A stretch of DNA of 64,000 nucleotides. Source: Nitrospirota bacterium (GTDB lineage Bacteria > Nitrospirota > UBA9217). The notes beneath the pieces were generated by a model. The model saw nothing but the letters and a program-made list of their open reading frames with translations, had not been told where the DNA came from and did no database searches. The translations under genes were made by a program, and so were the position numbers. Positions within the stretch are counted from its first letter, which is position 1. Every line of letters begins with the position of its first letter. Shown piece by piece: positions 1 through 64,000 of the stretch. The DNA is taken from positions 152,047-216,046 of the forward strand of contig JAGVOT010000123.1 of NCBI GenBank assembly GCA_020052615.1. Direction: 5' to 3'.

Positions 1-645
1 AAGCATCTTAACGATATGACCGGTGTTGTCTATGACTTAGGTTGCGGTATTCGTCCATACGAGAAGGATATCCTTACTGTAGCTGATGAATACGTTGGCG
101 TTGACTGGAATTATTCTTTGCATGGTTTGCATGCAGACATTGAAGCAGACCTTAACCACCCGTTGCCAATAGAAAAACATGTTGCCGATGTCGTGATCTC
201 ATTCCAAGTGCTTGAACATCTTTGTGAGCCCCAAGTCGTGTTAATGGAAGCGTTCCGCATTCTCAAGCCCGGAGGGGTAATATTTATTTCCGTTCCTTTT
301 CAATGGTGGATTCATGAAGCTCCGCATGATTATTATCGCTTCACGTGCTATGGTTTAAAATATTTATTCGCCAAAGCCGGTTTCGTTGATATTGAAGTTA
401 AGGAATCATCAGGATTCTGGACCATGTGGCTTCTCAAGCTTAACTACCAAACCTGCAAGCTGATTCGCGGCCCTAAACTAGTGCGTTGGCTGATACGAGC
501 TTGTCTATTGCCGCTATGGATGACCAATCAGCTCATTGCCCCTGTCATTGACCTGATATGGAATGCGCCTCAAGAGACTGCAGGTTATACGGTTACAGCA
601 AGAAAACCAGCATCCGCATCAAGTCAAAGGATATCGATTCCATAA
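1..645 (+). CDS. Class I SAM-dependent methyltransferase, 5' end cut by the window
   Basis: The reading frame is open to the left edge, so the true start may lie upstream; the first ATG in view is at 16. Near the visible N-terminus the motif DLGCGIRPY is a glycine-rich SAM-binding loop. It is followed by a VISFQVLEHL stretch and a LKPGGVIFISVPF stretch, the usual order in Methyltransf_11-type enzymes. The C-terminal 60 residues are hydrophobic and may contact the membrane. It sits directly before a flippase in a glycan locus, so a role in methylating a sugar or lipid-linked glycan is plausible. The substrate cannot be read from the sequence. The family call is firm; the function is inferred from context. 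Confidence 0.8.
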   Translation, partial: KHLNDMTGVVYDLGCGIRPYEKDILTVADEYVGVDWNYSLHGLHADIEADLNHPLPIEKHVADVVISFQVLEHLCEPQVVLMEAFRILKPGGVIFISVPFQWWIHEAPHDYYRFTCYGLKYLFAKAGFVDIEVKESSGFWTMWLLKLNYQTCKLIRGPKLVRWLIRACLLPLWMTNQLIAPVIDLIWNAPQETAGYTVTARKPASASSQRISIP

Positions 646-672
646 ATATACTTAAATTCATGAGAATAACAA

Positions 673-2112
673 ATGTCGCTTAAAAATAAAGCTCTGAGAG
701 GGGTGAAGTGGTCTACTGCTTCTACGATCATCGTGACCCTTTTGCAGCTTGCTCAATTATCTGTTCTAGCCAGGTTGTTAGTGTCTTCTGATTTCGGCCT
801 TATGTCGATCGTCATGGTTGTGATCGGATTCACTCAGGCATTTCTTGACATGGGTATCAGCAATGCGATCATTCATAAGCAGACGATTACGCATGACCAG
901 CTCAGCACCCTTTATTGGGTAAATGTAATTACCGGCGGCGTGTTCTTTCTCTTCATCGCGTTGATATCCCCGTTTGTAGCTTCTTTTTATCAACAACCAG
1001 AACTTGCTGCTCTTGTGATCCTTGCTGGTACAACACTGTTAATTCAGTCGTTTGGACAACAGTATATGGTGTTGTTTCAAAAAGAATTGCGTTTTACTGA
1101 AATAGCAATAATTAGTATCACCACTAAGTTGGTTTCATTTATTGTCTCTGTTTGGTATGCGTACCATGGTCATGGTGTTTATGCCATGGTGTATGGCGCA
1201 ATCGCTGCAGCCATGACGCAAACAGCATTGTTTGTGGCAATCGGGTTGAAACAGCATAGGCCTGCTTTCACATTTAAGTGGCATACTATTAATGAATTTC
1301 TTAGTTTTGGATACTATCAAATGGGTGAGCGGAGCCTTAATTATATTAACTCTCAGATTGATACTATCCTGATTGGAAAACTCTTAGGTATAGAAACCGT
1401 GGGTGTCTACAACGTAGCAAAGCAGCTTATTATGAGGCCTGCCCAGATCATTAATCCCATTATAACCAAAGTCTCCTTTCCCCTTATGGCAAAAGTTCAG
1501 AATCAGACTGGAACGCTCCGGAGGACGTATCTCAAGACAATCAATTATCTGTCTTCTGTAAACTTCCCCGTGTATGCGGGAATGATAGTATTAGCACCTG
1601 ATATTGTGTTGCTTCTATTTGGACAGAAGTGGATGTCCGCCATCCCTATTGTACAAATACTATCTCTCTATGGAGCTGTGAGATCTACCGGCAATCCGAT
1701 AGGATCACTGTTGCTTGCCAAGGGCCGTGCAAGACTGGGTTTTATCTGGAATCTGGGACTATTTTTTGTCACACAGTTCGCTATTATTATAGCCAGTCAC
1801 TGGGGCATTGTGGCCATTTCATGGATCTTGGTTGGATTAATGATCTCTTTGGTTGTACCCAACTGGTATTTACTTGTCCGTCCGCTCTGTGATGCGAAAT
1901 TTTATGAATACCACCGTCAGATATTATTGCCCGCTGTTATTGCTATTATTGCCGGACTCGCTGGATATGCGTGCAGTGGATTAGTGTCTAATCGAATCGG
2001 GAATGTATTTATGACGTCAATTGTTGGAGGTAGCGCTTGCATTGCACTCAATGCACTATTTAATAAAGAATTTGTTGATGAGATGAAAAGATTAGTACTG
2101 GTAAAGGCTTAA
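673..2112 (+). CDS. Polysaccharide flippase, Wzx/MOP superfamily
   Basis: A 479-residue, strongly hydrophobic protein with about a dozen predicted membrane segments. It opens with an N-terminal KALRGVKWS segment typical of the WzxC/RfbX branch of the multidrug/oligosaccharidyl-lipid/polysaccharide (MOP) family. These proteins flip undecaprenyl-diphosphate-linked repeat units across the inner membrane. The gene starts 27 bases after the methyltransferase, and glycosyltransferases follow, as expected for a Wzx/Wzy pathway. Length and topology are normal for the family. Flippase function is assigned from family and context; the glycan is unknown. Confidence 0.88.
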   Translation: MSLKNKALRGVKWSTASTIIVTLLQLAQLSVLARLLVSSDFGLMSIVMVVIGFTQAFLDMGISNAIIHKQTITHDQLSTLYWVNVITGGVFFLFIALISPFVASFYQQPELAALVILAGTTLLIQSFGQQYMVLFQKELRFTEIAIISITTKLVSFIVSVWYAYHGHGVYAMVYGAIAAAMTQTALFVAIGLKQHRPAFTFKWHTINEFLSFGYYQMGERSLNYINSQIDTILIGKLLGIETVGVYNVAKQLIMRPAQIINPIITKVSFPLMAKVQNQTGTLRRTYLKTINYLSSVNFPVYAGMIVLAPDIVLLLFGQKWMSAIPIVQILSLYGAVRSTGNPIGSLLLAKGRARLGFIWNLGLFFVTQFAIIIASHWGIVAISWILVGLMISLVVPNWYLLVRPLCDAKFYEYHRQILLPAVIAIIAGLAGYACSGLVSNRIGNVFMTSIVGGSACIALNALFNKEFVDEMKRLVLVKA

Positions 2113-2159
2113 TAGATGCGGAGAAAAGCAGTCTGACATATATATAAGTAGCAAAGATA

Positions 2160-3110
2160 ATGAAATCTAATGAAAATGATCCAAGCAAATTAAACATGCC
2201 TTCAGTAAGTATCATTATTCCAACATATAATCGGGCAGATCTGCTGCCGAGGGCGATCGATAGTGTGTTATGCCAAAGTTATCAGGATATTGAGATCATT
2301 GTTGTTGATGACGCATCTAGCGACAGTACTTGCAACGTTATTCAAAAATATATTGATAAGAAACTTATTTATATACGTCGGTCTGTTAAGGGCGGAGGTG
2401 GGGTATCTAGAAATACCGGTATTCAGCGGGCAAAGGGGAATTATATAGCATTTCTAGATGATGATGACGAGTGGATGCCTGATAAGTTGCTGGAGCAGAT
2501 CCAGCATCTAAAAGGGAATCCTCGATGTGGAATGGTTTATACAGGCTATTTTATTGTCGATAGCCGCACCTCATCAATGGCACCTAATAAAAAATACGAA
2601 TATGTGTCGTACGAAGCATTGTTAAAGGAAAATTGTGTCGGGCCAACGTCAACGTACCTGATAAGGAAGAGTTGCTTTGACAATGTTGGCCTGTTTGATG
2701 AGAGCCTGCCGAGTTGCCAGGACTGGGATCTCCTGATTAGGTTAGCAAAGAGATATCCAATTTCAGTCATTGATAAACCATTAGTTAAGTATTACACGCA
2801 TAATGATAGGATTACGACTAATTACGCCAACACAGCAATGGGGAAGGAATTACTCCTTAGTAAGATCCTTCCCGAACTTAAGTCAAGACCTCAAGCTCTC
2901 AGCAAACATTATTTTGTGCTGGGTAATTTGTATTGCCATAACGGAAATATGCTATTAGGCAGGAAAAAACTGATGCAAGCCATCAAAGCATGCCCATCTG
3001 TTCCTAAATACTACGGTTACTTCATCATAGCGTTACTGGGGTTTAATATGTTTCAACATGTGGCGGCTATGTATGGCTCTTTTAAAAAGAAGAAATATAA
3101 AACTTCATGA
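2160..3110 (+). CDS. Family 2 glycosyltransferase (GT-A fold)
   Basis: A 316-residue protein. The N-terminus SVSIIIPTYNRADLLPRAI is the classic GT2 nucleotide-sugar binding start. VVDDASSD and FLDDDDEW supply the acidic residues that bind the nucleotide and metal. The central GLFDES and DWDLLIRLAKRY segments match the acceptor and catalytic region of WcaA/RfaG-like GT2 enzymes. It would transfer a sugar to a lipid-linked intermediate on the cytoplasmic face. Its stop codon overlaps the ATG of the next gene by 4 bases, so the two are translationally coupled. Donor and acceptor are not predictable. Confidence 0.88.
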   Translation: MKSNENDPSKLNMPSVSIIIPTYNRADLLPRAIDSVLCQSYQDIEIIVVDDASSDSTCNVIQKYIDKKLIYIRRSVKGGGGVSRNTGIQRAKGNYIAFLDDDDEWMPDKLLEQIQHLKGNPRCGMVYTGYFIVDSRTSSMAPNKKYEYVSYEALLKENCVGPTSTYLIRKSCFDNVGLFDESLPSCQDWDLLIRLAKRYPISVIDKPLVKYYTHNDRITTNYANTAMGKELLLSKILPELKSRPQALSKHYFVLGNLYCHNGNMLLGRKKLMQAIKACPSVPKYYGYFIIALLGFNMFQHVAAMYGSFKKKKYKTS

Positions 3111-4789
3111 ATAATCATTGTACAAAACCATTGTTGTCAATCGTCGGGATACTCATATTTCTAATTCCGCATAATATATCCGAGTCTGTACAACAAACAA
3201 CGTTTCCTTTGCGATGGGTATATGTATCCCGTAATCTGGATAATGACCGGCACGTTGAGGAGATCCAGGAGATCGTACGCACGGCATCAAGTCATGGACT
3301 TAATGGAATGGTGTTTGCCGCAGGACTGGATGCGCTGGAGCTGAAATCCCAGGCCTATGTCAATCGTTTGAAAAAAATTGGCCAGATCTGCAAGCGATAT
3401 CGCATGGAGATCATCCCGATGATATATTCCGTCGGGTATGGGTCCGGTCTCGCTTTTGACCGTAATCTGGCGGAAGGGTTGCCTGTTCGCGATGTGCTGT
3501 TTCAGGTCAAGGACCAAAAAGCGCAGTTCGTTCAAGACCATCAGGCGCAGATCATAAACGGAGGATTTGAAGAACATAGGCACAACCAAGTAGATAAATT
3601 CACCCATGATCATCCGGGGAAGGTCAGTTTCGTTGACGACCAGGTATTTAAAAGCGGCACCGTCTCTCTTCGGTTTGAAAATGTTGAAAGATATCCCTAT
3701 GGACTGGGTCGCTTGATGCAGGAGGTGAAACTGCGGCCATTTCGACATTATGAAGTATCTTTCTGGGTTAAATCTGAAAATACATCTCCTGGCCTTCAGC
3801 TAAAAGTACTGACCTCGGACAAGCGCACACTGTTAATGTGGAATGTACAAACAGGTACAAACCGTGACTGGCTGATTATTCGTGCAAAGTTCAATAGTAT
3901 GAATTATGACAAGGTCAAAATATATGTTGGCATGTGGAATGGAAGGAGTGGGCGATATTGGATCGATGATATAAATATCAAGGAGCTTGCTCTTACCGAT
4001 ATTATAAGACGCTCAGGTACACCACTTGTTGTTCGCAATGAAGTTGATGATGTTATTTTCAGTGAAGGCAGAGACTATTTGCTTCTATCATCTCGCACGA
4101 CAGACGTTACGTCAGGCGATGCCAAAATGATCGTGATACCCGGAGGAAGCCGCATAAAAGACAGTGTTAAACTGCGTGTTACCTACTACCACGGTATGGC
4201 CGTCAGGAACGGGCAGGTTACCGTCTGCATGTCAGATCCAAAATTATATGCAATCTGGGAAAAACAATTACAATTAATACAAGAGGTCCTTTCTCCAAGG
4301 AGGTATTTTCTAAGTATGGATGAGATCCGCGCTGGAGGGACCTGCCAGTCCTGCAGCCAGAGAGGATTGACCATGGCGCAAATACTCGGTGATTGTATCA
4401 CGCGACAACATAAAATTATCCATCATATAAATCCTGGTGCGGAGGTTTTCATTTGGTCGGATATGTTGGATCCTAATCATAATGCGCATAATGATTATTT
4501 TCTGGTCAATGGTGACTTTTCAGGCTCATGGAAATATATACCGAAAGATATGGTTATAGTGTGCTGGCATTATGACAAGCGTCACAAGAGTTTAGACCAT
4601 TTTTCGAGCCAGGGATTCAGAACAATGGCAGGAGCGTATTACGATGCTGATAATCTCGACCACGTAAAAGGATGGCTGGATCAGCTGGAAAGAACACCCG
4701 GTGCTCAGGGGATAATGTATACCACCTGGAGAAACAAATACGGTCTCCTCGCCGAATTTGGAAATATGGCAGCAAAGAAAACGCATTAG
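3107..4789 (+). CDS. Exported glycosidase-like protein: split TIM barrel with inserted carbohydrate-binding-like domain
   Basis: A 560-residue protein with an N-terminal hydrophobic segment (about residues 8-26) that looks like a signal peptide or anchor. Residues about 30-125 resemble the first strands and helices of a TIM barrel. Residues about 145-300 read as a jelly-roll carbohydrate-binding module: it opens with NGGFEE and closes with YWIDDINI, both typical of CBM4/9-like sandwiches. Residues about 380-550 resume barrel-like sequence and contain an adjacent acidic pair, D405-E406, in FLSMDEIR. The pair recalls the catalytic Asp-Glu of GH20 enzymes. It overlaps the GT2 gene by 4 bases. 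I infer a periplasmic glycan-processing enzyme; the exact family is not recognised. Confidence 0.6.
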   Translation: MNNHCTKPLLSIVGILIFLIPHNISESVQQTTFPLRWVYVSRNLDNDRHVEEIQEIVRTASSHGLNGMVFAAGLDALELKSQAYVNRLKKIGQICKRYRMEIIPMIYSVGYGSGLAFDRNLAEGLPVRDVLFQVKDQKAQFVQDHQAQIINGGFEEHRHNQVDKFTHDHPGKVSFVDDQVFKSGTVSLRFENVERYPYGLGRLMQEVKLRPFRHYEVSFWVKSENTSPGLQLKVLTSDKRTLLMWNVQTGTNRDWLIIRAKFNSMNYDKVKIYVGMWNGRSGRYWIDDINIKELALTDIIRRSGTPLVVRNEVDDVIFSEGRDYLLLSSRTTDVTSGDAKMIVIPGGSRIKDSVKLRVTYYHGMAVRNGQVTVCMSDPKLYAIWEKQLQLIQEVLSPRRYFLSMDEIRAGGTCQSCSQRGLTMAQILGDCITRQHKIIHHINPGAEVFIWSDMLDPNHNAHNDYFLVNGDFSGSWKYIPKDMVIVCWHYDKRHKSLDHFSSQGFRTMAGAYYDADNLDHVKGWLDQLERTPGAQGIMYTTWRNKYGLLAEFGNMAAKKTH

Positions 4790-4797
4790 CCAATATT

Positions 4798-6144
4798 ATG
4801 CTACTACCTGACATCAGCATAGTAAATATGCGCTATCCTATGGTATTACTGCTTTGCGGTATAATTATGCCGGTTATTGCCGCGATCGCAATATTGACAT
4901 CTCAATGGATACTATTTGCGCTGGTATTTTCCCCCTTATTCCTTTATTTAGCCATTAAAAGACCGTTCATATTTCCCTTTGGGGCATATCTGTTCCTCAT
5001 ACCGTTTGATTATATTCTCGTTATCGGCGATGATATGCAAGGTGCGACATATACAAAATTGCTCGGGGTAATGTCGATAGCTGCGCTAGTACTATCAGGG
5101 CTATTTGAAAAAAAGTTACGAAAGCCGGACACTGCCGCTTTTTGGTGGAGCTTGTTCATCGCGTATAGCACCGCATCGGTATTCTGGTCGATCAATACCG
5201 ATTTAGCTTATGGCCGGATCGAAACGAGCGTCGGTCTATTGATGCTCTATCTGGTGGTCGCTTCCTATAGAATAACTGACAGGGAATATGAACTGGTAAA
5301 AAAGATGATCGCATACAGCGGGGTTGTCGCGTCGACCTACGCAATAGTAACGTACTTTTTCTTCGAGATAACTTTCGCTAATACCTTAAGAGCTTCCTTG
5401 ATCACTGGCAGCCGTGATGCGGACCCGAATAAGTTCGCTTTCAGCCTGCTCATTCCCATCGCCATCTGCATCAATGAGATCATAACATCTACAAGCACAG
5501 TCAACAAAAAGATAATGTGGATATTTACCGGGATTATCACTCTTGCAATATTGCTAACAGGATCACGGGGGAATTTGGCGGGATTGCTTGTCATTTTTAC
5601 TACGTTCTTGATAGCCATGCCTAAAAAGAGAATTTTGATCGTTGCCATGTTCCTTCCATTGCTCGCGATGGTGTTATTATTACCGGAGCTGTTCATCAAT
5701 AGACTGTCCGAGTCTTATGCTACGGGAGGTTCGGGCAGGCTTAATATATGGAGCACGGGTTTCGAGGCATTTAAACATTACTGGTCATTTGGAGCTGGTT
5801 TGAATAATTTCCCCATAGCATATGATCAATTCGTTGATGTTTATACGTTCCAGGGCTTTACACGGGCACCTCACAATATCTATTTAGGAGTTGTAGTCGA
5901 GCTGGGGTTGTTGGGATTGGTGATCGTTGGTTATGCAATATACAAACATATTTCCTTGATAAATATCTCACTCTTGCAGCGTAATCCTGACAGAGTATTC
6001 ATGAAAGCCTGTCTCTTTGGCTCGTTAATATCCAGTTTATTTCTCGATACCTTGTGGACAAAGTCTTTCTGGAGTCTGTGGATGCTGATCGTGATGCATA
6101 ATACGATAAGAAAGAGTGAGGAGAAAAATCACCTGATCACCTGA
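4798..6144 (+). CDS. O-antigen ligase/polymerase-like membrane protein (Wzy/WaaL)
   Basis: About 448 residues with roughly eleven membrane segments. A large periplasmic loop late in the protein contains GGSGRLNIWSTG and the APHNIYLGVVVELGLLG block. That is the Wzy_C signature shared by O-antigen ligases and some polymerases. The enzyme would either polymerise lipid-linked repeats or transfer the finished chain to an acceptor in the periplasm; sequence alone does not separate the two. I place the start at the ATG at 4798, just after the upstream stop. The frame is open further upstream, inside the previous gene, and a second ATG exists at 4828. The ribosome site is weak, so the start is uncertain. 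Confidence 0.82.
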   Translation: MLLPDISIVNMRYPMVLLLCGIIMPVIAAIAILTSQWILFALVFSPLFLYLAIKRPFIFPFGAYLFLIPFDYILVIGDDMQGATYTKLLGVMSIAALVLSGLFEKKLRKPDTAAFWWSLFIAYSTASVFWSINTDLAYGRIETSVGLLMLYLVVASYRITDREYELVKKMIAYSGVVASTYAIVTYFFFEITFANTLRASLITGSRDADPNKFAFSLLIPIAICINEIITSTSTVNKKIMWIFTGIITLAILLTGSRGNLAGLLVIFTTFLIAMPKKRILIVAMFLPLLAMVLLLPELFINRLSESYATGGSGRLNIWSTGFEAFKHYWSFGAGLNNFPIAYDQFVDVYTFQGFTRAPHNIYLGVVVELGLLGLVIVGYAIYKHISLINISLLQRNPDRVFMKACLFGSLISSLFLDTLWTKSFWSLWMLIVMHNTIRKSEEKNHLIT

Positions 6145-6229
6145 TGCTGTGGATGGACCGTCATCAGTAGAGGACTTGTTGCAGGATAGCGAGTGTAACA
6201 TCAGGTCGAAAGAACGCGGTTGGAATGTC

Positions 6230-7357
6230 ATGATCAATATCATATATCATAAGTCTCCTCGTACAAAACGGAGAGATAGCATCTCAAATTACATACGCGC
6301 CTTGATCATGAACTCGGACGGACGACCTATTTGCTGCTGGGGGCCTGATGATCGCAATGAAAGCCTTGACTCGGAGCTGCCGGGCAATGTAACGTATGAA
6401 GCCGTATTTACGAGGCCCGTATGGCGCCATGGAGTCATACCGCCTACTTTACAGCTCATCGCGCAATTGAAGAAGCGGTATGCACAGTCAGATCATGACG
6501 GAATATATTGGTTCCATGTCTGGGATTATGCATGGCCAGTAGCTCTTTCTCGAACCAGTAATATCGTATTGACATTGCATGGTACTGGTTATGACCATTT
6601 GGCAATGCGTTACGGGAAGTATAGCATGAGATACATTTATCATGTGCTGGCAGAAAATACGATCGTTCGACGATCTAAGCTTGTATTTGCTGTAAGTAAG
6701 GAAGGAACAGACCATACGCGCAGTTTGGTCGAAATGGCCGAAAGAGATCGAATTAAGTATATGCCTACATTCGTCGATGAAGAAATCTTTGTGCCAATGG
6801 AGTCGATCAATGAAGAACAGTCCAGTTCTCCTGCTTGCCCCCTGGTTCTCTATACCGGCAGGCTGGCAAAAGAGAAAAGGCTGGATAAAGCAATAGCTGC
6901 GTTTAAAATATTCCAATTGCGATACCCTGAAGCAATATTTAGGATCGTTGGTTCTGGTAATTTAAAGAAGATACTTAAGAAATTAGCTGATGGCCATACT
7001 GGCATTGTATTTGTTGACAGTATCTCGCATGCTGAAATAGTCAAGGAATATCAAAATGCTAGTTTACTTCTGCTTCTTTCAGAAAGAGAAGGTATTCCAT
7101 TAACTCTATTGGAAAGTTTAGCCTGTGGAACTCCTGTTGTCGCATCAGGCGTAGGCGGCATTCCAGAAGTTGTTAAAAACGATATCAATGGATTTATAGT
7201 AGATCCGGATAACCCGTCAGAAGTTGCGGATAAAATGGAACAGATACTTGTATCGGGAAAATCGATGCGGCTATCTGCAAGAGAAAGTATATTGAATTTT
7301 CGTCAAAAAGTCATCGTTAAGAAGATTTGGAACGAAATTGACAATATTTGTATGTAA
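6230..7357 (+). CDS. Family 4 glycosyltransferase (GT-B fold)
   Basis: About 375 residues from the ATG at 6230; an in-frame ATG at 6149 would add 27 residues lacking a family match. The C-terminal half has the Glycos_transf_1 pattern: VLYTGRLAKEKRLDKAI, then the SEREGIPLTLLESLACGTPVVAS block with its EGIPLTLLE acidic motif. GVGGIPEVV and GFIVDPDNP follow. The N-terminal domain is less conserved and contains LTLHGTGYD, typical of the acceptor domain. It is a cytosolic or membrane-associated enzyme adding a sugar during repeat-unit assembly. Linkage and donor are unknown. Confidence 0.88.
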   Translation: MINIIYHKSPRTKRRDSISNYIRALIMNSDGRPICCWGPDDRNESLDSELPGNVTYEAVFTRPVWRHGVIPPTLQLIAQLKKRYAQSDHDGIYWFHVWDYAWPVALSRTSNIVLTLHGTGYDHLAMRYGKYSMRYIYHVLAENTIVRRSKLVFAVSKEGTDHTRSLVEMAERDRIKYMPTFVDEEIFVPMESINEEQSSSPACPLVLYTGRLAKEKRLDKAIAAFKIFQLRYPEAIFRIVGSGNLKKILKKLADGHTGIVFVDSISHAEIVKEYQNASLLLLLSEREGIPLTLLESLACGTPVVASGVGGIPEVVKNDINGFIVDPDNPSEVADKMEQILVSGKSMRLSARESILNFRQKVIVKKIWNEIDNICM

Positions 7358-7493
7358 TAAATTGATTACGAGGTCTCTAGCATTACAGCACTGCGTGATA
7401 TGGTGACGTCCTTTTATGGACCGTAGACTATCCAGTGATTGCCGATGTTGCTGCTGCAGAGCCTGCCCGATTAACAATGAGGAAACCTTAAGC

Positions 7494-8303
7494 ATGTCAA
7501 TCTTATCTGATCTGAAGCGGCAAGTTATAGTTATTGTCCGATCTGTCATGGCTGGGTATGTCCATGAGATTCAATATGGACGAGTAAAGATCAAACAGAA
7601 AGGCGGCTTGGGCTTTTTAAAAAGATCTGACAAACGTTCTTCGCCGGAAGAGGCGTTTTTAACATCGCTGGATCTGAAAGGAAAAACTGTATATGACATA
7701 GGAGGATACGTCGGATTATTAACTGTTGTTTTCGCAAAAGCTGTTGGTCCCGCCGGTAAAGTCGTTGTATTTGAGCCAAATGAAGAAAACTGTTCAAGAA
7801 TACAGGATAATGTTCGTTTGAACCAAGTCAAGAACGTGAACTTATTGAAACTGGGGATCGGAGATCGTAAACAGGAAAAACAATCTTTAATTGTCAGACG
7901 AAATTCCAGCGCTACAGGCAGCATGGACGATGAAATACAAACTCAGATAATAAGGGAAGGGAGCTTCAGGCGATTACATATTAACGTTGACACCTTAGAT
8001 GGTGCTATTGATGCCCATGGTTTGCCCTCGCCCGATTTTATTAAGATTGACATCGAGGGTATGGAATACCGGGCTTTGCAGGGGATGCCTAGGACGATAA
8101 AGAACTATTCCCCCCAATTCTATATTGAAATACATGGTGCTGATACTCTGAGCAAACTAGAAAATATTCGCCGAGTCGCAGAGTTCTTTCAATCCTGTGG
8201 GTATTCCATGTGGCATGTTGAAACGCAATTGGACATCACTGCAGGTAATTGTGCGGCAGCCAAGGAAGGGCATATTTTCTGCAAGCCTTCAGCATCAATG
8301 TGA
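7494..8303 (+). CDS. FkbM-family methyltransferase
   Basis: About 269 residues. The start is placed at the ATG at 7494 because GAGGA lies at a good distance upstream (about 7477-7482). The longer frame from 7416 adds a Cys-rich segment unlike the family. The motif VYDIGGYVGLLTVVFAKAV is the SAM-binding loop, VVVFEPNEEN is motif II, and FIKIDIEGMEYRAL is the FkbM core. FkbM enzymes O-methylate sugars or related hydroxyls in polysaccharides and antibiotics. The surrounding glycosyltransferases point to glycan methylation. It is one of two methyltransferases in the locus. Confidence 0.88.
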   Translation: MSILSDLKRQVIVIVRSVMAGYVHEIQYGRVKIKQKGGLGFLKRSDKRSSPEEAFLTSLDLKGKTVYDIGGYVGLLTVVFAKAVGPAGKVVVFEPNEENCSRIQDNVRLNQVKNVNLLKLGIGDRKQEKQSLIVRRNSSATGSMDDEIQTQIIREGSFRRLHINVDTLDGAIDAHGLPSPDFIKIDIEGMEYRALQGMPRTIKNYSPQFYIEIHGADTLSKLENIRRVAEFFQSCGYSMWHVETQLDITAGNCAAAKEGHIFCKPSASM

Positions 8304-8347
8304 GCGAAAACCCCAAGATGGTAAATGATAGGATCTCTGGATAGAAC

Positions 8348-9523
8348 ATGAATATATTTATCATGGACCTGCTCTGCATGACGCCTCAGTATGACAGATT
8401 ACTGGTGAAGGCATTGGGCAACAGGTCTGTAAAGGTGACACTCGGATCCATAAGTTTTCATTTGGACACAACGTATTTCAAAAGGAACGGGGTGCCGATG
8501 CAGGCCGGGATCATAGACATTGTAGCGCATATGGGGATCTCCCATAAGACAATCCGTCAATGGCTGAAGATTCTTGAATATGTGCTGAATATCGTCATTT
8601 TAAGACTCATATTTATTGTACGGCGGCCTGATATTATTCACATTCAGTGGATACCCCTTATCCAGGAGACATCACTGGATCTGTGGTTCCTGCGTTCCCT
8701 GCAAAAGCAGGGCGCAAAGATCTTTTACACCATCCATAATACGCTACCACATGACAGTGGTAGTCGGTTCAAGGCCCGATATCAGAAATTATATGAAACT
8801 GCTGATATGCTGATTTGTCATACTGAAGCGGCCAGAGCTGAGATCGTCGAGCAGTTTGGCATCACGCCGCAGAAAGTCCAGGTTATTCCTTTTGGCGCTT
8901 TATTACAGGACCCACGGAGCTATTCGGCACAGGAAGCAAAAGCCTTACTAAAAATTCCATCCGGCAAAACCGTCGTGCTGATGTTCGGATTATTGCGGCC
9001 TTACAAGGGCGCTGAATTTCTGCTCGAGGTATGGAAACAGGTAATTGGAAAAGATGGCAATACGCTCCTGGTCATCGCCGGCAATGGAGATCCGAACTAT
9101 ATCGCAATATTGAATGAAAGAATCGCAGAGTTGCACCTGAACGATAACGTGCGGACTTGTTTCAACTATATTCACGAAAATGAAGTTGCAGTATATTATT
9201 CTGCTGCGGATATCCTCGTTTATCCCTATAAAGAGATCACCCACAGCGGCGCCCTCCTGACAGGGATGTCCTTCGGCAAGGCCATCGTGGCGTCCTCTCA
9301 AGACCATTTTATCGAAACCCTGGAAAACGGCAGGTACGGTATGCTTGTGCCCTATGGAAATGCAGAACTATTTGCCGATACGTTGGTGTCCCTTATCAAA
9401 GAGCCTAGAAGAAGAGCGGCTCTCGGCGACCGTGTAGCCGAGGTCATGCGTACGCGCTACTCATGGGAAACGATAGCAGCGAGAACGGTCGCGTGCTATC
9501 GGTTGGCCCTGGACCGCTCCTAA
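8348..9523 (+). CDS. Family 4 glycosyltransferase
   Basis: A 391-residue GT-B enzyme. HIQWIPLIQETSLDLWF and FYTIHNTLPHD mark the N-terminal acceptor domain, and VLMFGLLRPYKGAEFLLE opens the nucleotide-sugar domain. YSAADILVYPYKEITHSGAL carries the C-terminal donor-binding signature, here with a TH-SGALLTGMSFG variant in place of the usual EGFG/LEAMA. The length is normal. It starts about 45 bases after the FkbM gene and is followed 9 bases later by another GT4, so the three are probably co-transcribed. Confidence 0.87.
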   Translation: MNIFIMDLLCMTPQYDRLLVKALGNRSVKVTLGSISFHLDTTYFKRNGVPMQAGIIDIVAHMGISHKTIRQWLKILEYVLNIVILRLIFIVRRPDIIHIQWIPLIQETSLDLWFLRSLQKQGAKIFYTIHNTLPHDSGSRFKARYQKLYETADMLICHTEAARAEIVEQFGITPQKVQVIPFGALLQDPRSYSAQEAKALLKIPSGKTVVLMFGLLRPYKGAEFLLEVWKQVIGKDGNTLLVIAGNGDPNYIAILNERIAELHLNDNVRTCFNYIHENEVAVYYSAADILVYPYKEITHSGALLTGMSFGKAIVASSQDHFIETLENGRYGMLVPYGNAELFADTLVSLIKEPRRRAALGDRVAEVMRTRYSWETIAARTVACYRLALDRS

Positions 9524-9532
9524 CGAACAATC

Positions 9533-10783
9533 ATGCATATTCTCTATCTCCATCAATATTTTGTTCCTCCTGACGGCAGCGGCGGAACGCGTTCCTACGA
9601 GATCGCGCGGCGTTTCGTCCGAGATGGACATTCAGTGACACTCATCACCACGAGGGCGTATATTCCCGGATATTACTTCACCGGGGAAAAAGGAAAGGTT
9701 GTCGAAATTGAAGGCATACACATCATTGCACTCGATGTCCCGTATTCCAACAAGTTCTCCTACGTCAGACGGTTATTCTCTTTTCTGCAATTTATCATAT
9801 TGGCGACCTGGAAGTCTGTACAAATGCGGGATGTGGACGTAATTTACGCAACGAGCACACCGCTGACCATCGCCATACCCGCCCTGATAGCGAAACATTG
9901 GCACCGACGGCCGCTCGTCTTCGAGATCAGAGACCTCTGGCCGGAGTTGCCGATCGCTGTGGGCGCCCTCAAAAATACCGTGCTAATATGGATGGCAAGA
10001 AGACTCGAACGCATGTCCTATGCTCACTCGGATCGGATAATTGCTCTTTCGCCCGGAATGAAGGAAGGGATCGTTCGGGCCGGATATCCGGAAAAGAATG
10101 TCACGGTAATACCGAATGGCTGTGATATTGATCAATTCCAGGTCCCCGAAGATGCTGGAAAAGACTTTCTCGAAGAACATCCCTATCTCAAGGGCGGTCC
10201 GCTAGTCGTTTACGCGGGGACGCTGGGTTTGATCAACGGCGTTGAGTATCTTGTGGAAATTGCGGCGGAAGTAAAAAAAAGTACGCCTACCGTGCGATTT
10301 CTCATTGTAGGTGACGGAAGGCAAAGGGAACGAATCACGAAAAAGGCAAAAGACCTGGGTGTTCTCAATGAGACTTTGTGGATCATCCCCCCGATATCGA
10401 AAAAAAAGATACCTGCTTTGCTTTCTGCCAGTTCGATCGCAACTTCGCTATTCATTGACCTCCCGGAGATGTGGAACAATTCCGCCAACAAATTCTTTGA
10501 TGCGATTGCGGCAGGACGCCCACTCATGATAAACTACCAAGGTTGGCATGCTGACTTGCTCATGAAATATGGTGCAGGAATTGTGGTTCCACAGCATAGC
10601 GCTCGACGCGCAGCAGAGATTCTGGAAGCCTATGCTATGGATAGCGAAAAGCTATCTCAATCGAGAAGAGCTGCGTCTATGATGGCCTCAAGCCATTTTA
10701 ATCGAGAAAGTCTGTTTAGTGAACTACGTAAAGTAGTTGACGAAATATATGATGGATCACACTACGGGACGATAAGCTCGTGA
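9533..10783 (+). CDS. Family 4 glycosyltransferase, WbuB/WcaI-like
   Basis: A 416-residue protein with the opening ILYLHQYFVPPDGSGGTRSYE, characteristic of WbuB-type GT4 enzymes that act early in O-antigen synthesis. FEIRDLWPELPIAVG is a diagnostic block of this subgroup, and VVYAGTLGLINGVEYLVE begins the donor domain. A hydrophobic stretch (about residues 80-95) and an amphipathic helix near RLERMSYAHSDRI suggest membrane association. WbuB itself adds L-FucNAc in E. coli O26; whether the donor is the same here is unknown. Confidence 0.88.
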   Translation: MHILYLHQYFVPPDGSGGTRSYEIARRFVRDGHSVTLITTRAYIPGYYFTGEKGKVVEIEGIHIIALDVPYSNKFSYVRRLFSFLQFIILATWKSVQMRDVDVIYATSTPLTIAIPALIAKHWHRRPLVFEIRDLWPELPIAVGALKNTVLIWMARRLERMSYAHSDRIIALSPGMKEGIVRAGYPEKNVTVIPNGCDIDQFQVPEDAGKDFLEEHPYLKGGPLVVYAGTLGLINGVEYLVEIAAEVKKSTPTVRFLIVGDGRQRERITKKAKDLGVLNETLWIIPPISKKKIPALLSASSIATSLFIDLPEMWNNSANKFFDAIAAGRPLMINYQGWHADLLMKYGAGIVVPQHSARRAAEILEAYAMDSEKLSQSRRAASMMASSHFNRESLFSELRKVVDEIYDGSHYGTISS

Positions 10784-10793
10784 GCAAGATGTC

Positions 10794-11369
10794 ATGAATG
10801 TATCTGCGAACTACATATACTATAGAAAGTATCTGCCCGACTGTCAGAGCTATAATCGAATAAAGTTTGATCATCCATATCGTCATGAATTGATTCGACC
10901 GGCACTGTTTAATCCGCTACCGAAAGAAATTCTAAATATTGATGCTTCATTTACGGCGTGGTCTCTGATCGGAGCTTTATCAGCATGGCGCACCAGAAAA
11001 CTGATATACGAGGTTCATGTTATCAAGCATAATGATAACGTTGTACATGTTAGTGTAATTCTTCCCCGATACTATCGGTTCCCTTTCATGGGGCCTAAAG
11101 ATATTGAATGCGGACCTTGTTGGACGCATCCGGACCATCGGGGAAAGGGGCTCTTCACACGGATGTTGAAATGCATATTAAAGGAATATTCCGTAATAAA
11201 TGAATACTGCTGGATATTTTGCGAAGTGTCAAATATTCCCTCACTAAAAGGGATTGAGCGAGCTGGTTTTATTAGGTTTGGAGCCGGATTTCGGTCGCAG
11301 CCTCTGGGAATAAAAATATTGGGGAAATTTGTTCTTAATTCCGAACTCAGGAAACAGCATGCTCGTTGA
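10794..11369 (+). CDS. GNAT-family N-acetyltransferase in the glycan locus
   Basis: A 191-residue protein. The central CGPCWTHPDHRGKGLFTRMLKC block holds the acetyl-CoA pyrophosphate-binding loop (HRGKGLFTRM, the R/Q-x-x-G-x-G/A pattern of GNAT motif A). SNIPSLKGIERAGFIRFG matches motif B, where an aged or new side chain contacts CoA. It starts 10 bases after the WbuB-like gene and overlaps the next gene's likely start. In this setting the natural substrate could be an amino-sugar nucleotide, perhaps the 4-amino sugar made by the downstream enzymes. That last step is inference. Confidence 0.75.
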   Translation: MNVSANYIYYRKYLPDCQSYNRIKFDHPYRHELIRPALFNPLPKEILNIDASFTAWSLIGALSAWRTRKLIYEVHVIKHNDNVVHVSVILPRYYRFPFMGPKDIECGPCWTHPDHRGKGLFTRMLKCILKEYSVINEYCWIFCEVSNIPSLKGIERAGFIRFGAGFRSQPLGIKILGKFVLNSELRKQHAR

Positions 11370-12273
11370 ATCGTTTCAACCCATAGACGTTCCTCTGTTT
11401 CCTTTGAAGCATGCGACTGCTGATGAATATTGTCTGTCCTTGAGAGTATGTCGGGGTATGAGTTACTGGTGGTATCAAGATCCGGCAAATCAACGCCATA
11501 CCTATTCCAAACCTTTTCAGGACGGCTTCTCGTCATGGTGGTATCAGATAAAGCCCGGCTTCGCTTGGCCGGTAAATATATTAAATGCACTAACAGATAT
11601 TGATTTGCCTTTTGCGAAGCGTTACCTTGGATGCCAATATGTGGTCGAAGACGCTGCTCAAGCGAATTCATTTATCTTCGTGAATGTAATTCAGAATCTG
11701 CCTCTTTATTCGTCGGCGTCCATTCCTGAAAAACGACGCGCTATAAAAAAAGGATTACGACTGTGTTCTCTGTATATTCTGGACCACTTTGATAAAGAAG
11801 TTGTCGAAGGTTGCAGGGAATCTTGGAATAACCTTGTACGTCGCACCGGATGGAAAACGGTTGTCTCTCAGCTTGAATTCGAGGAGAGTTGGAAAGCACT
11901 TGTGAATCTCCCCGGAACATCAATCTTGGTCGGATGCGAAAAGGAAACTGGAAAAATCGCTGGTTTCCTAATAATAAAAATAATAAATCAAACGGCATAT
12001 GTTGATACCATAGCATCCATGGATACACTTTTGCACTTGAATGTAAACGATGCGCTATTGTATGCGTTCCTGGTCAATGCACAACGCATTCCGACAGTAC
12101 AAAATGCTCATTATTCACTCGTTTCAAACGTTATAAAACTTGAACGATTCAAGCGATCGCTAGGATTTGTGCCGATAAAGTATCCTGCTCGAACGGTCTT
12201 GACGCCAGGAGTCGGAATTATGCTTAAACGGCTGTTTCCTGACAAATATAAGCGACTTATCGGGAAAGACTAA
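11359..12273 (+). CDS. GNAT/FemAB-like acyltransferase-fold protein
   Basis: About 304 residues from the ATG at 11359, which overlaps the end of the upstream GNAT gene by 11 bases; a frame start at 11329 is less likely. The pattern SIPEKRRAIKKGLRL followed by a C-terminal acetyltransferase-like half (AGFLIIKIINQTAYVDTIAS, then LNVNDALLYAFLVNA) resembles the GNAT_6/FemAB-like proteins found in glycan loci. These transfer acyl or aminoacyl groups. No catalytic residue can be assigned with confidence. It is tightly coupled to the preceding GNAT and lies just before the initiating transferase. Confidence 0.55.
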   Translation: MLVESFQPIDVPLFPLKHATADEYCLSLRVCRGMSYWWYQDPANQRHTYSKPFQDGFSSWWYQIKPGFAWPVNILNALTDIDLPFAKRYLGCQYVVEDAAQANSFIFVNVIQNLPLYSSASIPEKRRAIKKGLRLCSLYILDHFDKEVVEGCRESWNNLVRRTGWKTVVSQLEFEESWKALVNLPGTSILVGCEKETGKIAGFLIIKIINQTAYVDTIASMDTLLHLNVNDALLYAFLVNAQRIPTVQNAHYSLVSNVIKLERFKRSLGFVPIKYPARTVLTPGVGIMLKRLFPDKYKRLIGKD

Positions 12274-12324
12274 ACTTAAGAATAAAATATTTTCACATTC
12301 CGTGATATGTAGATAAAGGATGAG

Positions 12325-12966
12325 ATGATTTCTCCTGCCCAGCGATTTGCAAAGCGATGTTTTGATATAGGTGCGTCTTTTTTAGGATTAGTTTGTACAT
12401 GTTGGATATTAATTGCTGCATATATTGTGGCAACCATCGACACCCGAAAAAATGGGTTTTTCTTGCAGACGCGAATTGGACGAAATGGAGTTCCTTTTAG
12501 AACTGTCAAGATACGAACAATGCGAGATGATGCTTTCATCTCCACGACGGTGACGACTTCTCGTGATCCGAGGATAACGACGTTAGGTGGTTATATTAGA
12601 AAATATAAAATCGATGAACTACCTCAACTCATGAATGTGTTGTTCGGAGATATGAGCATCGTCGGTCCACGTCCTGATGTCCCTGGATTCGCAGATATGT
12701 TGACTGGCAACGATAGGATCATCTTGTCTGTTCGTCCGGGAATCACCGGACCAGCAACATTGAAATACCGAAATGAGGAAGAACTGCTTGCACTGCAGGA
12801 TGATCCAGATAGATTTAACAAGGAAGTGCTGTTTTGTGATAAAGTCAGGCTTAATCGTGAATATATTGAGAATTACAGCTTTGTGAAAGATATCGGGTAT
12901 ATTATTGAGACGCTTAATCTGAGCAAGCGGTGCAAGGACCGAATTATTCATGTTAACAAAAAGTAA
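12325..12966 (+). CDS. Initiating sugar-phosphate transferase, PglC-like monotopic PGT
   Basis: A 213-residue protein starting with a single re-entrant hydrophobic helix (about residues 15-37) and then the Bac_transf domain. The catalytic Asp-Glu pair is visible in KIDELPQL at D97-E98, and GPRPDVPGF is the uridine/phosphate-binding motif. Such enzymes move a phospho-sugar from a UDP-sugar to undecaprenyl phosphate, the first membrane step of glycan assembly. The next two genes encode PglE- and PglF-like enzymes, so the substrate may be a bacillosamine-type amino sugar. The ATG at 12325 has an AAAGGA site 5 bases upstream. Confidence 0.88.
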   Translation: MISPAQRFAKRCFDIGASFLGLVCTCWILIAAYIVATIDTRKNGFFLQTRIGRNGVPFRTVKIRTMRDDAFISTTVTTSRDPRITTLGGYIRKYKIDELPQLMNVLFGDMSIVGPRPDVPGFADMLTGNDRIILSVRPGITGPATLKYRNEEELLALQDDPDRFNKEVLFCDKVRLNREYIENYSFVKDIGYIIETLNLSKRCKDRIIHVNKK

Positions 12967-14122
12967 CGTGTTTAAGCGCATATATCTTTCTCCTCCTCAT
13001 ATGAGCGGAGAAGAGCAGCGCTATGTTGCAGAAGCATTTGATAGCAATTGGATCTCGCCCTTGGGGCCACAGGTAGATGCTTTCGAGCGGGAGTTCTGTG
13101 GCCGAGTTGGGATTCCTCACGCAGTTGCGCTTAACAGCGGCACAGCCGCGTTGCATATTGCTCTGCGCCTTCTTGGTTTGGGAAAAAAGGATGACGTAAT
13201 TGCCCCAACGCTCACATTTATCGGTGGCGTAAGCCCGGCAGTTTTCCAGGGCGCTACCTTAACCTTTATTGATTCGGACCGAGAATCATGGAACATGGAT
13301 CCCTCATTGCTTCAAGAAGTACTATCTGAGAAAAAGAAAAAAGGATGCATGCCGAAAGTTGTGATCTGCGCTGATATCTACGGTCAGTGCGCTGACTACG
13401 ACAGGATCGGCAGGATATGTGAAGAATATGGCATTCCCCTTATCATGGATTCCGCAGAAGCCCTTGGGGCGATTTATAAGGACCGCAATGCCGGAAACGC
13501 AGGGAAGGCGGCGATCTACTCCTTTAACGGGAATAAGATTATCACTACGTCCGGCGGCGGAATGCTCGCTTCAGATGATAAGACGTTGATCGAACATGCC
13601 CGGTTCTTGTCGCAGCAAGCCCGTGACCCCGCGCCGCATTATGAACATAGTCAGATTGGATATAACTATCGAATGAGCAATATCCTTGCGGCGATCGGTC
13701 GAGGTCAATTGAAAGTGCTTGACGAACGCGTTAAACAGAAAAAAATGATCTTCGAACGTTACCAAAAGGCCCTGGCCGAAGTCCCTGGTGTCGAGTTCAT
13801 GCCGGAAGCCGGTTACGGCACATGTACACGATGGCTCACTGTCATACTGATCACGCCTGAGCTTTATGGATATGATCGCGAGATAGTTCGCTTGGCCCTC
13901 GAAGAGCAGAACATCGAATCCCGCGCTGTTTGGAAACCCATGCATCTGCAGCCGGTATTTAAAGGTGCTCCAATTCGTGGAGGAGAGGTAGCAGAGGACC
14001 TTTTCAACAGAGGTCTTTGTCTGCCGTCTGGTACAGCGATGTCTGATACGGACATAGACCGAGTGATCGACGTTATCATTAAGGTTCATAATAAGGGGTA
14101 CGAATATAACAGGATACTATGA
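12950..14122 (+). CDS. PLP-dependent sugar-nucleotide aminotransferase, PglE-like (DegT/DnrJ/EryC1/StrS)
   Basis: A 390-residue protein overlapping the PGT gene by 17 bases. ALNSGTAALHIALRLLG binds the PLP phosphate region. MDSAEALGAIYKDR holds the ring-stacking acidic residue. SFNGNKIITTSGGGM carries the Schiff-base lysine at K196 in the form known from PglE of Campylobacter. It would aminate a UDP-4-keto-6-deoxy-GlcNAc to the 4-amino sugar. The 4,6-dehydratase that makes this substrate is encoded by the next gene, with a 4-base overlap, which strongly supports the assignment. Product specificity (bacillosamine or a relative) remains inferred. Confidence 0.9.
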   Translation: MLTKSNVFKRIYLSPPHMSGEEQRYVAEAFDSNWISPLGPQVDAFEREFCGRVGIPHAVALNSGTAALHIALRLLGLGKKDDVIAPTLTFIGGVSPAVFQGATLTFIDSDRESWNMDPSLLQEVLSEKKKKGCMPKVVICADIYGQCADYDRIGRICEEYGIPLIMDSAEALGAIYKDRNAGNAGKAAIYSFNGNKIITTSGGGMLASDDKTLIEHARFLSQQARDPAPHYEHSQIGYNYRMSNILAAIGRGQLKVLDERVKQKKMIFERYQKALAEVPGVEFMPEAGYGTCTRWLTVILITPELYGYDREIVRLALEEQNIESRAVWKPMHLQPVFKGAPIRGGEVAEDLFNRGLCLPSGTAMSDTDIDRVIDVIIKVHNKGYEYNRIL

Positions 14123-16089
14123 ATTTTGTAAAAATTAGCATATTTACTCCGACGAGACTGAAGCGTGCTGTGCTATTTGCAGCTCTTGACGGGATCTGTG
14201 TGCTCATCTCCCTGGTGTTTTCATTCCTGCTGAGGTTCGAGTTCGTCATTCCTCCCGCCTTTGCTGCAAGTATGTTCAAGGCTCTGTTCTTGTTCCTCAT
14301 CGTCAAATTGACCATATTCATGTTCTTCAAACTCTATAGAATGACCTGGCGCTATGTAAGCGTCGGCGATATATGGAATATATTTACAGCCACCGTAATA
14401 GCTGAATTGCTTCTGGTCATCCTGGTCATGGTCCCGCTCTCAAAGACCTATGTGAGCAATTCGTCTATTAACATATTTCCGTTTCCCAGAAGTGTATTTA
14501 TATTCGACACCGTTCTGACGTTCTTCTTTATCTCTGCTGTTCGAGGCTCGAAGCGATTCTATCTTGAGATCATCCAAAAGCGGAAATACCGATCGGAAGG
14601 CAAGCGTACTATCATCCTCGGCGCAGGGGATACGGGAGAAATGGTTATTCGTGACATATTCCGGCAGGACTTCTCCGAATTCTATCCCGTGGCCTTTCTC
14701 GACGACAATGCGCTCAAGGTCGGTTCTTCTGTTCACGGTGTGCGGGTAGAAGGAGCGATCGACAGTATAAAGTACTCGGTCAAACGGCATCATGCGGACG
14801 CTGTTATCATCGCAATTCCTAACCTTGACCACAAAACACTGAAGGTTATCTATACTCTTTCCCGGGAATCTGGCGTAAAAACGGTCAAGATCGTTCCCAG
14901 GATGTATGATATTCACAAGCCAGCTATTAACCTTAAGAACCTGGAGGACATCAGCATCGAGGACCTCATCGGCAGGCAGCTGGTCGAGGTCGATAATGAG
15001 GCGATAACCGCTTTTCTGACCGGTAAGGTCGTTTTAATCACGGGAGCAGGGGGGTCCATTGGTTCTGAACTGGCCATGCAGGTTGCCGGAAAAGAGCCGC
15101 GCCGTCTTATCCTCCTTGATGCCGACGAGACCGATCTTCACAATCTTGAGCTGAAACTTAAAATGGCCTTTCCCGGACCGCCTCCATCCAGCAGGCTGTC
15201 GGACGGAAAGCTCCTCCCCCAGGAACTATTTCTTCCCAACTGCTGTATCGTCTCGTTCGTTGTTGCCGATATTCGTGAAAAGTCCCTGCTGGACCAGATA
15301 TTTTCCGCTGTTCTCCCCGATGTGGTCTTCCACGCCGCTGCCTATAAGCACGTGCCCATGATGGAGTACAATGCCCAGGAAGCCGTAAAAGTGAACATCT
15401 TCGGCACCGGCAATCTGGCGGAGGCGTCTGTCCGGTTCGGCGTGAAGAAGTTCATCATGATCTCGACGGACAAGGCCGTGCGGCCGACCAGTGTCATGGG
15501 CGCAACGAAGCGCCTGGCCGAGCATATCTGCAAGACCTACAATAACGGAAGCGATACGGAATTTGTTTCAGTCCGCTTTGGAAATGTGCTGGGAAGCCGG
15601 GGAAGCGTGCTCCCCACCTTCCTTGAACAGCTCCGCCATGGCGGACCACTGACCGTGACCCATCCCGATATGGTTCGCTATTTCATGACCATCCACGAGG
15701 CCGTGTCGCTCGTGCTCCAGGCCTCGGTCCTGGGAAAGGGCGGCGAGGTCATGGTCCTGGACATGGGCGACCCTGTGAAGATCGTGAATCTTGCCGAAGA
15801 CCTCATCAGGATACACGGCCTTGAGCCGGGCCGGGACGTGGACATAGTCTTTTCGGGCATCCGGCCTGGAGAGAAATTATTTGAGGAAATGCTGACCGCC
15901 GAAGAGGGGACATTGGCCAGCAAACACTCAAAGATATTCGTCGCGCGCGACACTGAAGTGTTTTCAAGGACGGAGCTCGACAGGATCCTGGGAGAGTTCC
16001 TGACCCTTACGCTTGCCGGCATACAGAGCAACCACGATGGAAGTATCCGCAAGGCGCTTAAAAAGCATGTGAAGCATTATAATATATAA
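14119..16089 (+). CDS. Membrane-bound nucleotide-sugar 4,6-dehydratase, PglF/CapD-like
   Basis: A 656-residue protein with four N-terminal membrane helices (about residues 15-150), a CoA_binding-like Rossmann domain (about 165-290) and a C-terminal extended SDR domain. GAGGSIGSE near residue 306 binds NAD. In the catalytic site the usual YxxxK is replaced by MxxxK (M460, K464 in VMGATKR), preceded by MISTDKA, as in the PglF/WbpM subgroup. It would convert UDP-GlcNAc to the 4-keto-6-deoxy sugar used by the adjacent aminotransferase. A 4-base overlap couples it to that gene. Slightly longer than Campylobacter PglF because of a loop around residues 354-373. Confidence 0.92.
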   Translation: MNFVKISIFTPTRLKRAVLFAALDGICVLISLVFSFLLRFEFVIPPAFAASMFKALFLFLIVKLTIFMFFKLYRMTWRYVSVGDIWNIFTATVIAELLLVILVMVPLSKTYVSNSSINIFPFPRSVFIFDTVLTFFFISAVRGSKRFYLEIIQKRKYRSEGKRTIILGAGDTGEMVIRDIFRQDFSEFYPVAFLDDNALKVGSSVHGVRVEGAIDSIKYSVKRHHADAVIIAIPNLDHKTLKVIYTLSRESGVKTVKIVPRMYDIHKPAINLKNLEDISIEDLIGRQLVEVDNEAITAFLTGKVVLITGAGGSIGSELAMQVAGKEPRRLILLDADETDLHNLELKLKMAFPGPPPSSRLSDGKLLPQELFLPNCCIVSFVVADIREKSLLDQIFSAVLPDVVFHAAAYKHVPMMEYNAQEAVKVNIFGTGNLAEASVRFGVKKFIMISTDKAVRPTSVMGATKRLAEHICKTYNNGSDTEFVSVRFGNVLGSRGSVLPTFLEQLRHGGPLTVTHPDMVRYFMTIHEAVSLVLQASVLGKGGEVMVLDMGDPVKIVNLAEDLIRIHGLEPGRDVDIVFSGIRPGEKLFEEMLTAEEGTLASKHSKIFVARDTEVFSRTELDRILGEFLTLTLAGIQSNHDGSIRKALKKHVKHYNI

Positions 16090-16138
16090 TGACGATAATT
16101 TGTCATCTCGTCATCGGGATCCCCTGAAGGAAACTATT

Positions 16139-16750
16139 ATGAATGAAAACGTCGTCTGGCACCATGCCACGGTCACCCGCAAACGCCGCGAGAATATGAA
16201 CAGCCACCGGAGCGTCATTCTCTGGTTTACCGGTCTCTCCAACTCGGGGAAATCGACGATCGCCCATGCAACGGAGGAGCAACTCCATACCCGGGGCTGC
16301 CGTACCTTTGTATTCGACGGTGACAATGTGCGACACGGACTGTGCGCCGATCTCGGTTTTTCCCGCGAGGACCGCGATGAGAACATCCGCAGGGTCGGCG
16401 AGATGTCGAAGCTGTTCGTCGAGGCGGGAATTATAGCGCTGACGGCCTTCATATCGCCCTTTCGCGGCGATCGCAACCGGGTGCGCAACCTCGTGCAGGA
16501 AGGCGATTTTCTCGAAATATTCTGCAAATGTCCATTGGAGGTATGCGAACAGCGGGATGTGAAAGGCCACTACAAAAAGGCGCGTCTTGGAGAGATCAAG
16601 GAGTTCACCGGCATCTCATCTCCCTATGAGGAGCCGATACACCCGGATCTGGTCCTCACGACTGACACATTATCTGTCGAACAGTGCGTGGATAAAGTCG
16701 TTGATCTGTTGAGGCAACGAGGAGTAATCAATATTACAGCGAATTCATAG
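16139..16750 (+). CDS. cysC: Adenylylsulfate (APS) kinase
   Basis: About 203 residues from the ATG at 16139, which has AAGGAA eight bases upstream. The Walker A loop is GLSNSGKST, and FDGDNVRHGL with GFSREDRDENIRRVGEM is the APS-binding signature of CysC. The enzyme phosphorylates APS to PAPS, the donor for sulfate assimilation and sulfotransferases. It follows the dehydratase by 49 bases. No cysD/cysN, PAPS reductase or sulfotransferase is visible in the window. A role in providing PAPS for glycan sulfation is possible but is only suggested by position. Confidence 0.93.
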   Translation: MNENVVWHHATVTRKRRENMNSHRSVILWFTGLSNSGKSTIAHATEEQLHTRGCRTFVFDGDNVRHGLCADLGFSREDRDENIRRVGEMSKLFVEAGIIALTAFISPFRGDRNRVRNLVQEGDFLEIFCKCPLEVCEQRDVKGHYKKARLGEIKEFTGISSPYEEPIHPDLVLTTDTLSVEQCVDKVVDLLRQRGVINITANS

Positions 16751-16821
16751 TTTAATATTCATCAAAGAACTTCAATAAAATACAACAGGGGTTCTTCGTG
16801 AACTTCATGGCAAAGAGGTAG

Positions 16822-17937
<1,116 letters not shown>

Positions 17938-17999
17938 TTCAATACAAGATTCGATAAGAAAACCGACAGGCATGCCGGCCTGTTCTCTGGAGATATTTC

Positions 18000-18767
18000 A
18001 TGATCCTTGTTACCAATGACGACGGCGTCTATTCGCCCGGCATACAGCTTCTCGCCAAGCGCCTGAAGGCCCTTGACGATGTCATCATTGTCGCGCCGGA
18101 CCGGGAGAGGAGCGCTGCCGGCCATTCCATGACGCTTCACCGGCCCCTGCTGATAGAACAGGTGAAGGACGGGGTCTACAGCGTGAACGGCACCCCCACG
18201 GACTGCGTGAACATAGCCATCAAGGGGCTTCTGAAGGAAACGCCGAAACTCGTGGTGTCGGGGATCAACAAGGGCCCGAACATGGGCGATGATGTGACCT
18301 ATTCCGGTACCGTGGCAGGCGCCATCGAAGCGCTGATCCTCGATGTTCCTTCATTCTCCATATCCCTTGCCGCCCGTGAGAATTTCCGCTTTGCCGACGC
18401 GTCCGAGGTGGCTCTACAGGTCGCCCGCATGGTCCTGGAACAGGGCCTATCCAAGGGAACGATCCTCAACGTGAACGTGCCAAACCTGCCGGTGGCTGAG
18501 TTCAAGGGAACGGCCATTACCCGCCTCGGTAAACGCATCTATCATCAGATGACCGTGGAGCGGGTCGACCCGCGCGGCAAGAAATACTACTGGATCGGCG
18601 GAGGGGAGCCGGAGTGGGAGCGTGATCCCGGCACGGACTTCGACGCCATCGACCGGGGCATGGTCTCCATCTCTCCGCTGCATCTCGACCTTACCGATTA
18701 CGCCGCCTTCGACCGGTTGAGATCTGCCACCACGTTGACCTATGGGCCCGTGATCCATCAAGAATAA
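18000..18767 (+). CDS. surE: 5'/3'-nucleotidase SurE
   Basis: A 255-residue protein beginning [13 protein letters not shown], where the NDD residues bind the divalent metal. [13 protein letters not shown] and [13 protein letters not shown] are further SurE blocks, and [22 protein letters not shown] completes the active site region. SurE dephosphorylates nucleoside monophosphates, and in many bacteria it is linked with pcm in a stationary-phase operon. Here pcm follows about 94 bases later on the same strand, matching that arrangement. Confidence 0.95.
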
Positions 18768-18861
18768 GATCAAAAGAATTTATTGCGCCGCCAGGTACAG
18801 GTCGAGCGCGAAACAAGACATTCCGCATGTAGTCGTTGAGCTTTTGCCAGTGTGCAGCTCT

Positions 18862-19524
18862 ATGGTTAATAATCTCATATCTTCACAATTCGAAAAAGAA
18901 CGCAACCGCATGGTGGACGAGCAGATCATCTCCCGCGGGGTGCGTGATCCGCGGGTGCTCGCCGCTATGCGCAAGGTGCCGCGCCACGAGTTCATGCCCG
19001 AGGCCCTCCGGCAGCAGGCGTATGGCGACCATGCCATGCCTATCGGAGAGGGCCAGACGATATCTCAGCCATATATTGTCGCGCTCATGACCGAGCTCCT
19101 GGAGCTCAAGGAAACCGACCGGGTTCTCGAGATCGGGACCGGATCGGGTTACCAGGCCGCGATCCTGTCGGAGCTTTGCGAGAAGGTCTTTACGATAGAA
19201 CGGGTAAAGACGCTTGCCGACAAGGCGCGTTCGGTCCTTGACCGGCTGGGCTGCCGGAACGTGGCTATGAAGGTCTATGACGGGACCTATGGGTGGAAGG
19301 AGATGGCGCCGTTCGATGCCATCATCGTTACGGCAGCCGCGCCTGATGTGCCCTCGGCATTGGTCGAGCAGCTCAAGGAGGGCGGCAGGCTGGTGATCCC
19401 CGTGGGAGAGCGGTTCACCCAGGACCTCAAGAAGGTCATCAAGTCGCCTTCCGGTCTGGTGACGCAGACCAGCATTCCCTGCATGTTCGTGCCGCTCATC
19501 GGAGCGCATGGATGGAAAGAATGA
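18862..19524 (+). CDS. pcm: Protein-L-isoaspartate O-methyltransferase
   Basis: About 220 residues from the ATG at 18862; an in-frame TTG at 18844 would add six. [19 protein letters not shown] and [18 protein letters not shown] are the PCMT signature and SAM-binding loop. [14 protein letters not shown] lies near the catalytic core. The enzyme methylates isoaspartyl residues and starts their repair in aged proteins. It follows surE, the usual partner. The C-terminal GRLVIPVGE is intact, and the length matches short bacterial forms. Confidence 0.95.
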
Positions 19525-19570
19525 TGACGATTCGTTAACTTCAAAATGCAAGATCCTCCCTGATCTTTGA

Positions 19571-20224
19571 TCATCGGCGCAGCAGTACAGAGAGCGCTCC
19601 CAGCCCTCCATCGCACTGCCTGGCGCTGACAAAGGCGAGGACCTGCTTCCGGTAACGACCGACCAGCCGCCTGACAACCGCGTTCTTCAGCACCGGCCCT
19701 TTTACCGACCGCAGACCCCGGCCATGGATGATCTTGACGCATCGCCAATCCTTCCTGAAGGCTTCAATGAGGAAACGATCCAGTTCCTCGTCGACCTCGT
19801 CACCAGTGAATCCATGGAGGTCCAAATACCCCTGGACCGAGAAGTGCCCCGCGTGCAGTTTTCCGACGATCGTGCCGTTGACGACAGGATTGGTCCATTC
19901 GATGTATTCTTGTGTGTCCGATAGATTGATCGGACGGCTTCCCTCTGCGATCTGCCCGAGGATGGCCAGGGCGTCATCATCAGGATCGCCTTTCTCCCGT
20001 GCGGAAGCTGCTCGTTTTGACGTTTTCGCGCAAGGCAGCACCCGGAATGCGATGATCTCCCGGACATCGGTCATGGCGTCATCGAACAGCTCTTCCTCGG
20101 TTAGGGGTGGTGCTTCAGGAGGGGGAGGGGGAAAAAGGGCTGGTTCGGCTCGCCTGCGTTCGAGCTGCTTATTCAGTCTGTCAAAGGGGCGGTTGTTGAA
20201 TTCCCTGTTCTTGCCGGACATCAT
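19571..20224 (-). CDS. Smr-domain protein
   Basis: A 217-residue protein on the - strand. The C-terminal half is a Smr domain: LDLHGFTGDEVDEEL supplies the LDLHG motif and IIHGRGLRSVKGPVLK the HGxG motif. Smr domains in MutS2 and stand-alone proteins bind or nick nucleic acids. The N-terminal part is charged and proline-rich (PPPPPEAPPL) and looks disordered. Two adjacent ATGs (20224 and 20221) could serve as start. It converges with pcm; the two stops are 46 bases apart with no obvious terminator. The specific target of this protein is not predictable. Confidence 0.85.
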   Translation of the reverse strand: MMSGKNREFNNRPFDRLNKQLERRRAEPALFPPPPPEAPPLTEEELFDDAMTDVREIIAFRVLPCAKTSKRAASAREKGDPDDDALAILGQIAEGSRPINLSDTQEYIEWTNPVVNGTIVGKLHAGHFSVQGYLDLHGFTGDEVDEELDRFLIEAFRKDWRCVKIIHGRGLRSVKGPVLKNAVVRRLVGRYRKQVLAFVSARQCDGGLGALSVLLRR

Positions 20225-20323
20225 ACGATCTCATTCAAAGTCTCAGGCTCATGAACTGAGCTTTTGCGAGCTTTTGCGTTCTGACTGATCCTTGAGCATG
20301 AACCTCTAGGTCTTCATGTATCT

Positions 20324-20653
20324 TTATGTACCACTTTTTATAACCTGTGTGTCGCTCACTTCAATGAGCCCTTTATGTACAAGAGGGGTGATCTCGAGGA
20401 GGATCTCATCGATCTTCAACTGGGTATCAACAGCCTCGATCTTGACCGGCAGGCTTGTTGAAAGCTCCAGGATCTTGGCGGTGTGGAAAACGCGGTCGTT
20501 CCCATAGCCTTCTATGCCCCGGAAGACACTGGCGCCGGCTATCTTTCTTTTAAAGAAAATATCGAGCAGGACCTCGTAAACCGGCTTTCCGTGGATCTTG
20601 TCGGCCTCATCTATATATATGGTAAGCTTCTTTGCCGGTCCGGTCTTCAGCAT
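20324..20653 (-). CDS. DUF190-family protein (PII-like fold)
   Basis: A 109-residue protein. The KKLTIYIDEADKIHGKPVYE opening, followed by the KIAGASVFRGIEGYG block and the ILELSTSLPVKIEAVD segment, is the DUF190 pattern; its fold is ferredoxin-like and related to PII signal proteins. Genes of this family are often found beside fluoride channels. Here it is 27 bases downstream of crcB on the same strand, so the two are probably one transcript. The biochemical role is not established; a regulatory or accessory role in fluoride resistance is the usual suggestion. Confidence 0.87.
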   Translation of the reverse strand: MLKTGPAKKLTIYIDEADKIHGKPVYEVLLDIFFKRKIAGASVFRGIEGYGNDRVFHTAKILELSTSLPVKIEAVDTQLKIDEILLEITPLVHKGLIEVSDTQVIKSGT

Positions 20654-20680
20654 GACATGCTCCTTTCATGAATTGGCAGG

Positions 20681-21055
20681 CTAAAAGCTCTTCGCCATGA
20701 CTTCCCCCAGTTTCAGCGCGACAAAACCCACTACGACGCTCAGGACCACGTTGAGTCCCGCGAAAAGCCACTCGCCGTCCTTCAGCAGGGCGCCGGTCTC
20801 GTACTCGAAGGTCGAGAAGGTGGTGTAGGCGCCAAGGAACCCGACGACGAGCAGGAGCCGCCACTGCGGGTTCTCGGTAAAACGCTCCGCCATGAGGGTC
20901 ATCAGTAGGCCGATGAGGAAGCTTCCGCTGACGTTGGTCACGAAGGTTCCGAGGGGAAAGCTTCTGCCCCAGCGCTGGCCGATCCAGACTGCGATACCGT
21001 ACCGCGACACTGCCCCCACGAAACCGCCGATGCCGATGAGCAAGACATTCATCAT
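20681..21055 (-). CDS. crcB: Fluoride ion channel CrcB/Fluc
   Basis: A 124-residue, four-helix membrane protein. GGFVGAVSRYGI starts the first helix, and GTFVTNVSGSFLIG carries the polar Asn in helix 2. GFLGAYTTFSTFEYET holds the conserved Thr/Ser/Phe track that lines the pore (TTFSTF). Fluc proteins form dual-topology dimers that export F-. It is followed by a DUF190 gene, a common pair. I looked upstream (21056-21300) for a fluoride riboswitch and could not recognise one, so regulation is unclear. Confidence 0.93.
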   Translation of the reverse strand: MMNVLLIGIGGFVGAVSRYGIAVWIGQRWGRSFPLGTFVTNVSGSFLIGLLMTLMAERFTENPQWRLLLVVGFLGAYTTFSTFEYETGALLKDGEWLFAGLNVVLSVVVGFVALKLGEVMAKSF

Positions 21056-21275
21056 ACGTCATTATAGGTCGTTGGCAGACATACGTCAAGTGAGGTTAAT
21101 CATATTCAGAGTCTAAGATTCCTAGTTCATGACTACGATATCCGGTTTCATTCGGTTGCTTGGCGTCTCGCTTGAAAGCGCCTGCTTTTGTTCACCGTTG
21201 TCCTTGTCAGTTTGAAAATGGGTGAACTTGTCAGCCTATAGGGAAAAAACTATTTCAAAGGGGACTAAAACGGGG

Positions 21276-21281
21276 TATAAT
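21276..21281 (+). promoter_or_regulatory. Possible -10 element for the NifU-type gene
   Basis: A perfect TATAAT lies 47 bases before the ATG at 21329. The matching -35 position (TTTCAA, 21253-21258, 17-base spacer) is poor. This is therefore a tentative promoter resting mainly on the -10 box and the position. Confidence 0.35.
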
Positions 21282-21328
21282 TCGCAATCGAACAATGTCT
21301 ATATCGACAATTGATCAGGAGGCTTTCC

Positions 21329-21556
21329 ATGACAAAAGAACAACTCGAAGAGGCGATCAAACAAGTGCGGCCGGCGCTGCAGAGGGACGGGGGAGACATA
21401 GAACTCGTGGGATTCGACGATGGGGGGACGGTAAAGGTCCGGCTCAAGGGCGCATGCGGTTCCTGCCCCATGTCCACCATGACGCTCAAAATGGGCGTCG
21501 AGAAGTTCCTGAAACAGCAGATCCCCGAGGTTAAAGAAGTCGTGCAGGTCGCGTAG
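21329..21556 (+). CDS. NifU C-terminal-domain Fe-S scaffold protein
   Basis: A 75-residue protein; the start at 21329 is preceded by AGGAGG at a good distance. VRPALQRDGGDIELVGF and VRLKGACGSCPMSTMTLK are the NifU_N-terminal-less, NfuA/NifU-C type pattern, with the CXXC pair that holds a transient [4Fe-4S] cluster between two subunits. It stands alone and ends in a terminator-like hairpin at 21596-21642. It may help deliver clusters to the Fe-S-rich Rnf proteins encoded next, but that link is only positional. Confidence 0.92.
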   Translation: MTKEQLEEAIKQVRPALQRDGGDIELVGFDDGGTVKVRLKGACGSCPMSTMTLKMGVEKFLKQQIPEVKEVVQVA

Positions 21557-21595
21557 ACCACGATCTGATGAAGACCCGCTGATCCATATAGGGAC

Positions 21596-21642
21596 CCCGG
21601 CAAAGAAGCGCTGATCACTCGGCATTTTGCCGGGCTTTTTTT
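21596..21642 (+). terminator. Rho-independent terminator after the NifU-type gene
   Basis: A 9-base GC-rich stem (CCCGGCAAA at 21596-21604 pairing with TTTGCCGGG at 21626-21634) with a 21-base loop is followed by C and seven T. It separates the NifU-type gene from the rnf operon. Confidence 0.75.
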
Positions 21643-21703
21643 ACCCGAAATCCGGCCATTTCTTTAAAGAGGGTTTGTTCAGAAGTTTCCTCCGAAAAAT
21701 TCC

Positions 21704-21732
21704 TTGACACTTTTTGTTACATCTGTTATAAA
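21704..21732 (+). promoter_or_regulatory. Sigma-70-type promoter of the rnf operon
   Basis: A perfect TTGACA (21704-21709), a 17-base spacer and TATAAA (21727-21732) form a strong match to the housekeeping consensus. The expected start of transcription is near 21739, giving a leader of about 64 bases before the rnfC ATG at 21803. The leader carries GAGGTG as a ribosome site. Confidence 0.75.
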
Positions 21733-21802
21733 CTCCTCGGTCTTTTCCAGAAGTTGTCAAATTGCAATTATTAAAATAATTTACATTGAGGTGCGGATCG
21801 CT

Positions 21803-23137
21803 ATGGAAGCTTCGAGCGTCAAAGCAAGCGCAACCTTTAGCGGGGGTGTTCATCCCGCCGGCAACAAAGAACTTACCTCCCACAAGTCCACCGTTTCAGC
21901 AGCGATCCCCAAAAGAGTCGTCATTCCCTTAAGCCAGCATATTGGAGCGCCCACCAAGCCCCTTGTCGTCATCGGCCAGGAGGTCAAAAAGGGTGAGAAG
22001 ATCGGCGAAAGCGGCGGCTTTGTGTCGGCGCCGGTGCATTCCTCAGTGTCCGGCAAGGTCACGGCTATCGGGAATTTCCCCCATATCCTCGGCATGGACA
22101 TGGCCTCTATCGTCATCGAGAGCGACGGCAAGGACGAGTGGGTCGCCGGCCTAAAAGAGACGAAAGACTACCAGATGCTCTCCCCGGACGAGCTCAAGAA
22201 GATGGTGTCCGACGCCGGGATCGTCGGTATGGGCGGCGCAACCTTCCCGACCCATGTGAAACTCTCGCCCCCCAAGGAAAAGCCCATCGATGTCGTCATC
22301 TTGAACGGCGCCGAGTGCGAACCCTATCTGACCTCGGACCACCGGCTCATGCTGGAAAAGCCCGCGGAGATCATCGAGGGCCTCAAGATACTCATGCGGA
22401 TCCTGAACGTCAAGAAGGGCTACATCGGCATCGAGGCGAACAAACCCGACGCCGTGGAGGCCATGAAGAAAGCCGCGACAGGATCGCCCGAGATCGAGGT
22501 CTGGCCCGTGCAGGTGAAGTATCCCCAGGGTGCCGAGAAGATGCTGATCAAGGCCATTGCCAACCGCACCGTGCCCGCCGGCGGACTGCCCATGGATATC
22601 GGCGTGGTGGTACAGAACGTGGGTACCGCGGCGGCGATCTATGATGCTGTCCGGTTCGGCAGGCCCCTTATCGAGCGGTATGTGACCGTCACCGGCAGGG
22701 GAGTAAAGGACCCCAAGAACTTCCTCGCGCGCATCGGTACGACCTTCGCCCAACTCATCGAGGAGGCGGGCGGTCTGACCGAGGATGCCGCAAAAGTGAT
22801 ATCCGGCGGGCCCATGATGGGCATGAGCCAATACACCCTCGAAGTCCCGGTGATCAAAGGTACCTCAGGCATCCTGGTCCTCCCCAAGTCCGAAGTGAGC
22901 ACCAAACCCTATGGGCCGTGCATCCGCTGCGCGCGATGCATCGACGCCTGCCCCATGATGCTGCAGCCGTCGCTCATCGGGCTGTTCATCGAGAAGGGCC
23001 ATTACGAGGACGCCAAGGATTACAACCTGATGGACTGCTTCGAATGCGGCTCCTGCACCTTCGTCTGTCCGGCAAACCGGCCCATGGTGCAGTGGGTGAA
23101 GCGGGCCAAGCGGGAACTGGCAAAGAAGAAGAATTAA
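21803..23137 (+). CDS. rnfC: Rnf complex subunit C (Fe-S/NADH-binding)
   Basis: About 444 residues from the ATG at 21803, with GAGGTG upstream; an open frame from 21704 is untranslated leader. The N-terminus has FSGGVHPAGNKELT. GMGGATFPTHVKL is the NADH/FMN-binding loop of the 51-kDa-like domain. Two ferredoxin clusters near the C-terminus are complete: CIRCARCIDACP and CFECGSCTFVCP. RnfC is the peripheral subunit that exchanges electrons with NAD(H). It heads the gene order C-D-G-E-A-B, the order known from Acetobacterium and clostridia. It lacks the long C-terminal repeat extension of enterobacterial RsxC. Confidence 0.96.
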   Translation: MEASSVKASATFSGGVHPAGNKELTSHKSTVSAAIPKRVVIPLSQHIGAPTKPLVVIGQEVKKGEKIGESGGFVSAPVHSSVSGKVTAIGNFPHILGMDMASIVIESDGKDEWVAGLKETKDYQMLSPDELKKMVSDAGIVGMGGATFPTHVKLSPPKEKPIDVVILNGAECEPYLTSDHRLMLEKPAEIIEGLKILMRILNVKKGYIGIEANKPDAVEAMKKAATGSPEIEVWPVQVKYPQGAEKMLIKAIANRTVPAGGLPMDIGVVVQNVGTAAAIYDAVRFGRPLIERYVTVTGRGVKDPKNFLARIGTTFAQLIEEAGGLTEDAAKVISGGPMMGMSQYTLEVPVIKGTSGILVLPKSEVSTKPYGPCIRCARCIDACPMMLQPSLIGLFIEKGHYEDAKDYNLMDCFECGSCTFVCPANRPMVQWVKRAKRELAKKKN

Positions 23138-23250
23138 CAGCAGACAACAGACGGCAGACAATCCAGATAGCAGGCAGGTTCCTAGATCCTTGTCAGCCTG
23201 TCGTCTGGCAGTCTGGAATCTGTATTCTGAATTCACGAGGTCTCTATCAT

Positions 23251-24285
23251 ATGGAAGCAACTCCGAAAGAACAGCCGAAAGTACAACCGAAAGCACCGCC
23301 CGAGTTCTTTGTCTCCATCGGGCCGCATATGCGCACCGAGGAGAGCACGGCCAAGATCATGTGGACCGTGAACGCCGCGCTCCTGCCGGCAACGCTCATG
23401 TCGGTCTACTTCTTCGGACTGCCGGCGATCCTTGTCATTATCGTGAGCATCCTGGCCGCGGTCATGGCGGAAGCAGGGATGCAGAAGCTTCTCAAGAAAG
23501 ACGTGACCGTGTCGGACGGCAGTGCGTTCCTGACCGGTCTCCTGATCGCGATGAACGTGCCGGCGAACATTCCGCTGTACATACCGGCGGTCGCCTCCGT
23601 CGTCGCCATAGCGATCACCAAGCATCTTTTCGGCGGCCTCGGCTACAACGTCTTCAATCCGGCGCTCATCGGCCGTGCCTTTATCCTCGTCAGCTTCGCG
23701 AAGCCCATGACGACCTATACGCAGCCGGTCGCGAATATCATGGCAATGGACGCCAAAACCATGGCTACGCCGCTTTCGCTCCTGAAGGAGGATGGGATCG
23801 CCAAACTCCTTGAAGTCTATCCGAACATCTACCAGGACCTCCTGATGGGAAATCGGGCCGGTTCATTGGGCGAGACGGCTACCATTGCGCTGCTTCTGGG
23901 CGCTGTATTTCTTATGATCAAACGGTATATCACCTGGCACATCCCGATCACGTTCATCGCCACCGTCGGTCTCCTGACCTGGGTCTTCGGCGGCAAGAGC
24001 GGGCTCATGACCGGCGACCCCCTGTTCCACATGATGTCCGGCGGCCTTATCCTCGGCGCCTTTTTCATGGCGACGGACTACGTGACGGGGCCGTCCATAC
24101 GGATCGCGCAGGTCCTCTTCGGAGTGTCCTGCGGAGCTCTCACCGTCCTTATCCGCCTCAAAGGCGGTTATCCCGAAGGAGTGATGTTCGCCATACTGCT
24201 CATGAACTGCTTTGCGCCGCTGCTTGACCGCGGAATGCGGAGCCGGGTCTTCGGCAAGGCAGCGGCCAAGGGGGTGAAAAAATGA
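23251..24285 (+). CDS. rnfD: Rnf complex subunit D (flavinylated membrane subunit)
   Basis: About 344 residues. I choose the ATG at 23251, preceded by GAGG; the frame reaches back into rnfC, but that part is out-of-frame sequence. The protein has about nine membrane helices, and SIGPHMRTEESTAKIMW is the RnfD/NqrB N-terminal block. The TMATPLSLL segment contains the threonine expected to carry covalent FMN through a phosphoester bond. NPALIGRAFI is also conserved. It overlaps rnfG by 4 bases. The short proline-rich N-terminus (KEQPKVQPKAPPE) is unusual but harmless. Confidence 0.95.
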   Translation: MEATPKEQPKVQPKAPPEFFVSIGPHMRTEESTAKIMWTVNAALLPATLMSVYFFGLPAILVIIVSILAAVMAEAGMQKLLKKDVTVSDGSAFLTGLLIAMNVPANIPLYIPAVASVVAIAITKHLFGGLGYNVFNPALIGRAFILVSFAKPMTTYTQPVANIMAMDAKTMATPLSLLKEDGIAKLLEVYPNIYQDLLMGNRAGSLGETATIALLLGAVFLMIKRYITWHIPITFIATVGLLTWVFGGKSGLMTGDPLFHMMSGGLILGAFFMATDYVTGPSIRIAQVLFGVSCGALTVLIRLKGGYPEGVMFAILLMNCFAPLLDRGMRSRVFGKAAAKGVKK

Positions 24286-24872
24286 AAGACATGATCAAGA
24301 TCACCCTCAGCCTTGTTGCGATATTCATCGCAGCCGCGATCATCATGGGCGTGACGTATAAATTAACATCACCGATCCGTTTTTATGCCGAAAAGAAAGA
24401 GAAGGAAGAGGCGCTGAAGGAGATGGCGCCCGACGCGAAGGACCCCATAGCAGTCGCGGGAACCTGGACGGTCCACAGTAAATCTTATGAATACTATGCG
24501 GCGACGACCGATAAGAAACCGGTAGGGTACATAGCCTCGACGGCGGGAAAAGGATATTCCAGCTTCATCCTGATGCTCGTCTCCATCGACACGGGATTGA
24601 AGGTGAAGGAGATCAAGATCCTGCACCACGGAGAAACGCCGGGACTGGGCGACCAGGTCGAGGAAAAGAGCTTCCTCGGCCAGTTCACCGGGAAGACCCT
24701 GAACCAGATTGTCCTGGTGAAGACCGAGACCAAGGAGAACATCCAGGCGATATCGGGCGCCACGATCTCGAGCAGGGCCGTCACGAACGGCGTCAAGGAT
24801 GCGGTCCAGACGCTCGTGGACAAGTACGGGTCCGGCATCGCCCAAGCGGCCGCGAACGAGGTGAAAAAATGA
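24282..24872 (+). CDS. rnfG: Rnf complex subunit G (covalent FMN, periplasm-facing)
   Basis: A 196-residue protein with one N-terminal membrane helix (about residues 5-28) and an FMN_bind domain. HHGETPGLGDQVEEKSF and the SGATISSRAVTNGV motif are diagnostic; T161 in SGAT is the expected FMN attachment site through ApbE-type flavinylation. No apbE is visible in the window. It overlaps rnfD by 4 bases upstream and rnfE by 4 bases downstream, so these three genes are translationally coupled. Confidence 0.95.
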   Translation: MKDMIKITLSLVAIFIAAAIIMGVTYKLTSPIRFYAEKKEKEEALKEMAPDAKDPIAVAGTWTVHSKSYEYYAATTDKKPVGYIASTAGKGYSSFILMLVSIDTGLKVKEIKILHHGETPGLGDQVEEKSFLGQFTGKTLNQIVLVKTETKENIQAISGATISSRAVTNGVKDAVQTLVDKYGSGIAQAAANEVKK

Positions 24873-25501
24873 CGACGGACAAGGTCAACTACGGAACGAT
24901 CATTAAGAACGGCATCTTCGGCGAAAATCCCGTGTTCCGGCTGGCGCTGTCGCTCTGTCCGGCCGTGGCGGTCACGAGCGGCGTCAAGAACGGGTTTCTC
25001 ATGGGGGTCGCTGTTCTCTTCGTCATGACCATGGTGAACGGAACGGTCTCTCTCCTCAGAAACTTCATCAACCCCAAGGTCCGCATCCCTTCCTACATGT
25101 TCATTATCGCCACCTGGGTCACCGTGACCGATCTGGTGATGGCCGCCTACGCGCGTGACGTCTACAAGCAGATGGGCCTGTACATCATGCTCATTGTCGC
25201 CTTTGCCATCGTCCTGTCCCGGGCCGAGATGTTCGCCAGCAAGAACAAGCTCATCCCCTCGATGGTGGACGGAGCGGCCATGGGCATGGGGTTCCTGCTG
25301 GCGCTCGTACTGCTCGGCATCTTCCGGGAAGCGCTGGGCAAGGGTTCCCTCTGGGGCTACAAGTTCGTCGAAACAAAACCGCTGCTCATCATGATCATGC
25401 CGACGGGCGGTTTTTTCGCCATGGGGCTCATGATGGGATGGCTCAACTGGATCGACCGCAAGTTCTTCGGCGGGACCGGCGGCGGAGGCGGAGGACATTA
25501 A
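24869..25501 (+). CDS. rnfE: Rnf complex subunit E
   Basis: A 210-residue integral membrane protein with about six helices. GIFGENPVFRLALSLCPAVAV carries the conserved NPxxxxxLGLCPxLAV-like start with its membrane Cys. RNFINPKVRIPSYMFIIATWVT is the second Cys-bearing region in many homologues, although here the Cys is absent from that stretch. RnfE and RnfA form an inverted pair of helices around a membrane [2Fe-2S] centre. The C-terminus ends in a glycine run (GTGGGGGGH). A 176-base gap to rnfA contains short repeats. Confidence 0.93.
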   Translation: MTTDKVNYGTIIKNGIFGENPVFRLALSLCPAVAVTSGVKNGFLMGVAVLFVMTMVNGTVSLLRNFINPKVRIPSYMFIIATWVTVTDLVMAAYARDVYKQMGLYIMLIVAFAIVLSRAEMFASKNKLIPSMVDGAAMGMGFLLALVLLGIFREALGKGSLWGYKFVETKPLLIMIMPTGGFFAMGLMMGWLNWIDRKFFGGTGGGGGGH

Positions 25502-25504
25502 CGG

Positions 25505-25655
25505 CATTGCGGATTGTTGATTGCGAATCGCGGAGTTTCGATCCGAGGCCGCAAGCTTCGATCTTCAGTACTTAGCACATTCAAATAAGACGGATTGGTT
25601 GATGCGTGATCCGGGGTCGGTATTTTATTCCGCAATCCGCATTCCGCAATCCGCA
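25505..25655. repeat. Short-repeat intergenic spacer between rnfE and rnfA
   Basis: A 14-base unit (ATTCCGCAATCCGC) occurs twice in perfect tandem at 25627-25640 and 25641-25654. The opposite-sense relative (ATTGCGGATTG) occurs near 25505, so the spacer can fold back on itself. Similar sequence (GCGCATTTCGGAATGCC, ATTGCGGAATG) reappears after rnfA near 26267-26297. Confidence 0.6.
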
Positions 25656-25677
25656 ATTGAATCACCCGGAGGAGTAT

Positions 25678-26262
25678 ATGCTTGAAAAAGTTCTGACCAT
25701 ATTCATAGCCTCTGCCCTCATCAACAATTTCGTGTTCTCGCGGTACCTCGGCCTCTGCATCTTCTTCGGCGTGACCAAAAAGATGGAAACGTCCATCGGC
25801 ATGAGCTTCACCTTTACCGCCGTCATGATGATCGGGGCCGCTCTGAGCTGGTTCATATATACCTACGTCATGGTGCCGTTCCATCTGGGCTTCCTCAAGA
25901 TCGTGATCTTCATCGGCGTCGTTGCCGCGTTCGTTCAGGCCGCCGATACGATCATGAAAAAGGTGACGCCGGCGCTCTACTACAAGCTCGGGATATACCT
26001 CGCGCTGATCGTGACGAACTGCATCATCCTTGCCGTGCCGCTGATCAACGCGGAAGAACACTACAGCCTGTTCGAGAGCATGGCCCTTGCGCTGGGATCC
26101 GGCCTTGGCTTCAGTCTCGCGCTCATCATCATGGCGAGCATCCGCGAGAAGCTCGATCTCGCCGATGTGCCGAAGTCCTTTCAGGGACTTCCCATTTCGT
26201 TCGTGCTGACCGGCCTGATCGCCTTGGCATTCCTGGGTTTTTCCGGGATGATAACGCTGTAG
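25678..26262 (+). CDS. rnfA: Rnf complex subunit A
   Basis: About 194 residues from the ATG at 25678, preceded by GGAGGAG. The protein has six membrane helices. INNFVFSRYLGLCIFFGVTKKMETSIGM is split across the first helices and matches the family, with the Cys of GLCIFFG as a cluster ligand; VTNCIILAVPLINAEE supplies the second conserved Cys. With RnfE it forms the membrane core of the ferredoxin:NAD+ oxidoreductase. The 96-base gap to rnfB carries repeat-like sequence. Confidence 0.95.
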   Translation: MLEKVLTIFIASALINNFVFSRYLGLCIFFGVTKKMETSIGMSFTFTAVMMIGAALSWFIYTYVMVPFHLGFLKIVIFIGVVAAFVQAADTIMKKVTPALYYKLGIYLALIVTNCIILAVPLINAEEHYSLFESMALALGSGLGFSLALIIMASIREKLDLADVPKSFQGLPISFVLTGLIALAFLGFSGMITL

Positions 26263-26358
26263 GAGCATTGCGCATTTCGGAATGCCGATTGCGGAATGAG
26301 CAGTCGCTTTCCTTAGTTTCTGTGGTTCCAAAATAATTCCTTGTGAAGGTACAATGCC

Positions 26359-27516
26359 ATGAATGAACAATTGAGCAATCTTCTGGTCCAGATCATCTCT
26401 CAAGGCCTGAATATCATCGGGAATAAACTGATCCCGATGGTCGGCGTCGGGGGGTCGGTCGAGTCCGTGGAGTTCGTTGAGCTCAAGACGATCTATTTCG
26501 CCGTTGCACTGCTCGCGGTACTCGGCGTTATCTTCGGGATCGCCCTGGCCGTGGTCGCTTCAAAGTTCGTCGTGAAGGTCGATCCGAAGGTCGACCAGGT
26601 GCGCGAGACCCTTCCGGGCGCCAACTGCGGCGCCTGCGGATTCGCCGGATGCATGGGCTATGCCGAAGCGGTCGTGGGGAACCCCGATGTCGCCTCGAAC
26701 CTCTGCGCGCCGGGAAAGGGACCGGTCGCCGCGAAGGTCGCCCAGATCACCGGCAAGTCCGCCGGCGTCGTCGATCCGAAGATCGCCCGGGTCTTCTGCC
26801 AGGGAGGCCGCAGCAAGAGCCAGCGGAAGTTCATCTACTCCGGCGTCATGGACTGCACGGCCGCCGTGCTTGCGGCGGGAGGGGACAAGTCCTGCGACTT
26901 CGGCTGTCTGGGATACGCCACCTGCATGCGCGCCTGTCCCTTCGATGCCATCACCATGAGCGCCGACAGCCTCCCGATCATCAACAAGGAAAAATGCACG
27001 GCCTGCGGCAAATGCGTCGCCGCCTGCCCGAAGCAGGTGATCGAACTGGGCCTGATGTCCAAGGCCGTCGTCATCAGCTGCCACAGCAGGGACAAGGGAA
27101 TCGACGTGAAGAAGAAGTGCCAGGTCGGCTGCATCGCCTGCGGCATATGCGTCAGGACCTGTCCCGTCGACGCCATCAAGATCGAGAACAACCTCGCCCG
27201 CATCGATCACGGCAAGTGCATCACCTGCGGTCTGTGCGTCAAGAAATGCCCCACGAGCGCGATCCATGATTACATTCCGGTCCGCCCCAAGGCGTTCATA
27301 CACGCCGAGAAGTGCGCGGGGATCGACGTCTGCGCGAAGGTCTGTCCGGTAAACGCCATCTCCGGAGATGTTAAATCCGTCCACAAGGTGGACCAGACCA
27401 AGTGCATCGGATGCGGGATGTGCGAGGCACGCTGCCCCAAGAAGGCCATTGAGATGGTGCAGGCACCTGCAAACGCCGCCGGTAAGCACGCGGAGAAGGA
27501 AATGGCCGCGGTGTAG
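26359..27516 (+). CDS. rnfB: Rnf complex subunit B (polyferredoxin)
   Basis: A 385-residue protein. The membrane helix is at about residues 47-68, followed by the NCGACGFAGCMGYAEAV cluster of the Fe4 domain. Further cluster motifs are CDFGCLGYATCMRACP, CTACGKCVAACP, CIACGICVRTCP, CITCGLCVKKCP and CIGCGMCEARCP. One more, CAGIDVCAKVCP, keeps only three of four Cys. RnfB takes electrons from ferredoxin and passes them into the complex. About 45 residues before the helix are extra compared with typical RnfB, and the C-terminal modules exceed the short proteobacterial form. A terminator follows at 27543. Confidence 0.95.
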   Translation: MNEQLSNLLVQIISQGLNIIGNKLIPMVGVGGSVESVEFVELKTIYFAVALLAVLGVIFGIALAVVASKFVVKVDPKVDQVRETLPGANCGACGFAGCMGYAEAVVGNPDVASNLCAPGKGPVAAKVAQITGKSAGVVDPKIARVFCQGGRSKSQRKFIYSGVMDCTAAVLAAGGDKSCDFGCLGYATCMRACPFDAITMSADSLPIINKEKCTACGKCVAACPKQVIELGLMSKAVVISCHSRDKGIDVKKKCQVGCIACGICVRTCPVDAIKIENNLARIDHGKCITCGLCVKKCPTSAIHDYIPVRPKAFIHAEKCAGIDVCAKVCPVNAISGDVKSVHKVDQTKCIGCGMCEARCPKKAIEMVQAPANAAGKHAEKEMAAV

Positions 27517-27542
27517 ATCGTCAGCATGCTCTTTTCCAACTC

Positions 27543-27574
27543 AGGGATACGGATATATCCGTATCCCTTTTTTT
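27543..27574 (+). terminator. Rho-independent terminator of the rnf operon
   Basis: AGGGATACGGA (27543-27553) and TCCGTATCCCT (27558-27568) form a perfect 11-base stem with a TATA loop, followed by a run of T. It lies 27 bases after the rnfB stop. Confidence 0.9.
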
Positions 27575-27639
27575 GTTTGCTCTGAGCTGTTCCTTTTTTG
27601 CTTGACAAAAAAGCATACATACGCTAAATACAATTGAAG

Positions 27640-27729
27640 TTTCCTGCAGCATGCTGCAGGAAAGCTTCGATCCTCAGGGAAATAATAAGTTATTCTATTC
27701 GCTCGCTAACCCCGCATTAAGCTGCGGGG
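27640..27729. repeat. Twin hairpin, REP-like intergenic element
   Basis: A perfect 24-base palindrome spans 27640-27663 (left half TTTCCTGCAGCA), extended by pairing GAAG/CTTC flanks. About 47 bases later comes a second hairpin, CCCCGCA (27710-27716) and TGCGGGG (27723-27729) around TTAAGC. Neither is followed by a T run. The spacer up to gcvH (to 27800) holds nothing else I can name, apart from a weak TTGACA at 27602. Confidence 0.6.
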
Positions 27730-27800
27730 GATGCGCTCGTTGCTGGATTCACCCTGTAGTTGTCAAGCAATCTCGTTCTTAATCCCGCCGGAGGTGTCAG

Positions 27801-28190
27801 ATGAATCCAGACGATATCAAGTACCATCGTGAGCATGCATGGGTGCGCGTGGAGGGAAAGCACGCGACGGTCGGCATTACCGATTTTGCCCAGCAACAGC
27901 TCGGCGATATCGTGTACGTTGATCTTCCCGAAGCAGATACCGAAGTTGACGCAGATTCCGAACTGTGCGAGATTGAATCAACGAAAGCGACGTCTCCGGT
28001 CGTCAGTCCTGTGTCCGGCACGGTGCATGAAGTGAACGACGATCTCGCCGATTCTCCGGAGATCATCAATGAGGACCCCTACGGCAACGGATGGATCGTT
28101 GTGATCACGATGAGCGATCCCTCGGAGGTGAACGACTTGATGAGCAGGGACGAGTACGAGAAGTTCCTGAAAGAGGAAGAAGAGCGCTGA
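27801..28190 (+). CDS. gcvH: Glycine cleavage system H protein
   Basis: A 129-residue lipoyl-carrier protein with GGAGGTG before the ATG. YHREHAWVRVEG is the typical N-terminal block. CEIESTKATSPVVSPVSG carries the lipoyl lysine K62 in ESTKA (most homologues have ESVKA). NEDPYGNGWIVVI closes the domain. It shuttles the methylamine group between GcvP, GcvT and dihydrolipoyl dehydrogenase. Only lpdA accompanies it here; gcvT and gcvP are not in the window. Some anaerobes use stand-alone GcvH copies for lipoate assembly, so its role may go beyond glycine cleavage. Confidence 0.93.
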   Translation: MNPDDIKYHREHAWVRVEGKHATVGITDFAQQQLGDIVYVDLPEADTEVDADSELCEIESTKATSPVVSPVSGTVHEVNDDLADSPEIINEDPYGNGWIVVITMSDPSEVNDLMSRDEYEKFLKEEEER

Positions 28191-28192
28191 CC

Positions 28193-29608
28193 ATGCCGAC
28201 CAGGCTCACGATCATCGGCGCCGGCCCCGGCGGCTATGTCGCCGCCATCAGGGCCGCCCAAAAAGGGGCGAAGGTGACGGTGGTGGAAGAGAGCGAGGTC
28301 GGCGGCACCTGCCTGAACTGGGGATGCATTCCCACGAAGACCCTCATCGCTTCTGCAGAAGCGCTGGACCATGCGCGCAACGCAGAAGAATACGGCATCG
28401 AACTGACCGGCGAGGTACGCTATAACCTGAACAAGATCCGCGAGCGCAAGGACAAGGTCGTCGCTACCCAGGTGAAAGGCATCCGCGCTCTTTTTAAAAG
28501 CCAGGGGATCACCCTGATCCCGGGAAAAGGCTCGTTTCTCTCCGCAAACGTCGTCCGCACGGTCCAGCAGGACGGCACCACCCAGGACATCCGATCCGAC
28601 CGGATCATCATCGCCACCGGCTCACGGCCGGCTCGCATCGCCGGCTTTCCCTTCGACGGCGAATCCGTCATGACGAGCGACGATGCTGTTCAATTGAAGA
28701 CCGTCCCCAAACATCTCCTGATCATCGGTGCAGGCGTTATAGGCTGCGAGTTCGCCTTCATCTACCGCTCTCTCGGCTCTGCCGTCACTCTTGCCGAACT
28801 ATTGCCCCGCGCTCTTTCCACCGAAGATGAGGACATGTCGTTCATTGTCGAGCGGGAACTGAAGAAGGCAAAGATCACGCTGATCACCTCGGTATCGGTT
28901 GCAACGATCAGGAGGACAGCCGACGGTGTGATATCCGCAGACCTTTCGAACGGGAAGCAGGTCACGGCCGATGCCGTCCTCGTCTCGATCGGCCGGTCCT
29001 TGAACACTGAGCGTCTCCGCCTGGAGGACGCCGGCCTGTCGGCCGGGAAACGCGGAGAGATCCCGGTGAACGACAAGATGGAGACGAATACCCCGGGGAT
29101 CTATGCGGTCGGTGATGTGACCGGCACCATGATGCTGGCCCATGTTGCGTCCCGGGAGGGTATCGTAGCAGCAGAGAACGCCCTGGGCGGAGATGAACGC
29201 ATGGACTACGCGGCGGTGCCGGCCGGGATATTCACGAGGCCCGAGATCGGCAGCGTCGGTCTCAGGGAACATCAGGCGCGGGAAAAGGGGATCGTCGTGC
29301 AAATAGGCAAATTTCCCTATAGGGCCTTGGGCAAGGCCCATGCTGCGGGAGAGATCACCGGCCTCTTCAAAGTGATAGCCGATGCGGCAACGGAGAAGGT
29401 CGTCGGTGTTCATATCTGCGGCGCCCGTGCTTCGGACCTCGTCCATGAAGGAGCCCTTGCAGTTCGCATGGGATTGACCGCGCGTCAGTTGGGGAATATG
29501 GTCCATGCGCATCCCACGTTCGCTGAAGGCATCGGGGAAGCAGCGGAAGATGTTCTCGGCAGTGCGATCCATGTGCCGGGAGACAAGAGGGATCGACAGA
29601 ACACTTGA
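28193..29608 (+). CDS. lpdA: Dihydrolipoyl dehydrogenase
   Basis: About 471 residues from the ATG at 28193, two bases after the gcvH stop; the frame continues upstream but into gcvH. IIGAGPGGYVAAIRAAQ binds FAD, and GGTCLNWGCIPTK holds the redox-active disulfide (CxxxxC). IIGAGVIGCEFA binds NAD. The C-terminal HAHPTFAEGIGEA supplies the catalytic His-Glu pair of the partner subunit. It reoxidises dihydrolipoyl groups on GcvH or on 2-oxoacid dehydrogenases, and the tight pairing with gcvH favours the former. Confidence 0.95.
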   Translation: MPTRLTIIGAGPGGYVAAIRAAQKGAKVTVVEESEVGGTCLNWGCIPTKTLIASAEALDHARNAEEYGIELTGEVRYNLNKIRERKDKVVATQVKGIRALFKSQGITLIPGKGSFLSANVVRTVQQDGTTQDIRSDRIIIATGSRPARIAGFPFDGESVMTSDDAVQLKTVPKHLLIIGAGVIGCEFAFIYRSLGSAVTLAELLPRALSTEDEDMSFIVERELKKAKITLITSVSVATIRRTADGVISADLSNGKQVTADAVLVSIGRSLNTERLRLEDAGLSAGKRGEIPVNDKMETNTPGIYAVGDVTGTMMLAHVASREGIVAAENALGGDERMDYAAVPAGIFTRPEIGSVGLREHQAREKGIVVQIGKFPYRALGKAHAAGEITGLFKVIADAATEKVVGVHICGARASDLVHEGALAVRMGLTARQLGNMVHAHPTFAEGIGEAAEDVLGSAIHVPGDKRDRQNT

Positions 29609-29679
29609 GAGAATATCTTCGTGCTTCGAACGGACGAAGAAGAGAAATTATTTTAAAAAGATATTTCGGTAAATGTACC

Positions 29680-29731
29680 TTTACGGAAACGCAATTTTCT
29701 GATACTATTAGTCAATATTTTCTAGTCAATA
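29680..29731 (+). promoter_or_regulatory. Candidate promoter and direct repeats before the cyclase gene
   Basis: TTTACG (29680-29685) and TACTAT (29703-29708) are 17 bases apart, and a TG one base before the -10 makes it an extended type. Downstream, TAGTCAATA occurs twice, at 29709-29717 and 29723-29731, 14 bases apart. This could be a binding site overlapping the start of transcription. An imperfect inverted repeat (29664-29673 with 29680-29689) overlaps the -35. Confidence 0.4.
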
Positions 29732-29762
29732 AATATAAAGTTGTTCACTTCGTTCGGTCTTT

Positions 29763-31694
29763 ATGAAAAATAAAATAATTATAGCGTTCGTAATTGCAGG
29801 TTTCGTCGTTGCATTCACCATCACCTCCTACCAGTTCGGTTACTTCGAACGAGCCGAAAATCTTGTCTACGATGTGAAGGCAAAGTTCTACCGATCACAG
29901 AAGGTCCCTCCCAAGAACATCAAGATCGTCCTCATTGACGACGCCTCGATCGCTGCACTGGAAAATGTGGCAGGCAGATGGCCCTGGCCCCGGGCGATAT
30001 ATTCTGACCTGCTCGATTTTCTAACGACCTATGGCGGCGCCAAGGCGGTCCTGTTCGATATCCTGTTCACCGAACGATATGATGAAGTGAACGATCAGGC
30101 GCTGGTCGATGCGACACAGAGCTCTCAGAACGTCGTTCATAGCATGGTCATCAAACATGAGCAGCCGGACAAGGAAAAGAAATACAATATCCAGCTGAGC
30201 CGCCCCATGCCCGAGGACTTTCAGAGGAAATATGCCCTCCGAAACGTGCTGGGGTCCATGACACTTCCCCCGTCTGAACAAAACAACGACTATTCTCTCC
30301 CGATTGCCGGACTTCGGACCGCTTCCCGCGGCGTTGCCGTGGTCGAGTTCCCGCCTGATCTGGACGGCGTGCTCAGAAGAACAAGGCCTCTTCGTGAGTA
30401 TCAGAATGCCTACTATCCGGTCCTGGGACTCACCCCTTTTATCGATGACACGACGAAGATAATCATCGGAGAGAATGCTATCCAGATCAATGACCGCATC
30501 CTGCCCATCGACGCGAGCGGGAACTATCTCATCAACATGTACGACATAGAACGTGCGGAGCCCATCTCCGCCGGAGGCATCTTCGCTTCCCTTCAGAAGA
30601 TCCGCCAGGGTGATGTCGAAGATCTCATCGTGAATCCCGAGGAGTTCAAGGACAGCATCGTATTCGTGGGCGTCAGCGCGATTGGCGGCGCTGACCTCAA
30701 GGCAACACCGCTTTCGACCCGCACCCCCGGCGTTATTATGCACGTTTCGCTCGCGAGCAACTACCTCCTGAACGACTTTTTGATGCCTCCTGACCGGCGT
30801 CTGACCATCCTGTCGGTCCTGGCGGGCGTGTTTCTCACGACGGGGTTCGTGTTTTTTTCAAAACGATTCCTCATGCGCGCGTCGTTCCCCCTGGCCATCC
30901 TGGCTGCCTACGGCGCTTACTCGCTCGTCGCCTTTCAGTCGAATATGATCGTGGAGGCCGTACCGTTCGTCTTTGCCACGGTGACGAGCGGATTCCTGTC
31001 GTTCGGGTATCTGACCTTCACCGAGGCCGTGGAAAAACGGCGCGTTTCCCAGCTCTTCACCCAGTACGTCTCCAAGGATGTCCTGCACGAAGTGCTGCAT
31101 AATTACAAGGAATATCAAAAGGCCGCGTCGGGAACGAAAGTGGAGCTCACGGTCCTGTTCTCGGACATCCGCGGCTTTACGACCATCTCGGAAACGACCC
31201 CGCCGGAAAAGATCGTGGAAATGCTGAACATCCATTTCACGATCATGGCGGACATTATCCTGAGGCACAACGGCACCATCGACAAGTATATCGGCGATGC
31301 GATCATGGCGTTCTGGGGTGCGCCCGTCAGAATGGCCGATCACGCCGAGCAGGCCGTACTCGCGGGTAAAGAGATGATCGAGGCGCTCGAGCAGGTCAAT
31401 GCGGCCCTTCGGGAGAGAGGTCTCGACATGGAGGTCAAGATCGGGGTCGGCATCAATACCGGAGTTGCCACGATCGGTGAGATCGGATCGGAGAAAAAAA
31501 AGAACTACACGATCGTAGGAGACACGGTAAATCTCGCGTCGAGGCTGGAGAGCATCACCAAGGAATACAAAAGCCCGCTGATCTACTCGGAATACACCCA
31601 TGAGCAGATCAAGGACAAGATCGCAGGACGATTGCTGGGCAATGTCAAGGTGAAGGGTCGTGAGAAACCGGTCGATATCTATACAATGAACTAG
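29763..31694 (+). CDS. CHASE2-domain class III adenylate/guanylate cyclase
   Basis: A 643-residue protein with an N-terminal membrane helix (about residues 4-24) and an extracytoplasmic CHASE2 sensor domain (about 30-330), in which VLIDDASIAALE and RWPWPRAIYSDLL are typical. Three more helices follow (about 345-425), then a C-terminal cyclase domain. The metal-binding aspartates are D468 in LFSDIRGFT and D512 in YIGDAIMAFWG. IVGDTVNLASRLES contributes the substrate-binding region. It would make cAMP (or less likely cGMP) in response to an unknown periplasmic signal. It heads a run of envelope genes. Confidence 0.93.
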   Translation: MKNKIIIAFVIAGFVVAFTITSYQFGYFERAENLVYDVKAKFYRSQKVPPKNIKIVLIDDASIAALENVAGRWPWPRAIYSDLLDFLTTYGGAKAVLFDILFTERYDEVNDQALVDATQSSQNVVHSMVIKHEQPDKEKKYNIQLSRPMPEDFQRKYALRNVLGSMTLPPSEQNNDYSLPIAGLRTASRGVAVVEFPPDLDGVLRRTRPLREYQNAYYPVLGLTPFIDDTTKIIIGENAIQINDRILPIDASGNYLINMYDIERAEPISAGGIFASLQKIRQGDVEDLIVNPEEFKDSIVFVGVSAIGGADLKATPLSTRTPGVIMHVSLASNYLLNDFLMPPDRRLTILSVLAGVFLTTGFVFFSKRFLMRASFPLAILAAYGAYSLVAFQSNMIVEAVPFVFATVTSGFLSFGYLTFTEAVEKRRVSQLFTQYVSKDVLHEVLHNYKEYQKAASGTKVELTVLFSDIRGFTTISETTPPEKIVEMLNIHFTIMADIILRHNGTIDKYIGDAIMAFWGAPVRMADHAEQAVLAGKEMIEALEQVNAALRERGLDMEVKIGVGINTGVATIGEIGSEKKKNYTIVGDTVNLASRLESITKEYKSPLIYSEYTHEQIKDKIAGRLLGNVKVKGREKPVDIYTMN

Positions 31695-31806
31695 GCTGGC
31701 TCCCTGTCGATAGCGTCCGGAGCTATGCTGCTCACAGTGCATCATGTCGTCGTCTCCGAAAAGAAGGAAAGTAGCGATGAACATATGGAAAACCGGGAGG
31801 TGTCGT

Positions 31807-32301
31807 ATGAATACAAAAAGGATCTTCGTCAATCTTGTGATATCCCTTGTCGTGTGCTTGATCGCGCTCCAGGCCTCCGCCCAGGAAACCTACTATGTCC
31901 AGAGCGTCAAGGCCAAGGTGCATTCCGCTCCCTCCTTTAAGGCGAGCGTCCTCGGCGAAGCCAGCAGAGGAACGCGACTTAACTCGATCGGCAGGAGCGG
32001 GAGTTGGCTAAAGGTCAGCTATTACGGCAAGGATGGTTACGTCGCGGCCATCCTGGTTTCAGTATCTCCTCCGATGGCTAAACACACCATGATCAAAGCC
32101 GGAGATGCGGATTTTCAGCAGGGCGTACGCAGACGCGCATCGACATATACCAGCGCAGCCGCTGCGAGGGGACTTGCTGCTGACGACCGCAGAAGGCTCA
32201 GCGGAGAGGACAGGCTCGACTATGACGGTCTGGAGAGGGTTGAAAAATACACTATATCGGACGCCGAGCTGACGAAGTTCATGGAAGGGGGGAAAATATG
32301 A
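31807..32301 (+). CDS. Exported SH3-domain protein
   Basis: About 164 residues from the ATG at 31807, preceded by GGGAGG; in-frame ATGs at 31744 and 31777 are less likely. A signal peptide (about residues 4-24, ending near ASAQ) leads into a bacterial SH3 domain (about 27-85), with VQSVKAKVHSAPSFKASVLGE and GSWLKVSYYGKDGYV. Such domains bind peptidoglycan or proteins in the periplasm. The rest (about 100-160) is charged and Ala/Arg-rich. Its stop overlaps the M48 protease start by 4 bases, so the two proteins are probably made together. Confidence 0.82.
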   Translation: MNTKRIFVNLVISLVVCLIALQASAQETYYVQSVKAKVHSAPSFKASVLGEASRGTRLNSIGRSGSWLKVSYYGKDGYVAAILVSVSPPMAKHTMIKAGDADFQQGVRRRASTYTSAAAARGLAADDRRRLSGEDRLDYDGLERVEKYTISDAELTKFMEGGKI

Positions 32302-33143
32302 GAAGAGCAAGCGTGCTCGTATTCCTTCTTGTGCTCATGTCCGTCGCCATGCCCGATGCGGTCATGTCCGCGGATGACCAGCCATGGCGGCAACGGGTCT
32401 CTGCAGCGCCCCCTGAAATGACGAGCGATGATGTCACCGAGGAAATCCGTTTCGGCCGTGAGGTAGCAGCAAGATTATTGGGCCGGTACGGCCTGTATGC
32501 GAACGATCCGCTGACAAAATATGTCAATCTCGTAGGCCAATCACTCGCAGCCTATTCCAACAGGCCGGAACTGAAATATCACTTCGCTGTCCTGAATACG
32601 TCCGAAATAAACGCCTATGCCGCTCCGGGAGGCTATATATTCATCACCAAAGGCGCGATCGACAAGATGCAGGACGAGTCCGAGCTGGCAGGCGTCATCG
32701 CCCATGAGATGGGCCATATCAACGGGAAGCATGTGGTCAAGGAACTGGATATCAAGGCGACGGAAGGATCCGCAGCCGCGGGTCTGGCACGGCTGATCGG
32801 AGGAGGGACTGAATCAGCGCGTATCGCCTTCTCCAAGGCCGTGGATAAGGCCATGGACACGCTGTTCACGACTGGTTACAAGCGCGAGGACGAGATCGAA
32901 GCTGACAAAGGATCGGTCATGCAGTGCGCCGTGGCAGGTTATGATCCTGCGGGCCTGATCCGCTATTTTGAACGGATAAGCGCTGCGAAAGGCAAGTCGA
33001 CCGAGGTACTCGACAAGACCCATCCTGCCTATGATGCCCGCATCATCCTGCTGAAAGATTCGATTACGGCCGCAGCGATCGACACTGCCGCACTGAAGAC
33101 CTATAAGGAACGTTTTGCCGAAGCCATGAAAACCAAAAAATAG
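32298..33143 (+). CDS. Periplasmic M48-family metalloprotease
   Basis: A 281-residue protein with a signal peptide (about residues 5-24). VIAHEMGHINGKH gives the zinc site H136-E137-H140, and the EIEAD segment (residues 199-203) supplies the third ligand, as in the BepA/LoiP/YcaL-like M48 group. TFAYAAPGGYIFIT-type sequence (NAYAAPGGYIFITKG) is the usual strand before the helix. Such proteases check outer-membrane protein assembly or degrade damaged proteins. It is coupled to the SH3 protein upstream, and a FadL-type porin follows 47 bases later. No TPR domain is attached. Confidence 0.92.
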   Translation: MRRASVLVFLLVLMSVAMPDAVMSADDQPWRQRVSAAPPEMTSDDVTEEIRFGREVAARLLGRYGLYANDPLTKYVNLVGQSLAAYSNRPELKYHFAVLNTSEINAYAAPGGYIFITKGAIDKMQDESELAGVIAHEMGHINGKHVVKELDIKATEGSAAAGLARLIGGGTESARIAFSKAVDKAMDTLFTTGYKREDEIEADKGSVMQCAVAGYDPAGLIRYFERISAAKGKSTEVLDKTHPAYDARIILLKDSITAAAIDTAALKTYKERFAEAMKTKK

Positions 33144-33190
33144 CGCGTTGTTGCGTGAAATACAATCTCTTCGACCCGGTGGAGGTATCT

Positions 33191-34444
33191 ATGTCTTTTC
33201 GAAAGTTCAGCGCAGCAATGGCGATGGTCTTCATTCTTATGGTGATGACCGGTGTTTCGACCGCAGATGAGTTCCATTACAACAATTTGCTGATCGGTGA
33301 CAGGGCAACGGGCATGGGCGGCGCCTATACCGGCGTTTCCGACGATCCCAGCGGACTGTATTACAACCCGGCGGGAATCGTCTACACGACCGGCAGGAAC
33401 CTTTCCGCAAGCGTCAACGCTTACTACAATACGAAAAAGGAATATAAGAATGTCATCGGCGGGAACGGATGGGAACGCAAGGCGACCTCGCTCCTCCCCA
33501 ACTTCTTCGGCATCGTGCAGCCCCTCGGAAAATTAAAGTTCGGATTCTCCTATGCCGTTCCCGATTCAATAAAAGAGGACCAGGACCAGACGTTCGCCGG
33601 ACCCCTTCCCACCGCGCTGGGTTCTCCGGCAAACAGTTATACCATCAATTTCAACAACGAGGACAACACCACCCTCATCGGACCATCGATCGCCGGCGAA
33701 CTGACGAACAGCCTTTCCGCCGGTCTCACGCTGTATCTGTACCATCGCAGCAACCAGACCATCTTGAACCAGTTCATTATGCTGCAGGATGGCAGATATG
33801 AATGGCAGAACCAGTACATCGAAAAGGTAGAGCGCGGCTATAAACCGGTCCTTGGCCTTATGTTCACTCCTGCCGAAAAGCTGTCGATCGGAGTATCCTT
33901 TGCCAGGATCTTCATCTACAATTCATCGACTACAAGCCAGGCGACGTTTAAGGACGCCGACGCAGCAACACCAGATGATGTCACGCCCCCCACGGGTGGG
34001 CCGCCGTCTGAGAAAAGGAAATACCCCTACGAACTGCGGATCGGTGCCGGTTACTTTCCTTCGAGCAGCCTCCTGGTGAGCGCTGATGCCGTCTACTACA
34101 CGAAAGTATCCGATCCGGTCAATGGGGACCGCGTGGATGTGTTGAACCTGGCGATCGGTACCGAATACTTCCTGAACAAAAGCTGGGCGCTCCGGGGCGG
34201 GATCTTTTCCGACATGGCAAATACGCCCGAACTCGATCCGACCCGCACCAATCAGGATGAGAAGATCGACCTCTACGGCGTGAGCATGAGCATCAGCAAC
34301 TTCAGCAGGAACACCTCGATCACGCTGGGCGGTTCCCTGACCATGGGATCAGGAAAAGCCCAGATCCTGGGAGGGAGCACGGAGATCCAGAGCGTCGATC
34401 AGGCCGGCTGGATGATGTTCCTGTCATCGTCGTATGCGTACTAA
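33191..34444 (+). CDS. FadL/OmpP1-type outer-membrane porin
   Basis: About 417 residues from the ATG at 33191, which has GGAGG upstream. After a signal peptide (about residues 8-25), the ATGMGGAYTGVSDDPSGLYY segment followed by NPAGI is the OmpP1/FadL/TodX hallmark of the N-terminal hatch. The remainder alternates polar and hydrophobic residues as expected of a beta barrel and ends in FLSSSYAY. FadL proteins let hydrophobic compounds across the outer membrane; the substrate here is unknown. It stands between an M48 protease and a giant lipoprotein gene. Confidence 0.85.
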   Translation: MSFRKFSAAMAMVFILMVMTGVSTADEFHYNNLLIGDRATGMGGAYTGVSDDPSGLYYNPAGIVYTTGRNLSASVNAYYNTKKEYKNVIGGNGWERKATSLLPNFFGIVQPLGKLKFGFSYAVPDSIKEDQDQTFAGPLPTALGSPANSYTINFNNEDNTTLIGPSIAGELTNSLSAGLTLYLYHRSNQTILNQFIMLQDGRYEWQNQYIEKVERGYKPVLGLMFTPAEKLSIGVSFARIFIYNSSTTSQATFKDADAATPDDVTPPTGGPPSEKRKYPYELRIGAGYFPSSSLLVSADAVYYTKVSDPVNGDRVDVLNLAIGTEYFLNKSWALRGGIFSDMANTPELDPTRTNQDEKIDLYGVSMSISNFSRNTSITLGGSLTMGSGKAQILGGSTEIQSVDQAGWMMFLSSSYAY

Positions 34445-34482
34445 GGAATTGACCTCGAGATCAGTCGCAGGTGATTAATAAC

Positions 34483-34511
34483 TTGACTGCAAGTCCCAAA
34501 AGTTTTAGCAT
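34483..34511 (+). promoter_or_regulatory. Candidate promoter of the giant lipoprotein gene
   Basis: TTGACT (34483-34488), a 17-base spacer and TAGCAT (34506-34511) are placed 40 bases before the ATG at 34552. The -35 is good and the -10 modest. A purine-rich AGGGGGG follows as ribosome site. Confidence 0.45.
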
Positions 34512-34551
34512 AGCATATATTATTTGTGCAAATCAGGGTAGGGGGGTACGC

Positions 34552-37500
34552 ATGAAAAGGCTTCTTACTGTCTCACGATACTCAGTAGTTCTCCTATGTT
34601 TACTGATAGTTATGTGTGGATGCAGCGGCTCGGGCAAGGGAGGAACCTTCGGAAGCGGCTCCGGTTCAACGGTCGTTTCAGGCAAGGTCACCTTGTCCGC
34701 ATCGATTACCGGACAGAAACCATCGCTCAAAGAGATGTTCAGCGTCCCGATCGGGAAACCCGGCTCAAAGTCCTATCATGAAATGACCCGCGGCCTCCCT
34801 GTGGATGGTCTCCAGAAAATGCTGGGAGCTCCTGGAGATGCTTCACCGCTCTCCAATGCGACCGTAGACCTCTATGATGCGGACCACCCGGAATGGCTTT
34901 TCCCGGTTGCGACCGGAAGCACGGATTCTGGCGGCAATTACTCGCTGTCGACCATGACCAATGCCACGAAGAATGAGGGAGCTGGATATTTGGACGGATC
35001 GACCATCCCCGTCGGTAACTATACGCTGGTTGCCTCCAAGGGCGGCATCGGCCAGCAGCCGGTTGTCGCGGTTCAGACGATCGTGACCCAGTTCGAGGGC
35101 GCTGTTCCCAACGTCAATTTTGAGGTCCTTCCGAGCGATGTGGCGCCGGCGGTCGTGTCGATCCTTGGTCTCAGGAAGAACACCGACGGGACCGAGACAT
35201 GGGGCGGTTCGACGACCGCCCATCCGGTGAGTGCGGCGATCCAGATCGTGTTCAGCATGCCGATGGTCCGCCAGTACCTTGAGGCCGTCGAGATCGAGTC
35301 GACCGATGGAGGAACGGTTCCCACGGGCAAATGGTCGCTTTCCGCTGACTGGCTCACGGCAACCTACTACTTCGATTCCGGACAGGAGCTTTCCCTCGGC
35401 AAGACCTATACCGTGACCATCTACGGGAGTGACGATGCTGTCAACGCCAAAGCGGTGAATGTCTATGGTAACCCCATAGAAGAGACCGCCGTTGCCACAT
35501 TCGTCGCTTCAGCGGCGGACACGCTCAGCCCCACTGTGCAGTGGAACAGCCCGACGGTCATCGACATGGGCAGCCTGGTCGACGTAACGCAGTCCTTCAG
35601 GATCGAGACGAACGAGATCATTGACGTGAACGGAGTGCGTCTCACCGGAAGTCCGAGCATCGGTGTGAAACCCGGTGTCGTTTTTCTCGGCAAGAGCAGC
35701 AGCGGCCTCTACGTCTACGAATTTGTCCTCGGTGAACCACTGATACTCAATCAGTCCTACTCGCTCTCGGTGAGCGGAGGAAAGGACATGTCCGGCCATG
35801 CGATGAACGTTCTGACCGGCTCCATCAAGACCAAGGACGCCGCCAATACCCCCGGCATCGATCCGGCCGCGAATTCCGATACCCAGAACATGCAGGCCCG
35901 GGTCAAGTCGCTTTTCGGCCGATGGGTGCGATCGCTCAACGACCGGAACCTTGCCCAGTTCCAGGCTCTCATGTCGCCGGAGTTCTACATGGAGTACGAT
36001 ACCACTCGCGGCATCAGCACGAAGACCGACATCAACCGCGACGGCAGGTACAGCATCTCCGAGTTCAGCAGGATGATCAAGAACGAGGCCTTCGCCAACT
36101 GGGATTTCTGCGGCACGACGATCACCGGCGTCATTTCCCCGGTCGCGGGCACGTCCATCAACACCTATCCGCTGGAGGACAAGGCTGATTTCGAATTCAA
36201 GTTGAAGGGCGTCAATACGGTGAACAGCCAGCAGTGTTCCGAGTCGGCTCCGCGGGAATCCTTCTATGCGACCGTCAAGTTCAAGAACGGCATGTGGAGG
36301 CTGGTGCGCGCTTCGGAAGGCATCGATACGCGGGACAAGACCCTGACCACCCATGAATTGATCACGCACAGTTTATATCGCATTTACGGCTATTCCCTGC
36401 CTGTTGAAACGGACATTGAAGATCCCAGCATAGGCAGCTCGTTCGCGGAGGTCCCAAACACACCGGGTTCCCCGCTCAGCCTCACGGATGCTGATTTCCG
36501 CTGGAACGCAGTGCAGGGCGTGCAGACCTACATCGTCGTGGTCGCCGATGCCCGGAATCCTAACTCGGGAAGGGCGTATGCATTCCCGTCGAGTGTTCTC
36601 AGCGCTGTCAGTACGGCGGACTGGCAGGCTGATCTCGGTGGAAGGGATGTAAGCACAAAATTCGGCTTCGGGAACATGGGAGGCCCCGGCGGGCCGAACG
36701 CGTCGAAACGGAACCTGAATATGGGCGGTTTCAACTTCGTCGAAGGCGGCCGCTACTACTGGGAGGTCGTGGGTCTGGCAACCGTCAAGTATGATGAAGT
36801 TCAGGGCCAGCCGCTGTCAGTTCTCTTAGGGGACATCACCCATGCGTCGAGAGTCAAGTATTTTACGGTCGAGGGCGTATTCCCCGATCTGCGGGTGATG
36901 GTGAAACCCGGCACGAACCCGAATGCGTCTCCTGTTGCGTACGCATCGAACCTGAACGGCTATGACGTCGGCTCGGCTTTCCAGGCCACGGTGACGATAG
37001 AATCCCCGAACCCGAATTCATCGGGTGATATCTGGTTGTCGGGGTCGGTCTTCACCCAGGACACCCTGTCTTTTGACCAGCCGCCCTCGGGCGAACCGGT
37101 TGGCGTTGCCACCTATACGGTAACGCTTTACCAGGGATGGAACTATGTGCAGATATGCAATTCAGGAAGTTTCAATTATCTCTGCAGGAGCTTCGGCATC
37201 CTGACACGGGGGGGCAAACCGCCGATCATCGACGTCTGGGAGGTCATCGACGACATCGGGAACACCGTCAACGGCGATGCGAGCAGGTATTTCGTCTCCA
37301 CGACCGGAGCAAAAAAGGCCGTTGTCCAGGGCGGTACCGACTGCAGCCTGATGCAGATAGACGTCAATCTCGAGAACTTCGAACTAGGCGCGCGGGAGTA
37401 CTTCCCGATCCCGGTCTTCGACGACGGGAACGGGAACTGCACCTATTCGTTCCAGACCAACATCTACAAGGGCGACAACTGGATCACTCTGAGCGGATAC

Positions 37501-39294
37501 GATACCATGAACGGGCAACAGTACGCCACGCACATGGGCGTCTACACAGACACCGGATCCGTATGGGTTCCGCCGATCTCAATCAACAGCATCTCGAGCG
37601 GCAACACCGGCACAGCGACCGAACGGGTGAAATATCCCAACGGCGCCGACTGGGAGATTACGGTCGATCCGTCGTACAACTACACGGCCAATGTGAACGG
37701 CAAGTTCAAGGTGACCGGCACGATGGGCTATTACTATATGTGGAGCGAGGCCGGATCAGGCAGCAGCAACCAGATACCCACCGCTCCGGACGGGTCGTTC
37801 ATCCTGAACCTCCTGCTCTATCAGGGATGGAACTACATAACCATCTATGACGGACAGTCTAGCTATTACAACCTGAACATCTTTTCGCCGAACGGCAAGG
37901 TCCTCATCCTGCCGAAGATCCTGACGATAGACGGTGCCGACTACACGAATCAGGGTATTGCCAGCGTCTCGGACTGTTACGCGACGATCGCAGGAACCGC
38001 TGTCCCGGGCAGAGTGAACATCTATGAGAATTCGTACTCTGGTATCGGATATTCCTACGACTACTTCAATGCGCAGTCGACCGGGGCCGGTCCGGCCGGC
38101 GCGTTTACGGTAACGATCCCGATCGTCGGGCCGAATGGGTATAACTACATCGACCTGTACGACCGCGACAATAACTGGGTAGGTCTCCAGGTTACGACAA
38201 CGGCAAACTGCGCCTATGTAGCGCCCAGCCTGAACATCACCGACATCACGCGCGATGATACGAACGCATCGATATTCATCGGGCAGGATGCGGGATCGAG
38301 CGATACCATTACGTTCTCGGGAACAACGAATCCGTACAGAACGGTCACTGTCACTTCGTACACTTGCGGCGGTGAGACATTGTACAGCGCTGCAGCGGAT
38401 GCGAACGGCAACTGGAGCGTAAGTAATGTTGCGGTCTATGGCGATATGACGTCCAATCAGTTCAGCATCCAGAATGGAAACTATTCCATGGGGTATAACA
38501 TAACCTCGGGGAATGCCCTATCGAGCCCGAAGAGGCCGTTCAGGATAAATTCAGTCACGTCCTCTCCGGCCGGTTTGATCCCGGATCCGAACAACAGCAT
38601 GTATTGTTCTGAACAATATTACTCAACGACCTCGGATACGGAGATAACGATCAGCGGCGTGACGAACGCTCCGAACGGCATCGGACATTACCTTGATTCC
38701 ATCGGCGGCAGCAGGGACTTCACGATCAGCAACGGGGCATTTACCATCACCACCGTCCCGGTCTACGACGGAGGCAACAGCTTCAATTTCGTGGATTCCA
38801 TAGGACAGTTCTTCTACCTGTCGGTTTCCACGACGAACGGCGTGCCGCGGCCCCAATTCGTCAAAATAACGTCACCGTTGGAGCACGATACTGTATCCGG
38901 AAGCCAAACGGTCGAGGCCACCGTTTCCGATCCGGCGAATTCGGGCTTCATCCCGACGAGGATCTATGCATATATCTACAATAGCACGACAGGCATTCAG
39001 TTGAATTACTCGAACGATGCAAGCACGGGCTATTTGCCGCTTAACTTTGATGGCACGAACGTATCGTTTACCAACGATTTCGGGGTCAACAATTTGAGCT
39101 ACACGAGCATTGAGGTGGATGCATGTCCTAACGTAGGTCCCTGTCACTATCACTATATCTACGTCAATGAAGCTGCTTACACGGGCGGCTTTGGAAAGCC
39201 CGGACAGAAGAAGGCGAACACCGGATTAAGCGAGAGCGTTCAAAGACTGGAATCCCTGAAGCGGATGATCAGGACGCAGGCACAGCGTAAGTAG
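34552..39294 (+). CDS. Giant modular lipoprotein with SbsA-like Ig domains, EF-hand-like loop and repeated beta-sandwich modules
   Basis: A 1580-residue protein from the ATG at 34552. The signal peptide ends in a lipobox-like IVMCGC, so it is probably a lipoprotein. An N-terminal carboxypeptidase-regulatory-like part (about 95-200) is followed by two Big_5/SbsA-like Ig domains (about 200-430). An NTF2-like segment contains a full EF-hand-type calcium loop at 493-504 (DINRDGRYSISE). From about residue 800, a loop motif of the LYQGWNYI kind recurs near residues 859, 971, 1089, 1191, 1293 and 1402. That spacing marks six degenerate sandwich repeats of 100-118 residues. A final Ig-like domain ends in a basic tail. 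Surface adhesion or scaffold is a guess. Confidence 0.7.
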   Translation: MKRLLTVSRYSVVLLCLLIVMCGCSGSGKGGTFGSGSGSTVVSGKVTLSASITGQKPSLKEMFSVPIGKPGSKSYHEMTRGLPVDGLQKMLGAPGDASPLSNATVDLYDADHPEWLFPVATGSTDSGGNYSLSTMTNATKNEGAGYLDGSTIPVGNYTLVASKGGIGQQPVVAVQTIVTQFEGAVPNVNFEVLPSDVAPAVVSILGLRKNTDGTETWGGSTTAHPVSAAIQIVFSMPMVRQYLEAVEIESTDGGTVPTGKWSLSADWLTATYYFDSGQELSLGKTYTVTIYGSDDAVNAKAVNVYGNPIEETAVATFVASAADTLSPTVQWNSPTVIDMGSLVDVTQSFRIETNEIIDVNGVRLTGSPSIGVKPGVVFLGKSSSGLYVYEFVLGEPLILNQSYSLSVSGGKDMSGHAMNVLTGSIKTKDAANTPGIDPAANSDTQNMQARVKSLFGRWVRSLNDRNLAQFQALMSPEFYMEYDTTRGISTKTDINRDGRYSISEFSRMIKNEAFANWDFCGTTITGVISPVAGTSINTYPLEDKADFEFKLKGVNTVNSQQCSESAPRESFYATVKFKNGMWRLVRASEGIDTRDKTLTTHELITHSLYRIYGYSLPVETDIEDPSIGSSFAEVPNTPGSPLSLTDADFRWNAVQGVQTYIVVVADARNPNSGRAYAFPSSVLSAVSTADWQADLGGRDVSTKFGFGNMGGPGGPNASKRNLNMGGFNFVEGGRYYWEVVGLATVKYDEVQGQPLSVLLGDITHASRVKYFTVEGVFPDLRVMVKPGTNPNASPVAYASNLNGYDVGSAFQATVTIESPNPNSSGDIWLSGSVFTQDTLSFDQPPSGEPVGVATYTVTLYQGWNYVQICNSGSFNYLCRSFGILTRGGKPPIIDVWEVIDDIGNTVNGDASRYFVSTTGAKKAVVQGGTDCSLMQIDVNLENFELGAREYFPIPVFDDGNGNCTYSFQTNIYKGDNWITLSGYDTMNGQQYATHMGVYTDTGSVWVPPISINSISSGNTGTATERVKYPNGADWEITVDPSYNYTANVNGKFKVTGTMGYYYMWSEAGSGSSNQIPTAPDGSFILNLLLYQGWNYITIYDGQSSYYNLNIFSPNGKVLILPKILTIDGADYTNQGIASVSDCYATIAGTAVPGRVNIYENSYSGIGYSYDYFNAQSTGAGPAGAFTVTIPIVGPNGYNYIDLYDRDNNWVGLQVTTTANCAYVAPSLNITDITRDDTNASIFIGQDAGSSDTITFSGTTNPYRTVTVTSYTCGGETLYSAAADANGNWSVSNVAVYGDMTSNQFSIQNGNYSMGYNITSGNALSSPKRPFRINSVTSSPAGLIPDPNNSMYCSEQYYSTTSDTEITISGVTNAPNGIGHYLDSIGGSRDFTISNGAFTITTVPVYDGGNSFNFVDSIGQFFYLSVSTTNGVPRPQFVKITSPLEHDTVSGSQTVEATVSDPANSGFIPTRIYAYIYNSTTGIQLNYSNDASTGYLPLNFDGTNVSFTNDFGVNNLSYTSIEVDACPNVGPCHYHYIYVNEAAYTGGFGKPGQKKANTGLSESVQRLESLKRMIRTQAQRK

Positions 39295-39322
39295 TATTTC
39301 ATCAATAGATGCACCTTGACCG

Positions 39323-39351
39323 GGGCGGGCAGAGATGCCCGCCCTTTTTTT
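39323..39351 (+). terminator. Rho-independent terminator after the giant lipoprotein gene
   Basis: GGGCGGGC (39323-39330) and GCCCGCCC (39337-39344) form a perfect 8-base stem with an AGAGAT loop and seven T. It lies 28 bases beyond the stop codon. Confidence 0.92.
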
Positions 39352-39474
39352 GTAAAAGGAAAGAGTGCTCCGATCGGGATGGTAGTAATGGTTAATATTA
39401 CTTGAAAGCCTATATTGCCGAGTGGTATTGTACTGCGTGTAGACTGTCAGGACCGTTGGACCGGGTGGGCGTTC

Positions 39475-39996
39475 ATGGAGAAAATACCTATGATTGCGAA
39501 GAAATATGCGGTTGTCTCTGTACTTATTTCAATACTGCTGTTGTCGACGGATGTACCTGCCGCGGTATCGTCTCCGAAAAAGAAGCCTCAACCGCCGGTC
39601 CAAATATCGATAGTTCCCGCGGCGGCAGGCAGTGCGGCTGCGAGCATCAAGCCTGGAGATGAGGTATCGATGCAGGTGACCGTCGTGGCTTCCATCGACG
39701 CGCCTGAAATGCGCATGACGGTCTCTTTGACCGGAGGAACGGAGCTGGTTTCCGGAGAACTGTCGTGGCAGGGACGGTCCGTCAAGGGGGCGACCACCAC
39801 GGTCCCGTTTGTCGTTCGAACGCCTCGTGAAGGCGGGGGGAAGGTCAAGGTTCGCGTAGAGGTCGTATCGGATGGCACTGTTCAATTTTCGTCACAGGCG
39901 GCCTATGAGCTTGGCGCTCCTGTCTCGTCCAAGTCGCCCAAACCTCGGGCGATCAAAAGGGACAGCAGGGGACATGGCGTCGTCGAATACCGATAG
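39475..39996 (+). CDS. Small exported protein of unknown function
   Basis: About 173 residues from the ATG at 39475; an ATG at 39490 is an alternative. A signal peptide (about residues 8-30) is followed by a lysine/proline-rich linker (PKKKPQPP). The single beta-sandwich-like domain (about 40-145) has the alternation VQISIVPAA, VSMQVTVVAS and VKVRVEVVS. It resembles CARDB or other Ig-like folds, but I do not recognise a family. The C-terminus is basic. It ends eight bases before the metalloprotease gene, so the two are likely co-expressed and may work together. Confidence 0.65.
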   Translation: MEKIPMIAKKYAVVSVLISILLLSTDVPAAVSSPKKKPQPPVQISIVPAAAGSAAASIKPGDEVSMQVTVVASIDAPEMRMTVSLTGGTELVSGELSWQGRSVKGATTTVPFVVRTPREGGGKVKVRVEVVSDGTVQFSSQAAYELGAPVSSKSPKPRAIKRDSRGHGVVEYR

Positions 39997-40003
39997 GGAA
40001 ATT

Positions 40004-41926
40004 ATGGCAGGCTCATTCTTGAAAAAGTCCCTCCGCTTGTTATTCTCCTTGGCCCTTATCTCGGCCGTTTTGAGCTGCAGCGGAGGGGGTGGGTCGATAT
40101 CCTTAGTCACGGTCAACGACTCGACCGTGACAGGCGCCCCTGCGTCCATCAGTGCCGTTTCCGGCGACGGGAACGTGACGATATCATGGTCCGCCGTTAC
40201 CGGAGCAAGTTCCTACAGGATCTACCGGTCCCTTTCGTCTCCGGTCACGAAAGCGACCGGATCGATCGTGGCTACCATGCTTACCTCGACGACATTTGTT
40301 GATACTGCGGTCGTGAACGGCAACACTTATTTCTATGTGATGACCTCGTTCCAGGGAAGTACGGAGAGCGCCGAATCTTCGGAAGTGTCGGCAATCCCAG
40401 GGAGCACGGGGATCATCCGGGGAACTGTCCGGTATGAAGATAAGGAATACGGAAGAAAAGTGGACGGATCTTTCGGATTTACCGGTACCAGGTCCTGGAA
40501 AGCGGTCCGTTATGCAACGGTCGATGTGGTTAATGATGTAACCGAAGACGTCCTCTATACAACGCAGACCGACTCGCAAGGCAACTATGCCATTGTTACT
40601 TCGCCGAGTACCACTCAGGTTTATGTTCGGATAAACTCTTCTTCCACGCCGCCCTTATCGGGAACGATCAGGGTACGAGACCTGTCGAACAACGCGTACG
40701 GCGTTCCGAGCGATCCCTTTCCGCTTTCAGGGTCCGCTTTCGTAGCCGTGTCGGTATCTGTCTCTAATGTAGCCGGAGCATTCAATATCCTCGACGTGAT
40801 GACAACCGGATACGATCTCGTCAGGGAGCTTTCCGGGTCATATCCGTCGTCGCCCCTCTCCACATATTGGGCACCCGGGAACACTGCGGGAACCTATTAT
40901 TGCACTGGATTTGAGTGCTCCCCGGGAGACGGAATTTATGTTCTCAGCGAAACAGGCGGCGACACAGATGAGTTCGACGATGACATCCTCTGGCATGAGT
41001 TCGGTCATTTCCTTGCTTCGACGTTCTCCAGGGACCAGTCTCCGGGCGGATATCACAGCCTCGGGGACAACGACCATGATCTTCGCTTCAGCTGGAGCGA
41101 AGGGTGGGGGAATTTCATCCCCGGCGCGTTAAAATCCTGGCTAGCGGCGAACGATCCATTACGTCTTTCTACTCCGCCAGGGCAATCCAATACCCTGTAC
41201 ACGGATACTTATGGAGCAAGCAGCGGTTGGTCCTTCGATTTCGGGACGGCTCCCGCCTTGAACCAGTATTTCTATGCCTCCGGCGAAGTGGCCGTCGCCA
41301 AGGTGCTCCTGCGCCTCCGGGAACTCTTTTCCCTGCAGGATATCTGGGATATCGTGACATCCTTTCTTTCGTCCACGCCATCGACGCCGGTCAATATGGA
41401 ACTGTTCTGGGATCGGTGGATGGCGAGCAAACCGCCGAGTACCGGCGGAATTACCGTCCAATCGGTGTTCGAAGAGCGTCAGATCCTGTATCGTGACGAT
41501 GCGTATGAGCAGGATGATTCGCTGGCAACCGCGGTGACCATTACCGTTGGCATGCTGCAGAGCAACCGAACTCTTTTCTCAGATGGTGACTCGGACTATG
41601 TCAGATTCACTCCCCAGGGATCGACAAGCTACACGATCCGGACGAGTTCGCTTAGAAACGGCGCTGATACTCATCTTGAATTGTATAATGATCTGGGTAC
41701 TCTCATTCCCGGCAAGTCAAACGATAACGACAAGCCGCCTTATACGTGCAACATCAACGCAGAGGTCTGCCACGAGAACGGAAACGATGCCCTGAGTTCC
41801 ACCTTGTCCTTTTCGTCAGCAACGCCTCCTGCCGGTCCTTACACTATCCGTGTCTATTCCGCTCCCTTAAAACCGGCATCAGCAGGTAGATATGGTACTT
41901 ATAACCTGATCGTCACGGCTCCGTAG
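40004..41926 (+). CDS. Lipoprotein zinc metalloprotease with FN3 and pre-peptidase C-terminal domains
   Basis: About 640 residues from the ATG at 40004 (AGGGAA upstream). The signal peptide ends in a lipobox, AVLSC. A fibronectin type III domain (about 45-130, YRIYRSL and FVDTAVVNGNTYFY) is followed by a carboxypeptidase-regulatory-like segment. The catalytic region contains LWHEFGHFLAS, with H331-E332-H335 as zinc ligands and base. Glu366 in SEGWG is a likely third ligand, the gluzincin arrangement. The C-terminal 130 residues match the PPC domain (DSDYVRFTPQG). The substrate is unknown; the neighbouring surface proteins are candidates. I cannot place it in a named MEROPS family. Confidence 0.75.
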   Translation: MAGSFLKKSLRLLFSLALISAVLSCSGGGGSISLVTVNDSTVTGAPASISAVSGDGNVTISWSAVTGASSYRIYRSLSSPVTKATGSIVATMLTSTTFVDTAVVNGNTYFYVMTSFQGSTESAESSEVSAIPGSTGIIRGTVRYEDKEYGRKVDGSFGFTGTRSWKAVRYATVDVVNDVTEDVLYTTQTDSQGNYAIVTSPSTTQVYVRINSSSTPPLSGTIRVRDLSNNAYGVPSDPFPLSGSAFVAVSVSVSNVAGAFNILDVMTTGYDLVRELSGSYPSSPLSTYWAPGNTAGTYYCTGFECSPGDGIYVLSETGGDTDEFDDDILWHEFGHFLASTFSRDQSPGGYHSLGDNDHDLRFSWSEGWGNFIPGALKSWLAANDPLRLSTPPGQSNTLYTDTYGASSGWSFDFGTAPALNQYFYASGEVAVAKVLLRLRELFSLQDIWDIVTSFLSSTPSTPVNMELFWDRWMASKPPSTGGITVQSVFEERQILYRDDAYEQDDSLATAVTITVGMLQSNRTLFSDGDSDYVRFTPQGSTSYTIRTSSLRNGADTHLELYNDLGTLIPGKSNDNDKPPYTCNINAEVCHENGNDALSSTLSFSSATPPAGPYTIRVYSAPLKPASAGRYGTYNLIVTAP

Positions 41927-41975
41927 ATCGTTAATGCTTAAGGGTTGGTTGTTGGATCAGATAAAGGGGAATGAA

Positions 41976-42227
41976 CTAACAGAAGGCATCAAAGCAGCAT
42001 GATGGAGAACGTTCTCGTTCGGAGGTCGGATACTTCTTACTCTTCTTCGCTTCCTGCCACAGTATTTCCATTTCATCGAACGACATATCGTTCAATGACC
42101 GTCCTGCCTTCTCGGCATGCTCCTCGATATACCGGAACCGGTGGATGAACTTGCCGATGGTCTTTCGGAGGGCCTCGTCGGGATTAACGCCGAGGAACCG
42201 GGAGCTGTTCACCAGCGTGAAGCGCAT
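41976..42227 (-). pseudogene. Remnant of the 3' end of mazG
   Basis: The - strand encodes about 60 residues almost the same as the C-terminus of MazG at 43784-44575, for example FLGVNPDEALRKTI and KFIHRFRYIEEHAE, with about seven differences by eye. The nucleotide match covers roughly 42050-42223 and about 43795-43969. Upstream of the match all MazG catalytic sequence is missing, and the frame runs on past the original stop with an unrelated KKSKKYP tail. It is a broken copy, in the same orientation as the whole gene, on the far side of the 42442-43746 lipoprotein gene. Confidence 0.85.
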
Positions 42228-42441
42228 ATCGTTAGACCATTTAAAGACCGCTGTTTAATAAGGCATGCCTTATGGACAGGAAGTAAAGTTGTGCAATATA
42301 TTACACTATGATCACATATGAATTCTGCCTTCACGGCTCCTGTTGTCTGTGAATTATACCTTGACTCCTTCCCCGCATCTGTTTAAACTTCGCGTTATCA
42401 ATCTTCGGAACATGAAAATGATCCTTCAAGGAGGTCCTGCT
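42228..42441. other. Spacer with a 16-base palindrome
   Basis: Between the mazG remnant and the lipoprotein gene, ATAAGGCATGCCTTAT is a perfect palindrome at 42258-42273. A looser one (GTGCAATATATTACAC) lies near 42293-42308. No clear promoter was identified. The AAGGAGG near 42427 is the ribosome site of the next gene. Confidence 0.4.
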
Positions 42442-43746
42442 ATGTTGAAAAAGCATGGATATGTCGGGTTGTCGCTCCTGGTATTGTTGCTCTCGCTGTC
42501 TTTGTGGGCGCTCGCGTCGTGCGGAGGAGGAGGAGGAGGAAATAGTGGCGGGACACAGCTCACGGCGACCCAGCAGGCGGCCGCATCAGCGTCCGCAGCG
42601 CAGGGAGCTATCGCCTTGTCGGCGAGCGTGGCCGGGTCGGTAGACCTGGCTTCCGCATACATCCCGGCCGGGTATGCTCCGGGGAAAGGTGGACTCCAGG
42701 CCGGCACCGCGGCGATCGCGAACATCGATCCGAGGTTGAGGGACGTGGTCGACAAGATGCTTGTGCAGATGAAGCGGCCGGCCGTGAAGAATACGCTTTC
42801 AAAAGCGGGCACTTTCAATAAGGTCATGTCAGCGCCATCTGTTACCACTGTCATCTGTGATTCCGGAAACAGTTTATCCGGCAATTACGTCGTGGTAGAC
42901 ACCGTATCTTCGTCCGGAACCGCGACAACACACACGCTCGCGGTCACGTATTATGCCTGCAAGGACAATAGTTACGCTGACATAATCAATGGTTCGATCT
43001 CGGCGACCCATACTGTCGACAGCGTGGCAGGATCAGAATCTGCGACCGTTACCATCACCAATCTGACCGATACAACTTATTTCGACACTTCCTATACTCA
43101 AGCCACTGATATCTTCGCGTTGAACGGGACCTTTACAAACGTCAGCACAGGAAACCTCTCGGCTGGAAACGCCTCCGCGCTCGGTACTTTTACATGGACC
43201 ATGGTTGACGCGGATTATGGAAACGTTGTCATGACATTCAACTTCGGGACCGGAGGAACACCGATCACCGACACGTGGACCAATGTAGTATCGACACCAA
43301 CCACGACGGAGATCCATACGGCGAACGGCACCTACGGCCTGGCCATCAGCGCACCGGGAGCGCAGTCCATTGCGCTCGGTATTACCCTAACCGCCCTCAA
43401 GGATAAGTATGTCACGAACCCAGGCGGCGTCGATGAATGGATCAACGGCAGCGTAACGATCGGCTGGACACCTGACCTGTCGCAATGGGGATGCTTGAAC
43501 GGGACCTATGTCTTCACGACAACGACACCGATTCATACAGCTTCTTTAACGGCGTTTTGTCCTTCGTCCGGCGTCGTACAGGTCAATAATGCCAAGATCG
43601 AGTTCGGCAAGCCAACAGGATACAACATCACAGTGACGCTGCAGCCGAGCGGACCGTCAGAGGTGTTTACCGATTGCTATTCGATGGGCGGGGGTATGTG
43701 CAGCACGGGAGGAAACGCAACCGTTCCTGCGCCAGCCGTTCCGTGA
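42442..43746 (+). CDS. Lipoprotein of unknown function
   Basis: About 434 residues from the ATG at 42442, which has a strong AAGGAGG site; an ATG at 42412 is less likely. The signal peptide ends in LWALASC, a good lipobox, followed by a glycine run. The mature protein has an Ala-rich start (about 40-75) and then Thr/Ser/Asn/Gly-rich beta-type sequence with patterns such as HTLAVTYYACKDNSYADI. Five or six cysteines could form disulfides. I recognise no family. It is flanked by mazG and a mazG remnant, and a terminator follows at 43757. Confidence 0.72.
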   Translation: MLKKHGYVGLSLLVLLLSLSLWALASCGGGGGGNSGGTQLTATQQAAASASAAQGAIALSASVAGSVDLASAYIPAGYAPGKGGLQAGTAAIANIDPRLRDVVDKMLVQMKRPAVKNTLSKAGTFNKVMSAPSVTTVICDSGNSLSGNYVVVDTVSSSGTATTHTLAVTYYACKDNSYADIINGSISATHTVDSVAGSESATVTITNLTDTTYFDTSYTQATDIFALNGTFTNVSTGNLSAGNASALGTFTWTMVDADYGNVVMTFNFGTGGTPITDTWTNVVSTPTTTEIHTANGTYGLAISAPGAQSIALGITLTALKDKYVTNPGGVDEWINGSVTIGWTPDLSQWGCLNGTYVFTTTTPIHTASLTAFCPSSGVVQVNNAKIEFGKPTGYNITVTLQPSGPSEVFTDCYSMGGGMCSTGGNATVPAPAVP

Positions 43747-43756
43747 TATAAGTGTG

Positions 43757-43782
43757 GCGGGGAGCTTCGGCTCCCCGCTTTA
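43757..43782. terminator. Shared terminator between the lipoprotein gene and mazG
   Basis: GCGGGGAGC (43757-43765) and GCTCCCCGC (43770-43778) pair perfectly around TTCG and are followed by TTTATTT. The hairpin lies between two convergent stops and could also act for mazG, although the opposite strand lacks a strong T run. Confidence 0.85.
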
Positions 43783-43783
43783 T

Positions 43784-44575
43784 TTATGTGTCCTTTGCTT
43801 CCTGCCACAGGCTTTCCATTTCATCGAGCGACATTTCGTTCAATGACCGTCCCGCATTCTCGGCATGCTCTTCGATATACCGGAACCGGTGAATGAACTT
43901 GCTGATGGTCTTCCGGAGGGCCTCGTCGGGATTGACGCCGAGGAACCGGGAAATGTTCACCAGCGTGAAAAACAGGTCGCCCAGTTCTTCCTCGATCTTC
44001 GCCGCGTTCTCCTCCTTGAGCGACTCCTTGAACTCGACGATCTCCTCATCCAGCTTGGGAAGGGCCTCATTTAAATGATTCCAGTCAAACCCGACCCGGG
44101 CGGCCCGCTCCTGGAGACGGTGTGCCCGGAGCAGGGAAGGAAGCTGTTTGGGAACGCCTTCAAGGATGGATTTCCTGTCCTTATGGCCTCTTTCTTTCTT
44201 CTTGATCTCTTCCCAGTTCGCAAGCACCTCCTTGTCGGTTGAAAGCTTCTCATCTCCGAACACATGGGGGTGCCGTCTGATCATCTTCTCATGGATGGCT
44301 GTTATCACGTCTCGCATCGTGAATTGTCCGGCTTCTTCTGCGATCCTGGCGTGAAATACTATCTGGAACAGGAGGTCTCCCAATTCCTCCTTGATCTTGT
44401 CCGGATTACCCTCATCAAGAGCGTCAATGACCTCATAGCACTCCTCTACAAGAAAGGGCTTGAGGGATTCCGGCGTTTGTTTTCTGTCCCACGGACATCC
44501 TTCCGGTCCCCGCAGGGCCGCCATAAGTTCGAGAAGCTTTATAAATACGGCCCCTTTGTCATTTTTCGGCTTCAT
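43784..44575 (-). CDS. mazG: Nucleoside triphosphate pyrophosphohydrolase MazG
   Basis: A 263-residue protein on the - strand with two MazG-type helical domains. LRGPEGCPWDRKQT opens the family, and EECYEVIDALDEGNPDKIKEELGDLL holds the EExxE...ExxD metal-binding pattern across the first domain. EIVEFKESLKEENAAKIEEELGDLFF repeats it in the second. MazG hydrolyses NTPs and dNTPs to monophosphates and may remove abnormal nucleotides or lower alarmone levels. Its 3' end is duplicated at 42050-42223. It starts 126 bases from the divergent gene at 44702. Confidence 0.95.
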   Translation of the reverse strand: MKPKNDKGAVFIKLLELMAALRGPEGCPWDRKQTPESLKPFLVEECYEVIDALDEGNPDKIKEELGDLLFQIVFHARIAEEAGQFTMRDVITAIHEKMIRRHPHVFGDEKLSTDKEVLANWEEIKKKERGHKDRKSILEGVPKQLPSLLRAHRLQERAARVGFDWNHLNEALPKLDEEIVEFKESLKEENAAKIEEELGDLFFTLVNISRFLGVNPDEALRKTISKFIHRFRYIEEHAENAGRSLNEMSLDEMESLWQEAKDT

Positions 44576-44701
44576 TTCGCGATTACCTTACACAAGGCGG
44601 GCTTTCATTGCAAGCTTTTTTCTTGAAAGCGGGAATCCATTATGGTACTCTGTTAAAAATCGAGTACAATCCAACAGTTAAGCGCGAAAGGAGACAGACC
44701 T

Positions 44702-45118
44702 ATGCGCAGGACTTCTCTTGCTGTTATTCTCTTGTTCCTTGCTTTTCTTTTCCTTACCGCCATGGGAGGCAAGGGCGGCGGCTTTGAGCGTGCCCCGAGG
44801 GTGGACAAAAACTTTGCCGTGACCGTTACCGACGTCTCAGGGAACAAGATCAACGGTGAAAAGTTCAGCTGGGAGGGGAGGGTGCATTTTGCCGGTTCAC
44901 TGGGGATGGCAAGCATCAACATTCCCTTCGAGAAGATCAAGGAGATCTCCATAGGCGAGAAGAAGGAAAAAAAGGTCAAAGTGACGGCGAAACTGAAGGA
45001 CGGCAGTGAAACGCTGTTCGATATCGAAGCCGACTCACGCTGCTATGGGGAGGCTCCCTTTGGAAGCTTCATGCTTACCCTGGAAGAGATCAAGAGCGTC
45101 GCATTCACGAACAGGTAA
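44702..45118 (+). CDS. Small exported protein of unknown function
   Basis: A 138-residue protein with a signal peptide (about residues 3-22) and GAAAGGAG before the ATG. The mature part has the pattern FAVTVTDVSGNKINGEKFSWEG, then ASINIPFEKIKEISIGE, and ends LTLEEIKSVAF. This resembles a small beta-rich domain that appears in other exported bacterial proteins of unknown role. There is no lipobox cysteine. It stands alone between mazG (divergent) and glnD. No function is proposed. Confidence 0.72.
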   Translation: MRRTSLAVILLFLAFLFLTAMGGKGGGFERAPRVDKNFAVTVTDVSGNKINGEKFSWEGRVHFAGSLGMASINIPFEKIKEISIGEKKEKKVKVTAKLKDGSETLFDIEADSRCYGEAPFGSFMLTLEEIKSVAFTNR

Positions 45119-45184
45119 CCGCGGTCATCGCTCGGAGAGTGCCGTCCCTCTTTCTCCAAAGCGACGGTCTGCCGGCACGGCATT

Positions 45185-47758
45185 GTGATCGCATTGAACT
45201 GCAACCCATCCATGACCCCGGACGGGGATATCAAGTCCTTCCTCAAGGAAGAGGAAGCGCTCATCCGGAACGCCCACTTCTGCGGAGCGGGGGGCGGCGA
45301 GGTCGTTCAACGCCGCACCGCGCTGATCGACCGTACGCTGAAGGCGATCTACCATTCCCTTGCAGAAAGCGGTCCTCTGCCTGTCCTGATCGCCATCGGA
45401 GGATACGGCAGGGGTGAGCTCAATCCCTTTTCCGATATAGACATCCTGTTCCTGTGTCGCGATGAGCGTGAGCGTGAACAGACCCCCCGCATGCTCTATG
45501 CACTCTGGGACGCCGGCCTCGACATCGGGTACAGCGTCCGGACCATCGACGAGAATATCGATCTCTCCCGGAACGACAGCAAGATCAGGACCTCCCTGCT
45601 TGAATCACGCTTCCTCGCCGGCGATCCGCCCCGTTACCAGGAATACCTGCAGCGTATGCAGACCGAGGTATTTTACCGGAAACCGAAAAGCTATATCACG
45701 GAAAAGATCGCCGAACGGAATGCCACGCGCCTGAAATACGGCGGATCGATCTATCTGCGCGAGCCGAACATCAAGGAGAGTGCCGGCGGGCTGAGGGATT
45801 TTCATTCGGCCGGATGGCTTGCCTGCACTCACTTCCGGGTCTCTTCTTTTCCCGAACTCGTCGCGCAGGGCGTCATCACCTCCGTTCAGTTCACCGCATT
45901 TCTCCGTGCCCGCAATTTCCTCTGGCATATCCGTAATCAGCTCCATTATCTCTCGGGAAGAAAGAACGACCAACTGACCTTCGATCTGCAGGACTCAGCG
46001 GCACGGGATTTCAACTTCAGGGACTCGGCGGATCTCCTTGCCGTCGAGCGGTTCATGAAAGTGTATTTCCTCAACGCCAGTGTCATCCAGGCATTCTCCC
46101 GGCTCGTGACCGAATGCGTGCTCCCTCCGCCGAAAAGGTCATGGTTCGACCGCGCTCAGGCCATCGGTCCCTTTACGATGACGGGAAAGACATTGTCAAC
46201 GGCAGCAGAAGAGGTCCTTGTTGCCCGTCCGGAGCTGTTCATGCATGCGTTTGAGCTGTATCAAAGCCGCCATGCGGTGTTTTCCGATCGCCTTAAGAAC
46301 CTGATCAGCACGTGCCGCTTCGGCGACGAGGTCAGGAAATCGGCGGAGGCTGCCCGTGTATTTACGGCGATCCTGGACAATCCTGACCGTCTTTTCGAGA
46401 CCCTGGAGCTCATGAAGGAGCTGAACTACCTCGGCCGGTACCTGCCGGAGTTTCGTGCCATTCAAGCCCTGGCGCGCAGGGACTACTATCACACCTATAC
46501 GGTCGATGAACATATCCTCATGGCGATCAGGGGCCTCGAAGATGTATGGCAGGGACGCTACCCGGGTCTGTCATCGTTGTACGACGCCTTCAAAAAGCTC
46601 GAACGCCGCTGGCTGCTGATGCTGTCGGTCCTTCTCCACGATCTGGGTAAGGCATGTCGATCCGATCATGAACACCGGGGACGTGAGATCGCGGTTGGGA
46701 TCCTTGACCGTCTTCGCATGGGAGAAGAGGATCGGAAGCGCATTCTGTTCCTGATCGAGAACCATCTGCTTATGACGGCGCTTTCTCAGCGACGTGAATT
46801 GTCCGACCAGAAGGTGATAACAGAGTTCGCAAAGACCGTCGGTGATGTTGAGAACCTGAATATGCTGTATCTCCTCACCTACGCCGACCTGTCGGCCGTG
46901 AGCCCTACCGCATGGTCGCAGTGGAAAGCAGCGCTTCTGCAGGACCTCTACCTTCGGACCCTTCGCGCAATCGAGCGGCCCGGCGGCAGCGAGCAGGACG
47001 AGCGTCGGTTGTCCGCCGCCCGCTTCCACGGCCTTCAGGAGGCCGCACGGGGAACGTTCGAGCCTGATGAGATCCGCTCCTTTATTGATGCCATGCCGGC
47101 GCATTATCTGGAAACGACGTCCGTCCAAAAGCAATTGTACCATCTTGATCTGTACCGCCACCTCTTGAAAGAGAGCCTCGTGATCCGCCATCGGCACCGT
47201 CATGACAAGGGATATACTGAACTGACGGTTTGCGCCTATGATGCCTATGGCATGTTCTACCGGACAGCGGGCACCATTGCAGCGAAGAACCTCAATATTC
47301 TGCGTGCGCAGGTCTATACCGGCAGTAACGGCGTCATGATCGATACGTTTCAGATCACCGATCCAGATGGCAAGCTTGTTGCCTATGATGAGGTCTGGAG
47401 GTCCATTACTGCCGATCTGCATGACGTGCTTTCCGGCAAACGCAGGCCGCCGGAACCGCGTCCATCGCAGTACGACCGCGCCGTGACCGCAACAGTGCCT
47501 GCCTCCGTCGAGTTCGATAATACGGTCTCTGATGCACTTACCATCATCGATATCATCGCAAAGGACCGGGTCGGACTGTTGTACCGCATCACCAAATGTC
47601 TGTATGACCTCAATCTCGATATCGCTTCCGCCAAGATCGTGACAGAGGGCGTGCGGGTCATGGATTCATTCTATGTGAGCGATCTGCTGCGGATGAAGAT
47701 CACCGATCCGGAGCGGATGGATAAGATACGGAACGCGTTGATGAAAGTTCTGAGCTGA
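45185..47758 (+). CDS. glnD: PII uridylyltransferase/uridylyl-removing enzyme GlnD
   Basis: Up to 857 residues from a GTG at 45185; an ATG at 45212 is an equally possible start, since neither has a good ribosome site. GGYGRGELNPFSDIDILFL is the nucleotidyltransferase motif (GRGE, SDIDI). A GlnD-type UTase domain follows, then an HD domain with LLHDLGKACRSDHEHRG that removes UMP. Two C-terminal ACT domains (about 680-857, VCAYDAYGMFYRT and IIAKDRVGLLYRIT) sense glutamine. It modifies PII proteins and so controls nitrogen assimilation. PII and glutamine synthetase genes are not in the window. Confidence 0.95.
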   Translation: MIALNCNPSMTPDGDIKSFLKEEEALIRNAHFCGAGGGEVVQRRTALIDRTLKAIYHSLAESGPLPVLIAIGGYGRGELNPFSDIDILFLCRDEREREQTPRMLYALWDAGLDIGYSVRTIDENIDLSRNDSKIRTSLLESRFLAGDPPRYQEYLQRMQTEVFYRKPKSYITEKIAERNATRLKYGGSIYLREPNIKESAGGLRDFHSAGWLACTHFRVSSFPELVAQGVITSVQFTAFLRARNFLWHIRNQLHYLSGRKNDQLTFDLQDSAARDFNFRDSADLLAVERFMKVYFLNASVIQAFSRLVTECVLPPPKRSWFDRAQAIGPFTMTGKTLSTAAEEVLVARPELFMHAFELYQSRHAVFSDRLKNLISTCRFGDEVRKSAEAARVFTAILDNPDRLFETLELMKELNYLGRYLPEFRAIQALARRDYYHTYTVDEHILMAIRGLEDVWQGRYPGLSSLYDAFKKLERRWLLMLSVLLHDLGKACRSDHEHRGREIAVGILDRLRMGEEDRKRILFLIENHLLMTALSQRRELSDQKVITEFAKTVGDVENLNMLYLLTYADLSAVSPTAWSQWKAALLQDLYLRTLRAIERPGGSEQDERRLSAARFHGLQEAARGTFEPDEIRSFIDAMPAHYLETTSVQKQLYHLDLYRHLLKESLVIRHRHRHDKGYTELTVCAYDAYGMFYRTAGTIAAKNLNILRAQVYTGSNGVMIDTFQITDPDGKLVAYDEVWRSITADLHDVLSGKRRPPEPRPSQYDRAVTATVPASVEFDNTVSDALTIIDIIAKDRVGLLYRITKCLYDLNLDIASAKIVTEGVRVMDSFYVSDLLRMKITDPERMDKIRNALMKVLS

Positions 47759-47855
47759 ACAGACGCCGGCTCTCGCATCGCGATGAACAATGGATATCAT
47801 TGGCTCGTACTGCCGATATGAAGCTCCTGCGGGAAGATAGCTGGTTTACGTGCCT

Positions 47856-50800
47856 ATGAAAAGAACTGTGCTCATCTTAACGATCCTCTTGATCGCGCTC
47901 TTTGCGGGCAGCTGGATCTACGTGCAGAGCGATGATTTCTCTGTGAAGATACGCCCCTTTATCGCCGGACCTCTCCAGGACATACTTGGCCCCGGCGCAC
48001 AGGTCGGCAGAATAAAAGCAAGCCTCCTGCCGCTCTACCTCGAGGTACGGGACATCACTATTCCGGTTCCCCGGAACGCTGAACCGATCGCCATTCGCAG
48101 GATCAGGCTGTATATCAACCCATTTCCTCTTATCTACAAATCTGTATCCATTCCGTCCATAACGATTATGGAACCCCGTATCAGTGCAAACCGTGCCGCC
48201 GATGGTGATATCGATCTCGTCGATCTTCTTCACGAGGTCCGTGCCAATATCGATCGGCAGGGAAGATCCGGGAAAAAGTCCTATGACGTACAGATACGCA
48301 CTATAGCGGTCAAGCAGGGCAGGATCGTCCTCATCGACGCTGATACGCGGATGAAGATCGCTGTGCAAAAGATCAATTTCAGCGCAAAAACATCGTTGCC
48401 CGGTTACAGCATGGCCTTGCGGCTTGCTTCAAGTGATATTACGATATCAATACCCGCATACCGTGATATTGCCGCCCATGCCAGAGGGATCATCGGATTG
48501 GACCAGGAGAGGCTCTCGTTCGATTCCTGCGAGCTATTCGACGAGGACACGAGGATTGCCCTGGCGGGTTCAATCGGCCTGCGGGCCGGCACTGAAATGG
48601 ACCTGAAGTTCACTTCACGGATAGGCCGGCGTTCGCTGGAGAAGATAACCGATATATTCTCCCCGGATAAACGCAAAAAAGGCCACATACTTGATGCCTC
48701 TGCGCGGATAACGGGACGGCTTCAAGATCCCATCATGGAGGGAAGCATTGCCCTGTCCGACGTTACCTACAAGGCTATACGGTTCCAGGAGGCGGGCGCG
48801 CGTTTCTCATACCGGGGCAGGATGCTGTCGGTACGAGGGGAGCAATGGAAGCTATCCCGAGGCAAAGAGCACATGAGCGTTCAGGAGGTCGCACTGGATG
48901 CTTCGTATCAAGACATGCAGATAGCCGTACATAAGGCGCTTGTTCGCGCAGATGATGCAGAGCTCAACGCTTCGGGCAGGATAGGACCTTCTGAAGGATT
49001 TGCCCTGTTTTTGAATGCGGAATCATCCGCCAACGGGAGAACGCTCTCGTTCCTTTCCGGTATGGATATATCGGGTACTGTCGTTGTTCGTGGAACGCTT
49101 TCCGGCCCCCTAGCAACCCCCGGCTTTGATGGAACGCTGATGGCTCGTCCCGTAACTGTTCGAGGCATTCCGTTTGCCGGCGTTGATGGAAAACTGGCCT
49201 ACGCGGGCAAAAAGCTTTTTTTGACGGATGCCACCGTCCGAAAAGGATCTTCCCGGTATGACTTCGACGGTTCAATCAGTCTTCATGATGCGGAACCCTA
49301 TTACTCGGCGCGTCTCGGCATCAACCGATCGGACGTCGAAAGCATCGTCGCGCTCTTCTACAGGCACCTGCCGCTTGAGATGGTCGCGTCCGGTGAGATG
49401 ACATTCAACGGTACGAGCCGTGATTTCAACGGCAAGGCCTTTCTTGAGCTGGGTCCCGGCGTTGCCTATGGAGAGGCCTTTGACAGCGGGACACTGGCCG
49501 TCGATCTCACGAACGATCGCGTCTCGTTTCCGAGCGTCGTCCTGCAGAAAAACGGAGGAAAGGCCCGGGGAACGGGATGGATCGGCTTCAAGGGGGCGTA
49601 TGATGCACACGTTGAAAGCGATGGCATCGATCTAGCCCAGGTCAATCTCCTGAAAGGAGTCCCCCTCAGCGGACCTTTCAAGCTCGACATCCGGTCATCG
49701 GGAAGTTTTTCAAAACCGGAGGTTCAGGCACATCTTTCCGTCGAATCAATCTCATACCAGCGAGCTGCAATGGGTTCGGCAGCAGCGGAGCTTAAGATCA
49801 GGGAAGGCATCCTGACCGTTTCAGCGACGATCAGCAACGACTCTTTCGGCTTGAACGGCACCATGAAGCTTCAGCAGCCTTATCCCTGGTCCATGACGAC
49901 CAGAGTACGTACGGACCGGTTCGATCCTTCGACGTTGTTTGAGGGTGGGGACCTGTTGTCCAAGATCAGAGTGGTGGCGGATGGGTCGCTCCAGGCACAG
50001 GGCAATGGTTTCGGCCTTTCCAATCTCCATGGGTCCGCTGTTTTCCGGCAGCTTGGATTTACGCTCAACGACCTCCAGATCAGGAACGTCGGCGATGCCG
50101 TGATCCGCATCGATGCGGGCCGGCTCATCGTGCAATCCGTGATCCTTGCGGGGCCGGGAACAAAATTATCGGTTTCGGGTGATACGCTCATGGGGACCGA
50201 TGTCGATCTCGCATTTAACGGTGATGCAAATTTATCGCTGCTCAGGGTGCTTTACCGAGATGTTGAACACGGCGATGGGACCGCGGTGGTCAAACTTTCT
50301 GTCAGTGATGAGTGGTCGAATCCTGAAGTGGCAGGAGAGTTGATCATCAAAGACGGACAGATCAAGATCAGGGACATTCCACAGAAGTTCACTGCCTTGG
50401 AAGGAACGATCGGCTTCGACCGGAAGAGGGTGTTTACCGAAGGAATACGCGGAGAGGTGGGAGGGGGGAGCATCACGGTTACGGGAACGGCGCAGCTTAA
50501 GGGAAGTGAACTGCTCGATTTTTCCACAAAGGCTTCGATCGAGAATGTCACGGTACGCTATCCTCAGGGGATGACGGCCACGTTGGGGGGCTCGCTGTAC
50601 TACGATGGAGATACCTCGACCCAGACCCTGTCCGGCGAGGTCGGTATCAGGCGGGCGCGATACGAAAAACGGGTCGAATGGAAAAGCATGCTTGTCGACT
50701 TCAGCAGAGGATTTACCCGGAAGAGAAAAGAAGATCTCGGCTGGATGGGCGATACGCAGTTGAATGTGAGGTTCTACGGAAAGGAAAACATCGTATTCGA

Positions 50801-51482
50801 AAGTAATCTCGCCAAGATCCCGCTCGATATCGACATGTTGTTCCAGGGCACCGTCGGTCAACCACAACTGCTCGGCAGGATAGAAGCGAGGAAAGGGGAG
50901 GTCTATTTCCGACAAAACGTCTTCCGGATCATCTACGCGTCGGCAGACTTCACTGATCCGGGCCGCATCAATCCCACCCTTGATGTGCAGGCTGAGACCC
51001 GTGTGCGGGAATACCATATACGGCTTGGCGTATCGGGGACAGCGGACCGGGCGACCGTTTCGTTCATGTCAGACCCTGCCTTGACGGATTCGAACATCCT
51101 TGCCCTCCTGGCATTGGGGAAAAAAGGTGAGGAGCTTAAAGGAAAGGAGGCGAGCGTTGGCGTCGGGGAGGCTACAGCCTTTGCGACGGGAAAGTTCCAG
51201 GACATGCTGGAAAGCAGGGCTCGCAGCATTACCGGCCTCGACCGGTTCCAGGTGGACCCCTATCTGAGCAAGACCGACGTTGCCGTACCGAGGGTCACGG
51301 TTGGCAAGGAAGTGGTCCAGGACAAGCTCTTCATGACCTATTCATCGAATGTCGGCGCTACGACGCCCGAGCAGGTGTTCCGCATCGAATACATCCTGAA
51401 TCGGAATATGTCTCTTATTGGCGAGCGGAACGAGATCGGGAATCTGGGAGCGGACGTGAAATTCCGGTTCGAGTTCCGGTAG
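47856..51482 (+). CDS. tamB: TamB-family protein (AsmA-like/DUF490)
   Basis: About 1208 residues from the ATG at 47856; a GTG two codons earlier is possible. One N-terminal membrane anchor (about residues 5-23) is followed by a very long, repetitive beta-rich region of the bridge-like lipid-transfer type. The C-terminal DUF490/TamB domain is well preserved (RIEARKGEVYFRQNVFRI, PALTDSNILALLALG and VQDKLFMTYSSNVG). TamB-type proteins span the periplasm and move phospholipid or help assemble outer-membrane proteins. No BamA/TamA partner is adjacent. It follows glnD by 97 bases. Confidence 0.92.
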   Translation: MKRTVLILTILLIALFAGSWIYVQSDDFSVKIRPFIAGPLQDILGPGAQVGRIKASLLPLYLEVRDITIPVPRNAEPIAIRRIRLYINPFPLIYKSVSIPSITIMEPRISANRAADGDIDLVDLLHEVRANIDRQGRSGKKSYDVQIRTIAVKQGRIVLIDADTRMKIAVQKINFSAKTSLPGYSMALRLASSDITISIPAYRDIAAHARGIIGLDQERLSFDSCELFDEDTRIALAGSIGLRAGTEMDLKFTSRIGRRSLEKITDIFSPDKRKKGHILDASARITGRLQDPIMEGSIALSDVTYKAIRFQEAGARFSYRGRMLSVRGEQWKLSRGKEHMSVQEVALDASYQDMQIAVHKALVRADDAELNASGRIGPSEGFALFLNAESSANGRTLSFLSGMDISGTVVVRGTLSGPLATPGFDGTLMARPVTVRGIPFAGVDGKLAYAGKKLFLTDATVRKGSSRYDFDGSISLHDAEPYYSARLGINRSDVESIVALFYRHLPLEMVASGEMTFNGTSRDFNGKAFLELGPGVAYGEAFDSGTLAVDLTNDRVSFPSVVLQKNGGKARGTGWIGFKGAYDAHVESDGIDLAQVNLLKGVPLSGPFKLDIRSSGSFSKPEVQAHLSVESISYQRAAMGSAAAELKIREGILTVSATISNDSFGLNGTMKLQQPYPWSMTTRVRTDRFDPSTLFEGGDLLSKIRVVADGSLQAQGNGFGLSNLHGSAVFRQLGFTLNDLQIRNVGDAVIRIDAGRLIVQSVILAGPGTKLSVSGDTLMGTDVDLAFNGDANLSLLRVLYRDVEHGDGTAVVKLSVSDEWSNPEVAGELIIKDGQIKIRDIPQKFTALEGTIGFDRKRVFTEGIRGEVGGGSITVTGTAQLKGSELLDFSTKASIENVTVRYPQGMTATLGGSLYYDGDTSTQTLSGEVGIRRARYEKRVEWKSMLVDFSRGFTRKRKEDLGWMGDTQLNVRFYGKENIVFESNLAKIPLDIDMLFQGTVGQPQLLGRIEARKGEVYFRQNVFRIIYASADFTDPGRINPTLDVQAETRVREYHIRLGVSGTADRATVSFMSDPALTDSNILALLALGKKGEELKGKEASVGVGEATAFATGKFQDMLESRARSITGLDRFQVDPYLSKTDVAVPRVTVGKEVVQDKLFMTYSSNVGATTPEQVFRIEYILNRNMSLIGERNEIGNLGADVKFRFEFR

Positions 51483-51642
51483 ACACTGAAGGTAAGAACG
51501 GAGGAAGGCAAGAGGGAAAGCCAGGAAGGCGATTCATCTATTTTGCTCGAAAGGGAGTCGCAAAAGGCATCGAAAATGTATCAGCGGGCCCGCCGATGGC
51601 GATAGAACCGCCTACCTTCTTACCCTCGCACCTTCCGGTTCT

Positions 51643-54321
51643 TCAGTGAGCCTGGTCCCAGTTCTTTCCCGCACCAATATCAACCTTGATCGGTACGGTA
51701 AGTTTTAGCACGCCCTCCATCTCCTTTTTAACCAGTTGTTTCATTGTCTCGATCTCATCGTCCGGCGCCTCGAAGATCAGTTCATCATGGACCTGAAGTA
51801 TCATCCGGGTACCGTAGCTTCGCTCGTTAATGAGGCGGTGGATCGTGATCATTGCCAGTTTGATAAGGTCGGCTGCGGTGCCCTGGATGGGTGTGTTCAC
51901 GGCCATTCTTTCACCGAAGTTACGGACAGGCGCCGCTGCCGAAGAAAGTTCAGGTATATACCGCTTCCGTCCGAGGAGGGTGGTGACATAGCCCGCTGTC
52001 TTCGCTTGTTCGATGGTCCCGGTGATGAAATCACGCACCTTCGGGTATCGTGCAAAATAGTTGTCAATGTACCGCTTTGCTTCGGCATTGGAAACACCAA
52101 TATCCTGAGCCAGGCCGAAGGCTGATATCCCGTAGATGATCCCGAAGTTCACCGCTTTGGCCTTCCGCCGCATTTCCGGTGAGATCTCCTCCGGCGGAAG
52201 ACCGAATACCTCCGATGCCGTACGGGTATGGATGTCCTGGTCCTCCACAAAGGTCTGGATAAGCCCCTCGTCGCCGCTCAGATGGGCAAGGACGCGGAGC
52301 TCGATCTGGGAGTAATCCGCTGACAGGAGACTGTGCCCCGGCTCCGCGATGAACGCCTGACGGATCTCCCTGCCGATCTCCGTACGAATGGGGATGTTCT
52401 GAAGGTTAGGCTCGCTGGAGGAAAGCCGTCCCGTTGCGGTCACGGTCTGGTTCAATGAGGTGTGAAGCCTGCCGGTACGCGGGTTGATCATCTGGGGAAG
52501 GGCATCGACATAGGTCGACTTAAGCTTCGACAGGGTACGATATTTCAGGATCTCCGCGGGCAGGGGATGGACATGGGCAAGCTCTTCCAGTACGTCAACA
52601 TCTGTCGAATAGCCGGTTTTTGTCTTTTTGACCGGCGTGAGCCCGAGCTTCACGAACAGGATGTCTGCCAGCTGCTTCGGCGAGTTGATATTGAACTCGG
52701 ACCCTGCAAGCCCGTAAATGTCTTGAGCGATATGTGCCGTTTCCTTCTCCAGTTTGCCTGACATGGCCCGAAGCAGGCCTGCGTCTATCTTAACACCCGC
52801 ATATTCCATGTCCGCCAGGACGATCATGAGCTTCATCTCCACATCGTGGAAGAGGCTAGTAAGGTCATGTTCCCTCAGCTTCGGTTCCAGAACCCGTTTT
52901 AGCCGCAAGGAAATGTCGGCATCTTCTCCGGAGTATCGCGTTGCCGTTGCAATGTCCACTTCGCTGAAGCAGATCTGCTTTTTCCCTGTGCCGGTGACTT
53001 CGGCATAGGTCATGGTCTTGTAATTAAGGTATTCAAGGGCAATAGAATCAAGTCCATGGGAGGCTTTTGAGGGATTCAGGAGATAAGAAGCTATCATGGT
53101 GTCGAAAAAGATGCCCTGGACCTCAATGCCCGCATGCCGGAGCACTTGTACATCGTATTTCAGGTTCTGGCCGATCTTTTTGAGGGACCGGTCTTCCAAC
53201 AGGGATTTGATCTGCTTGAGCACCTTCTCACGGGGGAGTTGTGCCGGTGTCCCCGCACAAGTATGACCGAGGGGAAGATAGTAGGCTGAATAGGGTTCAA
53301 TGCAGAACGACATTCCGACCAGTTCAGCCTGCATGGGGTCCAGCGACGTTGTCTCGGTGTCGAAGGAGAGCTCTTCGGCTTCCGACAGCAATCCAAGCAT
53401 CTCCCGGAAATCGGCATCGCTCAGGACCGTACGGTACTGGGATTCCTTTTCCGGTGCCGCCGTGACGTGTTTCAGGAGTGAAGTGAACTCAAGCTCTCTA
53501 AGGATAGAAAGAAGAGCGGGGCTGTCAGGCTCCTTGAGGGAGAGCCGGTCGAAATCGATGTCGAGGGGGATGTCAGAATGGAGGACCGCAAGCTCCCGGC
53601 TCAACCTTGCCAGTCCTGCGTTTTCCATGAGCGATTGCCTTAGCTTCGGCCTCTTTATTTTATGCGTGTTGGCAAGGAGCTCCTCGATGGTACCATATTC
53701 CTTGATAAGAGCCTGGGCCGTTTTTTCCCCGATGCCCGGAACGCCGGGAATGTTGTCCGACGCGTCACCCATAAGTCCCATGATCTCCACCACCCGGTCC
53801 GGCGGGACGCCGAATCGCTCCTCTACCTCGGCAGGTCCAATGGTCCTCTCTTTCAGGGAGTCATACACCGTGACGCCGGGACCGACGAGTTGAAGCATGT
53901 CCTTGTCCCCCGTAACGATGACAACCTCCATCCCGGCGGTGACGGCGTGGCGGGCCAGCGTGGCGATCACATCGTCGGCCTCCTGACCTTCCATGACGAA
54001 TACGGGGATGCGGAAGGCTTTAACGAGATCGTGTATGTAGGGGATCTGGGGGACAAGGTCCTTCGGCATGGGGGGCCGGTGGGCTTTGTACTCCTTGAAC
54101 TCTCCGTGTCGGCGCGTTGGTCCCTTGGGATCGAAGGCAATGGCAAGAAGATCGGGTTCTTTCTCCTTGATGACCTTCAGAAGCATGTTTGCAAATCCGA
54201 ATACCGCGTTACTGGGAAGGCCCGTAGACGTCGATAGATTGCGGATCGCATAGAATGCCCGGTAGACATAGGAATTGCCGTCAATAATATACAGACGCTT
54301 TCTGTCTTTTTTCTTTTGCAT
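51643..54321 (-). CDS. polA: DNA polymerase I
   Basis: An 892-residue protein on the - strand; the frame is open to 54372, but the family N-terminus starts at the ATG at 54321. Residues 1-290 form the 5'-nuclease domain (YIIDGNSYVYRAFYA, VTGDKDMLQLV, GLMGDASDNIPGVPGIGEKT). Next is a 3'-5' exonuclease-type domain that keeps acidic residues in LSFDTETTSLDPM, so proofreading may be active. The polymerase domain has LLSADYSQIELRVLAHLSGD, RRKAKAVNFGIIYGIS and ILQVHDELIFEAP. It fills gaps in repair and replication. Confidence 0.96.
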   Translation of the reverse strand: MQKKKDRKRLYIIDGNSYVYRAFYAIRNLSTSTGLPSNAVFGFANMLLKVIKEKEPDLLAIAFDPKGPTRRHGEFKEYKAHRPPMPKDLVPQIPYIHDLVKAFRIPVFVMEGQEADDVIATLARHAVTAGMEVVIVTGDKDMLQLVGPGVTVYDSLKERTIGPAEVEERFGVPPDRVVEIMGLMGDASDNIPGVPGIGEKTAQALIKEYGTIEELLANTHKIKRPKLRQSLMENAGLARLSRELAVLHSDIPLDIDFDRLSLKEPDSPALLSILRELEFTSLLKHVTAAPEKESQYRTVLSDADFREMLGLLSEAEELSFDTETTSLDPMQAELVGMSFCIEPYSAYYLPLGHTCAGTPAQLPREKVLKQIKSLLEDRSLKKIGQNLKYDVQVLRHAGIEVQGIFFDTMIASYLLNPSKASHGLDSIALEYLNYKTMTYAEVTGTGKKQICFSEVDIATATRYSGEDADISLRLKRVLEPKLREHDLTSLFHDVEMKLMIVLADMEYAGVKIDAGLLRAMSGKLEKETAHIAQDIYGLAGSEFNINSPKQLADILFVKLGLTPVKKTKTGYSTDVDVLEELAHVHPLPAEILKYRTLSKLKSTYVDALPQMINPRTGRLHTSLNQTVTATGRLSSSEPNLQNIPIRTEIGREIRQAFIAEPGHSLLSADYSQIELRVLAHLSGDEGLIQTFVEDQDIHTRTASEVFGLPPEEISPEMRRKAKAVNFGIIYGISAFGLAQDIGVSNAEAKRYIDNYFARYPKVRDFITGTIEQAKTAGYVTTLLGRKRYIPELSSAAAPVRNFGERMAVNTPIQGTAADLIKLAMITIHRLINERSYGTRMILQVHDELIFEAPDDEIETMKQLVKKEMEGVLKLTVPIKVDIGAGKNWDQAH

Positions 54322-54328
54322 GGTCACG

Positions 54329-54357
54329 AGTATAACCCAATGTGCCGATAATGACAA
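54329..54357 (-). promoter_or_regulatory. Candidate polA promoter giving a leaderless or near-leaderless transcript
   Basis: Read on the - strand, TTGTCA (54357-54352) and TATACT (54334-54329) are 17 bases apart, each matching five of six consensus positions. Only seven bases separate the -10 from the ATG at 54321, so transcription would begin at or next to the start codon. Confidence 0.5.
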
Positions 54358-54461
54358 CTGAACTATCGTCATTTAAGTCACTGATAAAATGATCATTGCT
54401 TGTGACGATGAACATTGCAACTTGGTGGAAATCGCTCAGGATGTTCACTTATGCTCATAAT

Positions 54462-54551
54462 GAACAAATATTATTGTTCTCATTGCTAAATAAGGCATTG
54501 AATAATAAATGCAAAATATCAACTACTTAATGGTACTATTATTGCATAATA
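54462..54551. promoter_or_regulatory. Two AT-rich palindromes upstream of the ComFB gene
   Basis: GAACAA (54462-54467) and TTGTTC (54474-54479) form an inverted repeat around a 6-base centre. A perfect TATTAT-TGC-ATAATA palindrome lies at 54537-54551, 33 bases before the GTG start. They are possible repressor sites or simple AT-rich structure. The gap to polA is 263 bases and is much richer in A+T than its surroundings. Confidence 0.4.
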
Positions 54552-54584
54552 AAACAGAGAAAAATAGTTTTTCTGAGGTTTCTC

Positions 54585-54899
54585 GTGAACAATTTCAATG
54601 CATCGGTCGTCAACGCAAATCACGAGCGGGTCATTGCGGTCGTGGACAAATTTCTGGAAGATCGCTACCGGAACGCTTGTACGTGCCCTCGCTGCATGTC
54701 GGATATTGTGGCCATTGCGTTGAATTACCTTCCGCCTCACTACATCGTCGAAACAGAAACAGGAAAGGAGTTCGGATCACCGTGGGTCATGGTCGAAACA
54801 GCCGTCGCTGAGGCCATTGACCGGGTCATGGAAAACCCGAACCATCCGCGGACAAAAGCCGGGTCGGTACAGCCTACGACCACCGCGCAAGAGCTCTAA
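54585..54899 (+). CDS. ComFB-domain protein
   Basis: A 104-residue protein starting with GTG at 54585, with GAGG about 8 bases upstream. The block RYRNACTCPRCMSDIVAIAL, closely followed by NYLPPHY, matches the ComFB family (PF10719), including the CxxC-type cysteines. ComFB-like proteins in cyanobacteria have been reported as c-di-GMP receptors. Whether this one binds nucleotides is unknown. It lies upstream of an NHL-repeat protein and a multihaem cytochrome, but a promoter in between suggests separate control. Confidence 0.8.
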   Translation: MNNFNASVVNANHERVIAVVDKFLEDRYRNACTCPRCMSDIVAIALNYLPPHYIVETETGKEFGSPWVMVETAVAEAIDRVMENPNHPRTKAGSVQPTTTAQEL

Positions 54900-54903
54900 A
54901 GAG

Positions 54904-54932
54904 TTGACAGTACGCGGGGAGAATGTTATAAG
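54904..54932 (+). promoter_or_regulatory. Strong candidate promoter of the NHL-cytochrome operon
   Basis: A perfect TTGACA (54904-54909), a 17-base spacer and TATAAG (54927-54932) lie right after the ComFB stop. The ATG of the next gene is 14 bases beyond the -10, so the predicted leader is only about seven bases and has no Shine-Dalgarno site. Confidence 0.6.
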
Positions 54933-54946
54933 GTACCACATTCATT

Positions 54947-55999
54947 ATGAAACTTCTCTCCCGGGGAATATACATACTGCTCATCGTCGGAGCAGTAACT
55001 GCGTCCGGCGCGGTGTTTCAGGCGGCTTTCGCCGCACCACCTGAAACTACCGTATCCTCTCCCTGGGTGTGGCCATTACCACCGGAACAACCTCGAGTCC
55101 AACACATCAAAACCGTCATCACGCCGCAGGACCTGGGGATAACAAAAGGTTTTTTTGCGAAATTATGGGAATTCATAGCCGGCGAGGATACCGCTGACCG
55201 CATCATTTCGCCCCACGGGGTCGTTGCGGACGATGGGGGGAAGGTATATGTCGCGGACTGGGGCGCCGGCCGTATTCACTATTTCGATTTTGAGAAGAAG
55301 AAATACGATGTCTTTTCGAAAACGAAGCTCGGGCCTCTCCAGTCGCCGATCGGAATCGCCCTGGATGGCGAGGGCCTTTTATATGTCACCGATTCCATTC
55401 TGAGGCGCGTTTTTGTGTTCAGCGGTACAAAGAACAAGCGCGTCATCGGAGATGACGCGCTCTTGCGCCCAACCGGGATCGCTGTCAACAAGAAGGAAAA
55501 AACACTATACGTGGTCGACACGATCGGGCATCGGGTCGATGTCTATGACCTGGACGGGAAGAAGAGGTTTTCCTTCGGATCGAACGGCTCCGACGAGGCG
55601 AAGTTCAATTATCCGACCCATGTCGCGATCGATGCTGCAGGCGATGTATATGTGGTTGATTCGCTGAACTTCCGGATTCAAATATTCAACAAAGAAGGGA
55701 AGTTCCTTTCCCGGTTCGGCGGTACCGGCACCAGCATCCATGATTTCATGAAACCGAAGGGGATTGCCGTTGACAGTGAGGGCCACATCTGGGTTTCCGA
55801 CAGTTTCCGAAACACTATCCAGGTATTTGACCGGCAAGGAAGACTGCTGCTGATCTTCGGCAAGGTCGGCATAGGTCCAGGGCAGTTCAATGTTCCCGAA
55901 GGGCTCTTCATCGACAGCAGGGACCGGCTTGTCGTCGCGGACAGCTACAATTACCGGATACAGCTGTTCCAGTATCTGAAAGAGCGCTCCAGGAACTAG
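54947..55999 (+). CDS. Exported NHL-repeat beta-propeller protein
   Basis: A 350-residue protein with a signal peptide (about residues 5-30, ending near AFA). The mature part contains six NHL-type repeats, e.g. PIGIALDGEGLLYVTDSILR, PTGIAVNKKEKTLYVVDT, PTHVAIDAAGDVYVVDSLNF, PKGIAVDSEGHIWVSDSF and PEGLFIDSRDRLVVADSYNY, which would close a six-bladed propeller. Proteins of this kind often sit beside extracytoplasmic multihaem cytochromes and may bind or scaffold them. It is followed 48 bases later by such a cytochrome. No enzyme motif is visible. Confidence 0.88.
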   Translation: MKLLSRGIYILLIVGAVTASGAVFQAAFAAPPETTVSSPWVWPLPPEQPRVQHIKTVITPQDLGITKGFFAKLWEFIAGEDTADRIISPHGVVADDGGKVYVADWGAGRIHYFDFEKKKYDVFSKTKLGPLQSPIGIALDGEGLLYVTDSILRRVFVFSGTKNKRVIGDDALLRPTGIAVNKKEKTLYVVDTIGHRVDVYDLDGKKRFSFGSNGSDEAKFNYPTHVAIDAAGDVYVVDSLNFRIQIFNKEGKFLSRFGGTGTSIHDFMKPKGIAVDSEGHIWVSDSFRNTIQVFDRQGRLLLIFGKVGIGPGQFNVPEGLFIDSRDRLVVADSYNYRIQLFQYLKERSRN

Positions 56000-56047
56000 G
56001 CCGGCAGGCGTTTCGTAGTTTTTATGGAATCATTCTTGAGGTGGACA

Positions 56048-58156
56048 ATGAATCGGATGAACATGTTTTTAGCGGCCGTCGCAGCCGTTACGCTGAGCGC
56101 TGCCGTGTCTTTCGCGGCAACAGTATCCATTGTAGATACCAAGCATAATCTTTCCTCCGGGGGAACAGGTTCCTACAAAGCGGCATCAAGTGATCCGACC
56201 CTCGGCGGAACCACGGAGATTTGCATTTTTTGCCACACCCCTCACAGCGGGAATACAGAAGCCCCTCTCTGGAACCGGGCGGCATCCGCTGCATCGTATC
56301 AGACCTATACCAGCGATGTGCTCGGCGGCCTCACTTACCCGGGCGCCGAAGATCCGGGCGGGGGGCCGGGTGTTGTCATGCATTCAAAGACCAGAATATG
56401 CCTGTCCTGCCACGACGGCACGATCGCGCTCGGATCGGTGGTGAATATGCCGAGCAATATCCCTGGCACGTTTTCCGAAATTCAGATGCAGGGCAGTTCT
56501 ATGATCCAGCAAAGCACTCCGGGATATATCGGCATTAATCTTGGTGACGACCACCCGGTGGCCATTCCGCATGACAACAGCAAGGATTCCGAGCTCGTTC
56601 CGGGAGCGTCTGTTGCCGGGAATGTAAGGCTTTACGGGAATACCGGCGGAAAAGCGGTCGTTAGCAAGGCCGATGGAAGTTATGTAGAGTGTACATCCTG
56701 TCACAATCCTCATGACAATCAATATGGCAAGTTCCTCATTGAAACGAATCAGAACTCCGCTCTCTGCCTGCGCTGCCATACGAAAACGAGTTTTTCTTCA
56801 AGCGTACATGCTGACAACACTATCAACGTTACCTATGAGCCGGCAACCGGAGGAACCGCACCAAATCCGACGAAACATGGTCCCAGGGTCGGTGATGTCA
56901 AATGCATGAACTGCCATTTTCCGCATAAGGCCGGCCTGGAGACGGGCTCGACCTCTCCAAATTCGAGCTATGGAAGATACCTGCTGTCTTATAGAGAGGA
57001 AAATGCATGCTTTGTAAATAGTCCAAGCGACAGGTGGGCGACATCCAACGCCTCCAGCGCCTGTCATGGAACGGGCGGTGCAAAGGATATCGAGACCGAC
57101 ATCAAGAGTTCATCAAAGCATCCTGTCGTTGACAGCGCAAATACCTCTCCGCGGCATAAAGCAACCGAGGCCCAGGGTGCCGGATGGTTCAATAATACAA
57201 CTGTGTGGCACACTGAGTGCGAGGATTGTCACAATCCTCATACCTCGGGAAAGACGGCGCATATCTCACCCGTAAACTCGCCTACGACATTTCCTCCTGC
57301 ACTTACCAATGCAAGCCCGATCTATGGGGTCGGTGGGGTAAATGTGAATTTTCCCGGTAATTGGATAGTACCCAACCCGGCCACAGCCTATACCTACGTC
57401 AAGCCCATCGGTGTCACGGAAACTGCCAGTACAGGGGCGGACGCGGAATATAAGATATGCTTCAAATGCCATACTGCCTATGCGTGGTTCGGAGGTACTG
57501 TGCCGAATTCGTCCTCGCTCCTTGCTCCGATGACCGATCAGGCGCAGGAGTTCAATCCAAACAATATATCGTTCCATCCCGTGGTGCAGGGAAATACGGG
57601 CCATACAGCCGGCAGCACGGGGTTAACAGGGGGATGGACGAACGGCAATACACAGACCATGTTCTGTTCGGACTGCCATACCCGGAACGGAGGCGGCGTT
57701 CCCAAAGGGGCTCATGGATCATCTCAACCGTTCATTCTTACCGGAACGTTTGAGGACTCCTATGGAACGGTAGGGGGAACGCATCAGAGCACTTCCGGAT
57801 TGTGTTCGCAGTGCCACCTTGATAGTGTCTATTCTACACCGACATTAAGCGTTGCTGTACCAGCAACAGACACGGCTTTCCGAAATGGGAGCGGTCACAA
57901 TCTCCATAACCAGCACCGCTACAAGGCAGCAAATATTGCCAATAAACGTGCATATCGATGTGTCAATTGCCATGTTCGCATTCCCCATGGATGGCAGCGG
58001 GATGCGCTCATCGTCCAGCGAAATGATGGCGCACCCTATGAGGCCGGTGGTACGAATACCGGTTTGATCACTTCATGGAGCCAGCCGGGACCCTATACCA
58101 TTACCGGTTGCGGCAGCAGCCTGGCAACCAATGGGGTCACCGGTTGTCATCCATAA
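56048..58156 (+). CDS. Multihaem cytochrome c with ten CXXCH and two atypical CXnCH sites
   Basis: About 702 residues from the ATG at 56048; another ATG at 56024 is possible. After a signal peptide (about residues 6-24, ending SFAA), ten CXXCH haem sites are visible: CIFCH, CLSCH, CTSCH, CLRCH, CMNCH, CEDCH, CFKCH, CSDCH, CSQCH and CVNCH. Two more His-containing sites have long spacers: CX17CH (C321 to C339-H340) and CX11CH at the very C-terminus (C688 to C700-H701). Several follow the doubled-CXXCH (cytochrome c3-like) layout. It probably carries electrons in the periplasm or at the outer membrane. A terminator follows. Confidence 0.9.
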   Translation: MNRMNMFLAAVAAVTLSAAVSFAATVSIVDTKHNLSSGGTGSYKAASSDPTLGGTTEICIFCHTPHSGNTEAPLWNRAASAASYQTYTSDVLGGLTYPGAEDPGGGPGVVMHSKTRICLSCHDGTIALGSVVNMPSNIPGTFSEIQMQGSSMIQQSTPGYIGINLGDDHPVAIPHDNSKDSELVPGASVAGNVRLYGNTGGKAVVSKADGSYVECTSCHNPHDNQYGKFLIETNQNSALCLRCHTKTSFSSSVHADNTINVTYEPATGGTAPNPTKHGPRVGDVKCMNCHFPHKAGLETGSTSPNSSYGRYLLSYREENACFVNSPSDRWATSNASSACHGTGGAKDIETDIKSSSKHPVVDSANTSPRHKATEAQGAGWFNNTTVWHTECEDCHNPHTSGKTAHISPVNSPTTFPPALTNASPIYGVGGVNVNFPGNWIVPNPATAYTYVKPIGVTETASTGADAEYKICFKCHTAYAWFGGTVPNSSSLLAPMTDQAQEFNPNNISFHPVVQGNTGHTAGSTGLTGGWTNGNTQTMFCSDCHTRNGGGVPKGAHGSSQPFILTGTFEDSYGTVGGTHQSTSGLCSQCHLDSVYSTPTLSVAVPATDTAFRNGSGHNLHNQHRYKAANIANKRAYRCVNCHVRIPHGWQRDALIVQRNDGAPYEAGGTNTGLITSWSQPGPYTITGCGSSLATNGVTGCHP

Positions 58157-58184
58157 AGCCATGTTTATAAAACATCACATGGCA

Positions 58185-58218
58185 ATGCACAGTGGGTTAC
58201 TCCCACCGTGCATTTTTT
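58185..58218 (+). terminator. Rho-independent terminator after the cytochrome gene
   Basis: ATGCAC-A-GTGGG (58185-58196) pairs with CCCAC-C-GTGCAT (58202-58213) around TTACT, with one A-C mismatch, and is followed by T residues. Confidence 0.85.
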
Positions 58219-58263
58219 GTCTCTGTCTTTGATGATGAATAGGGTGTTTTTATAAAGAATCCC

Positions 58264-58293
58264 TTGACATTACAAGAGGGAATGTTGTATAAC
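58264..58293 (+). promoter_or_regulatory. Promoter of tRNA-Thr
   Basis: TTGACA (58264-58269), an 18-base spacer and TATAAC (58288-58293) lie 38 bases before the tRNA. The start of transcription would be near 58300. The TTGACATTACAA core is shared with the pgsA promoter at 58656. Confidence 0.65.
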
Positions 58294-58330
58294 CTACCGA
58301 CTTTTCCGTATCTTGTCGACACTTCTTTCT

Positions 58331-58405
58331 GCCGGCGTAGCTCAGTGGTAGAGCAGCTGATTCGTAATCAGCAGGTCGTCGGTTCAATCCCGACCGCCGG
58401 CTCCA
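58331..58405 (+). tRNA. trnT: tRNA-Thr (anticodon CGT)
   Basis: A complete cloverleaf: acceptor stem GCCGGCG/CGCCGGC, D arm GCTC/GAGC and anticodon stem GCTGA/TCAGC around TTCGTAA. The variable region is AGGTC, and the T arm is GTCGG/CCGAC with loop TTCAATC. The 3' CCA is encoded (58403-58405). The anticodon CGT reads ACG threonine codons. Confidence 0.96.
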
Positions 58406-58655
58406 TGTTTCCTCCCGATCATCACCTCATCATCGTTTTGTTGAAACTACTACGGACGGACTTCTAAGCCATCATACCTTACATCCGTCATTCCGGCAGG
58501 GTTTAGCCGAAATCCGTGATGTTGATTTTTTCATTATATTCTGAAAAACATCGATTCCCGATTGAAGCATTCGGGAATGACAAAGGAATGGCGCTTTAGT
58601 GTTGCCATGAAGTAATAAATATCATCAGGCTCGTCCTATTGCAAAAAGATAAAGG
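58406..58655. repeat. Intergenic region with a 95-base inverted-repeat element
   Basis: The segment 58487-58581 begins GTCATTCCGGCAG and ends TCGGGAATGAC, so its ends are inverted (GTCATTCC/GGAATGAC). Inner arms CCGAAATC and GATTCCCGATT can also pair loosely. It looks like one of the small intergenic hairpin or MITE-like repeats spread in many bacterial genomes. No gene is seen in the remaining sequence. Confidence 0.55.
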
Positions 58656-58684
58656 TTGACATTACAACAAAATATGTTTATATT
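58656..58684 (+). promoter_or_regulatory. Promoter of pgsA
   Basis: TTGACA (58656-58661), a 17-base spacer and TATATT (58679-58684) precede the pgsA ATG at 58733, giving a leader of about 41 bases. Confidence 0.65.
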
Positions 58685-58732
58685 TATTGCTGTCACACAA
58701 CAATTGTTTTGTTTTTCCGCCCTGGGCCTGTT

Positions 58733-59257
58733 ATGAACCTTCCCAACTCAATCACACTTGTCAGGGTGATCCTGATCCCGTTCTTTGTCGACCTGATGAT
58801 CTACGGTTATTACCGGGCGGCCCTCCTTGTCTTCGTCGCAGCTTGCCTGACCGACGCGCTTGACGGCTTGATCGCCCGTCTTACCAACACCAAGACCGAA
58901 CTGGGGGCATTCCTGGATCCCATGGCGGACAAACTTCTGATCGTATCTTCCTTTGTCACCCTTGCCATCCTGGCGAAGATCCCCGTGTGGCTGGTCATCA
59001 TCGTGGTAAGCAGGGACATCATCCTGACCCTGGGGAGCATGGTGATCTATTTTACCGGCCACAGCCTTTCCATCAAGCCGTCGATGCTCGGCAAGACGAC
59101 AACGGTCCTGCAATTCCTGGTCGTGACGCTCACCCTTGTACTTATCGCGTATGGCATCAAGTCGGATTACTTGCGGGGCGTCTACTGGGCCACCGCCGGT
59201 TTTACGGCCGCTTCAGGAATCCAGTACGTGATACGCGGCATGAAGATCATGGGATAG
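58733..59257 (+). CDS. pgsA: CDP-diacylglycerol-glycerol-3-phosphate 3-phosphatidyltransferase
   Basis: About 174 residues from the ATG at 58733; an upstream TTG at 58709 is unlikely. NLPNSITLVRVILIPFF begins the first helix. DALDGLIARLTNTKTELGAF, continuing to LDPMADK, carries the CDP-alcohol phosphotransferase metal site (DxxDG-AR-G-D-D). The enzyme makes phosphatidylglycerol phosphate in the inner membrane, the first committed step to phosphatidylglycerol and cardiolipin. Five or six membrane helices are visible, and the length is normal. Confidence 0.93.
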   Translation: MNLPNSITLVRVILIPFFVDLMIYGYYRAALLVFVAACLTDALDGLIARLTNTKTELGAFLDPMADKLLIVSSFVTLAILAKIPVWLVIIVVSRDIILTLGSMVIYFTGHSLSIKPSMLGKTTTVLQFLVVTLTLVLIAYGIKSDYLRGVYWATAGFTAASGIQYVIRGMKIMG

Positions 59258-59305
59258 AAACGCCCTCTGTCCGGGGGCTTCTGAATTGTTACCGGGAGGT
59301 TATGC

Positions 59306-59740
59306 ATGAAAATATCTGATATGATCAGACAGGCATTGGAGAAAAAGGGCTTTAAGAACCTGAAGGACGCATCGAAAGTGCTGGGGATAAGCCCTGAGCT
59401 CCTTCGCGTCACGATCAACAAGGGCCATATCCCCAAGGACAAGACCCTCATCATGATCGCGAACAAACTGGGGCTTGATAAATCCGTCCTGATCCTGTCG
59501 GCCCATCAGGAGAAGGTGCCGGCCGAGGTGAAGGGCTTTTTCCTTTCACCGTCCACCACGAAGTACCGTCGGGGAAAACGCAAGTACCCTTTGTCAGAAG
59601 AGCAGATCAACTATCTGGAGAAGATATTGAGCATCGAGGAGATCATGATGCTCCGGAAATATCGCCAGGTGTCTGAAGAGGCGAAGACCCAGATCAACGG
59701 ATATGTAGATTTCATGTTCGCTTCGAAAAGGAGCGCCTGA
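59306..59740 (+). CDS. HTH-domain DNA-binding protein
   Basis: A 144-residue protein; GGGAGG precedes the ATG. The N-terminal 65 residues resemble a Cro/C1-type helix-turn-helix, with KDASKVLGISPELLRVTIN as the likely helix pair. The basic linker (TTKYRRGKRKYPLSEEQI) and helical C-terminus (SIEEIMMLRKYRQVSEEAKT) may mediate dimerisation. It abuts the DUF512 gene with no gap. A regulator of the local operon is a reasonable guess, but no ligand domain is visible. Confidence 0.78.
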   Translation: MKISDMIRQALEKKGFKNLKDASKVLGISPELLRVTINKGHIPKDKTLIMIANKLGLDKSVLILSAHQEKVPAEVKGFFLSPSTTKYRRGKRKYPLSEEQINYLEKILSIEEIMMLRKYRQVSEEAKTQINGYVDFMFASKRSA

Positions 59741-61093
59741 TTGCTCGAAATAACACGCGTCCAGCCAGGAAGCACAGCAGCCCGATACGGACTCAAGGCC
59801 GGGGACCGTTTGGTTTCCGTGAACGGCAATGAAGTCAATGACAGCATTGATTTTCTGTTCCACGCATCGGATGAGAGATTATCGCTCGTAGTCAACGAGA
59901 AGAAAGGCGCCTCCCGAAAGCTGAGGATCGTAAAGGATCCCGATGATACGCTTGGCCTTGAGTTCCCCCCCTTGACCATCAGGCAGTGCCGCAACAAGTG
60001 CATCTTCTGTTTTGTCGATCAAATGCCTCCTGGATGCCGGAGAAGCCTGTACGTCAAGGATGACGACTATCGAGCCTCGTTCCTGTACGGGAACTATATA
60101 ACCCTCGGCAATCTTCATGAGGAGGACTGGGAACGGATCTTTACCCAGCGGCTCAGCCCCCTGTATATATCGGTCCACGCAACTGAACCTGGATTGCGCC
60201 AGGCCCTCATGCGGAACAAACGTGCTCCGGATATCATGGCAAGCATGAAGCGGCTTGCCGACGGCGGCATCAGGATGCACACGCAGATCGTCCTGACTCC
60301 CGGGATAAACGACGGGGGGCATCTGCTGAGAACGATCGAAGATATCGCAGGCTTGTTCCCGGCGGTGCTTTCCATCGCCGTAGTCCCCGTCGGGATCACC
60401 GGACACCGGAAAGGGCTTTTTCCGCTGAGACCGTTCAAGCCGGGAGAAGCCCGGGATGTCGTAGCGAACATTCAATCGCTTGCGAGCAGGTTCAGGAAGA
60501 AGATCGGCACCCGGTTGGTGTACCCATCCGATGAATTCTACATCAAGGCACGCATGCCATTTCCACCGTTGTCGTTCTATGAGGACCTGCCGCAGATAGA
60601 GAACGGCGTCGGGATGGTGGCTTCGTTCCTCCACGAGGCCAGGCGTACGCGCCTTCCTCGACGCGTGAGACCGGTCACCATGACCGCGGTCACCGGGGTT
60701 TCGTTCAGCCCCATCCTGAAAGCGGTGCTGCAGCGGCTCAAGGGGACGTCAGGCGTCTCCATCAGGGTCGTCACCGCCAAGAACTCGTTGTTCGGCCCCC
60801 CAGTCACGGTATCGGGCCTGCTTTCCGGAAGGGACATCCTGGCGGCGCTGCGAGGGAAACGCCTCGGTTCAATGCTCCTGATCCCGGCCAGCACGCTGAA
60901 CGAGAGCGAAGGTATCTTTCTCGACAACATGACCATTGCGGATGTCGAGGCGGTGGTGGGTGTGCCGGTACGGGCAGTCAGTACCTTTGGTGAAATTATG
61001 GGCCTGCTTACGATCCCGAAAACTGCGGTAACGAGGAAAAAAAATGATCTCAGGAACGACGTCGGTGTACGGCATATTCGGTCACCCCGTTGA
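59741..61093 (+). CDS. DUF512-family radical-SAM/PDZ protein
   Basis: A 450-residue protein starting with TTG at 59741, directly after the HTH gene's stop codon. The N-terminal PDZ-like domain (about 1-65) has PGSTAARYGLKAGDRLVSVN. CRNKCIFCFVDQMPPGCRRS, which includes a CxxxCxxC cluster, binds [4Fe-4S] and SAM. ISVHATEPGLRQALMRN and LTPGINDG follow. The C-terminal part (about 215-440) carries the DUF512 domain with RLVYPSDEFYI. The radical reaction and substrate of this widespread family are not established to my knowledge. Confidence 0.9.
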   Translation: MLEITRVQPGSTAARYGLKAGDRLVSVNGNEVNDSIDFLFHASDERLSLVVNEKKGASRKLRIVKDPDDTLGLEFPPLTIRQCRNKCIFCFVDQMPPGCRRSLYVKDDDYRASFLYGNYITLGNLHEEDWERIFTQRLSPLYISVHATEPGLRQALMRNKRAPDIMASMKRLADGGIRMHTQIVLTPGINDGGHLLRTIEDIAGLFPAVLSIAVVPVGITGHRKGLFPLRPFKPGEARDVVANIQSLASRFRKKIGTRLVYPSDEFYIKARMPFPPLSFYEDLPQIENGVGMVASFLHEARRTRLPRRVRPVTMTAVTGVSFSPILKAVLQRLKGTSGVSIRVVTAKNSLFGPPVTVSGLLSGRDILAALRGKRLGSMLLIPASTLNESEGIFLDNMTIADVEAVVGVPVRAVSTFGEIMGLLTIPKTAVTRKKNDLRNDVGVRHIRSPR

Positions 61094-61901
61094 GCACACA
61101 TTCTCGCCGGGGATGCATAATGCTGCTTTTGTGAAAATAAAACGGGATGCCTGTTATGTGCCCTTTGCCGTGGGTCCCCGTGATCTCGAACGAGCCGTCA
61201 GGGCGATCGTACCGCTGGGGATCCGCGGCTTGAACATCACGATACCCCATAAGGAAACGATCATTCCCTATCTGGATGAACTGACCGATGACGCCAGGAT
61301 GATCGGCGCGGTCAATACGATCGAGGTGATCCGACAAAGGCTGATCGGGCATAATACCGACGGAAGGGGATTTCTCCGTTCTCTGCGCGAAGAGACGGGA
61401 TTTCGTCCCAAAGGGAAGACCATCTTGATGGTCGGCTCCGGAGGAGCGGCACGTGCCGTAGGCTTTAATCTGGCCCTGTCCGGTGCGCAAACGATCGTTC
61501 TCTGCGATCTTGACGTTACCAAGGCGAAGAAGCTCGGCAGAGATATCCAGAACAAGACAGCAACGGGCGTCAAGATCGTAACTCCGGAAACCTTGGAAAA
61601 AACAGCGCATGCTGCTGATTGTATCATCAATGCCACGCCCTTGGGCTTGAGACCGGGCGATCCGTTGCCGATCCCCCGTCATTTGATCCAAAGGGGCCAA
61701 CTTGTTTGTGATCTGGTTTATAACCCTCTCCGAACCCCGCTGCTGAGGGCGGCCAGAGGCCGAGGAGCGATGACGCTTCCAGGAATCGGCATGCTCTTAT
61801 ATCAGGGGGTCATAGCTTTCGAAATATGGACGGGGGGGGAAGCACCCGTAAAAGTTATGAAGGACGCTCTCACCGGTCAGATTAAAAGACGGGGAAAATA
61901 A
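61044..61901 (+). CDS. aroE: Shikimate dehydrogenase (NADP+)
   Basis: A 285-residue protein whose start overlaps the DUF512 gene by 50 bases and has GAGGAAA upstream. EHTFSPGMHNAAF and GLNITIPHKETIIPYLDE hold the shikimate-binding Ser and the catalytic Lys. GHNTDGRGFLRSL supplies the Asn/Asp pair, and MVGSGGAARAVGFNLAL binds NADP. It reduces 3-dehydroshikimate in aromatic amino acid synthesis. The C-terminal GIGMLLYQGVIAFEIWTG is intact. Confidence 0.95.
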   Translation: MISGTTSVYGIFGHPVEHTFSPGMHNAAFVKIKRDACYVPFAVGPRDLERAVRAIVPLGIRGLNITIPHKETIIPYLDELTDDARMIGAVNTIEVIRQRLIGHNTDGRGFLRSLREETGFRPKGKTILMVGSGGAARAVGFNLALSGAQTIVLCDLDVTKAKKLGRDIQNKTATGVKIVTPETLEKTAHAADCIINATPLGLRPGDPLPIPRHLIQRGQLVCDLVYNPLRTPLLRAARGRGAMTLPGIGMLLYQGVIAFEIWTGGEAPVKVMKDALTGQIKRRGK

Positions 61902-61921
61902 CTGGAAAATCAAGCCTCTAC

Positions 61922-61950
61922 TTGACAGAAGGATGCAGTTTCAGTATTAT
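61922..61950 (+). promoter_or_regulatory. Promoter of pilB
   Basis: TTGACA (61922-61927), a 17-base spacer and TATTAT (61945-61950) are placed 39 bases before the pilB ATG. AAGGAG near 61978 is the ribosome site. Confidence 0.7.
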
Positions 61951-61989
61951 TACCCATATCAATGAAGTGGCTTTACTAAGGAGTTTTTT

Positions 61990-63822
61990 ATGGCAATGTC
62001 AGGCAGACTCGGTGCCATGCTTGTTTCATCGGGTCTCATAACGGACGATCAGCTAAAAAAAGCCCTTTCCACGCAAAAAATGGAAGGCGGCAGGCTTGGT
62101 TCGATCCTGGTCAAGCTTGGTTTTGTCCAGGAAGACAAGCTGATGACCTTTCTGAGCAAGCAGTACGGCGTTCCCTATGTGGACTTGAGCAAGTTCCAGA
62201 TCAATCCCGCCGTCATCAAGCATATTCCCGCCGATACCGCCCAGAAATACCGGATCATGCCGATCAACCGGTCCGGTGCCACGATCACCATTGCCATGGT
62301 GGACCCTTCGAACATATTCGCCATAGACGACATCAAGTTCATGACCGGCTACAATGTTGAAGCGGTCGTTGCGACCGAAGGCGCTATCGTCGATGCTATC
62401 AAAAAGTACTATGGCGGCGCCAAGTCGCTCGTGGCATCCAAGGGCGGCGGGACGGCGCCGCAGGCCGCCGAACAAAAGAAGATGACCCTCGATGCCAAAG
62501 ACTACAGCATGGACGGCATGAAAGAGGACGAAGAGGACCTTCTCGATACGGGCGGCGTGGTGGAGGTCGAGGACTTCGACAACCTGGTCCATGGCGCCGT
62601 GGAAGACCTTGAAGTGGTCGAAGAGTCCCAGGACCAGCTCTCCGGCGAGGTGGACGCGCCGATCGTGAAGCTCGTGAACGGAATCCTGCTGCGTGCTGCA
62701 ACCATGGGCGTGAGCGATATTCATATCGAGCCCTACGAAAAGAGCTTCCGTGTGCGATATCGCCTCGACGGCTCCCTGCACACCGTCATGGGGCTCCCGC
62801 TCAAGATCAAGAACGCCGTCATCTCCCGAATAAAGATCATGTCGATGCTTGACATCGCCGAGCGCAGGCTTCCCCAGGACGGGCGCATCAAGCTCAGGAT
62901 GGGCGCGAAGAAGACCATGGATTTCCGCGTGTCCGTCCTGCCGACCCTGTTCGGCGAAAAGATCGTCATGCGGCTGTTGGACAAATCGAACCTCCAACTC
63001 GACATGACAAAGCTGGGTTTCGGCACGGACCAGATCACCCTGTTGAAAGAGGCCCTGGACAGGCCCTACGGGATGGTCCTGGTGACCGGACCGACGGGAA
63101 GCGGTAAAACGACGACCCTGTACTCTGCGCTCTCCGAATTGAACAAGGAAGACACCAATATCATGACCGCGGAAGACCCGGTGGAGTTCAACCTTGCCGG
63201 CATCAACCAGGTCCAGATGAAGGACGATATCGGGCTCAACTTTGCCGCTGCTCTCCGGTCATTTCTGCGGCAGGACCCCGATGTGATCATGGTCGGAGAG
63301 ATCCGCGACTACGAAACTGCCGAGATCGGCGTCAAGGCGGCCCTCACCGGTCATCTTGTGCTTTCGACGCTCCATACAAATGATGCGCCGGGCACGATCA
63401 ACCGTCTGCTGAACATGGGTGTTGAACCCTTCCTCGTCTCTTCGGCAGTGGTCCTGATCCTTGCCCAGCGGCTTGTGCGCAAGGTCTGCCAGAACTGCAA
63501 GAAACCCGAAAAACTGCCTCCCCAGGTCCTGATAAAAGCTGGTTTCACTGAAGAGGAATCGGCCTCCCTGGTAACGTATAAGGGGTCCGGATGCGATATA
63601 TGCAATAAGACCGGATATAAGGGCAGAGTGGCGCTCTATGAGATCATGCCGATCAGGGAAGAGATCAAGGAACTGGTGCTGCAGGGAGCATCAGTCATGG
63701 ACCTCAAAAAGCAGGCGGTCACCCTGGGCATGAAGACACTGCGCGCGAGCGGACTTTTGAAGATCAAGGAAGGGATGACCTCGCTTGAGGAAGTTCTTGA
63801 AAACACGTTTCCCGATAATTAA
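61990..63822 (+). CDS. pilB: Type IV pilus assembly ATPase PilB
   Basis: A 610-residue protein. Two tandem MshEN-type repeats at the N-terminus begin RLGAMLVSSGLITDDQL and RLGSILVKLGFVQEDKL, a form known to bind c-di-GMP in MshE and PilB relatives. The ATPase domain has GPTGSGKTTTLYSAL (Walker A), an Asp box, and DPDVIMVGEIRDYETAE (Walker B). CQNCKKPEK and CDICNKTGYKGR form the four-cysteine zinc site. PilB powers pilus extension. An acidic linker (about 165-220) separates the halves. pilT follows after 47 bases. Confidence 0.96.
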   Translation: MAMSGRLGAMLVSSGLITDDQLKKALSTQKMEGGRLGSILVKLGFVQEDKLMTFLSKQYGVPYVDLSKFQINPAVIKHIPADTAQKYRIMPINRSGATITIAMVDPSNIFAIDDIKFMTGYNVEAVVATEGAIVDAIKKYYGGAKSLVASKGGGTAPQAAEQKKMTLDAKDYSMDGMKEDEEDLLDTGGVVEVEDFDNLVHGAVEDLEVVEESQDQLSGEVDAPIVKLVNGILLRAATMGVSDIHIEPYEKSFRVRYRLDGSLHTVMGLPLKIKNAVISRIKIMSMLDIAERRLPQDGRIKLRMGAKKTMDFRVSVLPTLFGEKIVMRLLDKSNLQLDMTKLGFGTDQITLLKEALDRPYGMVLVTGPTGSGKTTTLYSALSELNKEDTNIMTAEDPVEFNLAGINQVQMKDDIGLNFAAALRSFLRQDPDVIMVGEIRDYETAEIGVKAALTGHLVLSTLHTNDAPGTINRLLNMGVEPFLVSSAVVLILAQRLVRKVCQNCKKPEKLPPQVLIKAGFTEEESASLVTYKGSGCDICNKTGYKGRVALYEIMPIREEIKELVLQGASVMDLKKQAVTLGMKTLRASGLLKIKEGMTSLEEVLENTFPDN

Positions 63823-63869
63823 TGATACGGTTATTTCATACGGATTAAACTGAGCACGAGGTATACTGA

Positions 63870-64000
63870 ATGTCAAATCTCCATGATCTCCTCAAGTACA
63901 TGATCGAAAAAGGCGCATCTGATCTCCATATAAGCACCGGCATCCCGCCGTCGATCCGCGTTGACGGCAAAATAAAACCGATACCCGGTCTGGAACCACT
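63870..64000 (+). CDS. pilT: Twitching motility ATPase PilT, 3' end cut by the window
   Basis: The ATG at 63870 opens a frame that runs off the right edge; 43 codons are visible. MSNLHDLLKYMIEKGASDLH and then the ISTGIPPSIRVDGKI block are the usual N-terminus of PilT, the retraction ATPase of type IV pili. A GCACGAGG-type site lies upstream. Catalytic motifs are beyond the window, so PilT rather than PilU is judged only from the N-terminus and from the position after pilB. Confidence 0.88.
   Translation, partial: MSNLHDLLKYMIEKGASDLHISTGIPPSIRVDGKIKPIPGLEP

Follow-up and report, generated by a model that had tools for sequence, protein, structure and literature searches.

Two described systems bear on c-type haem sites in which the two cysteines are far apart. 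In OmcZ, an octahaem nanowire cytochrome of Geobacter, haem 1 sits at a CX14CH motif whose long loop has been seen by cryo-EM, as described in PMC9473688 and PMC11208441. The sulfite reductase MccA/SirA has a CX15CH site which needs a dedicated lyase. Two further papers report that in vitro CcsBA depends on both thiols and on the His and is exacting towards the CXXCH motif (PMC8112865), and that dedicated CcsBA enzymes are on record for CXXCK and CX15CH (PMC10663686). In the open-access PMC literature CX14CH and CX15CH do occur, and no occurrence of CX11CH, CX12CH, CX13CH, CX16CH or CX17CH was found.

The window, i.e. the whole stretch of 64,000 nucleotides of Nitrospirota DNA that was analysed, encodes a large multihaem cytochrome with two sites of this kind (Table 1). 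A preliminary description had counted ten CXXCH motifs plus one CX17CH and one CX11CH, and translation bears this out: CXXCH is found at residues 59, 118, 215, 240, 286, 391, 471, 540, 586 and 638, and the non-standard sites are C321-x17-C339-H340 (site 6) and C688-x11-C700-H701 (site 12). The latter had been placed at the extreme C-terminus, and H701 is indeed one residue short of the end. The protein has 24 cysteines, all of which fall in the twelve pairs, and Pfam recognises doubled-CXXCH repeats (PF09699) in it. The longest open reading frame begins 24 bases upstream, giving an alternative start at 56024. No other CXXCH was found in the window among script-chosen, non-overlapping ORFs of at least 120 aa. 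The cytochrome looks secreted, judging from a signal peptide recognised by eye and from a helix at residues 3-21 in an AlphaFold2 model; this model, computed from nine sequences, has a mean pLDDT of 29.8 and reaches fair confidence only at these helical residues.

Table 1. Coordinates, in the window, of the cytochrome gene, its parts and its upstream neighbours.
Feature	Position	Strand	Basis
ComFB-like protein	54585..54899	+	PF10719, E 5.3e-15; homologues in L086, L083
NHL-repeat beta-propeller protein	54947..55999	+	PF01436, E 3.8e-38; upstream partner
Dodecahaem-type c cytochrome, 702 aa	56048..58156	+	translation; PF09699, E 9e-24
Probable Sec signal peptide, ~residues 1-23	56048..56116	+	by eye; AlphaFold2 helix 3-21
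OmcE-like tetrahaem domain, residues 11-246	56078..56785	+	phmmer vs 7tfs chain A, E 1.4e-26
Haem site 6 (predicted), C321-x17-C339-H340	57008..57067	+	translation, alignment
C-terminal domain: last two CXXCH, then terminal site	57800..58150	+	profile A2
Haem site 12 (predicted), C688-x11-C700-H701, extreme C-terminus	58109..58150	+	translation, alignment

A phmmer search of the PDB up to E=1 returned a sole match, the tetrahaem nanowire cytochrome OmcE of Geobacter (7tfs). Residues 11-246 align to residues 9-232 of its 232-residue chain, and all four CXXCH motifs as well as the KH, TPH and DHP histidines are shared. The window protein differs from OmcE by some 456 extra residues and eight more sites; with 702 aa and twelve Cys pairs, against the ~230 aa of a tetrahaem member of the OmcE family, it is not itself an OmcE but a protein with an OmcE-type domain. 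With OmcZ it shares a site type: sites 6 and 12, read from the sequence, each combine two cysteines, a long loop and a His right after the second Cys. However, OmcZ is absent from the PDB matches up to E=1, and the window protein has one long loop in the middle of the chain and the other at its C-terminal end. A long-spacer CXnCH site is likewise shared with MccA/SirA; the difference is that no dedicated lyase was found in the window's genome (see below), and the PDB search up to E=1, which was the only comparison made with MccA, returned no MccA/SirA chain.

We aligned 53 sequences, window included. None of the 52 aligned homologues keeps the ten CXXCH while lacking the cysteines of the two long-spacer sites, L205 being a fragment without site 6 and L060 being cut before the C-terminal site and hence excluded from the site-12 table, which holds the 52 rows with a readable tail. 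At site 12, the His is absent from none of these 52 rows: it is adjacent to the second Cys in 36 of them, and displaced by 3 to 7 positions past it (C-Xn-C-Xm-H, m=2-6) in the other 16, which makes site 12 the less secure of the two long-spacer sites. The terminal site of the wide family is CX3CH. The C-terminal Cys pair is kept in all seven sequences formed by the window and its six close homologues. Six of these seven have a CXnCH (CX11CH in the window, CX5CH in four relatives, CX10CH in one) ending 0 to 4 residues after the His, the exception being L034, one of the displaced rows, with C-x14-C-x3-H.

A spacer that varies from 3 to 18, together with a His that has moved in nearly a third of the rows, makes site 12 the least constrained of all, and would suit a protein with eleven haems, in which site 6 binds haem and the C-terminal pair bears no ordinary haem, being a disulfide, a structural clamp or a place for some other ligand. 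We consider this unlikely, given the true CXnCH of the window and of five of its six close relatives at the very end of the chain. Moreover, in relatives the presence of an extra lyase pair tracks the shape of site 12 (see below), a pattern that makes more sense if this site has something attached to it.

Site 6 is covered by 52 of the aligned sequences (51 rows tabulated by script, the 52nd, L060 with n=7, being taken from the alignment), and all 52 have a CXnCH, with n=2 in 30 and n=7-17 in 22. CX2CH is found in the wide family and in some others, n=7, 11 or 12 in other families of the phylum, and spacers of 13, 13, 13, 14, 16, 16 and 17 in the window's own family, the last being the window's. 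The loop consensus in this family is about CFN..RW....CHG. Constant Cys, Cys and His around a varying loop are what is expected for a haem site with an inserted loop. The spacers 2, 7, 11, 12, 13, 14, 16 and 17, found at one haem site of one family, constitute a natural series, with which one can test how far the Cys-Cys distance can be stretched before the general lyase fails.

Long Cys-Cys spacers would also suit disulfides, and haem is deduced here from the sequence; a protein with ten haems, in which both extra Cys pairs are disulfides, has to be weighed for these reasons. It is nevertheless a distinctly improbable arrangement, as site 6 is a plain CXXCH in 30 sequences and retains its His in 52 of 52. 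Histidines outside CH motifs point the same way: 14 are conserved in the 19 full-length sequences, 13 of them in 19/19 and H169 in 18/19, the sequence letters of the exception being unreadable at that position. These 14 are enough for twelve bis-His haems and exceed the need of ten. The cytochrome thus likely holds twelve haems, two of them in stretched sites.

Homologues with CX2CH and CX3CH at sites 6 and 12 lead us to read both as haem sites whose Cys-Cys spacer would have been widened by an inserted loop, with the Cys, the Cys-His and the distal His retained. The loop would bulge outward, leaving both thioethers and the proximal His normal, as in the CX14CH of OmcZ. As to attachment, three CcsA-type genes are present in the window's genome (contigs C50, C70 and C83), and ResB is above cut-off at two loci, C50 and C83. 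The C50-type CcsA is found in 14 of 14 genomes of the family, including those lacking the cytochrome, and none of the three CcsA belongs to the cassette group described below (quick tree of 50 CcsA). A search for extra CcsA/CcsB-type lyases therefore leaves the genome with general System II only, which presumably serves CX17CH and CX11CH; OmcZ likewise is not known to have a dedicated lyase. The preliminary description had proposed twelve haems together with a special lyase: homologues support the twelve sites well, and the lyase finds no support in this genome. That a dedicated long-spacer lyase is nonetheless encoded here, on the precedent of MccA/SirA and with the second CcsA/ResB set of C83 as candidate, is very improbable, since C83-type CcsA occurs in 12 of 14 genomes of the family, half of these 12 being devoid of the cytochrome, and the genome has neither a cassette-group CcsA nor a BchE-like gene above 29% identity. 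We rejected this reading, the C50 and C83 sets being present, by their CcsA, in cytochrome-negative genomes of the family as well.

Overall, we think it probable that the protein is a twelve-haem cytochrome of extracellular electron transfer, with two stretched sites to which haem would be attached by the general System II lyases of the genome, without any dedicated one. It would be a secreted dodecahaem c-type member of such a system, in which, by sequence, an OmcE-type four-haem unit (residues 11-246) precedes eight further sites.

Relatives present a different situation at the C-terminal site. Of the 16 rows with a displaced His, all of them inspected, 13 have a CcsB(ResB)-CcsA pair downstream of their cytochrome (G013, L019, G103, G115, G071, G026, G298, G439, G316, G141, G334, G362 and G444, the CcsA match of the last being limited to its first part). 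Among the remaining displaced rows, the pair of G089 opens another contig, the cytochrome being near the end of its own, and G447 has a ResB fragment only. No lyase pair was found, in the stretch read, beside any of 15 long-type cytochromes with CXnCH (window, G001, G002, G009, G010, G011, G302, G429, G139, G449, G163, G448, G121, G246 and G229); the contig ends ~1.1 kb after the cytochrome in G010, ~0.1 kb after it in G011 and 3.3 kb after it in G163. Genome-wide, no CcsA of G010 or G011 exceeds 33% identity, over its length, with the G013 one. The switch is also seen within genera: G103 (displaced, pair) stands against G429 (CX6CH, no pair), and G316 (displaced, pair) against G139 and G449 (CX7CH, no pair).

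On a maximum-likelihood tree of 52 rows, computed with both sites omitted and excluding the fragment L205, the displaced state corresponds to 7 changes. Among 6 independent pairs on starred branches, the lyase (G447 being excluded for this trait) follows the site in 5.8 on average, and never goes in the opposite direction (median p 0.031, range 0.031-0.0625). Rows without lyase examination were scored as lyase-negative in this first test; the result was unchanged with only the 29 examined long-type rows, with G089 dropped from these as well, and also when the 22 wide-family and f6 loci were omitted. In most of these 22 loci only 0.002-1.4 kb downstream is covered, so that lyase absence is weakly tested there. 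Three of them (L020, L024 and L026, all CX3CH) have a partial CcsA match after the gene, with 32-34% identity over 83-158 aa and no ResB match. An extra lyase tracking the site-6 spacer was also considered and rejected: the site-6 motif is CXXCH in L019, where a pair adjoins the gene, and CX17CH in the window, where none does. Site 6 has n=2 in six genomes with a lyase pair (L019, G316, G334, G362, G444 and G141), and genomes without a pair include n=7-17.

The C-terminal domain is common to the cytochrome and to other giant multihaem cytochromes. Profile A2, which represents this domain and ends before site 12, was searched against 395 genomes from the phylum; in the window, itself one of the 20 rows that built the profile, it matches 57800-58084 (E 3.3e-23), and site 12 comes after the match. 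The search gave 35 matches in 31 genomes, i.e. 34 genes, as the G362 gene is split over two contigs. Their terminal site is CXnCH in 12 and of another form in 22. A CcsB-CcsA pair was found in the same gene cluster for 21 of these 22 reshaped sites (the 22nd, G089, being the contig-edge case) versus 0 of the 12 CXnCH (Fisher p 2.4e-8, kinship ignored). This sample is not independent, as all but five of the 34 genes were already in the earlier survey and segments of this kind had gone into the profile.

Further pairs are found near giant cytochromes without terminal CXnCH, at ten loci (G368, G197, G169, G106, G372, two in G430, G446, G453 and G360), with CcsA 40-46% identical to that of G103; nine of the ten have the shared C-terminal domain, G360 being the exception. 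Three more such loci are known (G254, G362 on C58, and G004). Terminal motifs at these extra loci are mostly C-Xn-C-Xm-H, and a reversed motif, CH-Xn-C-G-stop, is found in G169, G106, G254 and G362 (C58) beside the same kind of pair. The reversed motif was noted at the cytochrome C-termini of L273, L274, L281 and L282. The genus-mate G004 (L322) has no full-length copy of the window's cytochrome; it carries a cytochrome with 15 CXXCH that terminates in NCGCNGSGH-stop and is accompanied by ResB, CcsA and a BchE-like gene. In L244 and L270/L320, two cytochromes flank a pair of CcsB-CcsA sets and a single BchE-like gene, and an open frame has as many as 37 CXXCH.

The order of the cassette is a CcsB-CcsA pair, often followed by a small protein, then a B12-binding radical-SAM enzyme. 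The pair was seen downstream of the cytochrome in L087, L088, L089, L090, L254, L284, L285 and L019, in most of which a small gene and/or a BchE-like gene lies beside the pair. ResB and Cytochrom_C_asm are above cut-offs in both pairs scanned (L087 and L088), and the WWD motif and a conserved His are present in six aligned CcsA, as in System II CcsB-CcsA. The pairs differ from it in that the CcsA found beside orthologues and other cytochromes form one starred group of 35 (quick tree of 50, SH-aLRT 99, no bootstrap), apart from the window genome's three CcsA and 11 others, and in that a BchE-like gene often follows. The best NCBIfam for the radical-SAM gene is the anaerobic cyclase BchE (TIGR02026), with 416.5 and 407.6 bits in the two proteins scanned, the next family scoring ~152; both are below the cut-off of 481.35 bits. 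B12-binding and radical-SAM domains are present in both, as in BchE, and CxxxCxxC in 19 of 19 sequences; unlike BchE, the gene sits in a cytochrome cluster. It is found in the same cluster for 18 of the 22 reshaped-site genes, with G089 included on account of the cassette at a contig edge.

A lyase dedicated to a displaced-His site fits the pattern of dedicated CcsBA for CXXCK and CX15CH, and the BchE-like gene suggests that the porphyrin itself may be altered. We propose tentatively, as a possible reading, that these relatives and other giant cytochromes carry a novel C-terminal covalent tetrapyrrole site (C-Xn-C-Xm-H with m=2-6, or CH-Xn-C), which would be served by a dedicated cassette, a CcsB-CcsA of the distinct group plus a BchE-like enzyme modifying the porphyrin before attachment, the site being CXnCH where the cassette is absent, as in the window. 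If true, these cytochromes would have one chemically altered terminal haem at the place where electrons enter or leave. Among titles and abstract beginnings in the open-access PMC literature, none ties a displaced-His motif to haem attachment, and the matches listed there for BchE concern, by title, phototrophs, tetrapyrrole biosynthesis or BchE itself; a cassette joining a dedicated lyase to a possible porphyrin-modifying enzyme would, if confirmed, be new. The paired cases within genera make the lyase specificity and the possible modified haem c directly testable.

Several observations weigh against this reading. BchE-like genes (at least 50% identity) are present in 13 of the 15 displaced-site genomes searched, G334 and G447 being the exceptions, but also in 6 of 18 genomes with a CXnCH dodecahaem protein, so that the link to the terminal site is not exclusive. 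Five of these six have the gene on other contigs (G001, G002, G010, G229 and G448), and the sixth, G246, on the same contig, 7.8 kb away and without a lyase pair. No BchE-like gene was found in the stretch read beside the pairs of G254, G334, G013 (C219), G362 (C39) and both G430 loci. In G453 no pair adjoins the displaced-site protein, the cassette being on another contig beside other cytochromes. Contrary to the pattern, G240 (L279:1458-5784) has a cassette-group pair ~1.6 kb after a cytochrome that ends in CX10CH and lacks the shared domain; its 5.8-kb contig has no BchE-like gene.

Full-length orthologues of the cytochrome were found in 7 of the 14 genomes of the window's family, window included, the order-level search spanning the same 14. 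Five genomes of the family have, immediately upstream of their cytochrome gene, an NHL homologue 66-77% identical to the window's. The cluster in relatives reads OmcE-like tetrahaem cytochrome, NHL protein, PPIase, barrel-like 560-aa protein, NHL protein, dodecahaem cytochrome, then the cassette if present; its gene content is incomplete in some genomes. The 560-aa protein has no Pfam match, and its look of an outer-membrane barrel was judged by eye. In the window's genome the NHL-dodecahaem pair is found here, and an OmcE-like cytochrome, an NHL protein, a SurA/PpiC-type PPIase and a barrel-like protein lie together on C112. The C112 set (L078:10119-15613) corresponds to the other half of the relatives' cluster; its 686-aa barrel-like protein has no Pfam match and no BLAST match to the 560-aa protein. 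From the neighbourhood in relatives, we infer a role as connector, in which the cytochrome would link an outer-membrane complex to an OmcE-like filament by electron transfer.

In the phylum sample, 46 of 395 genomes have a match at E 1e-30; many of these matches concern the OmcE-like part or a shorter, wide family. MAGs labelled Nitrospirota, Spirochaetes, Verrucomicrobia, Phycisphaerae and Myxococcales are among the named relatives. Relatives lacking the OmcE part (L245, L246, L241 and L243) come after two cytochrome genes, one with 26 CXXCH and the other with 15 or 16. Elsewhere in the window, between 673 and 16089, a run of ORFs resembles, by first residues, a polysaccharide synthesis cluster.
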